A DNA stretch of 45,731 bases, from positions 15,770-61,500 of the forward strand of contig JAADHN010000094.1 in NCBI GenBank assembly GCA_013151865.1. The letters are read 5' to 3'. This DNA is from Kiritimatiellota bacterium. GTDB lineage: Bacteria > Verrucomicrobiota > Lentisphaeria > Oligosphaerales > JAADHN01. The translations under genes were made by a program, and so were the position numbers. The notes under the pieces were generated by a model. The model was not told where the DNA came from. It worked only from the letters and a program-made list of their open reading frames with translations, and ran no database searches. Below are positions 1 through 45,731 of this stretch, piece by piece; the stretch's first letter is position 1, and each line of letters opens with the position of its first letter.

Positions 1-1213
1 CGGCCGGGACCATGCACAGGACGAGCACAGTGGAAGTCCCCATCAAGCCCAAGGAAACCGCCGACAAGCGTTCTATGGACATCATTCTGTATCCGTGCAA
101 CCCGAGCAAAGGGCCGATGATCCCGCGAATGCCGCACAGGAACGTGTGGATGCTCATGTAGGCCGGACCTCGGTCCGGACGGGTGAAGAAAGTCGCCACC
201 AGGCGCCAGCACAGGCCGCCGCCGGCCAAGCCGATGCCCCAAAGTGCGGATCCCAGGCAAATCGCGACGGGACTCCGTCCCCGGAAAAAGACCAGGATAC
301 CGGCCATAATGAAGAGGTTCGTCACGGCCCGGTACACGGCGAAGTTCATGCGGTACAGGAGTCGCCCCCATATCGGCATACTCGACACCATGGCGGCGAA
401 CATAGTCGTGGTCGTGCACAGCATGATCGCCGAGTCGCTGTAGCCCAAGTCGTGCAGGCGCAACACCTTGATGGGCCAAATCACCAAATTTGCCAGCCCG
501 AGCAGGAACCAGGAGAACTCGAAAAACATGAACGCCCCGTCCCCGGTCATGATCCCGAAACAGTCGCGCAGGCTGTTCGCATCTCCCGGATTGCGTGCGG
601 GGCGCCCCTCCGGCAAGCGCCAGGTATAGACGGCCAGGAACAGGGTTGCCGCCGCGGCCGCGGCCCCCAGGGGCCTGAATTGTCCGGCGCCGCCCGCCCG
701 CATGGCCCCGGCGAACAATCCGCCGCAGAGCGCCACTGTGGCCATTCGCAGCATCTGAAGCCGCCCCACGGCCGGGCCGCGGCTCAGATCGCAGAAGTTC
801 GCGCCGTAGATCCCGCTGATCAACGGGGATGCCATGTTGGCGCACGCCCGTGCCAGAGCCATGGGCACAATGAATCCGGCCGCGTTTCGCGCCAACACGG
901 CCGCCAGGACCAGGAAGCGCGAGATTGCCTCGAAGCCCAGAACCAGCGACTTCTTGCGCCCGAAACGGGTCAGGGGCGCGCTGAACAACGAGAATAAATA
1001 CCCGACGAACGGGGAAGCGTTCAGCAGCCAAAGCAGGAATACGCTGTTCGTCCCGAAATGGGACACCGCCACCACCATGGCGAAGTCCGCACCGACTGCC
1101 TGGAACACCCCCCGCCCGGTTTCCCCGGCGTACGAGTACCCCAGCGTAGCCACCTCCCGCCGCCGCATGCGTTGCCCGGAACGTTGGAACACTATGCGTC
1201 TTTCCGTGCTCAC
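1..1213 (-). CDS. MFS-family transporter, 3' end beyond left edge
   Basis: Reading the reverse strand from a GTG at 1213 gives at least 404 codons without a stop before the window ends, so the C-terminus is missing. The product is a polytopic hydrophobic protein. After the second membrane segment it has a loop APLTRFGRKK (about residues 79-88), which fits the MFS loop 2-3 motif. Many further hydrophobic segments follow. The substrate cannot be told. The GTG overlaps the TGA of the ABC exporter gene upstream (GTGA), which suggests translational coupling. An in-frame ATG 15 codons later is the alternative start. As the last visible gene of the envelope block it could export or import a lipid or sugar compound, but that is inference. 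A non-MFS carrier is unlikely given the loop motif. Confidence 0.8.
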   Translation of the reverse strand, partial: MSTERRIVFQRSGQRMRRREVATLGYSYAGETGRGVFQAVGADFAMVVAVSHFGTNSVFLLWLLNASPFVGYLFSLFSAPLTRFGRKKSLVLGFEAISRFLVLAAVLARNAAGFIVPMALARACANMASPLISGIYGANFCDLSRGPAVGRLQMLRMATVALCGGLFAGAMRAGGAGQFRPLGAAAAAATLFLAVYTWRLPEGRPARNPGDANSLRDCFGIMTGDGAFMFFEFSWFLLGLANLVIWPIKVLRLHDLGYSDSAIMLCTTTTMFAAMVSSMPIWGRLLYRMNFAVYRAVTNLFIMAGILVFFRGRSPVAICLGSALWGIGLAGGGLCWRLVATFFTRPDRGPAYMSIHTFLCGIRGIIGPLLGLHGYRMMSIERLSAVSLGLMGTSTVLVLCMVPA

Positions 1214-3099
1214 GAGAACTGCATGTCGCACAGGTGCCGGTAGCGCCCGCCGGCGGCGTAGAGTTCCGCGTGCGTGCCCTGTTCGACGATCCTGCCGCCG
1301 TCGAGCAGGAAGATCCGGTCCGCGTGTTTGATCGTGCTCAGTCTGTGGGCGATGGCGAACACGGTACGATGTTCCATGACCCGGTTGATGGCTTCCTGAA
1401 CCAGGCGTTCGGTAACCGTGTCCAGCGAACTGGTCGCTTCGTCAAGGATCAGGATCGGCGGATCGCGCAGAATGGCCCGTGCGAGAGCGATTCGCTGCCG
1501 TTCCCCCCCGCTGAGGCGAAACCCTTTTTCGCCCACGACCCGGTCGTAACCCTCCGGATCGGCCACGATGAAATCATGGGCGTTGGCCTCGGCGGCCGCT
1601 TTCTCGATCTGCTCCCGGGTCGCCTCCGGACTCCCGTAAGCGATGTTGTTGGCGATCGTGTCGTTGAAGAGGATCGTTTCCTGGGTGACCACTCCGATCA
1701 GCCGCCGCAACGAGGCGGTCTCGATTTCCCGCAGGTCGAGGCCGTCCAACAACACCCGTCCATCCGTCGGGTCGTAGAACCTGGCCAGGAGGTTGGCCAC
1801 GGTCGTCTTGCCTGCGCCCGTTTCCCCGACAAACGCCGTGACCGTTCCCCGGGGCATCTCGAAACAGAGGCCCCGGACTACGTCTGCGGATTCGGGATCG
1901 TACCGGAACGACACGCAATCGAACACGATGCGGTCTTTGAACTCGGAAACGCGGACCGGCGTCGCCGCTTCCGGGAGCGCCGTGTGGAGATCGAGGAGAG
2001 AAAAGATGCGTTCCGCCGCGGCGCCGGCGCGCTGAACAGACGCTTGGATTCTGGCAAGTTGCTTCATGGGGCGGTAGGCGGTCATGGCGGCGAACCCCAT
2101 GGGAATGAATTGGCTCATTTGAATGCGCCGGGTGTAGCAGAACACCAGGAAGAGCACGGCGGCCACGGCCCCGGCGAATTCCATGAGGGGGGTCATGAGC
2201 AGTTGGGCGCGGAGCGCGTGAATCACCTCGCGGAAGTATTTGGCGTTCATGGAGCGGAATCGCTCCGCCTCCGCTTTCTCGGTGTGGAATGCCTTGACGA
2301 CCCGGATCCCGGTGAAGTTCTCCTGCATCCGCGTGACCACGCCGGAAATGCGCCGGAGTGACCGCAACGTGAACTTTTTGACCAACCGCCCGAGAACGAT
2401 GATCGGCACGACCGACAGGGGAAACGCCAGCAACAGCAAGCCGACCGGTCCCAACATTCCGTTTTCCCGCGCATAAATGACGACAAAAGTGATCGACGCC
2501 AGGATTTCGACCGGCGCCCGGCTGAGATCCGCGATCGTGCCGGATACCGCCGTCTCGACGAGCATGGCGTCGTTGGTGCAACGGCTGATAAGGTCGCCGA
2601 CATCGCGCCGTCCGAAAAAGGCCAGCGACTGTTGTTGAAGATGCTCGAAAAGTTCATTGCGCAAGTCCATGACCACCCGGGCGCCCACCCAGCGCATAAA
2701 GTACCGGTTGACGAACAGAGCGCCGGACTTGATCAGATAGAAGAAAGGAAAGCCGAGCGCCATCAGCAGCATGAACTGCCAAGTCAATCGGCCGTCGGCG
2801 TCCGTTGCAGCGACGTGCAGGCGGGCCGCGATTCTCTCGGCAATGCCGTCAAGCTTTCCCTTTGCATCGCGGCGCGGGGCCGGTGCGGTCGCGGAGGGTC
2901 CCCGTTCCGTCGTGCGTCTTGCGGCCGGGCGCGTTGCGGCCGCTTTCTCGAAGGGCTGGATGAGATAAGGCGCCGAGCGCAGAATGCCGAACAGGGAACC
3001 GCCTGTGATGAAACCGGCCAGAATCCCGACGATGAGACGGCCCAAGTGAGGCCGGGTGTAGCCCAGCAAGCGTCTGAATACGCTCAAGTCCCGTTTCAT
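1210..3099 (-). CDS. MsbA-like ABC exporter (fused TMD-NBD)
   Basis: A 629-residue half-transporter of the lipid/drug exporter type. The transmembrane domain covers about residues 15-345, and the ATPase domain about 385-625. The NBD is intact: Walker A GETGAGKT (425-432), signature LSGGE (529-533), Walker B ILILDE (549-554) and H-loop His585. It should act as a homodimer in the inner membrane and flip lipid A-core or another lipid. A non-conserved basic/Ala-rich stretch of about 50 residues (52-105) lies in the first external loop. The start at 3099 is preceded by GAGAGG at good spacing. It sits downstream of the DegT aminotransferase (82 bp gap) and overlaps the MFS gene. The neighbouring lptD supports a role in LPS export, though MsbA homologues also export other substrates. 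Confidence 0.88.
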   Translation of the reverse strand: MKRDLSVFRRLLGYTRPHLGRLIVGILAGFITGGSLFGILRSAPYLIQPFEKAAATRPAARRTTERGPSATAPAPRRDAKGKLDGIAERIAARLHVAATDADGRLTWQFMLLMALGFPFFYLIKSGALFVNRYFMRWVGARVVMDLRNELFEHLQQQSLAFFGRRDVGDLISRCTNDAMLVETAVSGTIADLSRAPVEILASITFVVIYARENGMLGPVGLLLLAFPLSVVPIIVLGRLVKKFTLRSLRRISGVVTRMQENFTGIRVVKAFHTEKAEAERFRSMNAKYFREVIHALRAQLLMTPLMEFAGAVAAVLFLVFCYTRRIQMSQFIPMGFAAMTAYRPMKQLARIQASVQRAGAAAERIFSLLDLHTALPEAATPVRVSEFKDRIVFDCVSFRYDPESADVVRGLCFEMPRGTVTAFVGETGAGKTTVANLLARFYDPTDGRVLLDGLDLREIETASLRRLIGVVTQETILFNDTIANNIAYGSPEATREQIEKAAAEANAHDFIVADPEGYDRVVGEKGFRLSGGERQRIALARAILRDPPILILDEATSSLDTVTERLVQEAINRVMEHRTVFAIAHRLSTIKHADRIFLLDGGRIVEQGTHAELYAAGGRYRHLCDMQFS

Positions 3100-3181
3100 A
3101 CGCTCGCCTCTCTATCGGGCCCGGTTTGCCCGTCCGCATCGCAACCCGTTCGACGCCGTTCATCACGCCCCGCCGGGTGGG

Positions 3182-4303
3182 TCAGGCCAATAGTTCCGCA
3201 ATATTCCGAACGACCCAAGCGCGTTGCTCGTGGGTCATTTCCGGATAGACCGGCAAGGCGAGGACTTCGCGAGCCGCCCGCTCCGCCTCGGGAAAATCTC
3301 CCCGACCATACCCGAGGTCCGCGAAGCATTCCTGGAGGTGCAGTGGCACGGGGTAGTAGATTTCGCACCCGATTTGCCGTGCCTTCAAGCCATCCCGGAC
3401 CCGGTCGCGCGCCTCTGCCGGCAGACGGACGCAGAACTGGTTGAGGACATGCCGGGTTGCGTACGCCGCAGTCCCGGGCAGTCCCACCACCCCGGCAACC
3501 GGACTCTCGGCGAACAGGCGTATGTAGTCTGCGGCATTCTCTTGGCGTGCTGCTGTCCACTGATCGAGGTGCGCCAGTTTCACGGACAGTACGGCGGCTT
3601 GGAGGGCGTCCAATCGGAAATTGCCGCCTACGACTCGATGGTAGTACTTGGGAGCTGCCCCGTGGTTGCGCAGGATGCGGACGCGTTCGACCTTGTCGGG
3701 GTCGCGGCTAACGACCATCCCACCGTCCCCGAAGCCCCCGAGGTTCTTGCTCGGGAAAAAGGAAAAACACCCGTAGTGCCCCATGCTGCCCGCACGCCGT
3801 CCTTTGTATTCCGCGCCGATGGCCTGCGCGGCGTCCTCGATCACGATCAGGTCATGTGCGGCGGCGATCTCGAGCAGGGGGTCCATGTCGCATGTCTGGC
3901 CGTAAAGATGGACCGGGACCAACGCTTTGGTGCGCGGAGTGATCTGCTCCGCGACCCGGGCCGGATCCAGGTTGAACGTCACCGGGTCGATGTCCACGAA
4001 AACCGGGCGCGCCCCAACTCTGACAATCGAGCCGGCCGTGGCGAAGAACGTGAACGGCGTGGTGATCACTTCGTGACCGGGGCCGATCCCTTCGGTCATG
4101 AGTGAAACCAAAAGGGCGTCGCTGCCCGAGGACACCCCGCACGCGGCAGGGACACTGCAGTAAGCCGCAATTTCGTGTTCGAACGTCTCGACCTTGGGGC
4201 CGAGGATGAACCACTGGGCGTCGCAAACCTCGTCGATCACAGGACGAATGGTCTCGCGGAGCCCGGCATACTGGGCCTTCAGATCCAGCAGAGGGATTTG
4301 CAT
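3182..4303 (-). CDS. DegT/DnrJ/EryC1/StrS family PLP aminotransferase
   Basis: A 373-residue enzyme of the sugar-nucleotide aminotransferase family. It would transfer an amino group from glutamate or glutamine to a keto sugar, usually for O-antigen or another surface glycan. The family start IPLLDLKAQY is present. Other landmarks are the Asp of EDAAQ (about 157, PLP ring nitrogen), the PLP-binding lysine in FFPSKNLGG (Lys186), and the C-terminal region RHVLNQFCVRL. The longest frame begins 26 codons earlier at 4381, but the ATG at 4303 matches the family N-terminus and has AAGGAC upstream, so I chose it. It lies between lptD and the MsbA-like gene. The exact sugar cannot be inferred. Confidence 0.9.
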   Translation of the reverse strand: MQIPLLDLKAQYAGLRETIRPVIDEVCDAQWFILGPKVETFEHEIAAYCSVPAACGVSSGSDALLVSLMTEGIGPGHEVITTPFTFFATAGSIVRVGARPVFVDIDPVTFNLDPARVAEQITPRTKALVPVHLYGQTCDMDPLLEIAAAHDLIVIEDAAQAIGAEYKGRRAGSMGHYGCFSFFPSKNLGGFGDGGMVVSRDPDKVERVRILRNHGAAPKYYHRVVGGNFRLDALQAAVLSVKLAHLDQWTAARQENAADYIRLFAESPVAGVVGLPGTAAYATRHVLNQFCVRLPAEARDRVRDGLKARQIGCEIYYPVPLHLQECFADLGYGRGDFPEAERAAREVLALPVYPEMTHEQRAWVVRNIAELLA

Positions 4304-4438
4304 CGGATGTCCTTCATGCTTGCGTGAGCGGAGGGCGGCGGTCCGGAAATAAGAAGAAGATCTTCGGCGGATGACCCCCACTGTCTTGAACGGTTCGAAA
4401 CAGTCGGCCCCGATCCGATTCCCGGCGACACGAGTGCG

Positions 4439-6742
4439 TCATATTCCGGCGCTGGCGCCCACGTTCGGGAAGGCTTTGAGATACAGGACGAGCAACACGC
4501 GCAGGTCGCCGTTTTCGGAACCGACCTCGAACGCCCCCATCCAGCAATGCAGGTCGCGAAGAATCCGGTAAGCCTGCCGGTAGAGTTCCTTCTCGACCAC
4601 ATCGTACTCCCATTCCATGCGGGCGCTCGTTTTTTCCCCCAGCGGGAAGTCCAGGGCAAGCTGCAGGGAGTGGGACCGGTCGAACTCGCGGGACACCGGA
4701 ATACTCCAGGAAAGATCGTCCAGATAGCTCCCCATCGAGTACACGGTCCGCGGAATGAAATGCTTCCGGAAAAGGTAGGACAACGTCCAGCGCAATCGGT
4801 TCGGCGCCCCCAGCTGTAACGACAGCTCGCCGCGTTCGAGCGTCGAGTCGCCCATATCCGCCAGCAACAGTCCCCAAATCTTGAAGTCTTCGGTCGGCTT
4901 GATCTCGAATTTAGCGCCCAGGTCCCCGGCATGATCGTACCCCCGTTCCCGGTGGAAGTGGAAATCGGCGTAGGCATCCATCCGGGCCAAGTCGTAGACC
5001 CGGCGGCGCCGCCGGGTCTGCAGGCGTTGCCGTACACCGATCCGAACGAAGTTCTGCTCGATCAGTCGGTCCGTTTCGTCGAAGAAGTAGAGGCGCCGCC
5101 GATCCTCCGAGGGGTCCGGGGCATAGGTGTAGTTCACGTACGGCTGAACAATGTGCCGCAAGCCGTCGATGGCCCATGCCGGTTTTTTCAGCGTGTCCCA
5201 CACCCGGAAAAACTTGGCCGCGGCCTCGACCCCCAATTCGCCGGACAGCCGAGTACGGGCCCCCCCCGTGCCGTCGTAGTTGATGACCGGAAGGGTGCTG
5301 TCGGCGTAGTCGGGGTTGTCGACTTCAAACAGGTTGTTCAGGTCTTTGGTGCTGAGAGGCTGGTCGCTGCTGCGGCTGTAATACGTCACTCGTACACCCG
5401 CTCGTGGAACGATCTGGACTCCGTCCCGGAGCGAAAGCGGCAGATAGAACAGGTGAAGCGAATCGATGCGCCACGCCTCGTAGTCCAGTGGGTCCGTGAG
5501 CCCCGGGGCGCGGTCCTTGTCGAAATCGCGCCACTTCATCCGAAGTCGTCCCGCGGTCGTCTGGCTCTGATAGTACAGCCCGGCGGACCCGAGTTCTCGC
5601 CGGAACACGTCGAACCGCGCCTCGGGCAGTCGTTCGACGGCCGAATAGAAGTCGTTGATTCGCGGTCGGACGCTGAGGGAGAGCGCAACGGCCTCGCCGG
5701 CGTAGGTCAAGTCGGCAAATGTGGCCGGCTGCCGAAAGCGGTCGTACTCGCCCTCGAACCAGTCTTCGAGCATATCGATGTCGCTCAGTGCGTCCAGGTT
5801 CAACCGCAGGGAAAGACGGTCGGTCAAACGTTCCCGGTGATAGAGGCGGGCGCGGTAGCGGTTGTCTTCGACGGCGAATCGCCGATTGTAGCCGGCCTCG
5901 GTTTCGGGTGGATCGAGGTCGTTCATGCCATAAACCAGGAACTCGGTCTCGGTCCGAGGCGTCCGGAGGCGGGTCTCGTTGCCGACGGCCACACCGTTTT
6001 TCGTCCGCAAATGCAGCATGAGCTTCGTCGAGCTGTCCGTTCCGATTCGCCAACGGCGCCCGAACAACAGGTAGGCGCCCCAGTCGCTGCCGTAGCCCGG
6101 CTTGATCTCGATGCTCGAATTCGGCCCTGCACGGGTGTCGCCGTACATCACCGGAACATAGAAGACCGGGACGCGTCCGATCCGGTATACGGTGTGGTAG
6201 GCCTTGAACCGTCCGTCCGGATAGTAGATCACCTGTCGCGCGCTGATGCTGTAATGGGCGTGCGGCTCGGGCGCCGTCAAGTACGCGCAGGTGCTGAGAT
6301 CCACATCGTCCAGCTCGACGCGTCCGTCCGGGAAGTGCTCTCCGCGTTTCCCCCGTGCATACCAGACACCGGTCTCGGCGGCATAATCGCCTACGGTGAA
6401 GTCGCGGCGCTCGAAATTGCCCGAAACCCGGTCGCCGCGCCAGACGAACACGCCGCGCTGGAGAAATACGTGACCCCGGGCCTTCACGTCTTTCGTGCGA
6501 ACGTTCACCTCCACCACGTCGGCCCGCAGCTTGACGTCCTCGTACTCGATGCGGACATTGCCCGTGCCCACGCCCTGTCCCGTGTCCGGGTCGAATTCAT
6601 ACCGATCCGCTTTCACCACCACGGGCGGCGCCGCCGCAACGGCGGCGGCCGGTGCGCCGTACGACCACCCGACCCCGCCGCCGAGGGCGACGAGCGCGCA
6701 AACCGGAAAAACGGTCGAAAACGGCCGGAAAAACGTGTGCAT
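4439..6742 (-). CDS. lptD: LPS-assembly outer-membrane protein LptD
   Basis: A 767-residue exported protein, close to the usual LptD length. It would form the outer-membrane beta-barrel that inserts LPS into the outer leaflet with LptE. A signal peptide (MHTFFRPF, then a hydrophobic run ending near residue 34) is followed by an OstA/LptA-like jellyroll domain (about 42-200, with YEFDPDTGQGVGTGNVRIEY). The rest (about 220-767) is rich in alternating aromatic strands, as in a barrel, and ends in residues GASAGI. The start at 6742 is supported by GGGAGGAG directly upstream; the longer frame to 6874 has no signal peptide at its start. It lies downstream of the phosphatidyltransferase gene (217 bp gap) and upstream of the aminotransferase. 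No LptE is visible here. Confidence 0.87.
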   Translation of the reverse strand: MHTFFRPFSTVFPVCALVALGGGVGWSYGAPAAAVAAAPPVVVKADRYEFDPDTGQGVGTGNVRIEYEDVKLRADVVEVNVRTKDVKARGHVFLQRGVFVWRGDRVSGNFERRDFTVGDYAAETGVWYARGKRGEHFPDGRVELDDVDLSTCAYLTAPEPHAHYSISARQVIYYPDGRFKAYHTVYRIGRVPVFYVPVMYGDTRAGPNSSIEIKPGYGSDWGAYLLFGRRWRIGTDSSTKLMLHLRTKNGVAVGNETRLRTPRTETEFLVYGMNDLDPPETEAGYNRRFAVEDNRYRARLYHRERLTDRLSLRLNLDALSDIDMLEDWFEGEYDRFRQPATFADLTYAGEAVALSLSVRPRINDFYSAVERLPEARFDVFRRELGSAGLYYQSQTTAGRLRMKWRDFDKDRAPGLTDPLDYEAWRIDSLHLFYLPLSLRDGVQIVPRAGVRVTYYSRSSDQPLSTKDLNNLFEVDNPDYADSTLPVINYDGTGGARTRLSGELGVEAAAKFFRVWDTLKKPAWAIDGLRHIVQPYVNYTYAPDPSEDRRRLYFFDETDRLIEQNFVRIGVRQRLQTRRRRRVYDLARMDAYADFHFHRERGYDHAGDLGAKFEIKPTEDFKIWGLLLADMGDSTLERGELSLQLGAPNRLRWTLSYLFRKHFIPRTVYSMGSYLDDLSWSIPVSREFDRSHSLQLALDFPLGEKTSARMEWEYDVVEKELYRQAYRILRDLHCWMGAFEVGSENGDLRVLLVLYLKAFPNVGASAGI

Positions 6743-6959
6743 GACTCCTCCCGGATACTGATCGCCTCGGAGCAAGTTGGAGCAGAGGCGAACCGGCAGC
6801 CCCGGCAACATGTCCGGATAATTCGGAGACGTTGCGGAACACGGAACAGCGACATCGAACGAACGCCGTACCATACAGGAACAAGACCGGCAATTCCAGC
6901 AGTGCCCCCCAAATCCAACGACGGCGGCGCCGAACGCGGCAGGCGGACCGCCGGGCCGA

Positions 6960-7664
6960 CTATTGGTCCGAGCGAACCGCCGAGTCCGCCGGGCGCGCCT
7001 GCCTCACTTTTGCCGCCATGTCCAACCGCCACAGCCGGCGATGCGTCCGGAAAGCCAGCAGTGCCAATCCCGCGGCGCAGACCGCGTTTGCGAACGGCAG
7101 GACAGACGAAAGCAACTGCACGCCCGCCACCGTGATGATCGTATTGCACAGGATGAAGACGATCCGCAACTCGGTGGGCCCGAACCCAAGGAAATAGATC
7201 TGGAACTCGTTGGTGGCGGCAAACGAAAGAAAGGACAACACCATGAAACCAACGGTTACTCCCAGCAGAACCATGAATTGCATCGTGAGTTCGGCGGGCC
7301 CCATCAAAGCGTAAGCCAGCACGTAAGAGAAAAGAAACACATAGTCCAGGAAGTGGTCCATGAAAAAACCCCACTTCACCAGCCCCGTATTCCGTCGCCG
7401 CCCTACGGCGCCGTCGAACAGGTCGGTCAGATACTGCAGGACGATCATGACGCTCACTCCCGTGAACCAGAATCGATGCCTTCCTCGGGCAAGCAGGCCG
7501 AAAAAGACGTTGCCCGCGCTCCACGCCAGCGTCAGCAGCGTCAGGTGATAGGTCTCGATCCAAGGTGGGATGCGGTCGACCCATGCCTTGACCAGCGCCC
7601 TCTCCGGGCGGGACAGCAGGGAATGGCCGATTTTGCCTGCGCCCCCGAATGATCGCTCCGGCAT
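6960..7664 (-). CDS. CDP-alcohol phosphatidyltransferase family protein
   Basis: A 234-residue inner-membrane enzyme that would move a phosphatidyl group from CDP-diacylglycerol to an alcohol. The family motif D-x2-DG-x2-AR-x8-9-G-x3-D-x3-D is present at residues 81-107: Asp81, Asp84-Gly85, Arg89, Gly99, Asp103, Asp107. Gly replaces the usual Ala before Arg89. About six hydrophobic segments follow. The head group (serine, glycerol, inositol) cannot be decided. The ATG at 7664 has GAAGG nine bases upstream. The longer frame to 8036 is Arg/Ser-rich with no sign of being real. It is the first gene of the leftward envelope block. Confidence 0.83.
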   Translation of the reverse strand: MPERSFGGAGKIGHSLLSRPERALVKAWVDRIPPWIETYHLTLLTLAWSAGNVFFGLLARGRHRFWFTGVSVMIVLQYLTDLFDGAVGRRRNTGLVKWGFFMDHFLDYVFLFSYVLAYALMGPAELTMQFMVLLGVTVGFMVLSFLSFAATNEFQIYFLGFGPTELRIVFILCNTIITVAGVQLLSSVLPFANAVCAAGLALLAFRTHRRLWRLDMAAKVRQARPADSAVRSDQ

Positions 7665-8094
7665 GATGCCGCCCTTCTTTCTCGCGCCGTCCCGGATCGA
7701 TTCCGAAGAGGCTGAGAGTTTTCGCCTGCGCGCCCGACTGTTTCGAGACGACCGCCACCGTTGCCGACTGGGCAGACGGGTCCTTCCGGCGGAGGCGCGG
7801 CACGACCCGGACCGCAGCACGTTCTGTTTGAAACCAATCCGCGATTCCTCGGCCCCGGAGGCGCCGAACCGCAAACACGACGCAATCTCGGCCGGGGCCC
7901 GTCCGAGCCACAACTGGTCCCCGCAATCCCGGGCCGCGGCCACAGCGACAATCGCGGCAGGGATTCCACGCATTATACTATAGCTCTTCCGACAGGCACC
8001 TGCTGAAAGAACTTTTGAGCGCGGCGCCGGCCGCACTTCTTACGGGGTGTTTCGGAATGACCCGAAACCGGGGTCGGTTGCGAAGCCCGTGGGT
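7665..8094. other. Divergent intergenic region, no gene seen
   Basis: This region lies between the leftward phosphatidyltransferase gene and rightward proA. Reading frames across it are Arg/Ser-rich on both strands and show no family features. It contains a minus-strand AT-rich cluster CTATAGTATAAT (about 7973-7984) that could be a -10 element for the leftward gene, though no good -35 hexamer stands upstream. It also contains the inverted repeat at 8050-8067, listed separately. Confidence 0.5.
8050..8067. promoter_or_regulatory. Inverted repeat upstream of proA promoter
   Basis: The arms TTTCGG (8050-8055) and CCGAAA (8062-8067) are perfect complements around the six-base centre AATGAC. It lies 28 bases before the predicted -35 of proA, so it could be an operator. 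No regulator gene is adjacent, and a chance repeat cannot be excluded. Confidence 0.3.
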
Positions 8095-8123
8095 TTGCGC
8101 GCGTTTCAAGCCTGTTGTGTAAT
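8095..8123 (+). promoter_or_regulatory. Sigma-70-type promoter of proA
   Basis: TTGCGC (8095-8100) and TGTAAT (8118-8123) are separated by 17 bases. The predicted start of transcription is near 8130, about 20 bases before the proA ATG. Confidence 0.55.
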
Positions 8124-8151
8124 GATCTGAAATCGAACCGAGGTGGACATT

Positions 8152-9450
8152 ATGAGCAGTATCAGTGCAATGGCACGGGCGGCAAAGACCGCCTCTGTCC
8201 CGCTGGCCGCCGCATCGACCGAGGCAAAAAACCAAGCGCTGGCAGCCATTGCAGCTGCCCTCGACCGGCGTGCGGACGAGGTCTTGGCGGCAAACCGGGA
8301 AGACATCGCCGAAAGCGAAACGAATCGGATCGGCAAGGCCCTGCTCAAGCGCCTCAAGTTCGACCGTGCCAAGCTCGACGGAGTCCTTCGCGGCCTTCAA
8401 AGCCTGATCTCTCTGCCCGACCCCGTGGGACGGATCCTCTCGGCCGTCGAACTGGACCGCGGCCTCGAATTGCACAAAGTGAGCTGCCCCATCGGCGTGA
8501 TCGGGGTGGTGTTCGAGTCGCGCCCGGACGCTTTGGTGCAGATATCGAGTCTCTGCCTCAAGAGCGGCAATGCGGTCTTGCTCAAAGGCGGCAGCGAAGC
8601 CCGCCGCACGAACCGCGTTCTGGCCGATACCATCCTGAGTGCCGGGGTCGACGCCGGAATGCCGTCGGGCTGGCTGCAGTTGCTCGAAACCCGCGCCGAC
8701 GTCAACGAAATGCTGGCGCTCGATGACGACATCGACCTCTTGATCCCCCGGGGTTCGAACCAGTTTGTACGGTATATCATGGACCATACCCGGATACCCG
8801 TTCTCGGACACGCGGACGGTATCTGCCACGTCTATGTAGACCGTGACGCCGACCCGGCCATGGCCGAAGCGATTGTGCTGGACTCCAAGTGTCAATACGT
8901 GGCGGTCTGCAATGCGCTCGAGACTCTGTTGGTCCACGCCGAACTCGCAGAGACCTTTCTGCCGCGCGTGCAGCAGGCCTTCGCCCTCCGCGACGTCGAG
9001 CTGCTCGGCTGTCCCCGCACCCGGGAGATCATCGACATAGCCCCGGCCACGGAAGAAGACTGGCGGACCGAGTACCTCGACTATCGCCTGTCGATCCGGG
9101 TCGTGCCCGGTCTCGATGCCGCCATCGCGCACATCAACGAGTATGGGTCCGGCCATACGGACGCCATCGTCACCCGGGATGCGACCGCCGCCGAACGGTT
9201 CATGGACCGAGTCGATTCCGCCAACGTTTTCTGGAACTGCAGCACCCGGTTCAGCGACGGTTTCCGATACGGCCTCGGGGCGGAAGTCGGCATCAGCACC
9301 AATAAGATCCATGCCCGCGGTCCGGTCGGCCTCGAAGGCTTGACGATCTATAAATGGAAACTTCGGGGGCATGGCCACGTGGTCGATGACTACGCCCGCG
9401 GAGGCCGCAGATTCACGCACCGTTCCCTGGGGCCGGCTCCGGAGCGATAA
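8152..9450 (+). CDS. proA: Gamma-glutamyl phosphate reductase
   Basis: A 432-residue cytoplasmic enzyme that reduces gamma-glutamyl phosphate to glutamate semialdehyde with NADPH, the second step of proline synthesis. It has the aldehyde-dehydrogenase-like fold seen throughout ProA: IGVIGVVFESRPD (about 114-126), SLCLKSGNAVLLKGG (about 133-147) and the catalytic cysteine in VCNALETLL (Cys253). The C-terminus GAEVGISTNKIHARGP is typical. The ATG at 8152 has GAGG eight bases upstream; an in-frame GTG at 8143 overlaps that site and is unlikely. The partner proB is not in the window. It has its own promoter and appears monocistronic. Confidence 0.96.
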   Translation: MSSISAMARAAKTASVPLAAASTEAKNQALAAIAAALDRRADEVLAANREDIAESETNRIGKALLKRLKFDRAKLDGVLRGLQSLISLPDPVGRILSAVELDRGLELHKVSCPIGVIGVVFESRPDALVQISSLCLKSGNAVLLKGGSEARRTNRVLADTILSAGVDAGMPSGWLQLLETRADVNEMLALDDDIDLLIPRGSNQFVRYIMDHTRIPVLGHADGICHVYVDRDADPAMAEAIVLDSKCQYVAVCNALETLLVHAELAETFLPRVQQAFALRDVELLGCPRTREIIDIAPATEEDWRTEYLDYRLSIRVVPGLDAAIAHINEYGSGHTDAIVTRDATAAERFMDRVDSANVFWNCSTRFSDGFRYGLGAEVGISTNKIHARGPVGLEGLTIYKWKLRGHGHVVDDYARGGRRFTHRSLGPAPER

Positions 9451-9713
9451 CAGGACTCACCCGCGCGAATTGTGACGAACGCACAGGCCGGGCGATACCC
9501 TCCCCCAAAGGGCGAGCGGCCCCCCCGCGAGTCGACGCCGTGCCTCCCGGCAAGCGGATGCATTTCCAGACTCGGTTTGCTTGACGTGCGTCAACGCGCA
9601 AGAAAGGCATCTCGCTGCATCGATCCGGTCCGTTTTGCAAGGCCGAGGCATGACCGCCGGTCCAACTCCCGTCCGGCGACCAAGTGGCGCTGCGAATTCC
9701 TGCCGCCGACAGG
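9451..9713. other. Intergenic region between proA and tRNA-Ala
   Basis: No protein family or clear terminator is seen here. The only structure noted is an inverted repeat TTGACG-TG-CGTCAA at 9581-9594, whose half resembles the -35 hexamer of the tRNA promoter. It could be a binding site or chance. Confidence 0.4.
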
Positions 9714-9741
9714 TTGACGCGAACACGCCCGCAGCTATAGT
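9714..9741 (+). promoter_or_regulatory. Promoter of tRNA-Ala
   Basis: TTGACG (9714-9719) and TATAGT (9736-9741) are separated by 16 bases. The tRNA begins 16 bases after the -10 hexamer, so the primary transcript would have a short leader with a T-run. Confidence 0.7.
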
Positions 9742-9757
9742 ATGCCGTTTTTTTCGT

Positions 9758-9834
9758 GGGGCATTAGCTCAGTTGGCTAGAGCGCTACACTGGCAGTGTA
9801 GAGGTCAAGGGTTCGACTCCCTTATGCTCCACCA
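9758..9834 (+). tRNA. tRNA-Ala (anticodon GGC)
   Basis: A full cloverleaf can be folded. The acceptor arms are GGGGCAT and ATGCTCC with discriminator A, followed by an encoded CCA (9832-9834). The D-arm is AGCTCAGTTGGCTAGAGC. The anticodon stem CTACA/TGTAG holds the loop CTGGCAG, giving anticodon GGC, and the T-arm contains GGTTCGACTCC. The G3:U70 wobble pair in the acceptor stem is the alanine identity element, in agreement with the anticodon. Confidence 0.97.
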
Positions 9835-10174
9835 TTCTTCTTTCTCCACTTCGTCTCCTGGAGTGCCTGCTTGGCAGCCCCGCGAGCCTCGTGCTTGGTG
9901 TTGCAGGAGGACGAGCGTCCCTTTGGAGGCGAGCCCTCCTCGCGAGCCGTGGCTCAGGTCTGCTCGGAGAGGCGGCGCCCGGAACCGATTTCACGCCCCG
10001 CCGCCGCTTTGGTTCAAGCGTGGGGCAACGCGAGAAAAAGGCGTCGTGTTTCGCCGAATCGGCGCTTTCTCGTTCGACCGGCCGGAGTGAGATTTTTTCG
10101 ACGCGCTTCAAGTGGGTCGGCCGCCTACACGCTCACCGTTCCAAACGTGCAACGTGCTTGCAGGAGAAGCACCC
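9835..10174. other. Intergenic region with a cluster of small hairpins
   Basis: No gene is seen between the tRNA and the next start. Three short hairpins sharing GAGC lie close together: GGAC-GAGC-GTCC (9909-9920), GGAGG-CGAGC-CCTCC (9925-9939) and GAGCC-GT-GGCTC (9944-9955). This looks like a repeat element rather than a terminator, as no T-run follows. Confidence 0.45.
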
Positions 10175-11845
10175 GTGTCCCATCCGCCGCATCCCCCCAT
10201 TGAATTCGCCCCGCATTTGACGATACGCTCCGGCCCGTTCCAGCAGGCTGTTTGCGAGCGTCTTCCGGCCGGAAGCCTGACGCCGGGCCCGGTGCGGACC
10301 CGGGGCGAAGTCGTTTGGGGTCACACGCTCCGGCTGGACAACGGTCGGCTCAGGATCGAGTACGCCGGCGGGGGGGACGCTCCGCCCGGAGAACTGCCCG
10401 TCGAGCGGTTCACTTGCCTCGATACCGGCGCCGACGGAAGCATCTGGCTGGGGGCGGAGCGCGGCGTGGTACGTCTGGACGGCGGACGGGTCGAGTATTA
10501 CGCCGGGGCGCGCTGGCTTCCTGACGACCGTGTTCGGCGCGTCCGGGCACGGCCCGACGGCCCGGTCGAAATCGAAACGGCCGGCGGCGAATGCCGGATC
10601 CGCTTTCGTCGTCTGACGCTCGAGGAGAAAGCGGCCCATTATGAGGACTTGACCGACCGACGCCATCGGCGGTTCGGATACGTGACAACCAGCGGATTGG
10701 CAGCTCCGGGCGATCTCGGCCGGTGGCGACACCATATCAGCGATAACGACGGTCTGTGGACGGCCATGTACGCGGCCGCCGAGGCGTTCCGGTTCGCCGT
10801 CACAGCCGATCCCGAGGCCCGGAGCAAGGCCCTCGACGCCCTCGAGGCGATTCTGCGGCTCGAAGCGAAGAGCGGCCTGCCCGGGTTCCCGGCCCGGGCC
10901 CTGACCCACCGTGACGAACCCGAATTCGGCAACCACACGGAGGGAGAATGGCACACCACCTCGGATGGCCAATGGGAGTGGAAAGGCGATACCTCGTCAG
11001 ACGAGATTGACGGCCATTACTTCGCGTGGGGTATCCTCTACGACCTGCTCCCCGACTCGGACGCCAGGGGCCGCATCGCCGCCGTCGTTCGTCGGGTGAC
11101 CGACCGAATCATTCGGGACGGCCTGTATCTCCGGGACGTCGACGGTCGTCCGACGCGCTGGGGGGTGTGGGCCCCGGAAAAACTCAACCATGACCCCGAA
11201 TGGCGCAGCGAGCGTGGTCTGAACTCGCTCGAAATGCTCGCCTACCTGAACGTGGCGTTTCACATCACGGGCGACCCGCGTTATCGGGCGGCAACCGAAG
11301 AACTGGTTCGGGACCACCACTACGCGTTGAATACGCTGCGTCAGAAGGTGTTGCCCGGCGACTTTCCCGGTGCTGAAGACAATCATTCCGACGACGAACT
11401 GGCCTTCCTGGCCTATTACAGTTTGTTACGGTACGAGCCCGATCCCGATCTGCGGCGGATTTATCTGGCCAGTATCGATCGGAGCTGGCAGATCGAACGC
11501 CCGGAGCAGTGCCCGCTTTGGAATTTCATTTACGGAGCGGTGACCGGCCGCCCCTGCGACGCCGAGGCCGGGGTCCGCGCCTTGCAGCAAATCCCGCTCG
11601 ACTTGGTCAATCACCGCATGACGAACCACCATCGCAGCGATATCCGGTTGCGGTCCGACCCGGACCGTGGCGGCCGGCCCCAGGCCGCCGCGCCGCTGCC
11701 CTGGCCGGAGCGTCCCTTGCACAAATGGAACGGCAATCCCTACGCAGTGGACGGCGGGAACGGCCTCGAGGAAGAATGCGGTACGTTTTGGTTGTTGCCG
11801 TACTGGCTTGGGCGTTTCCACAGACTGGTGGCCGCCACAGCTTGA
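10175..11845 (+). CDS. Propeller-motif / (alpha/alpha)6-barrel protein, function unknown
   Basis: 556 residues. The N-terminal part (about 45-150) has blades of the two-component-regulator propeller kind, for example GSIWLGAERGVVRLDGGRV. From about residue 170 the protein is helical with NDGLWTAMYAAAEAFRFAV (about 190-208), as in (alpha/alpha)6 barrels of glycosidase and lyase families. Late motifs KWNGNPYAVDGGNG and EECGTFWLLPYWLGR resemble active-site rims of such barrels, but I cannot name catalytic residues. The GTG at 10175 has AGGAG eight bases upstream. A longer frame starts at 10112 and lacks a site. No signal peptide is visible, which is odd because related proteins are usually exported. 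Confidence 0.72.
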   Translation: MSHPPHPPIEFAPHLTIRSGPFQQAVCERLPAGSLTPGPVRTRGEVVWGHTLRLDNGRLRIEYAGGGDAPPGELPVERFTCLDTGADGSIWLGAERGVVRLDGGRVEYYAGARWLPDDRVRRVRARPDGPVEIETAGGECRIRFRRLTLEEKAAHYEDLTDRRHRRFGYVTTSGLAAPGDLGRWRHHISDNDGLWTAMYAAAEAFRFAVTADPEARSKALDALEAILRLEAKSGLPGFPARALTHRDEPEFGNHTEGEWHTTSDGQWEWKGDTSSDEIDGHYFAWGILYDLLPDSDARGRIAAVVRRVTDRIIRDGLYLRDVDGRPTRWGVWAPEKLNHDPEWRSERGLNSLEMLAYLNVAFHITGDPRYRAATEELVRDHHYALNTLRQKVLPGDFPGAEDNHSDDELAFLAYYSLLRYEPDPDLRRIYLASIDRSWQIERPEQCPLWNFIYGAVTGRPCDAEAGVRALQQIPLDLVNHRMTNHHRSDIRLRSDPDRGGRPQAAAPLPWPERPLHKWNGNPYAVDGGNGLEEECGTFWLLPYWLGRFHRLVAATA

Positions 11846-11954
11846 GAGCGAACTCAGATAGACGCCGAACTCCAGGGGGGCTGTTCTTGGGGCGGCAGTC
11901 CGTCGTTGCCGCGCAATCGTAAGGTCCGCCCCGCCTCCGCCGCAACGCAGTCGT

Positions 11955-14942
11955 TCACGGCTTGTCGGGCAGGGCAGGCGCTCGCTTTGGGCGGGTGGCC
12001 ATTCCTCTGAGGAACAAGGCGGGAAAGTTTTTCTCCAACGAGTCTTTCCATTCGTCCGGCAGTTCTTTGCACTCCTCCAGCAGTCGGATCAGCGCTGAAA
12101 CGTACTGCTCCGTGCCCTGAAAAACGCCGTCCGGCGTGCAGAACAGGTCGCTGTCGTCTTCCAACACTTTTCCTTGCATAATCGTCCAGGCCGCATCCTT
12201 GTACCGGCCTTGCCGCAAGTAGGCGTGGGCGACCATGTAATGAGTCGAGTTCAGACCCCGCATTGACATCAGGGGCACGCCCCATGCAATGGTCTCTCGC
12301 TCGTATCCCCGAACGCTGTTGTAGATGTCCACCACTTGCCACAGCGCCCAGTAATTGAAAGTCGCCGTTGAAAGCGAGGCGAAATTGCCGGCCCAATGTT
12401 CCACCATGTTTTCGTACCATGCCGCCTCTGCCGGCAGGCCTCGCTTCCGCAACAATGCCGCGCACTGCAAGGCGATGCGACAGCCCCCGTATTGCATCCA
12501 CGTGCGCCGGCACGCGGTCGCCAGCTCGTCGCGGCTCTGCGCGGCGGCGACCTCGGTCATGATCCGCCGCCGCCCTTCATAGTCGTCTTCGATGACCATT
12601 TGGATATGGTTGTAGAACTTGAATGCGAAGTAGGCCAGAAGCGGATCGCCGTGCATGTCCTGCCAGCCGACCTCGGCGACGAAGTCGATCAGCCGTCCTT
12701 TCAACGGCACCCGATCGAGGCGCGGCATGATGATCCTGTCGACGAATTTGTCCGGATGATTTCGGTCTTTGACCGCCGAGTGCAACAGACAACGGACTTC
12801 GGCCACCAGGCGTGCGGTCACGAGTTCCTTTTCTTCCTTCGAATCGGGCTGTATCCCGTACTGTTCGCGCAGTTCGGCGGCGCGGCGCTGGAATGCCTCG
12901 AACGTCGACTTGATCGCATCGACATCGAGCGGGACGTCCACGGGAGTGAGTTCGATGAAAGCCAAACCGTAGGGGCCGCACCGCGCGACCGTTTGCGCGA
13001 ACCAACCGGGCTCGGGCCCCGAGTCGCCCAATTCCGACCGGGCGGCGAGACAGGCCCTCAGAGTCCGTTCACGATACCCCTGACGCGCCCAGATCTCGAT
13101 GAGGTTTTCCGTGAAAGCCTGCTTCCCCGGCGGCGGCGTCTCTTTCCCGGCGCCGATGCGTTCCATGAGCGTATACGCCGCTTCCGGGGACTTCTGCAGG
13201 ATCGCACCGGCGTTTTCCAAATACTCGGCCGCCGCCGCTTCGATGTCGCCACGGTCCAGTTTCTCGAGGACGTTCCGCGCCGTCAAACCCGCCTTGCCCG
13301 TCGCAATGGCGATTTCCCGATACGGAGTCATTGGCGGGACGTTGTAGGCGCCCACTTCGCTCGGATTCAGGCGCGCCCATGGGCCGGCCCGGTCAAGACA
13401 CTCGGCCGCCAGGTCGTATTGACCGGTTGCCCACGCAAACGCCGCCATTCTTGCGAGATACGATTTTGGCGGCTTTTTGTCCGCAAATTGGTTTGCATAC
13501 GATTCATGGTATTGGTTTACGATTCGTCGCACCTGGGGCAGCAGCCAAAGGGTCCGCCAATTCCGATGCAGATCCATGCCGACGTAAAGGAGCGAGCGCA
13601 TGACTTGCCACGGAACGGTCGTATCGAAACGCCCGGTCTGCAAACAGGCGAGTCCGAACCCGAACTGCTCATCCATGGTGCCGCCCCAACGCGGCAGGAG
13701 CGCCCATGACAGAGTGTAGTATGCGGCGTCGATGTCGAATTCTGCGGCCACGGCGCGTTGGAACCAGCGCAGGACATCGGTCTTGGTGCACGTGGCCATA
13801 CTGATGTCGATCATTATGCATGCCGGCTCGGGAATCTCAGGGTGGAGTGCCCACGCCTTCTCGGCAGCCTCACGGGCGACCTTCATCTTTTTTCCGAATT
13901 CCTTCCAGCCGTCCTTGCTGACGGTGTAGCCCCATCCACTGCCCCGGGATTTCCACGCGAGGGCTTTGTAAACCGCGGCTCGGCAAACGGCTGCGGCCCA
14001 CGGGGCCGGGTCCCGCACCGAGTCGAGTCCCTCGAGCAGCGGCTTCAGGCGGTCGGCGAGGGCGGGATTGATGGTTGCCACAGGGACCAAGGTCTCGCTG
14101 TACACGCGCATCATGTCCGGCTGGAATATCTTGTCTGCCGCGGCTTGCCCCAGGTAGAAGAGCGCCTTGCGGTCCAAGTCTTTCGCAACCTGTGCGTCGC
14201 CTCCATACATTTGTCGGTAGATGTCCGCCAAGCGTCGTGCGGCCCAATACGCGAAAAACCGCGGGTATCCCTTTTTGTCCAGGCCTTCCAGCCCGGCTTG
14301 GACAAAAGGCTCTGCCTCCGCTCCGCCATGGATGTAGTGCTCGAGGTTTCCGTGACAGTAAACGACGAATGGATCGTTGCACCCCAACTTGATCAGGGCG
14401 CTCGACTGCTTGTACAGGCTGTTTCGGAGGTCCGCCCCCAGATTGCCTTCAAATCGCTCGGCAATATGCGCGAGAAACTCCCGTGCCGGCTTGTCCCATT
14501 TCGCGTCCTTGGTCCCAAAGCGGTTGTAGGCTTCCACCTGCACCCGGCGGCGCCAGGCCTTGCGCTTCTTCAGGTAATCCTTGTGCAAATGGATGTCTTT
14601 GTCTGCGGGGAACAGCGCAGCATACCGCGGCGCGCATTGTTCCCCGTTCTTCAGGATGGCCTCGAGGGTCGTCCGGACCACGGCCGGATCCGGCCACGGC
14701 TCGGCGCACCTTGCACCTCGAGCTTGTGGGGACGGTTTTGCAATGAAATCGCTCAGGCGGGCCGGCGGGCGCGCCGGGCGACGGGGCGCCTTCACCGGCG
14801 CTTGATGCTCGCCGGGCGCCAGGTACTTCAGGTCCGGCCCCAGAACCCGTACGGCCACGACCGCCATGACGGCGACTGCGATTCCGACCACGGTCACAAT
14901 TCCGACCCACGATCCGCGCGTTCCGTCTCCCCTCTTGTTCAT
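11955..14942 (-). CDS. Large membrane-anchored alpha-helical protein, unknown
   Basis: 995 residues. A short basic N-terminus (MNKRGDGTRG) is followed by one hydrophobic segment (about 12-35), then a Pro/Ala-rich linker (about 48-75) and a long, mostly helical body. The body looks like TPR-type or repeat-helix units (AREAAEKAWALHPE, FGFGLACLQTGRFD, YLRQGRYKDAAWTI). It probably sits in the periplasm tethered to the inner membrane and could act as a scaffold. I do not recognise a catalytic family. The ATG at 14942 has GGGGAG nine bases upstream; an in-frame TTG at 14951 abuts that site and is less likely. It is the last gene of the leftward secreted-enzyme run, 161 bp after the CBM-rich gene. 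It ends 109 bp from the convergent propeller gene, with no clear terminator between them. Confidence 0.7.
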   Translation of the reverse strand: MNKRGDGTRGSWVGIVTVVGIAVAVMAVVAVRVLGPDLKYLAPGEHQAPVKAPRRPARPPARLSDFIAKPSPQARGARCAEPWPDPAVVRTTLEAILKNGEQCAPRYAALFPADKDIHLHKDYLKKRKAWRRRVQVEAYNRFGTKDAKWDKPAREFLAHIAERFEGNLGADLRNSLYKQSSALIKLGCNDPFVVYCHGNLEHYIHGGAEAEPFVQAGLEGLDKKGYPRFFAYWAARRLADIYRQMYGGDAQVAKDLDRKALFYLGQAAADKIFQPDMMRVYSETLVPVATINPALADRLKPLLEGLDSVRDPAPWAAAVCRAAVYKALAWKSRGSGWGYTVSKDGWKEFGKKMKVAREAAEKAWALHPEIPEPACIMIDISMATCTKTDVLRWFQRAVAAEFDIDAAYYTLSWALLPRWGGTMDEQFGFGLACLQTGRFDTTVPWQVMRSLLYVGMDLHRNWRTLWLLPQVRRIVNQYHESYANQFADKKPPKSYLARMAAFAWATGQYDLAAECLDRAGPWARLNPSEVGAYNVPPMTPYREIAIATGKAGLTARNVLEKLDRGDIEAAAAEYLENAGAILQKSPEAAYTLMERIGAGKETPPPGKQAFTENLIEIWARQGYRERTLRACLAARSELGDSGPEPGWFAQTVARCGPYGLAFIELTPVDVPLDVDAIKSTFEAFQRRAAELREQYGIQPDSKEEKELVTARLVAEVRCLLHSAVKDRNHPDKFVDRIIMPRLDRVPLKGRLIDFVAEVGWQDMHGDPLLAYFAFKFYNHIQMVIEDDYEGRRRIMTEVAAAQSRDELATACRRTWMQYGGCRIALQCAALLRKRGLPAEAAWYENMVEHWAGNFASLSTATFNYWALWQVVDIYNSVRGYERETIAWGVPLMSMRGLNSTHYMVAHAYLRQGRYKDAAWTIMQGKVLEDDSDLFCTPDGVFQGTEQYVSALIRLLEECKELPDEWKDSLEKNFPALFLRGMATRPKRAPALPDKP

Positions 14943-15103
14943 CTCGATCAACTCCCCGCATGTTTGCGCCGCTCAAGGGTCGGCCGGTGAACCTGCTCTG
15001 CCTCCACACCGGTCAGGCCGGCTTCCTGTTACGGCAATTTCACACAAGACACAACTTGTGCCGGAAGTTCTTGATGTCGGTGTGGGACGATCGCCGCGCC
15101 GCA

Positions 15104-18100
15104 TCAGTCCGGCCGAATTCCTCGCCACCGATACACTCGACGCTGGTGCGGCCCGAATGCGTCGCGAAGGACGCCGTCGGCGATTCTCACCGTGCGGTCT
15201 TCGAACAGGACGACGGCATCCGCATTCTTCGCCCCGGCCACCGAAAACGCCGTGGTCACGGGCCGGTCCTCGAGGTTGACGGCCAGCAGGTAGCGATTCG
15301 TCCCCGACGACCGGGTGGTGAAACAGATCGCCGGGGCGGAACACCGGACTTCAGGGCGCGGTCCCGGCGAAAACAGCACGCCCGCCAGCGACTGCAACTC
15401 CCGATTCGCGCGGACCATGGCGCGCCAGTGCGTTTTCCCCGCGGGGTCGCCCATGAAGTAGACGACACCCGAGGCCCCGGAAAGCACGCACGCCCAGGTT
15501 TGCGCGGTCTGTACGTCCGGAGTCGGCTCTTGACTGTGGTTCTGCAGTTGATTGCAGGTCAGGAACATGAATACCGGACGCCCGCCGGGATCGGCGGCGC
15601 GCCGCAGCATGGCCACGTCCCGCACGACTTCGACCACTTTGCGGCCGGGACGGTTGGTGAGGTAGTCGTCGATACTGACGATGTCCCCCGGCAATCCTGC
15701 GAAATTCGAGGGAATACCCATGACGGTATTGTTCATGTACACCGGGTGCAGGGGATCGCGCTGCTTGAAAAAGGCGAGGGTTTCCTTGACCGGTTCGGGC
15801 GTGGTATAGAGTTCGGGTTCGTCCACCGGCATCCAGGCCAGCAACGCCGGCGACTGTTTCCAGCGGTCGATGAACGGGGCGAACATCTCCGACGTAACCT
15901 TCGGGAAGCCGTTGACAAAGATTAAGATCTTGATTCCGCGGGCTTCGGCCTGCGTCCGGATTCGTTCCCATACCTGCGCCGCCTTTTTTTCGCGGAAACG
16001 TCCCACGAACATGATCGAGCGGAAGCCGTTGTCCGCGTAATGGTCGATACCGAGGTCCACGGTTTCCAAGGGAGTGTGCGGCCATACCGCAAGGAGCGGC
16101 GCGATTACCAGGAACGGTTCGCCGTTGACCAGCAGGCATCGACGGAACCGGTCCACGGCCACCGCCGGGCCGTTTGCGGAGACTTTGCGGAGTTCGCAGG
16201 CGACGGCCGCGCGAACAGTTCCCCGGCCGTCCACCAGTTCGACCGACAACGGACGGGCCCCAGGGGCGATCTCCGCAATGGGAAAGGTAATCCGCACGCG
16301 TTCGTCCCCCGGCGGTACCGGTGCTTCCATCAGGAGTTTCTTCCGGCTCCCGGCAAGTCGGATGCGTACTCGGGCGTCTTGGCGCACCGCGGACGGCAGG
16401 CGCACAACACCCGCAAACACCGCCTCCGGCTCCAAAGTGTAGACCGACCGTTCGAGCCTGCCCTCGAACAGCGGATGTACCGGCGCAGACATCTGGAAAA
16501 ATCGAAGGACTTTTGCGGAGTTCGCAGTCGCAGTTGCGGTGTCCGCCCGCCGGATCGTGCCGCGCACGGAAACGCTGCCGGCTGGGGACGGCGCGAACCG
16601 AAGTGCCGAGCCGCGAAACCGCCGCTCAGCCCCATCGGGCAACGCGACCGGGCCGGAGCGCCAGGAAAGGCCGTCCCCCGCCGTCCCGTCAATCCGGACC
16701 TTCAGCGCGGAACCGGTGCGGTTGGTCAGACGCCCGGCCACGCTCCAAGAGCCGTTTCCGTCCGGACGGAGTTCGAGGCCCACCGGTACGATCCGAAATG
16801 GCCGGAAGTATCCGGTGTCGCCCCAGTCGATCACCGGAAACCGGTCTGGCACGTGAAAGTTCGGAGTTTCCGGTACGGCCGTGGAGGTGTACTCGCCCAG
16901 ACGCGCCTGGTGGCGGCACAGGTTCACGCCCCATCGGGGGCCGGTCAGCGCTGTGAGATCGAGCGCGGCCAAGGGCAGGGCGATCTCGATGCTCCAGAAC
17001 GTCTTGCCGATGTACGTCCTCGCCTGCCACTCACCGTCCCAGGTGCGATTGCGACCCGGACCGGCGTCCCAAAGACTTCCGCGGGCGTTGACCGCCAGGT
17101 GAAAATACGTCGACCGGTCCAGGTTGGTGTCGATCAGGATCTCGATTTCGTCATCGTCGAAGAGGGCCTCGTCGCGTTTGCGGGGCGGAGCGCGGACCTG
17201 ATCCGCGCGTGGATCGTGGCAGACCATGCCGATATAAAGCGTTCCTTTGGCGTATAGCATGAATGCCTCGGTTTTTGCCCGGGGCGCTTTCCCGCCCGGG
17301 AGAACCAGCGGCCAAACACGGGTGCGGTCGGTCCAGGCCGGTTCGTCGAGGCGACCGTCGAGGGTGGGCGCGGTTTCGGTCACGGCCAGTCGAATGGGGG
17401 AGGGGATCGCCGGCGCGGACGGTGCGCGCGTCGATTTCGGCGCGGAGTCCGCATCGGACAAGCGCCACGGAGTGGAGGCGGGGCCTTCTTCCAGTTGGGC
17501 GGCGTCGGCATAGAGGACGCCCGGGCCGTTGAACCGGACGCCCCCGCGCAGCACGTTCTTTTCCGGTTCGGCCAAGGTGAAACTGTACCGCTTCCAACTG
17601 GTCCCGACGGTAATGGCTTTCTTGTGCCAACGCCCGAGCCATTCCCAGATCCAAAGCGTGGCTTTGCGTCCCGGTGCGTCCGATTTCAGGTACACCGAAA
17701 ACGTGACCGGCCGGCCCATCGCGACGCCCGTGTTGGCGCAGAAGAAGCCGTTCCCCGTGCGACGTTGGTCGCCGGCCAGGCGTAGCGCACGACCGCCGTG
17801 AAAAGCGTCCGGCATTTCGATCACGCCCCAGTCGCGCCAGAGTATCTCCGGGGGAATGTGCGGGATGAAGCGCGGGATCCAGCCGGGCGGTACGGGGTCC
17901 CCGTCGGTCTCGAACGAGGCGTTGCGCAGCAGGTTCGGCGAGGGCATCGCTCCGGGCGGCGGCAGGGCGAACACCTGCACATCGTCGTAAGCGACCGGCG
18001 ACCCGGAGGTGGCCAGTACCAGCATCGGTTCGGCTTGGCGGATGCGGTTCGGCTCGCGGAACTCGGCCAGTTTGCGTCCGTCCGCGAACCAGCGGAACCT

Positions 18101-18637
18101 GTCGCCGCGCACCTGGATGTCGAAAGCGATCCATTGGCCGGGCCGCGGACGCCGGCTCGTGATGAGGCCGCCCAAAGCGCGTTTCTTGCCTTCGATGTTG
18201 TAAACGTACCAAAAACCGTCGGCCCGTAAGGTGAAGTGCACGCCCCGGATACGGACTCCGCACCACTGTCCCTTCAAGAACTCCGTCCCTTTGAGGCGAA
18301 GGCGCACCCGGATCGGGCCGTCGGCGGCGAGTCGCGCCGCGGCGGCGCGTGACCCACCCCGTTTCGTGGTCCGCAGCACGCCGTCCGTCACCGTCCACAC
18401 GGCCGGCGGGGTCAGTTTCCACTTTTCCGCCAAGAGTGCCGGCGTGCTGAAGTCGTCGGAGAATACGACGTTGCCGGCGGGCGGCGGCTGGGGAACGGCT
18501 TGCGCCGTTCGCAGTGCAAAGCGCGCCCGCCGTGACGTACAAGATTCGCATGGATCTGTTCCCCGTGTATTGCGGCGCTGAACATTCCCCCGGCTTTCGG
18601 GGCGAAACCGGTCGGTCGGGTCCGGCCGATCAGGCAC
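15104..18637 (-). CDS. Secreted multidomain CBM / TIM-barrel glycoside-hydrolase-like protein
   Basis: 1177 codons from a GTG. The domains in order are a concanavalin-like DUF1080-type sandwich (about 55-225: FSDDFSTP, DGFWYVYN, AYDDVQVF), a CBM4/9-like sandwich (about 230-395: NLLRNASFETDGD, ADAAQLEEG) and a CBM9-type cellulose/xylan-binding-like module (about 415-640: TLDGRLDEPAW, DDDEIEILIDT). After these come a linker sandwich and a TIM barrel (about 840-1110) with VNGEPFLVIAPL, MPVDEPELY and CNQLQNHSQEP, ending in a beta tail. The Glu in DEPE is a candidate acid. The substrate is unknown but surely a glycan. The N-terminus in this frame is Arg/Pro-rich without a signal peptide. A good signal peptide begins at 18551 in another frame, so the start is in doubt. 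It belongs to the leftward operon-like run. Confidence 0.78.
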   Translation of the reverse strand: MPDRPDPTDRFRPESRGNVQRRNTRGTDPCESCTSRRARFALRTAQAVPQPPPAGNVVFSDDFSTPALLAEKWKLTPPAVWTVTDGVLRTTKRGGSRAAAARLAADGPIRVRLRLKGTEFLKGQWCGVRIRGVHFTLRADGFWYVYNIEGKKRALGGLITSRRPRPGQWIAFDIQVRGDRFRWFADGRKLAEFREPNRIRQAEPMLVLATSGSPVAYDDVQVFALPPPGAMPSPNLLRNASFETDGDPVPPGWIPRFIPHIPPEILWRDWGVIEMPDAFHGGRALRLAGDQRRTGNGFFCANTGVAMGRPVTFSVYLKSDAPGRKATLWIWEWLGRWHKKAITVGTSWKRYSFTLAEPEKNVLRGGVRFNGPGVLYADAAQLEEGPASTPWRLSDADSAPKSTRAPSAPAIPSPIRLAVTETAPTLDGRLDEPAWTDRTRVWPLVLPGGKAPRAKTEAFMLYAKGTLYIGMVCHDPRADQVRAPPRKRDEALFDDDEIEILIDTNLDRSTYFHLAVNARGSLWDAGPGRNRTWDGEWQARTYIGKTFWSIEIALPLAALDLTALTGPRWGVNLCRHQARLGEYTSTAVPETPNFHVPDRFPVIDWGDTGYFRPFRIVPVGLELRPDGNGSWSVAGRLTNRTGSALKVRIDGTAGDGLSWRSGPVALPDGAERRFRGSALRFAPSPAGSVSVRGTIRRADTATATANSAKVLRFFQMSAPVHPLFEGRLERSVYTLEPEAVFAGVVRLPSAVRQDARVRIRLAGSRKKLLMEAPVPPGDERVRITFPIAEIAPGARPLSVELVDGRGTVRAAVACELRKVSANGPAVAVDRFRRCLLVNGEPFLVIAPLLAVWPHTPLETVDLGIDHYADNGFRSIMFVGRFREKKAAQVWERIRTQAEARGIKILIFVNGFPKVTSEMFAPFIDRWKQSPALLAWMPVDEPELYTTPEPVKETLAFFKQRDPLHPVYMNNTVMGIPSNFAGLPGDIVSIDDYLTNRPGRKVVEVVRDVAMLRRAADPGGRPVFMFLTCNQLQNHSQEPTPDVQTAQTWACVLSGASGVVYFMGDPAGKTHWRAMVRANRELQSLAGVLFSPGPRPEVRCSAPAICFTTRSSGTNRYLLAVNLEDRPVTTAFSVAGAKNADAVVLFEDRTVRIADGVLRDAFGPHQRRVYRWRGIRPD

Positions 18638-18715
18638 ACCGGGTGGAACCCTTTCTGTGCGACCGTCCCGGACGCGGGCGTGTTTTCGGCCGCGGTCCCC
18701 GGTCGGTTTCCGTAT

Positions 18716-21700
18716 TCATTCGCCCCCGGCAGCGGTTTGGGGCGCCAGTTGCGCCCGACTCCAGATCGCCCAGTCGAACCCGTTGGATCCCATGGAATCC
18801 GTGACGAGATCCAGCACGACGTCCCGTCCTGCAAAGTCCCCAAGGGAAACGCGTGCGGTGCGATGTCCGCACGCCGTCATGTCGTCACGCCAGATACAGC
18901 GGTTGTCGACATGTACCCGGAACGACACGCCCCGGCTGTTCCGGCCGGAGATGCCGTACCCGAGGTCGAGGGCCGCCGGAACGCGCGCCGGGAGTTTCAA
19001 GACCCATTGGAGAATCGTTTGTCCGTACGCCGGCGGGTGAACATCCACGGCACTCGTGCGGACGGCGCCGCCGCAATTCCGGTCCGCCCTCTTGCCTACG
19101 TCCGACCTCGGCGGCATGTCCCGCCAGAGTCCGCCGGGGACCATTTGGCCGGTTCGGTGCGGCTGGCCGAGCAAGTCGCACGGCATGTTCGGAATCGGAC
19201 GTCCGGGGATGCAGCGCAGCATCAGTTTGCCGGGCGCCCGGACCGGTACAGCCACGCCGGCTCTGCCGGTCCGGCGGAACGGCAGTGTCCGGCCGCGGTC
19301 GTCCGTTGCGGCCTGGACCGGATGCAGCGACTGGATGCGGACTTCGCCCTGCACCCCGTTCCGGCGTATAATGGGATCTCCCCAGCCGCACAAGTCCCAG
19401 GTCGGGTTGCCGGCCGGACCCGGGGTGACGATCAGCCGGAGCCGGATTTCTCTGTCCGCAAACTCGGACAGGTCGCACAGCATCGTCCTCCATCCCTTGC
19501 GGGCCACGTGGCGCTCGAATACCCGCCGTCCATCCACTTCGACGGCGTAGGTCACCCCGTCGGACCCACGGCTCGGATTGAGCATACCGGCGAACCAGTC
19601 GAGCACGAATCCGGTCTTTTCCGGCGGAAGCCGGACCTTGAACTCGGCGAAGACCGCGACAGGCTTGTCTTCTCCCCCTTTCCACGGTGGGTGGGCCGCG
19701 AAGCCGGGCAAGGTGACCACTCCGGAAAGGACCCGCCTCGCCTCGAACACGGCGCCGCGACCGAACGGCAGCACCTGTCCCCCGGAATCGCCGCCGAGCA
19801 ATCCGATTCGCATTCCCACCTGTTGTTGCGTCAAGACTACAATAGCCGTGCGCCGGCGATTCGGAACGACATCCGCCCGGATTACCTCCGGCGTCAATTC
19901 ACCGCGGTCGAGGGTCAACTCCGGTGCAAACCGCCGGAACCGAGGCGTCCCGTCAAACGGCTTTCCCGGGGTCAGGACGTGGGGAAGGAGCGGATTCATT
20001 CCACTGGTCCCCGTGTCATCGCCGACCGGCCAGCCCGGAACGCTCCACTCGGGGCCCACGGCGTCCAAACCCGACCGCCGCAACCAGACCGTGCGGTCCC
20101 CGCAAGTCAGACTTGCCTGTTCCGAATCGCCACGGACCCACCACAATCGTTGGGCCGGCGTTTGTTCCCGCCAGCAGAAGCGCACGTCTGCCGGCCATGG
20201 CCGGTCCACATCCGGAACGAATCCATATTTCTGGAAAAAAGCGGCGACGGTGTACAGGATCCGCGCCCCGGTCCCGTTCAGGTTCCCCGGGGCGCGTACG
20301 GCAAGCGTCGGGTACAGGCCGGCGGGCTCCGCCCTGCGCAGGAAATCCGCTGTTGCGGAGTTGGAGGCCACGTCCGACAGCGTCTGCGAATAGTGGCTGT
20401 AGTACTTCACTCTATCGCCGAACAGGTAAAAGCCGATGGGATGTCCCCTGCGTCGGTCGTCGTCGAACGGTGTTCGCTGCGTGAAGCTGAGGATACTGAA
20501 CGCGCTTTCGTTCAATTCCTCTCCGCCGAAGGCCACGCCCGGCACGGCTCGGATCAGCTCCGCGAACAATTCTTGTTTTGCCTGCCCCACATTGAGGCCC
20601 TCCACCGGGCCCGAGCGCGGGTTGGTCATCAAAAGGCTCACATCGAGATGAAACGCGTCTACCCCGTACTTCTTGCGCACGTTCCGAATGCAGTCCACCA
20701 ACATGCGGCGGTACGCGCCGCACCCCGGATGGATATCGAAGTGCCGGTTCGACTTCCGGGGGTCGTCCAGGCGCCATCCCTGGGCTTTCCCGGCACGGTC
20801 GCGCAGAATGAACGCTCGGAACCGCTCGAACTCGGAATTGGTCGGCGCGCAGCCGAACAGGTTGAAGTGCACCATCACTCGGAACCCGAATCGGTGCGCT
20901 TCCCGGCAGAACTGATCGAACCCTTTCGCCGCAGTGTAGTCCGGATAGTTTTGATCGTATCCGAACTTTCGCCAGTTCGGCAGCACGAGCAGGGTACGCC
21001 GGGGATCGAGCCGCGCGGCCAGGGCTGCCGGGAGTTCGGAATCCAGACCGGTGACTTTTACGAATGCACCGATTCTCGCCGTCCACTCCGGCGGACGCCA
21101 TCCGTTGGGGCAGAACGCATTTCGCATCCAGGCCCGGTAGCGCGCGGCCGGCCCCCGCCAGTCGCCCCGAAAAACATCGATGCGCCAGCGTACACTTCGA
21201 ACGCTGCGGACGGTTTCCGGAATGCCCTGGGCGTCCGTTCGGAGGCGAATCGAGTTTGAGCCGCTGGAACGCTCGACGATGAACGACTTCGGAGCAAAAT
21301 CCCGATCCACCGCCCAAATCGTCCAGCCGCTTTGCGGTCGAGCGCCCGAAGGCAGGTCGGGTCTTGGTTCGAAGACCGCCAACTGCGCTTCCCACTGGCG
21401 ATGTCCGCAATACCGGAACACACGCTGCGGTCCCGGCTGCGGATCCCGGAGCGTCAGCCCTTGCGCACCGACCGGGAGAGCCAGTTGCAGGCCGCGCCAA
21501 TCCGGTCCGCTCAACACGAGATCGACTGCGTCCACTCCGCCTTTGCGGCGAACAGCCTCGGCTTGCAGGACCAACCCGGCGTCGCGGTCCGCGAATGAGG
21601 CCGTCCAGCGCACTCCGTCGTCCGGCGAGCCGGTCTCGAATGTTACGCTTCGGCCGTCCCCGGAGATTTCGGCGCGAACATCCAACCGCCGACCGTCTCC

Positions 21701-22000
21701 GCTCCCCGGGATGGCCCGCGCCCCGCCGAAAGTTTTCTTGCCGGGAGCCAACAGTTCTTCGCCAGTCCGTCGATCCACGAGGGAGCGAAGGGCGCCCCGG
21801 AGAAACACCGCTCGCAAGACCGCGGATTCCGCGACTATCCGGTCCGTCTGCCGGCGGAATCTTCCCGGATCGCCGCCGCCTGCGGTCGCAGAGACAAGAA
21901 CGAGAGCAAACAAGCAGGCGGTCGCGTGCGATTTCCGCGACAGGCCTCGGCCCGGGAACGGCCGGCCGAAACGCGAAAAGGGGAAACGGGAGACCCCCAT
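18716..22000 (-). CDS. Secreted DUF6259-type glycoside-hydrolase-like protein with two C-terminal sandwiches
   Basis: 1094 residues. After a basic leader there is a hydrophobic segment (ACLFALVLVSATAGG, about 28-42), which fits a signal peptide. A beta domain (about 50-290) leads into a TIM-barrel core (about 310-600). This core has VKVTGLDSELPAALAARLD, WRKFGYDQNYPDY, GVDAFHLDVSLL and GVAFGGEELNE. Asp of HLDVS and Glu of GGEELNE are candidate catalytic residues, as in GH-D-like retaining barrels. I assign DUF6259 from memory of the family pattern. Two related C-terminal sandwiches lie at about 783-880 and 985-1080. The ATG at 22000 has CAGGA nine bases before it. It is 40 bp downstream of the 310-residue gene, probably cotranscribed. 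Confidence 0.78.
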   Translation of the reverse strand: MGVSRFPFSRFGRPFPGRGLSRKSHATACLFALVLVSATAGGGDPGRFRRQTDRIVAESAVLRAVFLRGALRSLVDRRTGEELLAPGKKTFGGARAIPGSGDGRRLDVRAEISGDGRSVTFETGSPDDGVRWTASFADRDAGLVLQAEAVRRKGGVDAVDLVLSGPDWRGLQLALPVGAQGLTLRDPQPGPQRVFRYCGHRQWEAQLAVFEPRPDLPSGARPQSGWTIWAVDRDFAPKSFIVERSSGSNSIRLRTDAQGIPETVRSVRSVRWRIDVFRGDWRGPAARYRAWMRNAFCPNGWRPPEWTARIGAFVKVTGLDSELPAALAARLDPRRTLLVLPNWRKFGYDQNYPDYTAAKGFDQFCREAHRFGFRVMVHFNLFGCAPTNSEFERFRAFILRDRAGKAQGWRLDDPRKSNRHFDIHPGCGAYRRMLVDCIRNVRKKYGVDAFHLDVSLLMTNPRSGPVEGLNVGQAKQELFAELIRAVPGVAFGGEELNESAFSILSFTQRTPFDDDRRRGHPIGFYLFGDRVKYYSHYSQTLSDVASNSATADFLRRAEPAGLYPTLAVRAPGNLNGTGARILYTVAAFFQKYGFVPDVDRPWPADVRFCWREQTPAQRLWWVRGDSEQASLTCGDRTVWLRRSGLDAVGPEWSVPGWPVGDDTGTSGMNPLLPHVLTPGKPFDGTPRFRRFAPELTLDRGELTPEVIRADVVPNRRRTAIVVLTQQQVGMRIGLLGGDSGGQVLPFGRGAVFEARRVLSGVVTLPGFAAHPPWKGGEDKPVAVFAEFKVRLPPEKTGFVLDWFAGMLNPSRGSDGVTYAVEVDGRRVFERHVARKGWRTMLCDLSEFADREIRLRLIVTPGPAGNPTWDLCGWGDPIIRRNGVQGEVRIQSLHPVQAATDDRGRTLPFRRTGRAGVAVPVRAPGKLMLRCIPGRPIPNMPCDLLGQPHRTGQMVPGGLWRDMPPRSDVGKRADRNCGGAVRTSAVDVHPPAYGQTILQWVLKLPARVPAALDLGYGISGRNSRGVSFRVHVDNRCIWRDDMTACGHRTARVSLGDFAGRDVVLDLVTDSMGSNGFDWAIWSRAQLAPQTAAGGE

Positions 22001-22040
22001 GGGAGTGGTCCTGGTTTTGAGGTCGGGCCCATCGGTCGAG

Positions 22041-22973
22041 TCAGTCGGATCGATTCCTGTCGGAAAGCGTGAACACGTTTTGCATCAGGTCGTTGAGGGA
22101 GCCGTCGTTTACGTCCCAAATGTGGATCGGACCGGTGCGGCATACGGCGGTCGGAGAAAAACGCAGCCACAAAGTCACGCCGTAGGTCTGCAAATTGAGG
22201 TGGGCGGACGCGGCGCCGGCGTTTGCGAACTCCGCAGCGCAGGGAGAACGGGGTTCGGCCTCGTCCCACAGAACCACGGCGGTTTCATCGGCCTCGAGAC
22301 GATAATCCGCCGTCGGACGCAGTTCGCGGCGGTGCGTGGCGGCCCGGCGGGCGCGCGGCGGGGGGTAATGGCCGGGGTACGCCCGGAATCCGAGGTCCAG
22401 GGCAGCGGGTTTATTCAGACCCTCCACCGTGCAGCGCAGCGTCAGGAAGTCGTCCGTCGCGCCGAGGGATATATCCAGCGTAACCACGGCCTCCGGGCAG
22501 CGCCAGCGCAACCGGGCGCGCGCCCTGTCGCCGCGGGGCTCGAGCACTTCGAACCGGGCCAATTGTTGTTTGAGGATTTCTTTCCCGTCGAGCCGCAGTT
22601 CGAAGAAGTTGTTGATATACCAATTGGCGGCATTGGGAGCGGTCATGCCGAGACCGGAACTCCCCTCGATGGACACGGGATCTTTGCCTTCGGCGTCGGT
22701 TACGTTCATCCAGTACCGAAGTACGTAGACGACCTGCGGGTTGCGCAAGGACAGTTCCCGCCGGTAATCCAAGGGGTTGGGGCCGTGGGCGCGATGCGCA
22801 GTGATCTGCACCCGCGTGACACGGCATTCGGCCGCGGCGTCCGGTCCGTGCTGCGAACTCCGCAGTTCCGCGGTCATGCCTTCGAGGATGGCCTGGGCGG
22901 CGTCCGCGGCTTTTGCGGACGCGCCGGCGAGCAGCATCGCGCCAATTGCGAGGCAGGCTGACAGTGTCTTCAT
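22041..22973 (-). CDS. Exported protein of unknown function
   Basis: 310 residues. The signal peptide MKTLSACLAIGAMLLAGASA with likely cleavage after AKA is clear and fixes the start at 22973, although the frame runs open to 23318. The rest is beta-rich with WYINNFFELRLDGKEILKQ, DFLTLRCTVEGLNKPAALDLGF and LQTYGVTLWLRFSPTAV. I do not recognise the family; it resembles a galactose-mutarotase-like or carbohydrate-binding sandwich only in composition. Its ATG overlaps the TGA of the upstream GH42-like gene (ATGA), so translation is probably coupled. The 1:1 coupling suggests it is a partner or accessory of that enzyme. Confidence 0.72.
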   Translation of the reverse strand: MKTLSACLAIGAMLLAGASAKAADAAQAILEGMTAELRSSQHGPDAAAECRVTRVQITAHRAHGPNPLDYRRELSLRNPQVVYVLRYWMNVTDAEGKDPVSIEGSSGLGMTAPNAANWYINNFFELRLDGKEILKQQLARFEVLEPRGDRARARLRWRCPEAVVTLDISLGATDDFLTLRCTVEGLNKPAALDLGFRAYPGHYPPPRARRAATHRRELRPTADYRLEADETAVVLWDEAEPRSPCAAEFANAGAASAHLNLQTYGVTLWLRFSPTAVCRTGPIHIWDVNDGSLNDLMQNVFTLSDRNRSD

Positions 22974-25900
22974 GGCCGTTTCATCCAGTGTCGGGTGGTG
23001 AAGCCGGTGTCGATGTCCGTCACTTCCAGGGTCCAGCCGCCGGTGGGCGCGTCGGGTGGAAGAAGCAGTTCGGCGTGGAACGTGCCGTTGTCCACGAGCA
23101 GTTTGCGTCGCAGCCACGGTTCGCGGCGTCCATCCGGCGGCAGGAGTTCGATGCGGACCGCATGTGCGGTTTTCGAGAGGCCCTTGCTGTCGGCCCGGAG
23201 CAGGCGTCCGCGTACCTGGACACGGCGTCCGAACGGCGCGGCGTCTGCGAACTCCGCAGCATCGATGCGGGGCGGCAGCACGGGATGGGGCAGCAGCGCG
23301 AACAACTCGGCGCGGCAAGTGGTGAGCGTGACGACCGTCCGGTCCACGGGGCCCAGATACCGGCCCCGGCGCATGTCGTAGAGGTGGGCGTGTTCGGGCA
23401 GGCGCAGATCGGCCAGGATCGTGCGCTCGTCCGTACTCCTGTCGTCTCCGGGCATGATGCCCAAAAACGTGGCGTTGCCCCGGGTGAAACGGACGGTCAT
23501 GACGTTCGGGAGCGGTTGCGCGTCCGCGTCCAAGACCCGGACGGCGGGGCGGACGCCGAGTTCGGCCAAAAGCTGCGACAGAGCCCGGCGGAGCGTGGCG
23601 CCGTCCCGAGCCTTACGCACTCCGAGGTAACCGCCAAAAGCGAAGTTGAGCAGCGCGGCGCGTTTCTGCGGACTCCGCAGCAGCACGGGCGTGGCGTCGA
23701 TGCGTCCCATGGGGGTGAAGTCCGGCGGCATTTTTGCATTGCCGAGCAGGATGCCCTGGCAGGGGAGGCGTTGTTTGTCAAGGTCGAGGACCGGAGATTT
23801 CGGGGGGAGTACGGTCTGTTGTGCTCCGGCGGGCTGGACGCCGAAGATCGTGGCCAGCGGCTGCTTGGCCCACGGACCGGCGTGTGCGTTTTCGACCGCA
23901 GGCGGCAGGTCGGCGAGGAGCGTTCCGCCTTGGAGCTGGAAGCGCCGAACGGCCTGAGCCTGGGCGGCATCCATGGCCTGGGCCAGCGGTAGAATGAGCA
24001 GGCGGAACCGCTTCTTGTCGAGGATGCCGGCGGCCACTTGCGCGTCGGAGACATACTCGTACTGCAGACCGATGTCGTTCAGCAAGGCGCCCAGGGCGTT
24101 GAGCACGGCATCGTGCGACGCGGAACGGTCCCAGAAGGTATTGGCGTGGATGGCCGCGGGCGAGTAGTAAACCGCGATGCCGTCGTTTTCCCGGACCGCA
24201 TTGAGCAGGAGCTTGTCGAACCCGCCGCGAATGATGCGGGCATTGCGCGCGGTTTCCACGAAATGCGGCAAGGGACGAAGGTCCGGGGCGAACCCGACCT
24301 CGTGGGCCATGGAGGCGTGGCCGTAGGTGTTGAAGTACCAGGCGCTGTTGAAGCTCTGAAACAGGCTGAACCACGGGAAATAGCGTTGAACGGTCAGGCG
24401 CCGTCGGAAGGTGTATGAGCCGTACCAGTAACTGGACATGGTGCCGGGCTTGTGGAAAGAACGTACCAGGTTGCCCCCGGCAGGGCGACTGGGATACGGC
24501 ACGAAGAGATTGATGCCGCGGAGCATGCCGTACCAGTCGAAGGCCCCGAAACTGTCCAGGCGTCCGCTGCCTTCATGGCCGACTTTGGCCTCGGGGTCGA
24601 TCCGGTGGATAGTGTCGGCGAGAGAAGCGAAGATGCCGGTCCAGGAATCCTCCATGCACAGGCGGAAATCAATCCAATGCGCAGCGGCCTTTTGTGCACG
24701 GGCGTCGGCCAACCAGATCGGCTGGGCGTCTTCGAAGGCGGTCAGTTGCGTACCCCAGGCGCGATTCAGCGCCGCGACGTCGCCGTATCGCTTCCGGAGC
24801 CAGCGGCGAAAATAGGCGACGGACGACGGGGCCGAGCAGTACTCGGCGCGACCGCCCGCGAAGTAGTTTTCGTCGCCCAGGCTGTATCCGACCGGCGACA
24901 TGGGGCGGAACTGTCGCGCGGAGTCCGTTACCTGCTCCTGGAGTCGCTTGCGGTACTCCGGGTCGGTGACCGGCGGGCGACGGGCGTGCGGGTCGGCACC
25001 CGCGGGCGGCGGCGAAGTGTCGGTCCGTACGCTGCAAATGTAGGGGAGCAGGCTCATGCCGGCACGGACGGCATCCGTGGAACGCCGCGCGCCGTCCTTT
25101 CCCCAGATGTGACTTGGGTATACCACGTTGATGCCGGCGTTGGCAAATGCCCGCTGAATGAGGCTGTCCTCGTAGCTGTCGCGGGCCGGACCGTACCAGG
25201 CCACCAGCTGGAATTCATCGTCTGCGGGTCGCCAGGCCCGGAAGAATTCGGCCCGTGCACGGGCCGCCCTGCGCCCGGCAACGCGCAGCTCGAGGTCGAG
25301 TCGGTGCCAAGCGCAGCGCGGCGGCGGCAGCACCTGCGAAATCCCCATTTCCGCGGCGTTCGCGGGCCAGGGCTTACTTTGGGTATCGAGGATGCGCCCG
25401 TACGCGTCGCGGACGCCCCAGCGCAGTTCCGTGTCTTTGCCCGGCGGGCCGGTCAGGCGTAACCGGACGTCGATGGAGGTATCGGAGGGGAAGCGTTCGC
25501 GGGCAAAGGCGACGGCGGCGAAGTCCGTGCCGTCGACCGTGGTCCGAAAGCAGGCGAAACCCGCGACACGGTCGTCGATCAGGACACGCACCACGGCGTA
25601 GGCCGTGCCGGCGGGCAGGTCCGCCGGCGCGGGAACGTCGACCTTGGTCGCCGCGGCGGGGTCGGTCCCGGTGCGGAACGGTGTACGGCAGCGAGCCAGT
25701 TCATAGCCGTCGGCATCGTACCACACCGTCTCGACGGTCCCCTGCCAGACCGGCGTCGCGGAACTCACGGCCAACGACAGCGACTTGGGCGGGGTCTTCC
25801 AATTCCAGCGCCAAGCCTGCGGGGTCTGCAAGCGCACGGGCAGTTTACGGCGGGCGCACCACAACATGGCGCGAATGGCCAGGGCCTGGGCGATTTCGTA

Positions 25901-26620
25901 ATCCATGCGTGTCGACCGGACGTCTTCCCGAGGGGTGAGGTAACGGCGGCAGACGGGGTCCGACGGGTACATGAACATGAGTACCCGGCCCTTGCCGAAG
26001 GTCACGGCCCGGAACAAGGGCGTTTCCTTGCCGTAGTTGTCGAGATTGGCGGCCTGTTTCCAAGGAAGGCCGGCGGCCACTCCGGCTGTGTCGTCCTTGC
26101 AGTCGAGCGCGAGAACTTTGTCCAAATACTTGGCGCCCTGCCGATAGCCGAGGAAAAGGCCGGCGCCGTTCTTCACGCGTTTCAAGATGGTGTAGCGTGC
26201 CCAGAGCGGTAGCGCCTTCCAGTCCGAGCCGACGACATACACATCGTAATCGCCGTCGAGTTTCCGGCGCAGGTCCTGTTCGCGTTCGTTCCGGAATAGA
26301 CCGGTGACGTAGGCCCAGGAACGGACCCGTTGCACTTCGTAGCCCAAGGCGCGGCGCGTGGTGGTCATCATGGGGGTTGCCTCGAGTTCGAATCGTTGCT
26401 CGAGTTCCACGGTTTCACGATGGCAGAACCACGGGGCGATGAGCAGTGCGCGGACAGGCGTACCGGTGATCGGTTTTGCCCAGGCGATGTGCGGTGTGAC
26501 CACGGCGTCCGAGACTTCGTAGAATTCCGGCTCGTACGGCACGGTGCGCACGGCTCGGCAGACGCCGGGGAGCAAGAGAAACGCGGCCGTACAGACGTAT
26601 GCTCCGATGATCTTTGTCAT
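22970..26620 (-). CDS. Secreted GH42-like beta-galactosidase family protein
   Basis: 1216 residues. The signal peptide MTKIIGAYVCTAAFLLLPGVCRA sets the start at 26620 with AGGGA seven bases upstream; the frame extends to 27079 without support. An N-terminal Rossmann-like region (about 40-245: DYDVYVVGSDWKALP) resembles a class-I amidotransferase-like fold. A sandwich follows (about 255-480) and then a GH barrel (about 490-830). The acid/base candidate is Glu in GYSLGDENY (about 583), and the nucleophile candidate is Glu in KVGHEGSG (about 681). Next comes a GH42 trimerisation-like domain (about 835-990: RFRLLILPLAQAMDA). A C-terminal sandwich ends the protein. It is the first gene of the leftward secreted-enzyme run. 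Its true substrate is not evident. Confidence 0.78.
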   Translation of the reverse strand: MTKIIGAYVCTAAFLLLPGVCRAVRTVPYEPEFYEVSDAVVTPHIAWAKPITGTPVRALLIAPWFCHRETVELEQRFELEATPMMTTTRRALGYEVQRVRSWAYVTGLFRNEREQDLRRKLDGDYDVYVVGSDWKALPLWARYTILKRVKNGAGLFLGYRQGAKYLDKVLALDCKDDTAGVAAGLPWKQAANLDNYGKETPLFRAVTFGKGRVLMFMYPSDPVCRRYLTPREDVRSTRMDYEIAQALAIRAMLWCARRKLPVRLQTPQAWRWNWKTPPKSLSLAVSSATPVWQGTVETVWYDADGYELARCRTPFRTGTDPAAATKVDVPAPADLPAGTAYAVVRVLIDDRVAGFACFRTTVDGTDFAAVAFARERFPSDTSIDVRLRLTGPPGKDTELRWGVRDAYGRILDTQSKPWPANAAEMGISQVLPPPRCAWHRLDLELRVAGRRAARARAEFFRAWRPADDEFQLVAWYGPARDSYEDSLIQRAFANAGINVVYPSHIWGKDGARRSTDAVRAGMSLLPYICSVRTDTSPPPAGADPHARRPPVTDPEYRKRLQEQVTDSARQFRPMSPVGYSLGDENYFAGGRAEYCSAPSSVAYFRRWLRKRYGDVAALNRAWGTQLTAFEDAQPIWLADARAQKAAAHWIDFRLCMEDSWTGIFASLADTIHRIDPEAKVGHEGSGRLDSFGAFDWYGMLRGINLFVPYPSRPAGGNLVRSFHKPGTMSSYWYGSYTFRRRLTVQRYFPWFSLFQSFNSAWYFNTYGHASMAHEVGFAPDLRPLPHFVETARNARIIRGGFDKLLLNAVRENDGIAVYYSPAAIHANTFWDRSASHDAVLNALGALLNDIGLQYEYVSDAQVAAGILDKKRFRLLILPLAQAMDAAQAQAVRRFQLQGGTLLADLPPAVENAHAGPWAKQPLATIFGVQPAGAQQTVLPPKSPVLDLDKQRLPCQGILLGNAKMPPDFTPMGRIDATPVLLRSPQKRAALLNFAFGGYLGVRKARDGATLRRALSQLLAELGVRPAVRVLDADAQPLPNVMTVRFTRGNATFLGIMPGDDRSTDERTILADLRLPEHAHLYDMRRGRYLGPVDRTVVTLTTCRAELFALLPHPVLPPRIDAAEFADAAPFGRRVQVRGRLLRADSKGLSKTAHAVRIELLPPDGRREPWLRRKLLVDNGTFHAELLLPPDAPTGGWTLEVTDIDTGFTTRHWMKRP

Positions 26621-26793
26621 GAAGTGGTCCCTCGATGTTGCAGTCCTGTCTGATCCACATGTCACCTGCACGCCGGGGCCGGGAAAGGCCTTCTCGAATC
26701 GGTGTCGGCAGCCTCGATTCGCCTGCGTCGCAACGAGGATCGGTTCACCCGATCGAGTGCCGGCGGGCAGGGACACGCACTGCACATGCCGGC

Positions 26794-27684
26794 TCAGTAT
26801 ACTTCCGGAACAAAGGTCTGATCCTTGATCGGGGGCCGGATGTACCCTTTGTTCTCCTGGCGGGGCGGCAGTTCGATCTTCTGGACTTTCTCTTCCCTGT
26901 ACGGTATCAGACTGAGCAGGTGGTGAATGCAATTGAGGCGGGCGCGCCTCTTGTTGTCGGCCGGGACCACGTACCAGGGGACCTGTTTGATGTCCGTGTA
27001 ATTGAACATCGTGTCCTTGGCTTTCGAGTACTCGACCCAGCGCGAGCGCGATTCGAGGTCCATCGGGCTCAGCTTCCACCGCTTCGTCGGGTCTTCGAGC
27101 CGGGCCTGAAACCGCCGCTCCTGTTCTTCATCGGAAACGGAGAACCAGTACTTGATCAGGATGATGCCGGAACGCACCAGCATGCGCTCGAACTCCGGGC
27201 ACGACCGCAGGAATTCGTTGTACTCTTCATCCGTGCAGAACCCCATGACCCGTTCGACACCGGCACGGTTGTACCAACTGCGGTCGAACAGCACCATTTC
27301 GCCGGCAGCGGGCAGGTGGGCCGCATACCGCTGAAAATACCACTGGCCTTTTTCCTTTTCCGTCGGAGTCCCCAAAGCGACGACGCGACAGATCCGGGGA
27401 TTCAGGCACTGGGTGATCCGCTTGATGACGCCACCTTTGCCGGCCGCGTCCCGGCCCTCGAAAATGACAACGACCTTCAGTCCCTGTGATTTGATCCAGC
27501 CCTGTAGCTTGACCAATTCGATCTGAAGGCGGGCAAGTTCCTTTTCGTAGAACTTCTTGCCGATTTTCCGACGGTCTTTTGTCTCCGGTTCAATGAGCTT
27601 CGGTGGCATGGCCGCCTGCTCCGACCCCTTTTTTTCTGCCGGTGATGTCCTTTTCTTTGACGCGGCTTTGCCTTTCTTGGTCAT
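26794..27684 (-). CDS. ppk2: Polyphosphate kinase 2 family protein
   Basis: A 296-residue cytoplasmic kinase that moves phosphate between polyphosphate and nucleotides. Walker A GRDAAGKG is at 77-84 (Lys83). Walker B FDRSWYNRAGVERVMGF is at 133-149, with the conserved Asp134-Arg135. The lid-type region with KRWKLSPMDLESRSRW and DIKQVPWYVVPADNKRRAR follows. It is a single-domain form. The length and lid fit class I enzymes that make NTP or NDP, but class cannot be proven by eye. A Lys/Ala-rich tail of about 25 residues precedes the domain. GGAGG lies seven bases before the ATG. It has its own promoter and a 173 bp gap to the next gene. Confidence 0.93.
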   Translation of the reverse strand: MTKKGKAASKKRTSPAEKKGSEQAAMPPKLIEPETKDRRKIGKKFYEKELARLQIELVKLQGWIKSQGLKVVVIFEGRDAAGKGGVIKRITQCLNPRICRVVALGTPTEKEKGQWYFQRYAAHLPAAGEMVLFDRSWYNRAGVERVMGFCTDEEYNEFLRSCPEFERMLVRSGIILIKYWFSVSDEEQERRFQARLEDPTKRWKLSPMDLESRSRWVEYSKAKDTMFNYTDIKQVPWYVVPADNKRRARLNCIHHLLSLIPYREEKVQKIELPPRQENKGYIRPPIKDQTFVPEVY

Positions 27685-27737
27685 GATGTCCTCCCACGGC
27701 TTTCACGGATGGGGCGTGCTTTTCGGCCATGACCGGG

Positions 27738-27766
27738 AAAATAGTTTCCGACGGCGACGTATGCAA
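27738..27766 (-). promoter_or_regulatory. Promoter of the polyphosphate kinase gene
   Basis: On the minus strand TTGCAT (27766-27761) and TATTTT (27743-27738) stand 17 bases apart, giving a predicted start near 27731 and a leader of about 47 bases. Confidence 0.5.
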
Positions 27767-27778
27767 ATGAGGGGGACG

Positions 27779-27796
27779 CCGCCGTCACGACGGCGG
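27779..27796. repeat. Perfect hairpin upstream of the polyphosphate kinase promoter
   Basis: The arms CCGCCGT (27779-27785) and ACGGCGG (27790-27796) pair around the loop CACG. It is 12 bases upstream of the -35 on the minus strand. It might be an operator, or a weak terminator for the gene upstream, but no T-run follows. Confidence 0.35.
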
Positions 27797-27972
27797 GACG
27801 ACCGTGTCAGTCGTTCGGGGAATGGCCTGACTGCTCGAATCCGGGTTTCCGTGCATCGGGGCGTCAAATACAGCCCTCTCTCGCGACGAAATTCGCCCAT
27901 CCTCCAAGCGGAGCCTTTTTATATGCCGAAACGTTTCCCGCGGCTCATCCGTTTGGGAACCACAAGGCCGCA

Positions 27973-27991
27973 CGGGCTGGTTTACAGCCCG
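27973..27991. repeat. Hairpin spanning the stop codon of the phospholipase-like gene
   Basis: On the minus strand CGGGCTG-TAAAC-CAGCCCG forms a seven-pair stem whose loop contains the TAA stop. No T-run follows, so intrinsic termination is doubtful; it may protect the mRNA 3' end. Confidence 0.35.
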
Positions 27992-29640
27992 GCGCCTCCG
28001 ACCCGAACCCTCGGGTCGACCCACTCGGCAATGTCCCAGCCGGGATCGTTGCGGAGACCGGCGTCGGAGACGAGCGAGAGGCGCACGGTCTTGCCCGCGA
28101 ACTCCGACAGGTCGGCACGGACGCGTGCGGAATTCGCACCGCGGACGTGGCGTTCGAACAGAGTGCGCGGCGGCGAGCCCTGAAGGGCGACCTCGAGGCG
28201 GAACGTAACGCCGTCCGACTTTTTCCGTGCACTCTTTCCATGCAAGCGCACCTGTGCCTCGAAAAAGATCGGTTTGACCGTCGGAAATTGCACGGTGAAT
28301 GTGCCGCGCACGAACCCGGGGGCAGAAGTTTTCCACGGGCCGTCGGTCAGGAGCACGGGGACGCTGCGCCCGTTCCGGCGCAACACATCGAAATCGAACC
28401 GGGCCCCGGAAGGGGGCTGTCCCCAGGCGGTTACCGGTCCATCTTCGCCCGTGCGTGTCTTGTATCGCCGCACGGCCCAATCGCGGTAAAGCGCAAGGCA
28501 GAGTGTTGACCCCGGTTCCGACGGGACTTCGATGACCGCGCCGGCGGTATCGGTCTCTTTGCGGGCTTCGGCGCAAACATCGGGCCGAGCGCTGTCGCGT
28601 ATCCGGACTTCGGCGGCTGCCTCTGCGAACACTCGAGCGATCATAGCCACGACGTTCCGGTACGTCGCCTGCCAGTGGAAGGCGGCATCGCTGGTGCGGA
28701 TGGCGTCGTCCAGCGACACGTCCATGTGTTTCATCATGGCCTGCACGCGTCGCCGTTCGTGCCGGACGCAGCCAGCGAGGGGGCCGCCGCCGTGCAGCAT
28801 GGGAGCGGCGCAGACGTCGTAGTACGACGGATCGACGACGTCGAGCACGCGTTTGGGCCAGCCGGTATAGGCGCTCTTTGAACAGGCGAGGCCGCAGTAC
28901 GGCAGCACGCCGTTGTCCAGATGGTAGAGCGGAAGTTTCCCGAGTTCCGCCTCGGCATTGTCCGGAATCCCGTATTCTTTTCGGCCCCGTTCCCAGAGCA
29001 TGACGGCGAAGAGTTCCTGGACCACGCCGTAACTCCGGCTTCCGGTCGCGGCGAAAACGGCGTCCCGCAGTTCCGGGGATGCATCCCACCACCGTTTGGC
29101 GGGGGCGTGACAGAAGTAATCGGCCAGGAGGTGCGTGATGTATCCGCAGGCGAAGGCGAGCGAGACTTCGTTCCAGTCTTTTCGGGGGGAGCGCACCAGC
29201 AGGAGTCGATGCCGTTGAACGTCCCCGGCGTCCACGTGCCACGATACGGTCCAGGCTCCGTGCAGCAGTGCGGTGAAGTACGGTTGCGCCTTTTCCAGGT
29301 CGAAGGCTTCCGGGTGTTCGTACTCGACAGTATACAGCGGAAACCAGTGGGAGGCCCTGTAGCCGCGGCCTTTCTGAACGATATCCGGCCCTTCCGAGCC
29401 CCAATAGTAAGTCCAGCGATAACGTGTGAGGATACGGGCCAAGTTACGTGCCGCAGGGTCCTCTCGTCCCTTCAGTTCTCCGAGGGCGGCGGCCGCCACG
29501 AACAAGTGCCCGGCGGGACTGCAGGCGTCGGCAGGGATGACCGCAAGCAGCAGCAGAGCGGTCAGCAGTCCCCGGACCTGCATGGTCTTGGGGGGCGGAC
29601 GGAGAAACCCGACCTCGGTCCGCGTCAAGGGTTGTATCAT
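27982..29640 (-). CDS. Exported zinc-dependent phospholipase C-like protein with C-terminal sandwich
   Basis: 552 residues. After a long n-region there is a hydrophobic segment (LLTALLLLAVIPADA, about 25-39). The next part (about 40-330) has the spaced His/Asp motifs of zinc-dependent PLC: AGHLFVAAAALGEL, SEGPDIV, HWFPLYTVEYEHPEAF, SWHVDAGD and GYITHLLADYFCH. These would bind the metal cluster. A separate beta-sandwich (about 440-545) follows and resembles those of the DUF6259-type protein. The ATG at 29640 has GGAGG eight bases upstream. The ATG at 29583, closer to the signal, has no site, and the GTG at 29667 is also possible. The substrate may be phospholipid or something else. It is separated from ppk2 by 297 bp with its own hairpins. 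Confidence 0.72.
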   Translation of the reverse strand: MIQPLTRTEVGFLRPPPKTMQVRGLLTALLLLAVIPADACSPAGHLFVAAAALGELKGREDPAARNLARILTRYRWTYYWGSEGPDIVQKGRGYRASHWFPLYTVEYEHPEAFDLEKAQPYFTALLHGAWTVSWHVDAGDVQRHRLLLVRSPRKDWNEVSLAFACGYITHLLADYFCHAPAKRWWDASPELRDAVFAATGSRSYGVVQELFAVMLWERGRKEYGIPDNAEAELGKLPLYHLDNGVLPYCGLACSKSAYTGWPKRVLDVVDPSYYDVCAAPMLHGGGPLAGCVRHERRRVQAMMKHMDVSLDDAIRTSDAAFHWQATYRNVVAMIARVFAEAAAEVRIRDSARPDVCAEARKETDTAGAVIEVPSEPGSTLCLALYRDWAVRRYKTRTGEDGPVTAWGQPPSGARFDFDVLRRNGRSVPVLLTDGPWKTSAPGFVRGTFTVQFPTVKPIFFEAQVRLHGKSARKKSDGVTFRLEVALQGSPPRTLFERHVRGANSARVRADLSEFAGKTVRLSLVSDAGLRNDPGWDIAEWVDPRVRVGGAGL

Positions 29641-29918
29641 CGGGGCCGCCTCCATATTCGAACGCACCCGGTCCGTAACGTATCACGCCGTCGCTCGGGC
29701 GTCTGCGGCGTTTGATCTGAGTATTGCACGGGCCATCTGCTGCGACGACGTACCTTTATCGCCTTCGGAACATTGCTGCCGCGCATCGACCGCGGCAGTG
29801 TTTCGATCCTGCTTCGCCCGGCGTTCGACGCAATGACCCGACCCCGTACAAACTGCGTGCTTCCGCGACGAGGCTCATGAATTCAGCAGGGCCAACGGAG
29901 AAACCGAGCGGGCCGGGG

Positions 29919-29947
29919 TTGACAGGTCGGTGCGGGAATTGCATCTT
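29919..29947 (+). promoter_or_regulatory. Candidate promoter of the Mut7-C gene
   Basis: A consensus TTGACA (29919-29924) is followed after 17 bases by CATCTT (29942-29947), a weak -10. The gene starts about 75 bases further on. Confidence 0.4.
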
Positions 29948-30023
29948 GCCGAACGTGATCACCGAGCGTGATGCAATTGTGGGTCTGCCGCGCGCAGTGC
30001 ACCGGCTTTGTCATGGCGGAAGC

Positions 30024-30797
30024 ATGTTTACGGTCGAATTACGTTTTTACGAAGAATTAAACGACTTCTTGGCCCGGGACCGCCGTAAGCGGGCGTACAG
30101 CTTCAGTTTTGCGGAACGGCGTTCGGTCAAGGACCTCATCGAATCGCAGGGCGTGCCTCACACCGAGGTGGACCTGATTCTGGCGAACGGGGAGTCGGTC
30201 GGGTTCGAGTACATCGTCCGGGACGGCGACCGGATCAGCGTGTATCCTCGATTCGAGTCCTTTGATATCGGGCGGGTTTCTCGACTGGGTCGGCCGCCGC
30301 TGCGCCAGTGTCGCTTCATTGCCGACGTGCACCTCGGAAAGCTGGTGCGCCGCCTTCGTCTGCTGGGTTTCGACTGCTTGTACAATCCGAGATGGGGCGA
30401 TGCGGAGTTGGCCGCGCGCAGTGCCGTCGAGAAACGGATTCTGCTCACCCGGGACCGGGGCCTCTTGAAGCGAGCGGTGGTTTCGCACGGCGTTTTTCTG
30501 CACTCGGACGCAGCGGCGGAGCAGTTGAAAGAAGTTCTGCGTCGGCTGGACTTGACTGGCCGTGTCCGTCCGTTGGCGCGCTGCCTGAAGTGCAACGGCG
30601 ACCTGAAACCTGTGGCCGAGGAGGTTGTGCGCGATCGCGTTCCGGCCCGAACGCTCCGGTACATCCACCGATACCTCGAGTGCGACCAGTGCGGCAAAGT
30701 GTACTGGAAAGGCACGCACTGGTCACGTTTGCGCAGGATCATTCGGGAAGCTCTCTCCCCCTCGGGCTCCGACGCCGACTCACCACCCCGAAGTTGA
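30024..30797 (+). CDS. Mut7-C RNase-domain protein with ubiquitin-like N-terminus
   Basis: 257 residues. The N-terminal part (about 1-85) is a beta-grasp domain (VELRFYEELNDFL, DGDRISVYPRF) of the Mut7-C ubiquitin type. The rest is a Mut7-C PIN-like RNase domain: CRFIADVHLGKLVRRLRLLG (Asp101), ILLTRDRGLLKR (Asp144) and a zinc ribbon with Cys187/Cys190 (CLKC) and Cys220/Cys223 (CDQC). The acidic residues would bind metal. The role is probably RNA cleavage or binding, target unknown. The ATG at 30024 fixes the beta-grasp N-terminus, although the frame opens at 29724; the ribosome site is weak (GGA five bases before). Confidence 0.88.
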   Translation: MFTVELRFYEELNDFLARDRRKRAYSFSFAERRSVKDLIESQGVPHTEVDLILANGESVGFEYIVRDGDRISVYPRFESFDIGRVSRLGRPPLRQCRFIADVHLGKLVRRLRLLGFDCLYNPRWGDAELAARSAVEKRILLTRDRGLLKRAVVSHGVFLHSDAAAEQLKEVLRRLDLTGRVRPLARCLKCNGDLKPVAEEVVRDRVPARTLRYIHRYLECDQCGKVYWKGTHWSRLRRIIREALSPSGSDADSPPRS

Positions 30798-30978
30798 ACG
30801 AAGCATCGTCCGCAACCGTTTTCCGTCCAGTGTGTCTCGACGCAATACTGCCGGCTTGGTGAATCGTTCAGGTTAGGAAGAACCGCACAGGGGCGCGAAC
30901 TGCGTCGTCAAAGCAGAATCGGCGTCCTGCCGTTCTTCTTGGACCGCGTCAGGCAGGTGTGCGTCTGCCGTGCGGCGC

Positions 30979-31821
30979 TCAATCGAGCGGGACCGGCGCC
31001 GGACACCCCCGGCGCAGCAGGTACGTGCGTCCGGCGTCGGGAGTCAACTGTGCCTGATTCGGAAACTTGACCGACAGGTACTCGGCGAAACGTGCGGGGT
31101 TTTCCGTATTATTGGCGAACATGGCGTAATGGGCCGGGCAGACCAAGCCCGGTCGCAAGAGTCCGGCCAGGTCGACTGCTTCCTGCCAGGTCATATTGCC
31201 CAGACACCCCCGGCGCAAGCGCACGGCATCGCGGCCGTTGATCGGCAGCAGAGCGAGATCCACGGGGTGTTGCTGCAGGCGGGTCAAGAGTCCCTCGTAG
31301 ATGCACGTATCGCCACTGTGGTAGATGCAGAAGCCATCCGCATAAACCAGGTACCCCAGGAAGCGCGAGCCGTACTGCGGGCTGACGTCCAGCAGTTCGT
31401 GGGCCGCCGGGATCGAGACGCAACGTGTCCGATCCAGGGCGATACTGTTCCGCCCGTCCATTTCAATGACTCGGGTATCGGCCGGAAGGCGCCGGCGCGT
31501 CGACTCGGCCGCGGCCCGGGGCACCAAAAACGCGGCTTTTGGGCTGGCCTCGGCCAGTGCGCCGAGCACGGGTAGATCCAGGTGGTCGGAATGTTCGTGG
31601 GAACAGAGGAAGAGATCGAAGAAGTCTGCTTCTTCGGGGCGGAACGCGGGCGGCATAAGGCGTTTGGGCGACGGGCTCAGGTATAGATCGATCCCGAGGG
31701 TCGCCGACGCGGACTTGAACGCCCAACTGTGCTGTCCGAGCCACCAGAAAAGCAAGCCGTCGTCCGGGGGGTGTGCGTTTCGGATGCGTGCGGGGAGGTC
31801 CTCGAAGGTCGGTTTCGTCAC
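30979..31821 (-). CDS. UlaG-like MBL-fold metal-dependent hydrolase
   Basis: 280 residues. The metallo-beta-lactamase signature HEHSDH (His75, His77, Asp79, His80) stands after LFWWLGQHSWAFKS and IDLYLSP, as in the UlaG (ascorbate-6-phosphate lactonase) group. Further ligands include IYHSGDTC and CPAHYAMF. It would hydrolyse a lactone or phosphate ester in the cytoplasm; the substrate is unknown. The GTG at 31821 has GGGAG eight bases upstream. An ATG at 31860 overlapping the hisF stop lacks a site, and the frame's first codon at 31965 lies inside hisF. It is cotranscribed with hisF (32 bp gap). Confidence 0.82.
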   Translation of the reverse strand: MTKPTFEDLPARIRNAHPPDDGLLFWWLGQHSWAFKSASATLGIDLYLSPSPKRLMPPAFRPEEADFFDLFLCSHEHSDHLDLPVLGALAEASPKAAFLVPRAAAESTRRRLPADTRVIEMDGRNSIALDRTRCVSIPAAHELLDVSPQYGSRFLGYLVYADGFCIYHSGDTCIYEGLLTRLQQHPVDLALLPINGRDAVRLRRGCLGNMTWQEAVDLAGLLRPGLVCPAHYAMFANNTENPARFAEYLSVKFPNQAQLTPDAGRTYLLRRGCPAPVPLD

Positions 31822-31853
31822 GGCAGGCGTCTCCCGTATTGTCGGACCGCAGG

Positions 31854-32633
31854 CTACCATGTCATGCGGACTTTGACGCCGCGGTCGTGGAGATGCTGTT
31901 TCAGGTCTCGGATGCGGTATCCGCCGAAGTGGACCATGGAAGCCACGAGGGCGGCATCTGCGCACCCCTTGGTCAGGACGTCAACCAAATGCTCGGGCGT
32001 CCCCGCGCCGCCGGAGGCGATCACGGGGATCGAGACGTGGGTCGATATGAGGCGGGTGATCGTCAGTTCGTACCCGCTTTGGGTGCCGTCCGCGTCGATC
32101 GAGTTGAGGCAGATTTCCCCGGCGCCGAGGTCTTCGGCCCGTCGCGCCCACTCGAGGGCGTCGAGCCCGGCGGCCCGGCGGCCCCCGTGCGTGTAGACCT
32201 CGTAGCCGCTCCGAATCCCGGGACGCCTGCCCACGTACTTGGCGTCCATACCGAGGACGACACATTGATTTCCGAAGGCCGTGGCGCCTCGACGGATGAT
32301 TTCCGGATTCATCACTGCCCCGGTGTTGACGCTGACTTTTTCCGCCCCGGCCATGCGCACCGCATCCATGTCGCGGAAGGAGTGCAGGCCGCCTCCCACG
32401 GAAAAAGGAATGAAGATTTCCTGCGCGACTCGGCGGACCACTTCCAGCATGATACCGCGTTTTTCGGCCGAGGCGGTGATGTCGTAGAACACCAGCTCGT
32501 CGGCGCCTTCCTCGTAGTAGTAGCGCGCCATTTCGACCGGATCGCCGATGTCCACGTTGTTTTGGAACTTGACCCCCTTGGTGGTGCGCCCTTCCCGGAC
32601 GTCCAGGCAGGGAATGATCCGTTTGCTGAGCAT
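31854..32633 (-). CDS. hisF: Imidazole glycerol phosphate synthase subunit HisF
   Basis: A 259-residue (beta/alpha)8 cyclase that, with HisH ammonia, turns PRFAR into imidazole glycerol phosphate and AICAR in histidine synthesis. It starts KRIIPCLDV with the catalytic Asp11. The second catalytic Asp is Asp130 in VLGMD. Phosphate sites SVGGGL and IASGGAG are present. Length matches the family. It follows hisH by 36 bp, and the UlaG-like gene follows it. No other his genes are visible. Confidence 0.97.
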
Positions 32634-32669
32634 GGCGGCGGTCCTTTGGTCGGCTCGGCGTCCGTTTCG

Positions 32670-33296
32670 TCACGGCGTCCAGCGGCAGAAATCATCCAGA
32701 AGTTTCAAACCCGGGCGTCCGCTTTTTTCCGGGTGGAACTGAACGGCGACAAGATTGTCGCGGGCGACCACGGAGACGAATTCGACGCCGTACTCGGTGG
32801 TCCCCGCCGCGATGTCCGGCTCGGGGACGGGATAGTAGGAGTGGACGAAATAGAACTCGCTGGCCTCGGGCACGTTCCGCCAGACCGGGTGCGGTCGGAG
32901 GAACCGCACGCTGTTCCATCCCATTTCCGGGACTTTGAGTCTGGCGCCGGTTAATTCGTCCCGCATCCCTTCGGGAAACCGGACCACCGCCCCCCGCAGG
33001 AGTCCGAGACAAGGGGTGTCCCCCTCGGCACTGCTTTCGAAGAGGAGCTGGTACCCGATGCAGATGCCCAGGAACGGTTTTCCCTTGGTCACGGCTTCGC
33101 GTATGGGCGCGGCGAGCCCGAGTTCGCGGAGATTGGCCATGGCGTCGCCGGCGGCTCCCACGCCAGGAAAGATTATACGGTCGGCCGCGGCGATGTCCGC
33201 CGGCGAATCGGTAACCCGATGCGCATGTCCGAGGTGGCCCAAGGCGTTGGCCACACTCGTCAAATTGCCGGCCCGGTAGTCCACAACAACGATCAT
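32670..33296 (-). CDS. hisH: Imidazole glycerol phosphate synthase subunit HisH
   Basis: A 208-residue class-I glutamine amidotransferase that supplies ammonia to HisF. The nucleophile is Cys79 in GICIGYQ, and the His188/Glu190 pair lies in QFHPEKSG. The oxyanion strand is PGVGAAGD. The start MIVVVDYRAGNL at 33296 is preceded by GAGGGA; the longer frame to 33728 is not supported. It is the promoter-proximal gene of hisH-hisF-UlaG. The gene pair is typical of histidine synthesis, although similar pairs occur in surface-sugar amidation. Confidence 0.96.
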   Translation of the reverse strand: MIVVVDYRAGNLTSVANALGHLGHAHRVTDSPADIAAADRIIFPGVGAAGDAMANLRELGLAAPIREAVTKGKPFLGICIGYQLLFESSAEGDTPCLGLLRGAVVRFPEGMRDELTGARLKVPEMGWNSVRFLRPHPVWRNVPEASEFYFVHSYYPVPEPDIAAGTTEYGVEFVSVVARDNLVAVQFHPEKSGRPGLKLLDDFCRWTP

Positions 33297-33793
33297 TTCA
33301 GTCCCTCTGCGGTGCATTCGAACGCCAAAGACAACTTCGACCGACCCCTGGCCGACTCTCGGGCAGTCCTGTCGCAGTCGCCTCGTCGGACACGGGATGC
33401 CGCGGCACTCGGCGCCATGGCCGGAACCCGGTCGAGTCGGGAAGGTTGTCAGTCCGGTACGATACCGCCGTATCGCCGATGTTGCACCCCGATGAAACCG
33501 TGCCGGCAGTGCGCGCGCGGGGAGCGCCGGCGTCGGTCCTTGCCTCGGCATGACGCTCGCTCGTCCAGATGCGGGGCCCCGGGCCTGTTCGCCGGCCGTT
33601 TGGGGGCGGCCCGGCACGATCCGGACTTTGTGTTGCGCGCGATGTCCGGGTACGGTGATTGAAAAAAGGACCGACGTGTGCCATGGTTCCCGGTGCAGCG
33701 GCCCGGGCCTGAAATGTTCGCATACCATCTCCGGCGCTCGGCCGTCGCGAGCGATTCGCCGGGATGGGACGCCGCAAGTCTGTCTGGTTCACG
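33297..33793. other. Divergent intergenic region between hisH and tsaD
   Basis: No supported gene is found. Reading frames here are Arg/Pro-rich in both directions. A perfect inverted repeat CGATAC-CGCC-GTATCG lies at 33460-33475 and may be an operator. I found no convincing -35/-10 pair. Confidence 0.4.
33460..33475. promoter_or_regulatory. Inverted repeat between hisH and tsaD
   Basis: Six-base arms CGATAC and GTATCG around CGCC form a perfect dyad in the divergent region. No regulator is adjacent. Confidence 0.3.
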
Positions 33794-34894
33794 ATGAAAC
33801 TTCTTGGCTTGGAAACCAGTTGCGACGAAACGGCGGCCGCCGTCGTCGAGGACGGGTACACGGTCCGCTCTTCAGTCATTGCGTCGCAGATCGAGCAGCA
33901 TGCCGGTTACGGTGGAGTGATTCCGGAGCTGGCGGCCCGGGAACACCTCAGGGCGGTGGATCCGGTTGTGAGTGCAGCGCTTACAGAAGGCGACTGCGCT
34001 TCGAGCGCTCCTGTGGCGGTCGCGGTGACGACGGTCCCCGGTTTGATTCCGGCTCTGTTGGTGGGGGTGTCTTACGCTCGGGGGCTGGCGGCCGCGTACG
34101 GTGTGCCGTTCTTGGGGATGAATCATTTTCTCGCCCATGTGTATGGGGCGTTTCTCGGAGCTCCGGCACTCCTCGAGGATCCCGCGACTTACCCGCTGTT
34201 GGCGCTGGTGGTTTCGGGCGGGCACACGGCCCTTCTCCTGATCCAACAGGATGGGACCGCGGAGATCGTCGGCCGTACTCTGGACGATGCGGCGGGGGAG
34301 GCGTTCGACAAGGTGGCGAAAGTCCTCGGGCTCGGGTATCCGGGCGGTCCGGTCATCGACCGGCTGGCGGCCCGTGGCAACCCGGAAAGCATTCGTTTTC
34401 CTCGGGGGCTCACAGGAGGGGGCGGTCGCAGACTGCGGGAAAGGGACCGTTTCAATTTCAGTTTCAGCGGGTTGAAAACAGCTCTGCTGTACCACGTGCG
34501 GGACCGGGGCTTGACCCGCGACCACGATTTGCCCGACATTGCCGCGGCTTTTCAGCGGGCCGTTGTTGATGTGCTGGTGCTTAAAACATTCTGGGCGGCG
34601 GAGAAGTTCGGCGCCGCATCGGTTGTCCTGTGCGGGGGTGTGGCGTGCAATCGCGAACTTCGCGGGTCCATGACGCGGGCGGGGAATGCGGCCGGTATTC
34701 CGGTGATTGTTGCGGAACCGCGTTATTGTACGGACAATGCGGCAATGGTTGCCGGCTTGGCGTACCATTATTTCTTTCATGGAGTGCCGGGGGCCGGGGA
34801 GTCCGTATCGGCCCGATTGCCTGCGGCCGTCGGGCGACTTCCGTTTGCGCCCGGGTTCCATCGCCCGAGGGCCGAAAGCGTCCCCGGGACTTGA
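33794..34894 (+). CDS. tsaD: tRNA N6-threonylcarbamoyltransferase TsaD
   Basis: 366 residues. It transfers the threonylcarbamoyl group to A37 of ANN-decoding tRNAs in the complex with TsaB/TsaE. The N-terminal LGLETSCDETAAAVV and the metal-binding His pair in HFLAH (His111, His115) are present. So are VVSGGHTALL, DDAAGEAFDKVAKVLGLGYPGG, NFSFSGLKTAL, LCGGVACN and CTDNAAMVAGL. The ATG at 33794 matches the usual N-terminus. An in-frame ATG at 33764 would add ten residues; neither has a strong ribosome site. It is followed by a small membrane protein gene. Confidence 0.94.
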   Translation: MKLLGLETSCDETAAAVVEDGYTVRSSVIASQIEQHAGYGGVIPELAAREHLRAVDPVVSAALTEGDCASSAPVAVAVTTVPGLIPALLVGVSYARGLAAAYGVPFLGMNHFLAHVYGAFLGAPALLEDPATYPLLALVVSGGHTALLLIQQDGTAEIVGRTLDDAAGEAFDKVAKVLGLGYPGGPVIDRLAARGNPESIRFPRGLTGGGGRRLRERDRFNFSFSGLKTALLYHVRDRGLTRDHDLPDIAAAFQRAVVDVLVLKTFWAAEKFGAASVVLCGGVACNRELRGSMTRAGNAAGIPVIVAEPRYCTDNAAMVAGLAYHYFFHGVPGAGESVSARLPAAVGRLPFAPGFHRPRAESVPGT

Positions 34895-34942
34895 GAGCGT
34901 CGCAGGCCCATTGCGGCGTGTCAGTCAGAGAAGGGTCGATCA

Positions 34943-35146
34943 ATGGAACGTATCGCCTATGCCATCCTGCTGGGGGCGGGTATCGTCTGGCTCGGCGTGA
35001 TTGTGTTCGGGTTTGTGAGCATTCTTCCGTTCGGGCTCATCGGGCTGGTCCTGCTTTTCGCCCTGGGACTGCTCTTGGCCAAAGCGTTGGGGGACCGCCT
35101 GAAGAACAAGGAAGACGACTACTACTCGAAGCACGTCGACAAGTAG
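34943..35146 (+). CDS. Small two-helix membrane protein
   Basis: 67 residues. Two hydrophobic segments (about 4-28 and 30-48) are followed by a charged tail, LKNKEDDYYSKHVDK. The topology is probably with the tail in the cytosol. AAGGG stands eight bases before the ATG. It lies 48 bp after tsaD and 52 bp before the YbjQ gene, so it is probably in one operon with them. I do not recognise a named family. Confidence 0.75.
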   Translation: MERIAYAILLGAGIVWLGVIVFGFVSILPFGLIGLVLLFALGLLLAKALGDRLKNKEDDYYSKHVDK

Positions 35147-35198
35147 CAGCCACGCCCGGGGGACGGGGCCCCACCGCCACGACGAAGGAGAAGTCCCG

Positions 35199-35534
35199 AT
35201 GCTGCTGACCACTCAGGACGCGTTCGAGGATTGGGAGATCGCCGAGACGTTGGGGATCGTTCGGGGCAATACGGTCCGGACCCGTCATCTGGGCAAGGAC
35301 ATCCTGGCCGGGTTTCGAAACTTGGTCGGCGGAGAGGTGCCGGAGTACACGAAGCTCATCGCCGAGTCCCGGGAACAGGCGTTGGACCGCATGATCTCCC
35401 AAGCCGCCGCGAAAAACGCGGACGGCATTGTCGGGGTCCGTTTCACCACGTCTTCGATCGCCCAGGGGGCTGCCGAACTTTTTGTGTACGGTACGGCGGT
35501 CCGACTTCGACCGCGTCGGCCGGAAGAAGAATAA
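35199..35534 (+). CDS. UPF0145/YbjQ heavy-metal-binding-domain protein
   Basis: A 111-residue cytosolic protein. The pattern TLGIVRGNTV, RALDRMISQA-type helix (here EQALDRMISQAAAKNADGIV) and VRFTTSS fits the YbjQ/UPF0145 family, which forms pentameric rings of unknown function. AAGGAGAAG is upstream of the ATG. The pairing with the small membrane protein may be functional, as YbjQ proteins are often next to membrane partners. Confidence 0.88.
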   Translation: MLLTTQDAFEDWEIAETLGIVRGNTVRTRHLGKDILAGFRNLVGGEVPEYTKLIAESREQALDRMISQAAAKNADGIVGVRFTTSSIAQGAAELFVYGTAVRLRPRRPEEE

Positions 35535-35842
35535 CACGGCGGTGTCCGGGCGCGGTGAGCCCGAACGCCTCGCGTGCGGGCCGAGTTCGGCCGAGATCGA
35601 TTGCCCGTACGGCCGTCTGCCCGGTGTTCTCGGAATACTCGGCAGGAAGGGGAGGCCCCGGAGATTGGTGATCGCATTCGCCAACAAAGGCGAGAGAGCA
35701 CTCGTTAAACCAGTAGTCGGGGCGGGGGCTCGCCCGGGCCCGTGGATCTCGACCGGCGCGCGGTGCTTGGCGCAACCGGCCACGTTTTTCGCTCACATCG
35801 GCAACGCAGGGCGGTCGCTGCCGGAGTTTTCTCTGCGTCCTG
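35535..35842. other. Intergenic region upstream of the TIGR04073-type gene
   Basis: No gene is supported between the YbjQ gene and the promoter at 35843. Open frames here are shadows with extreme Arg/Ser content. No terminator with a T-run was seen. Confidence 0.4.
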
Positions 35843-35870
35843 TTGCGCTGTTGCGGGAGATGACTATAGT
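35843..35870 (+). promoter_or_regulatory. Promoter of the TIGR04073-type gene
   Basis: TTGCGC (35843-35848) and TATAGT (35865-35870) are 16 bases apart, the same layout as the tRNA-Ala promoter. The leader would be about 100 bases. Confidence 0.55.
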
Positions 35871-35975
35871 AGTGCCCGTGCGGCGTGCCGCCTGCGGCCG
35901 AGTGGCCGCCGAGCCGATTTCGGTTACAGTGGTTCTGCCTGGTACAAAGGCTCACATTCAAGAGGGACGGAACAA

Positions 35976-36815
35976 ATGAGAAAGATCCTGGGATGGAACC
36001 ATGTTCTGATGTTTGCCTTGCTGCTCGGAATGTGGGGTGCAGGGGCGCGGGCGGAAAACCCCGTGGATAAAGGGTTCGTGATCGCGGAACTGTACGTGTG
36101 GAACCGCATCGCCGATTTTCTTGAAATCGTGCGCGGCGGTGTGGCTGTCGGTCCCGCTTGCGGGGCCGAGATCGCCTTGACCGAGTACGCCCAACTCGGG
36201 GCGTATGCGTCCAATGAGCAGGGCGTCACTTTCCCGCATTTTTTCCCCCCGCTGTGGGTTATCCCCCATCTGGAAGGGGACCGCATTTTCGTCGATCACG
36301 CCGGCAAATACTGGACGTACTCCGTCGGGCCGTGGCGGAAAGAACTCAGCCAGGACCGTGACGCCCGCTTTCCGCGAAAGCCGTGGGATGCACGCGCCCA
36401 AGTCGGCCTCGGGGTCGCCCAGCTCTATGTCGATTTCGACGCCGACCAGATTGGGGACTTTTTCGCCGGCTTTCTGGGCTTCGACCCGCTCCGAGACGAC
36501 AAGGAGCCGGGCACGTTGGTCAAGCGCGAGCCGGCACGCCAACTCGGCCGCGGCGTTTCGAACCTGCTCACGGGCGCTTGGGAGATACCGGTGAACATCG
36601 ACCGCGTCAACCGGGACCAGGGCGGTTTCGCCGCCTGCAGCTACGGACTGGTCCAAGGTCTTTGGAGGTTCGGCCTGCGTGAGGTTACCGGTGCCTTCGA
36701 AGTGATCACCTTCCCGTTCGGTTGGACGCCGATCATCGAGCCGGAATTCCCGTTCCAACCAGTGCGTTCCACGGATTGGCGTGTGAACCCGTTGCCCTTC
36801 CAGAATCCTTATTGA
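35976..36815 (+). CDS. Exosortase system-associated protein, TIGR04073-type
   Basis: 279 residues. It has a signal peptide (HVLMFALLLGMWGAGARA, cleavage near 25). The C-terminal part (about 190-270) has the TIGR04073 landmarks: RGVSNLLTGAWEIPVNID, GLVQGLWRFGLREVTGAFEV and ITFPFGWTPIIEPEFP. The N-terminal part (about 26-175) is an extra segment (VIAELYVWNRIADFLEIV) that I do not recognise. TIGR04073 proteins occur with the PEP-CTERM/exosortase system, but neither an exosortase nor a PEP-CTERM tail is visible here, so the link is by family only. The ATG at 35976 has AGAGGGA upstream. It has its own promoter and terminator. Confidence 0.82.
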   Translation: MRKILGWNHVLMFALLLGMWGAGARAENPVDKGFVIAELYVWNRIADFLEIVRGGVAVGPACGAEIALTEYAQLGAYASNEQGVTFPHFFPPLWVIPHLEGDRIFVDHAGKYWTYSVGPWRKELSQDRDARFPRKPWDARAQVGLGVAQLYVDFDADQIGDFFAGFLGFDPLRDDKEPGTLVKREPARQLGRGVSNLLTGAWEIPVNIDRVNRDQGGFAACSYGLVQGLWRFGLREVTGAFEVITFPFGWTPIIEPEFPFQPVRSTDWRVNPLPFQNPY

Positions 36816-36921
36816 GTTTGCCGCTCGTCGCGAGATCGCCGGCAGATTCCCGGTCTTTGCGGTATCGACCGGACAAGCCCGAGACGATCCGCAACGCCCG
36901 CATTCCGTGAAATAAAAAGCG

Positions 36922-36957
36922 ACGGCCTGTCGCCACTGCCCGGCGGCAGGCCGTTTT
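36922..36957. terminator. Bidirectional rho-independent terminator
   Basis: A 13-pair stem, ACGGCCTG-TCGCC with GGCGG-CAGGCCGT, encloses the loop ACTGCCC and is followed by TTTT on the plus strand. On the minus strand the same stem is followed by CGCTTTTTATT. It lies between the convergent TIGR04073-type gene and the beta-helix gene, so it can stop both. Confidence 0.88.
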
Positions 36958-37059
36958 CTGTGCTTTGCCCGGCGTTGCCGGGAAGCGCCTGGCCTCGGTC
37001 CCGTCACACCATGCCGGCTTTGCCTGGGTTGGCGCGCCGCGGCAGCGAACAAGACGTTG

Positions 37060-39387
37060 TCACGGCGATAGCGGACGCCCCACCCGATAGAGGGCGGGGC
37101 GTTCGTTCCACGGCACGACCACCGGCGGGCCTTGGCGCGGCCGGTCCAGCAGCGGGAAGAACTCCCGAATGCTCCGGTGAATCGCGTGGCCCCCGTAATA
37201 CGGCCGGTTTTCTTTCAGATTTACCTGGTCTGCGATGTTCGCAACGAGGAAATCGGTACAGCGTTCGAACAAGTACAGCGCTCCCCCTTTTGCCGCATTG
37301 CCGATGCCGCCGTGACCGAACACTGCGATGTTCTTGGAATCCGTCACTTTCAAGAACGTGGTGTCGCATTCGGTCTTGCAGCCGTAAATGGTCACGCGAC
37401 GGGCGCGCCGGATTTCGGCCACTGCTTCGCCCGTGCCGCCCTGCGGTTCGAAGTTGTAGAAAAACAACGGTTCGGACGTGTCCTCGACGAGAATGTTTCT
37501 GGCCTTACGGGTCGTGTTCATGAAAAACGACATGGAATGGTAGTTGTACCAGCGCCCTCCACCGTGGTCGCTGACCACGACCGCCGGACAATCCAAGGGC
37601 GGCTGTTTATGTTTTCGCCCCCCCACGAAGCCGTACACCCGGAGGGGTTCGAGGATCACACTGCGGAGAATAGATCGGCGGCCGCACCGCCACTTGAGAG
37701 CGTACACGGGCAACCGTGCGTCCGAGTACGAGTCCGAAACCTCGAACGGGAAACGCACGCCGATGAAGGCGAGGACCGTGTCCGCCTCCGGATCGTTCGC
37801 CGTTTCCACAAGGGGGCCCGGTTCGCCGTCGGGCCCGAACCCCTGCTCCGGGTCGCGGGCCATGATCACCGAAAGGTGCTGCGCCACTCCGACCAGGCGG
37901 GTGTGCGGACGCAACTCGAGCGTGCGGGTGACACGGTAATATCCTTTGGGCAAGAACACCACGTCGTGTTCGTTTATCGCCCGCTGGAGCGCGTCGGTGT
38001 CGTCATGGAAACTGTCGCCTCGTGCATTGTACGGGGCGTGCTTGACGTTGACCGCCTTCGGCGATTCCCACGAGGGGAAGTCCGAACCCCAAATATGGCG
38101 CGCCTGCAGGTCCGGCGGGGGCGCGGCTCCCACCGCGGTTTCGATCAACGGGCCGGACATTTTGCGCCGGTCCACGTATACCGGACAAGAAAGTTGTATG
38201 CCGCGCCGGACGACCGGGGCGCCTCCGGCGGCAAACATCTTTACGTGCAGCCAGCCGGATGCGTCCCCGGGCAGTGAACCGGCAACCACTTCATCCGCGC
38301 CGTGCACGTATACGTTGGACAAAACGACACTTCGGTCGGTCGAGATCGCGGTTCGCCGTCCTGGCGTCGCGCCCGGTTTCTGGAAGACGATCTCGCTGTC
38401 GACGAGGTTCAACCCGCTGTCGAACGGCGCCCACTTGTTCCCGCGCACCATGATCGCGGGCCCGGAAACATCGCTGACAATCCGCACCCCGACCGCGGTC
38501 AGAGTTCCCCGGCAGGACACCATAATGGCGGCTTCCGTCTGATTCAGCAAGGTGATTCCTTCCATGGTCGGCGTTGGCGGCGTCCAACCGCGTACGTCCA
38601 GTCCGATCCGCCCGCCGATCACGGTCACGTTCGTCCAACTCCCGCCGTTGCCTGTGCCGCCCGCAATGCCGGCGAGACCGTTCCGTGCGTCTACGGTCAC
38701 GTTTTGAACCGCGGACCCTTCGCACGACCGGATGTGCATTCCGACGGCACCGGAGTTTTCGGGGCCGATCACGATGTCGAGGTCCGCGACCACGGTGTTC
38801 ATCAGCGATGCCCCGCCCCCCCGCCGGTTCTTGGCGACTGTGAACTTGCGGACATCGAACTGGCGATGTTCGATCACGTACTTCGGGTGCTTCGGGTCGC
38901 CGAAACCAGTGGAACGCGCCCGGAGGACGATTCGCACACGATTCTGCGCCGGCGTTCTCGACCCTCGTCGAGATCCCACCAGTACGCAGGGCATGTTCGA
39001 GTTGTTCATGAATGTGGCCCGATGGGAACGCATGTGGATCCCATGCCGCATGACCAGAGTGTCGCTGACCGTGTAGGTCCCGGGCGGCAGGAAGCAGACC
39101 ATCTGTGCGTCTCGGGCGAAATCGATGGCACGCTGCAATGCGGCAGTGGCGTCGCGCTTCCCCGTCGGATCGGCGTTGAACGGGGCCGCGGTGGCATCCA
39201 CCAGTCCCAGCTTCGCCAGCCGTTGGTTGCCGAGTTCGGCGGGCACGTCGAGAGACAGTCCGTCCGGGATCGGCGTCATGATAGGGGGGTGGACCTCCGG
39301 CGGCAGGTTGTCTGGTCCGTAGGTTTCGGCGGAAGCGGCCAAGCAGAGCGCGGTCGTTGCGATGAATGCGGGGAACCGGTGTTTCAT
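37060..39387 (-). CDS. Secreted pectate-lyase/GH55-like beta-helix protein
   Basis: 775 residues. The signal peptide is MKHRFPAFIATTALCLAASA. The body holds two right-handed beta-helix domains of the pectate_lyase_3 type. Each begins with the same hallmark: RDATAALQRAIDFARDAQ (about 79-96) with FLPPGTYTV, and DDTDALQRAINEHDVVFLPK (about 463-482). This tandem layout is typical of GH55-like and PL-type helices. The catalytic residues are not certain, and the substrate may be a uronate polymer or beta-1,3-glucan. The start at 39387 has AAAGG seven bases upstream. The longer frame to 39669 overlaps the helicase gene and is not used. It is followed by the terminator at 36922-36957. Confidence 0.8.
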   Translation of the reverse strand: MKHRFPAFIATTALCLAASAETYGPDNLPPEVHPPIMTPIPDGLSLDVPAELGNQRLAKLGLVDATAAPFNADPTGKRDATAALQRAIDFARDAQMVCFLPPGTYTVSDTLVMRHGIHMRSHRATFMNNSNMPCVLVGSRRGSRTPAQNRVRIVLRARSTGFGDPKHPKYVIEHRQFDVRKFTVAKNRRGGGASLMNTVVADLDIVIGPENSGAVGMHIRSCEGSAVQNVTVDARNGLAGIAGGTGNGGSWTNVTVIGGRIGLDVRGWTPPTPTMEGITLLNQTEAAIMVSCRGTLTAVGVRIVSDVSGPAIMVRGNKWAPFDSGLNLVDSEIVFQKPGATPGRRTAISTDRSVVLSNVYVHGADEVVAGSLPGDASGWLHVKMFAAGGAPVVRRGIQLSCPVYVDRRKMSGPLIETAVGAAPPPDLQARHIWGSDFPSWESPKAVNVKHAPYNARGDSFHDDTDALQRAINEHDVVFLPKGYYRVTRTLELRPHTRLVGVAQHLSVIMARDPEQGFGPDGEPGPLVETANDPEADTVLAFIGVRFPFEVSDSYSDARLPVYALKWRCGRRSILRSVILEPLRVYGFVGGRKHKQPPLDCPAVVVSDHGGGRWYNYHSMSFFMNTTRKARNILVEDTSEPLFFYNFEPQGGTGEAVAEIRRARRVTIYGCKTECDTTFLKVTDSKNIAVFGHGGIGNAAKGGALYLFERCTDFLVANIADQVNLKENRPYYGGHAIHRSIREFFPLLDRPRQGPPVVVPWNERPALYRVGRPLSP

Positions 39388-39446
39388 GATGGCCTTTCGG
39401 GTTGTGGGGTGGGCGGTGACCCGCCGGCACCATCGGACGGTCTGGT

Positions 39447-42400
39447 TCATTCGGCCAAGAGTACGGCAAGGTCTTCCGACGTCAAGGTGCCCAGCCCACC
39501 GGGGGCGTCGCCCACGAGTCGGTCGAACAGCACTCGTTTCCGGGCCTGCAGTGCCAGGACCCTCTCCTCGATCGTCCCTTTTGTCACGAGCTTGAGCACC
39601 GTCACCGGTCGGGTCTGGCCGATGCGGTGGACTCGATCCGACGCCTGATCCTCCACCATCGGATTCCACCAGGAGTCATAGTGCACGACCAAGTCCGCAC
39701 CGGTGAGGTTCAGCCCCGTCCCGCCGGCGCGCAGACTCATGAGAAAAACCGGTATGGACGGGTCGCGGTTGAATCGGTCCACCCGCGCCTGCCGGTCCGT
39801 CGTATGCCCGTCGAGATACTCGAACGACACTTCTTCCGCTTCCATCCACGTTCGAAACAGGCGCAGGAACGATGTGAATTGGCTGAAAATCAGCATCTTC
39901 CTGCCGCTGTCCAAGGCCTCCAGGACCACCTCCTTCAGGAGCGCGGTTTTCGCGGAAGCGGATTCGCCGTCCCCAGTTTCTTCCCTCAGTGCCGGGTCGA
40001 GGAGGCCCGGGTGACAGCAGACTTGGCGCAAGCGGGTGAGCAGGGCCAGGATATGAAATCGCCCCGCGCGCCAGCCGGTCTCCTTCGCCTGCTGCACCAG
40101 TGTCCGCGAGCCGTTCAGGAAACTTCGATACAGTTCGGCTTGTTTCGGGGTCAGCTCGCAAAACAGCGTTTGTTCCTGTTTCGGGGGGAGTTCCGGCGCC
40201 ACGGCGTCCTTGGTTCTGCGCAGGAGGAACGGCCGGACCATGGCTGTACTCTCGGCGCCGGCTCCTTGCTCCATCAGGCGCCGGAAGTTTCTCTCGGGGC
40301 CGAGCATACCCGGGAGGAGGAAATCCAGCAGCGACCAGATTTCCTTCGGGCCGTTCTCGATAGGTGTCCCCGTCAGAATCAACCGGTGTCGGGCAACGAG
40401 GCCTTTGCACGCTTTGGCATTGGCTGTTCGCGGGTTCTTGATGTGCTGCGCCTCGTCCAGGATCACGTAGTCGAATTCCAGGTTCCGGTAAGCGTCCGTA
40501 TCCCGCCGCAGGAGGGCATACGAGGTCACGGCGAGGTGGGCCCGGTTCAGCTTGCGAATAAGCGGCTCGCGGTCGGCCCCGCGCACAGGGACCGTTCGCA
40601 ATTCGGGAGCGAACCGGGCGGCCTCCATGATCCAGTTGTCGATCAAACTGCTGGGGCACACCACGAGACTGGGGCGGACAACGCGCTCGACCAGATGCCG
40701 GCGGACCAGGACCGCCAGGGCTTGCACGGTTTTGCCCAGCCCCATCTCGTCGGCGAGGATGCCGTGGAAACCCGCCCGCTCGAGCCGCTGAATCCAGGCG
40801 ACGCCGATTCGTTGGTATTCCCGCAGCCGATCCGAAATCGGATGCGCCGTACGACCTTCGCCGGGTCGGGGCGGTTCGGCGAGTTCGCGCGCAAGCTGGA
40901 TCCAGGCGTTCTTTTGCAGTCCGCACAGGCCGGGGCCGAGGACCTTGGCTGCCAGAGGCAGTATATAGCGACTCAGGCGGACCCTCCCCTCGGGTGCGAT
41001 CCGCCCGTGGTCCAACAGGAAAGCGCAGGCCCGAGCTGCCTGATCCGACAGGCGCACCACGTCCCCTTCGGACGTCTGCAGGCAGTTGCCCGGCGGCAGG
41101 CCCCCTGCGGAGAAGAAGTCCCAGCCGAATTGAATGCCGCGGTCCGTCCGAATCACCGCCTCGAGTTCGAGAATGTCGCCTCGTATCGTCCCCGAAAGCA
41201 CATGGAGGCGGGCCTCCGCCAGTCGGTCGCGGCGGGCGGAGAATTCCGGGGTCTCGCGGGTGTCCCATCCTCGAAGCCCTGCCGGCGAGGCGGTCAGAAA
41301 GCGCCACAAGCGGTCCGGGCCCCGCAAACGGTAACACAGTCGTGCATCGGTCGTATCCGGCTGGAACCCCCATTCCCGCAACCGGTCGATGGCCGCGGTT
41401 TCCGCGGGCATGTCCCGCAAGAGCAGGGTGGACCGCCGGAAGCTGCACGCCGGGGTCGACTCCGGTTCGATTTCGGTGCGCCCATACCGAAAAGTGAGTC
41501 GGGCGACGATTGTCCTGTCTTGCCAGTCGAGGCGCAGCACCGGCCGCGGTCGGGATGCCTGGACGCGAATCTCACGGAGTGCGTTGCCGTCCACGATTCG
41601 GACGACCGAGGTCCCTTGCGCCGCGGCTAGGACCAAGGCCGCCACGTCCTGCCCGGACGCCGTGGCTTCTTGCCCGGCGAGGAATACTTTGAGAGTGACG
41701 GCGTCTAATGCGCCGGTCAGTTGGGCGTACATGCCCCTGATTCCGACCCAGGCGGCCCCGCGACCGATCATCGGCGCCAAATGTTCGTGAGGCAGCAGGC
41801 CGTGCTCCGCCACCAAGAATCCCGGCGTCAGGCGTCGTGCGTCTTCGCGCACGGTCGGGCCGAGTACGAGGACCGGTTCAACGAATGCACCGCCGATTAC
41901 AATGGGACCGGCGTCGCAACGCGTCCGGGGATGCCCGCAGGCGCGCTCGAAGAAATCGCCCGCATCCGGTCCGGTGAGCACGAATCCGGCCGGCTCCGCC
42001 CTGCCTCGTTCGGCGAGAAAACAGAGGAGCGTCCGATCCTGTGCGGAGAAATGCTCGAGCCGCAATCCGCCCGAAGCCGTTTGCCCCTGAGCCAGACGCC
42101 GCACATTGCTGAACCCGACATACGTCCGTTCCGGGCCGACGATTTCCGGCTCCACAACAAGTCGATCCCAGCGTGTCGCGACCGTGGGGTAGTCACCCCG
42201 GAACCGCAGGTTCAGGCGCGCTTTCCGAATACGCACGGCCTGCAGGAACGGGACCGGGGTCTGCGTTGGTGCGGCGGCCGATTCCGGCGGGACACCCGCC
42301 GGCTGCAGCGAAAGCGGCGGGTCGGGAGGCGGCACCTTCGGCAGGGGGGCGGAGATCTGCCGAATCAGCTTCTCGGCGCCGTCGGCGTGCTCCGCCTGCC

Positions 42401-42668
42401 AGTGCAGCAGCGCCGCCACCGCGTGCGGACACAACCCGCCGCCCGGCGCAATACAGGAGCAGCGGGCGGTCAGTCCGCCTCGGGCGAGTCGGACTTGGAC
42501 TCGCTCGAAACGGTTCGCCTCGTTGGCGACGCGGAACTCCGAATACGCCCCGGCCTTGCGCTGATCGAGTACTCCTCCCCGGACGAAAAGTTCGAGCCCC
42601 GCCTCCCAGCGCGAGGCGTCGGTCAAGGCGCGAATATACCCACGAAACGTGCACAGAGACGCGTTCAC
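39447..42668 (-). CDS. SWIM-domain SNF2-family helicase/ATPase
   Basis: 1073 residues. The N-terminal SWIM zinc finger has C70-S-C72 ... C80-P-H82. A long middle region (about 100-600) has no landmarks. The SNF2 ATPase core includes ILADEMGLGKTVQALAV (about 638), the DEAQH box (about 735), LILTGTPIENGPKEIWSLLD and SLRAGGTGLNLTGADLVVHY, and ends with VHRIGQTRPV (about 1020). Bacterial SNF2 proteins of this type bind DNA or RNA polymerase (RapA-like) without a proven unwinding role. The GTG at 42668 is taken; the ribosome site is poor. It is followed 59 bp later by the beta-helix gene. Confidence 0.88.
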   Translation of the reverse strand: MNASLCTFRGYIRALTDASRWEAGLELFVRGGVLDQRKAGAYSEFRVANEANRFERVQVRLARGGLTARCSCIAPGGGLCPHAVAALLHWQAEHADGAEKLIRQISAPLPKVPPPDPPLSLQPAGVPPESAAAPTQTPVPFLQAVRIRKARLNLRFRGDYPTVATRWDRLVVEPEIVGPERTYVGFSNVRRLAQGQTASGGLRLEHFSAQDRTLLCFLAERGRAEPAGFVLTGPDAGDFFERACGHPRTRCDAGPIVIGGAFVEPVLVLGPTVREDARRLTPGFLVAEHGLLPHEHLAPMIGRGAAWVGIRGMYAQLTGALDAVTLKVFLAGQEATASGQDVAALVLAAAQGTSVVRIVDGNALREIRVQASRPRPVLRLDWQDRTIVARLTFRYGRTEIEPESTPACSFRRSTLLLRDMPAETAAIDRLREWGFQPDTTDARLCYRLRGPDRLWRFLTASPAGLRGWDTRETPEFSARRDRLAEARLHVLSGTIRGDILELEAVIRTDRGIQFGWDFFSAGGLPPGNCLQTSEGDVVRLSDQAARACAFLLDHGRIAPEGRVRLSRYILPLAAKVLGPGLCGLQKNAWIQLARELAEPPRPGEGRTAHPISDRLREYQRIGVAWIQRLERAGFHGILADEMGLGKTVQALAVLVRRHLVERVVRPSLVVCPSSLIDNWIMEAARFAPELRTVPVRGADREPLIRKLNRAHLAVTSYALLRRDTDAYRNLEFDYVILDEAQHIKNPRTANAKACKGLVARHRLILTGTPIENGPKEIWSLLDFLLPGMLGPERNFRRLMEQGAGAESTAMVRPFLLRRTKDAVAPELPPKQEQTLFCELTPKQAELYRSFLNGSRTLVQQAKETGWRAGRFHILALLTRLRQVCCHPGLLDPALREETGDGESASAKTALLKEVVLEALDSGRKMLIFSQFTSFLRLFRTWMEAEEVSFEYLDGHTTDRQARVDRFNRDPSIPVFLMSLRAGGTGLNLTGADLVVHYDSWWNPMVEDQASDRVHRIGQTRPVTVLKLVTKGTIEERVLALQARKRVLFDRLVGDAPGGLGTLTSEDLAVLLAE

Positions 42669-42963
42669 AATTCAACCCATACTCTCTCGGGACAGAACGA
42701 CAGAAAGGCAAACTGACAATATAGTCTGAAGCAACCCGAAAAGCACCGCGGTCAGACGTGTTTCCCGGAGGTGCTTCATTCTGAAGGCGGCGCGCCTGAG
42801 CGTGTCCCGGGCCGCGGGGCCGCGGTGAGAACGGAACTTGCAGGCGTGGAACCGGCGGTCCGCCGCTCCCGTCGGGTTCTAGGTCCGTGCGAGTCGCAAT
42901 CCGGGCGAGAACGACGCAACCGCGAAATCTTTGCCGCGGTCGCAAAAGGAAAGTGGAAAGCGA

Positions 42964-43863
42964 ATGAGTCGAAGCGCCCCTACACGTTTCCGGCGACTGG
43001 AATACCGACTGGAATATCTGGCCCTGCGGCTGACCGAGACGTGTGCCGGAATCCTGCCGCGGTCGCTGTTCCTTCGCCTCGGCGCCGGATTGGGGGAATT
43101 GGTTTACCGGGTCGGCTGCTATCGGAAGATCGTGCGCCGGAACATGGAGTTCGTCGGGGGCTGGTCTCCTGAAGAGCAGGCGCGAATCACTCGCAGACTC
43201 TACCGCACTTTGGGGCGGTATGCGTTCGATGCCCTGCGCCCTTCGCACCTGCCCCCCCCATTCGGAATCGAAAACGAGGACGTCCTGACGACCGAGACGT
43301 CCGCCGGGAAGCGGGGAGCGGTCGGGATCTTGGCGCATTTGGGGAACTGGGAACTGTTCGGCCCTCTGTTTGCCGACCGCTTTCCGAGCCTGACCGTGGT
43401 GGGCAAGCCCATGAAGAACCCGTATGTCAACGACTGGCTGTTTTCGCGGCGCGGCGTTTCCGGCGCCCGGGTCATTTTCCCGCGACAGGCGGCGCGCAAG
43501 GCATTGAAAGCCTTGAAGGAGAGAGGAATAGTCGCTTTCCTCATCGACCAGTATGCCGGGGACATGGGCACGTCCTGTCCCTTCCTCGGACACGAGACCC
43601 GCACGGTTCGGACCGCGGCCGGCCTGATGGTCAAGACGGGTTGCGGCGGGATTGGGGCCTACGCACTCCTCGGCCCGGACAATCGGTACCGAATCGTGTT
43701 CGAGTCCGCAGGTCCCGACTCTCTTATCGCTCCGGACGTTCCGGACCCGGTGGCGGCGCTGCAGGCTGCGCACAACGAAATGCTCGGTCGCTGGATTCGG
43801 GAAAACCCCGACCACTGGTTCGGCTGGTTCCACCGGCGTTTCAAAGATTGTATCAAGTACTGA
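42964..43863 (+). CDS. Lysophospholipid/lipid A acyltransferase (LpxL/HtrB family)
   Basis: A 299-residue inner-membrane-associated enzyme. It would add a secondary acyl chain to lipid A from acyl-ACP. The H-x4-E catalytic motif is HLGNWE (His125, Glu130), followed by LFGPLFA and VGKPMKNPYVNDWL. Further conserved blocks are FLIDQYAGDMGTSCPFLG and GGIGAYALL. The ATG at 42964 has GGAAAG upstream; an ATG at 42931 is less well placed. It is divergent from the SNF2 gene (295 bp gap). It complements LptD and the MsbA-like protein in block 1. Confidence 0.9.
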   Translation: MSRSAPTRFRRLEYRLEYLALRLTETCAGILPRSLFLRLGAGLGELVYRVGCYRKIVRRNMEFVGGWSPEEQARITRRLYRTLGRYAFDALRPSHLPPPFGIENEDVLTTETSAGKRGAVGILAHLGNWELFGPLFADRFPSLTVVGKPMKNPYVNDWLFSRRGVSGARVIFPRQAARKALKALKERGIVAFLIDQYAGDMGTSCPFLGHETRTVRTAAGLMVKTGCGGIGAYALLGPDNRYRIVFESAGPDSLIAPDVPDPVAALQAAHNEMLGRWIRENPDHWFGWFHRRFKDCIKY

Positions 43864-44168
43864 GCCGGCAGGCGGGCGCGGAGCGATGCGGTCTGGCCGG
43901 GTTTGACCCCCTGCATGTATCGATCTTCCTTACCCTCATTTCGGAACACATTCGACGCCGATGCGGCTCCGGACAGAGCAGACACGGCGTCTCGCCGCAC
44001 TCCTTGGAAACGGTGGGACGCCATTTCTGCTTTGGCGTGGCGCCCCGCGTTCATCAGCGGTTTTTTTCGGATGTTTCATTCGACTCGGCGGCTCGGTCTC
44101 CGCTCTCAGGATCGATATCGAGGACGCCTCGTCCGGCACAGGCCGTGTCGTTCCCTGCTCGGGCCCGT
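43864..44168. other. Convergent intergenic region, no gene seen
   Basis: It lies between the ends of the acyltransferase and arylsulfotransferase-like genes. I see no strong terminator; the T-run at about 44070 lacks an adjacent stable stem. Confidence 0.4.
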
Positions 44169-45269
44169 TCACAGTGCCGCGGCAAGCAGGGGGCGGACGT
44201 ATTCCGGCGAGTAGCGCAGGCAGCGGTAAATGGCGCGCCGGCCGTTGGGGTGATTGTGAGCGTTGCGAAACTCCCACACGATTTCACCCCCGGGGGTGAC
44301 CTCGAAAAACCGGGCCCGACCGCCTTCGCAGACGAGGGTGTTGCCGTTGGGCAGACGCTGGGCCCCGGAGATATACGGACTGAAAAAACTTTCCGGCGGA
44401 TCGGCCCTGTATTCCCAGACGATTTTCTCCGTGAGCGGGTCCAACTCGATCACGCGGGAATATTTGCGCAGGGTCCCGTTGTCGAAGATCAGGATTCGGC
44501 CGTTCGGGAGCATGTGCGGCTTGTGCTGGCCGTCGAGTACACCCGGCCCCCAGGCCCAGACGATTTCTCCTGACGGGTAATCGATGACCCCGATCACATC
44601 CACGCTGCGGTAGCTGAAGACGATGTTTCCCGGCTTGAACCGGGGGCGCACCCCCGCGGCTTTTTCGCGCTCGTATGCAGCGTTCGGCGGGATGAGCTGC
44701 AAGGTGTTGTTGTGGGCCCAGTCGAAGGCGAACTGCCCGGTGGCTCGCTCCATCAGGTGCGCCCAACCGTCCGTCGACAGAAGGGCCTGCAACTCATCGA
44801 GGTGTTCCTCGCCGCGCCATTCCCACACCAATTCTTTGTCGCGTGTGACCTCGATCATGTACGGATGGCGCTTCAGTTCGGTGCCGAGGGCGGGCCAGAC
44901 GTTTTCCGTGATGGTGTGGATCCGCAGGTTGCCGTTGGGCAGTATCTGAAAATCGTGGTCCACACGGCAGCGGTAACTCCAGACAAGGGAACTGTCCGGC
45001 GCCAGTTCATAAAGACCCACGTTGTCGCACATGGTTATATCCGACCGGTCATGCGTGGGGTAAAGAAGATTGCCGTTGGGCAGGAGCTGGGCATGGGACT
45101 GGACCGTGGTGCGGTCCTGGCGCCAGGTATGCGCCGGCTCGCCTTCCATGTCGATCAGATGGATGACCGTTTCCTGACCCTTTTTCCAGACCGGCTCCGC
45201 AAAGGTTTCCGAAAACAGCGTATACCCCTTCCAGGCCTTGCTCGGATTGTAAATGGTCACTCCCGTCAT
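44169..45269 (-). CDS. Arylsulfotransferase (ASST)-like beta-propeller protein
   Basis: 366 residues. Repeats of the ASST/PQQ-like propeller are clear: QSHAQLLPNGNLLYPTH, DHDFQILPNGNLRIHT, HKPHMLPNGRILIFDNG and GAQRLPNGNTLVCEGG. The His residues of SHAQ and DHDFQ are candidates for the transfer active site. In true ASST the enzyme moves sulfate between phenols in the periplasm. No signal peptide is visible here, so it may be cytosolic or have another role. AAGGAGG lies nine bases before the ATG. It is 39 bp downstream of the LamG-like gene at the right edge. Confidence 0.78.
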   Translation of the reverse strand: MTGVTIYNPSKAWKGYTLFSETFAEPVWKKGQETVIHLIDMEGEPAHTWRQDRTTVQSHAQLLPNGNLLYPTHDRSDITMCDNVGLYELAPDSSLVWSYRCRVDHDFQILPNGNLRIHTITENVWPALGTELKRHPYMIEVTRDKELVWEWRGEEHLDELQALLSTDGWAHLMERATGQFAFDWAHNNTLQLIPPNAAYEREKAAGVRPRFKPGNIVFSYRSVDVIGVIDYPSGEIVWAWGPGVLDGQHKPHMLPNGRILIFDNGTLRKYSRVIELDPLTEKIVWEYRADPPESFFSPYISGAQRLPNGNTLVCEGGRARFFEVTPGGEIVWEFRNAHNHPNGRRAIYRCLRYSPEYVRPLLAAAL

Positions 45270-45308
45270 CGTCTTTTCCTCCTTACCGGTTTGGATTGCG
45301 GTCCATCA

Positions 45309-45731
45309 TCACACGGCGAGATTCGGGCATACGCCGGCGGCCCGAGGCGCAAGCTTGAACGTCCCATGTCCTAAAGTACCCCCGAACCCCGCCGCTGCCA
45401 GGGCCGGAGACGGAGCCGGTGCGATTCGGCGGGAGACGCGTCGTCCCTGGGAGAGCCGAGCGCCTGCTCGGCATCGCATTGCGTTGTGCGTCCATTGCTG
45501 TTGTGCCGGACCGGGGAACATGCGGAGTCCGCCCGGAAGTGCCGCTTCGAGCGCGTCGTTGAAGTGGAACTGAAGCAGGGTGTCTGGGTCGGACGCTGCC
45601 GAACGGGCCGGAACGAACGTCTTGCCCCGGTAGCGTCGGATGCGACTGACGCGCAGTTCGTCGATGTCGGCATCGGCAGGGCGAAATCCGGTCGTCATGC
45701 TCCCGATCTGAACGGGGAGAGGTTCGGGACG
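45309..45731 (-). CDS. LamG/concanavalin-like protein, C-terminal fragment
   Basis: 141 codons end at a TGA at 45309 and run open to the right edge, so most of the gene is outside. The visible part begins within the sandwich and has IDELRVSRIRRYRG and TLLQFHFNDALEA, the typical end of a LamG-like jellyroll, followed by a less structured tail. An internal ATG at 45698 would cut the domain, so the start is outside. The full protein may be a large secreted or surface protein. It probably shares a transcript with the ASST-like gene. Confidence 0.7.
   Translation of the reverse strand, partial: RPEPLPVQIGSMTTGFRPADADIDELRVSRIRRYRGKTFVPARSAASDPDTLLQFHFNDALEAALPGGLRMFPGPAQQQWTHNAMRCRAGARLSQGRRVSRRIAPAPSPALAAAGFGGTLGHGTFKLAPRAAGVCPNLAV

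Follow-up and report, generated by a model that had tools for sequence, protein, structure and literature searches.

The window, i.e., the whole stretch of 45,731 nucleotides analysed here, carries genes for exported enzymes on its minus strand, and the 13-bp word TGCGGAGTTCGCA, the sole 13-mer that occurs five times in the window, lies inside these genes together with several variant forms (Table 1). The five exact copies and the two variants TGCGGACTCCGCA and TGCGGAATTCGCA, first noticed in a sequence-only reading of this DNA, were all confirmed at their positions. In the window 20 sites with at most two mismatches are present, compared with 1.96 ± 1.38 in dinucleotide shuffles, and the number 20 was never attained in the shuffled sequences. 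The consensus, (T)TGCGRACTCCGCA(A), is a 13-bp dyad. For the 1369-residue protein encoded in the window no orthologues were found in named genomes.

Table 1. Copies and variants of the word in the window; positions are those of the window and the strand is that of the form given.
Feature	Position	Strand	Context
Exact copy, TGCGGAGTTCGCA	16186..16198	+	ORF 15104-18637(-), reads CELRK
Exact copy, TGCGGAGTTCGCA	16514..16526	+	ORF 15104-18637(-), reads TANSAK
Edge variant CGCGGAGTCCGCA, first base changed	17441..17453	+	
Exact copy, TGCGGAGTTCGCA	22224..22236	-	ORF ending at 22041(-), reads AEFANA
Exact copy, TGCGGAGTTCGCA	22852..22864	-	ORF ending at 22041(-), near start, directly after signal-peptide-like N-terminus, reads ELRSSQ
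Exact copy, TGCGGAGTTCGCA	23246..23258	-	ORF 22970-27079(-), GH42-like, reads AEFADA
Second consensus form TGCGGACTCCGCA, perfect dyad	23667..23679	+	ORF 22970-27079(-), reads LRSPQ
Centre variant TGCGGAATTCGCA	28126..28138	+	ORF 27982-29667(-), zinc-dependent phospholipase C-like

The source genome (G000; 6.21 Mb in 176 contigs) contains 247 exact copies of TGCGGAGTTCGCA, 110 on one strand and 137 on the other, and none of the reversed control; for TGCGRACTCCGCA, which covers TGCGGAGTTCGCA and its sister TGCGGACTCCGCA, the number is 417 (reversed controls, 0-1). In an 845 kb sequence sample of this genome the most over-represented 12-mers all fall within TGCGAACTCCGCA (35 copies) or TGCGGACTCCGCA (26 copies), and a Markov model of order 5 predicts about 0.16 for each of the two top 12-mers. 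The comparison with a Markov expectation, suggested in the earlier reading, thus reveals a strong genome-wide excess. Moreover, TGCGGACTCCGCA, there listed as a one-base variant, is real but is not a decayed form: its near-equal weight makes it a second consensus. Edge variants with C in the first place are over-represented as well (6 copies vs 0.2 expected in 845 kb). When synonymous codons were shuffled within genes we obtained 0.87 copies, and never more than 2 in 30 shuffles, compared with 53 observed, and hence neither a protein motif nor codon usage accounts for the word. This codon-aware background, together with the use of all reading frames, upholds the claim that no conserved protein motif explains the word, and the residues encoded at the sites did not turn out to be old and conserved. 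The word is free of stop triplets on both strands and can therefore occupy any frame, but this feature is only permissive since random 13-mers of equal composition lack stop triplets in 57% of cases.

One-mismatch counts in the G000 sample show a core, GCG-RA-C-TC-CGC, in which the GCG and CGC bases hardly ever vary; variation is tolerated at the outer T and A, position 5 is R, and the centre and position 9 are partly tolerant. The same pattern of tolerance was seen in G064, another genome of the class Lentisphaeria. A palindromic 10-mer, GGCCCGGGCC, is also over-represented in the G000 sample (L039-L078) and the window, with 72 copies on both strands vs 17 expected.

Using a home-made gene finder, according to which 83% of the DNA is coding, we placed 53 of 61 copies (87%) in coding DNA; two window copies scored as intergenic actually lie within the ORF ending at 22041, which was missed by the gene finder. 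Intragenic copies are found on the same strand as the gene (28) or on the opposite strand (25), and every frame is used, AEFA, ADSA and CELR being the readings preferred. The setting in exported-enzyme genes holds for the window but not in general: elsewhere two sites each are present in the genes for Dxr, MutY and ThiD, and further copies in those for RsmH, a SpoU-type methylase, asparagine synthase and ComEC. Since copies also sit in such housekeeping genes, the link to exported enzymes is incidental. There is mild, approximately threefold clustering, with 12 neighbours within 1 kb vs about 4 expected (two overlapping data sets). A gene of the Y1 (IS200-like) transposase family (L074:1968-3056) also bears the word, with no sign of a link to its origin.

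In the Lentisphaera genome G055 the sites are spread along both large contigs. On one of these (C1) all five copies of the asymmetric form TGCGAACTCCGCA below about 1.0 Mb are on the minus strand, and all three beyond 1.7 Mb are on the plus strand, a possible replication-strand bias that is absent in G000. Replication polarity as a general property was rejected: in 20-kb stretches of G055 the asymmetric form tends to the negative-skew strand (3 sites only), and G000 shows no relation to skew.

To understand how the sites originate we compared them with orthologous positions. Alignments with solved homologues are ungapped across the word for both sites in Dxr, the first site in MutY, the RsmH site and both ThiD sites, while the second MutY site adjoins a three-residue length difference. 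Likewise, 7 of 7 orthologous positions that carry the word in G055, in the second Lentisphaera genome G060 or in both are ungapped and differ by substitutions only; three are intact in both species and the others are 1, 1, 2 and 3 substitutions away. Within the word 7 of 91 bases have changed between the two genomes, compared with 99 of 420 in the 30-bp flanks (p=3e-4), i.e., the word changes about threefold more slowly. These alignments, a small sample in the case of the seven positions, show that sites arise by base substitution and are then retained. The clean gaps expected for inserted elements were not found in these orthologues, and the suggestion of mobile palindromes is thereby contradicted.

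The bases flanking the word favour T at -1 on the left and A at +1 on the right in genomes of both 63% and 41% GC, most strongly in Lentisphaera. Base-pair covariation between the flanks is absent in the G000 and Lentisphaera sets (21 vs 21.7 and 31 vs 28.4); a weak signal in a third set was set aside because most of its members were fetched with the T...A-flanked pattern. The absence of covariation and of strand bias in genes argues against a hairpin or an RNA/ssDNA element, and taken together with the symmetric flanks favours a symmetric protein that recognises the DNA duplex. One pair of inverted words 15 bp apart in G060 (L122, about 1483-1516; G060:C6:327196) forms a 15-bp stem followed by a U-run (-25.8 kcal/mol, z -8) with a terminator-like shape.

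Counts in 198 genomes of the class Lentisphaeria demonstrate a strong, genome-wide word of this class, one that is apparently undescribed in the literature searched. Tens to hundreds of copies are present in G000, G001, G003, G004, G006, G017, G019, G061, G064 and the Lentisphaera genomes G055 and G060. The genomes with an excess, cultured Lentisphaera included, span many families and 41-63% GC with 12-569 copies each (about 2-146 per Mb), and the word is identical at 63% (G000), 56% (G064) and 41% GC (G055 and G060). Families such as f8, f14, f16 and f19 have essentially none, and the sister groups g9 and g13 are non-carriers as well. Near relatives contrast sharply, with 421 vs 1 copies in family f9 and 350 vs 2 in f7; Lentisphaera genomes have 43-51 vs 12 copies and the sister genus g37 has none. 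Outside the class, sampled genomes of the phylum have at most 3 copies each, which is the chance level. Among the matches listed for a public genome collection, repeats occur mainly in records named Lentisphaeria, Lentisphaerae or Lentisphaera and most others are singletons. A literature search did not return the word in a bacterial context, and none of the papers listed for Lentisphaerae in combination with transformation, palindromes or uptake sequences deals with such a word. Among the matches listed to the flanked word the only other recurring name is Reyranella (Alphaproteobacteria; L181, L197, L215, L232 and L256), where the matches may be due to chance in high-GC genomes.

We consider it probable that this class-specific word, which arises by substitution, serves as a recognition word for a putative dimeric DNA-binding factor. 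The word, with the consensus given above, would be a genome-wide recognition site of the Lentisphaeria, and its reader is most likely a dimeric protein with sequence specificity for duplex DNA. Point substitution would create and remove sites wherever a near-match meets permissive codons, and favoured copies would be kept in one of two ways: DNA that carries the word would be preferentially taken up and recombined, as in the case of DNA uptake sequences, or selection would act on a chromosome-marking function. We lean slightly towards an uptake or self-recognition type of drive, since copy numbers differ several-fold to several-hundred-fold between close relatives (12 vs 43-51; 1 vs 421) and since, like paired uptake words, two inverted copies form a terminator in one place. 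For a more specific version, in which a palindromic self-recognition word with a putative dimeric reader (uptake receptor or chromosome organiser) is the same from 41% to 63% GC and has been lost repeatedly together with its reader, we regard the chances as even. Against the recognition word stand its densities, the failure to detect ComEC in the word-rich draft G004 and the occurrence of ComEC and PilT also in word-free genomes; that no reader gene was found among the candidates examined likewise counts against it. The two other suggestions of the sequence-only reading, a nucleoid or regulatory site and a DNA-uptake-like word, both stay alive given a strand-neutral, mostly coding and patchy excess confined to one class.

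Words that recur exactly throughout a genome are uncommon, and the known cases have led to mechanisms, e.g. uptake specificity, Chi, KOPS and matS. To our knowledge, no signature word of the uptake or nucleoid type is known from this part of the PVC group, and the present word would be the first. As an uptake word it would extend sequence-specific transformation beyond two proteobacterial families, and as a chromosome site it would open up the nucleoid biology of the PVC group. Sister genera that are rich in the word or free of it constitute a natural experiment, and the presence of the word in the cultured genus Lentisphaera makes the putative reader accessible biochemically.

A DNA uptake sequence proper, where a type IV pilus/competence receptor prefers word-bearing DNA and transformation drives accumulation, is a possibility that we hold tentatively. 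As in Neisseriaceae and Pasteurellaceae, an exact short word is present in both orientations, mainly in genes (here including DNA-repair and housekeeping genes), with near-exact copies, gain by substitution and a patchy distribution among relatives; inverted pairs of uptake words have been discussed as terminators (PMC2346458), which the L122 pair resembles. Nearly all genomes encode ComEC and PilT, but these do not separate carriers from non-carriers: ComEC was detected in 184 of 197 genomes, whether or not they carry the word, though not in G004 (353 copies; a draft genome, 92% complete), and PilT in 32 of 32 genomes including word-free ones. In addition, uptake words are not known to have dyad symmetry, and the approximately threefold clustering under 1 kb counts against uptake, which does not predict it. 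The word is also much sparser than Neisseria uptake words, for which the quoted densities are far above those seen here (PMC2346458), and it is identical throughout the class whereas uptake dialects differ even inside a single family (PMC3630211).

A chromosome-organising or nucleoid-occlusion site resembling those of MatP (matS), Noc or SlmA, with a dimer bound to hundreds of dispersed sites and possibly bridging neighbours, is a slightly less likely possibility. The sites of these proteins are dyads of about the same length dispersed in coding DNA (matS is 13 bp long), and the odd centre, the symmetric flanks, the short-range clustering, the class-wide identity and the spread along both large G055 contigs all fit. 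That spread, however, is unlike the confinement of matS to the terminus domain, and neither a ter or ori focus nor an intergenic preference was seen. No MatP homologue was detected in 32 genomes (0/32), with E. coli as a positive control. Also unlike these sites, the word reaches 569 copies and is lost in whole families, and with zero to hundreds of copies between relatives it cannot serve an essential class function.

Creation and maintenance by an orphan DNA methyltransferase and methyl-directed repair bias, as for the cyanobacterial HIP1 palindrome (GCGATCGC), which has been linked with methyltransferases (PMC4390886), we judge improbable. HIP1 is likewise a GC-rich, highly iterated, intragenic and substitution-borne palindrome with a patchy distribution across a large clade (PMC4390886), and the G/A alternative at position 5 of our word is a transition. 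HIPs, however, generally reach 1000-2000 per Mb with core sites of 5-8 bp (PMC4390886), while the Lentisphaeria word has 13 bp and an odd centre, and its frequency per Mb is lower by a factor of about ten to several hundred. Methyltransferases of the C5, N4/N6 and Dam types were rejected as correlates: the presence of the families PF00145, PF01555 and PF02086 does not follow that of the word, and none of the three was found in the carriers G055 and G060.

A small mobile palindromic element inserted in frame is very improbable: exact copies are dispersed inside genes and Rickettsia palindromic elements and REP/BIME are dispersed palindromes too, but the orthologues lack gaps at the word, 13 bp is not a multiple of three and all frames are used, neither a conserved longer unit nor a target duplication was seen, and the copies are not extragenic. 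A compositional or codon-usage artefact, to which a GC-rich word devoid of stop triplets might point, has a negligible likelihood in view of the Markov and synonymous-shuffle expectations, the reversed controls and the excess also at 41% GC.

Finally, six exact words and several one-mismatch forms are present in 13.4 kb of a Mu-like viral contig (L351; IMG/VR 3300022555_000207) with genes for a Mu-like transposase, a TniB/MuB-like ATPase and Gam. They comprise two single sites and two tandem pairs spaced 18 bp, are dense at 621-1755 and 8643-8720, and the tandem pairs lie inside the gene for an HTH protein, where they read ADSA-x-x-ADSA. The six to seven words on this contig argue against a pure self-mark, because such a mark should be missing there. 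A seventh exact copy was counted on L346, which covers a different stretch of this contig, and it may duplicate one of the L351 sites.
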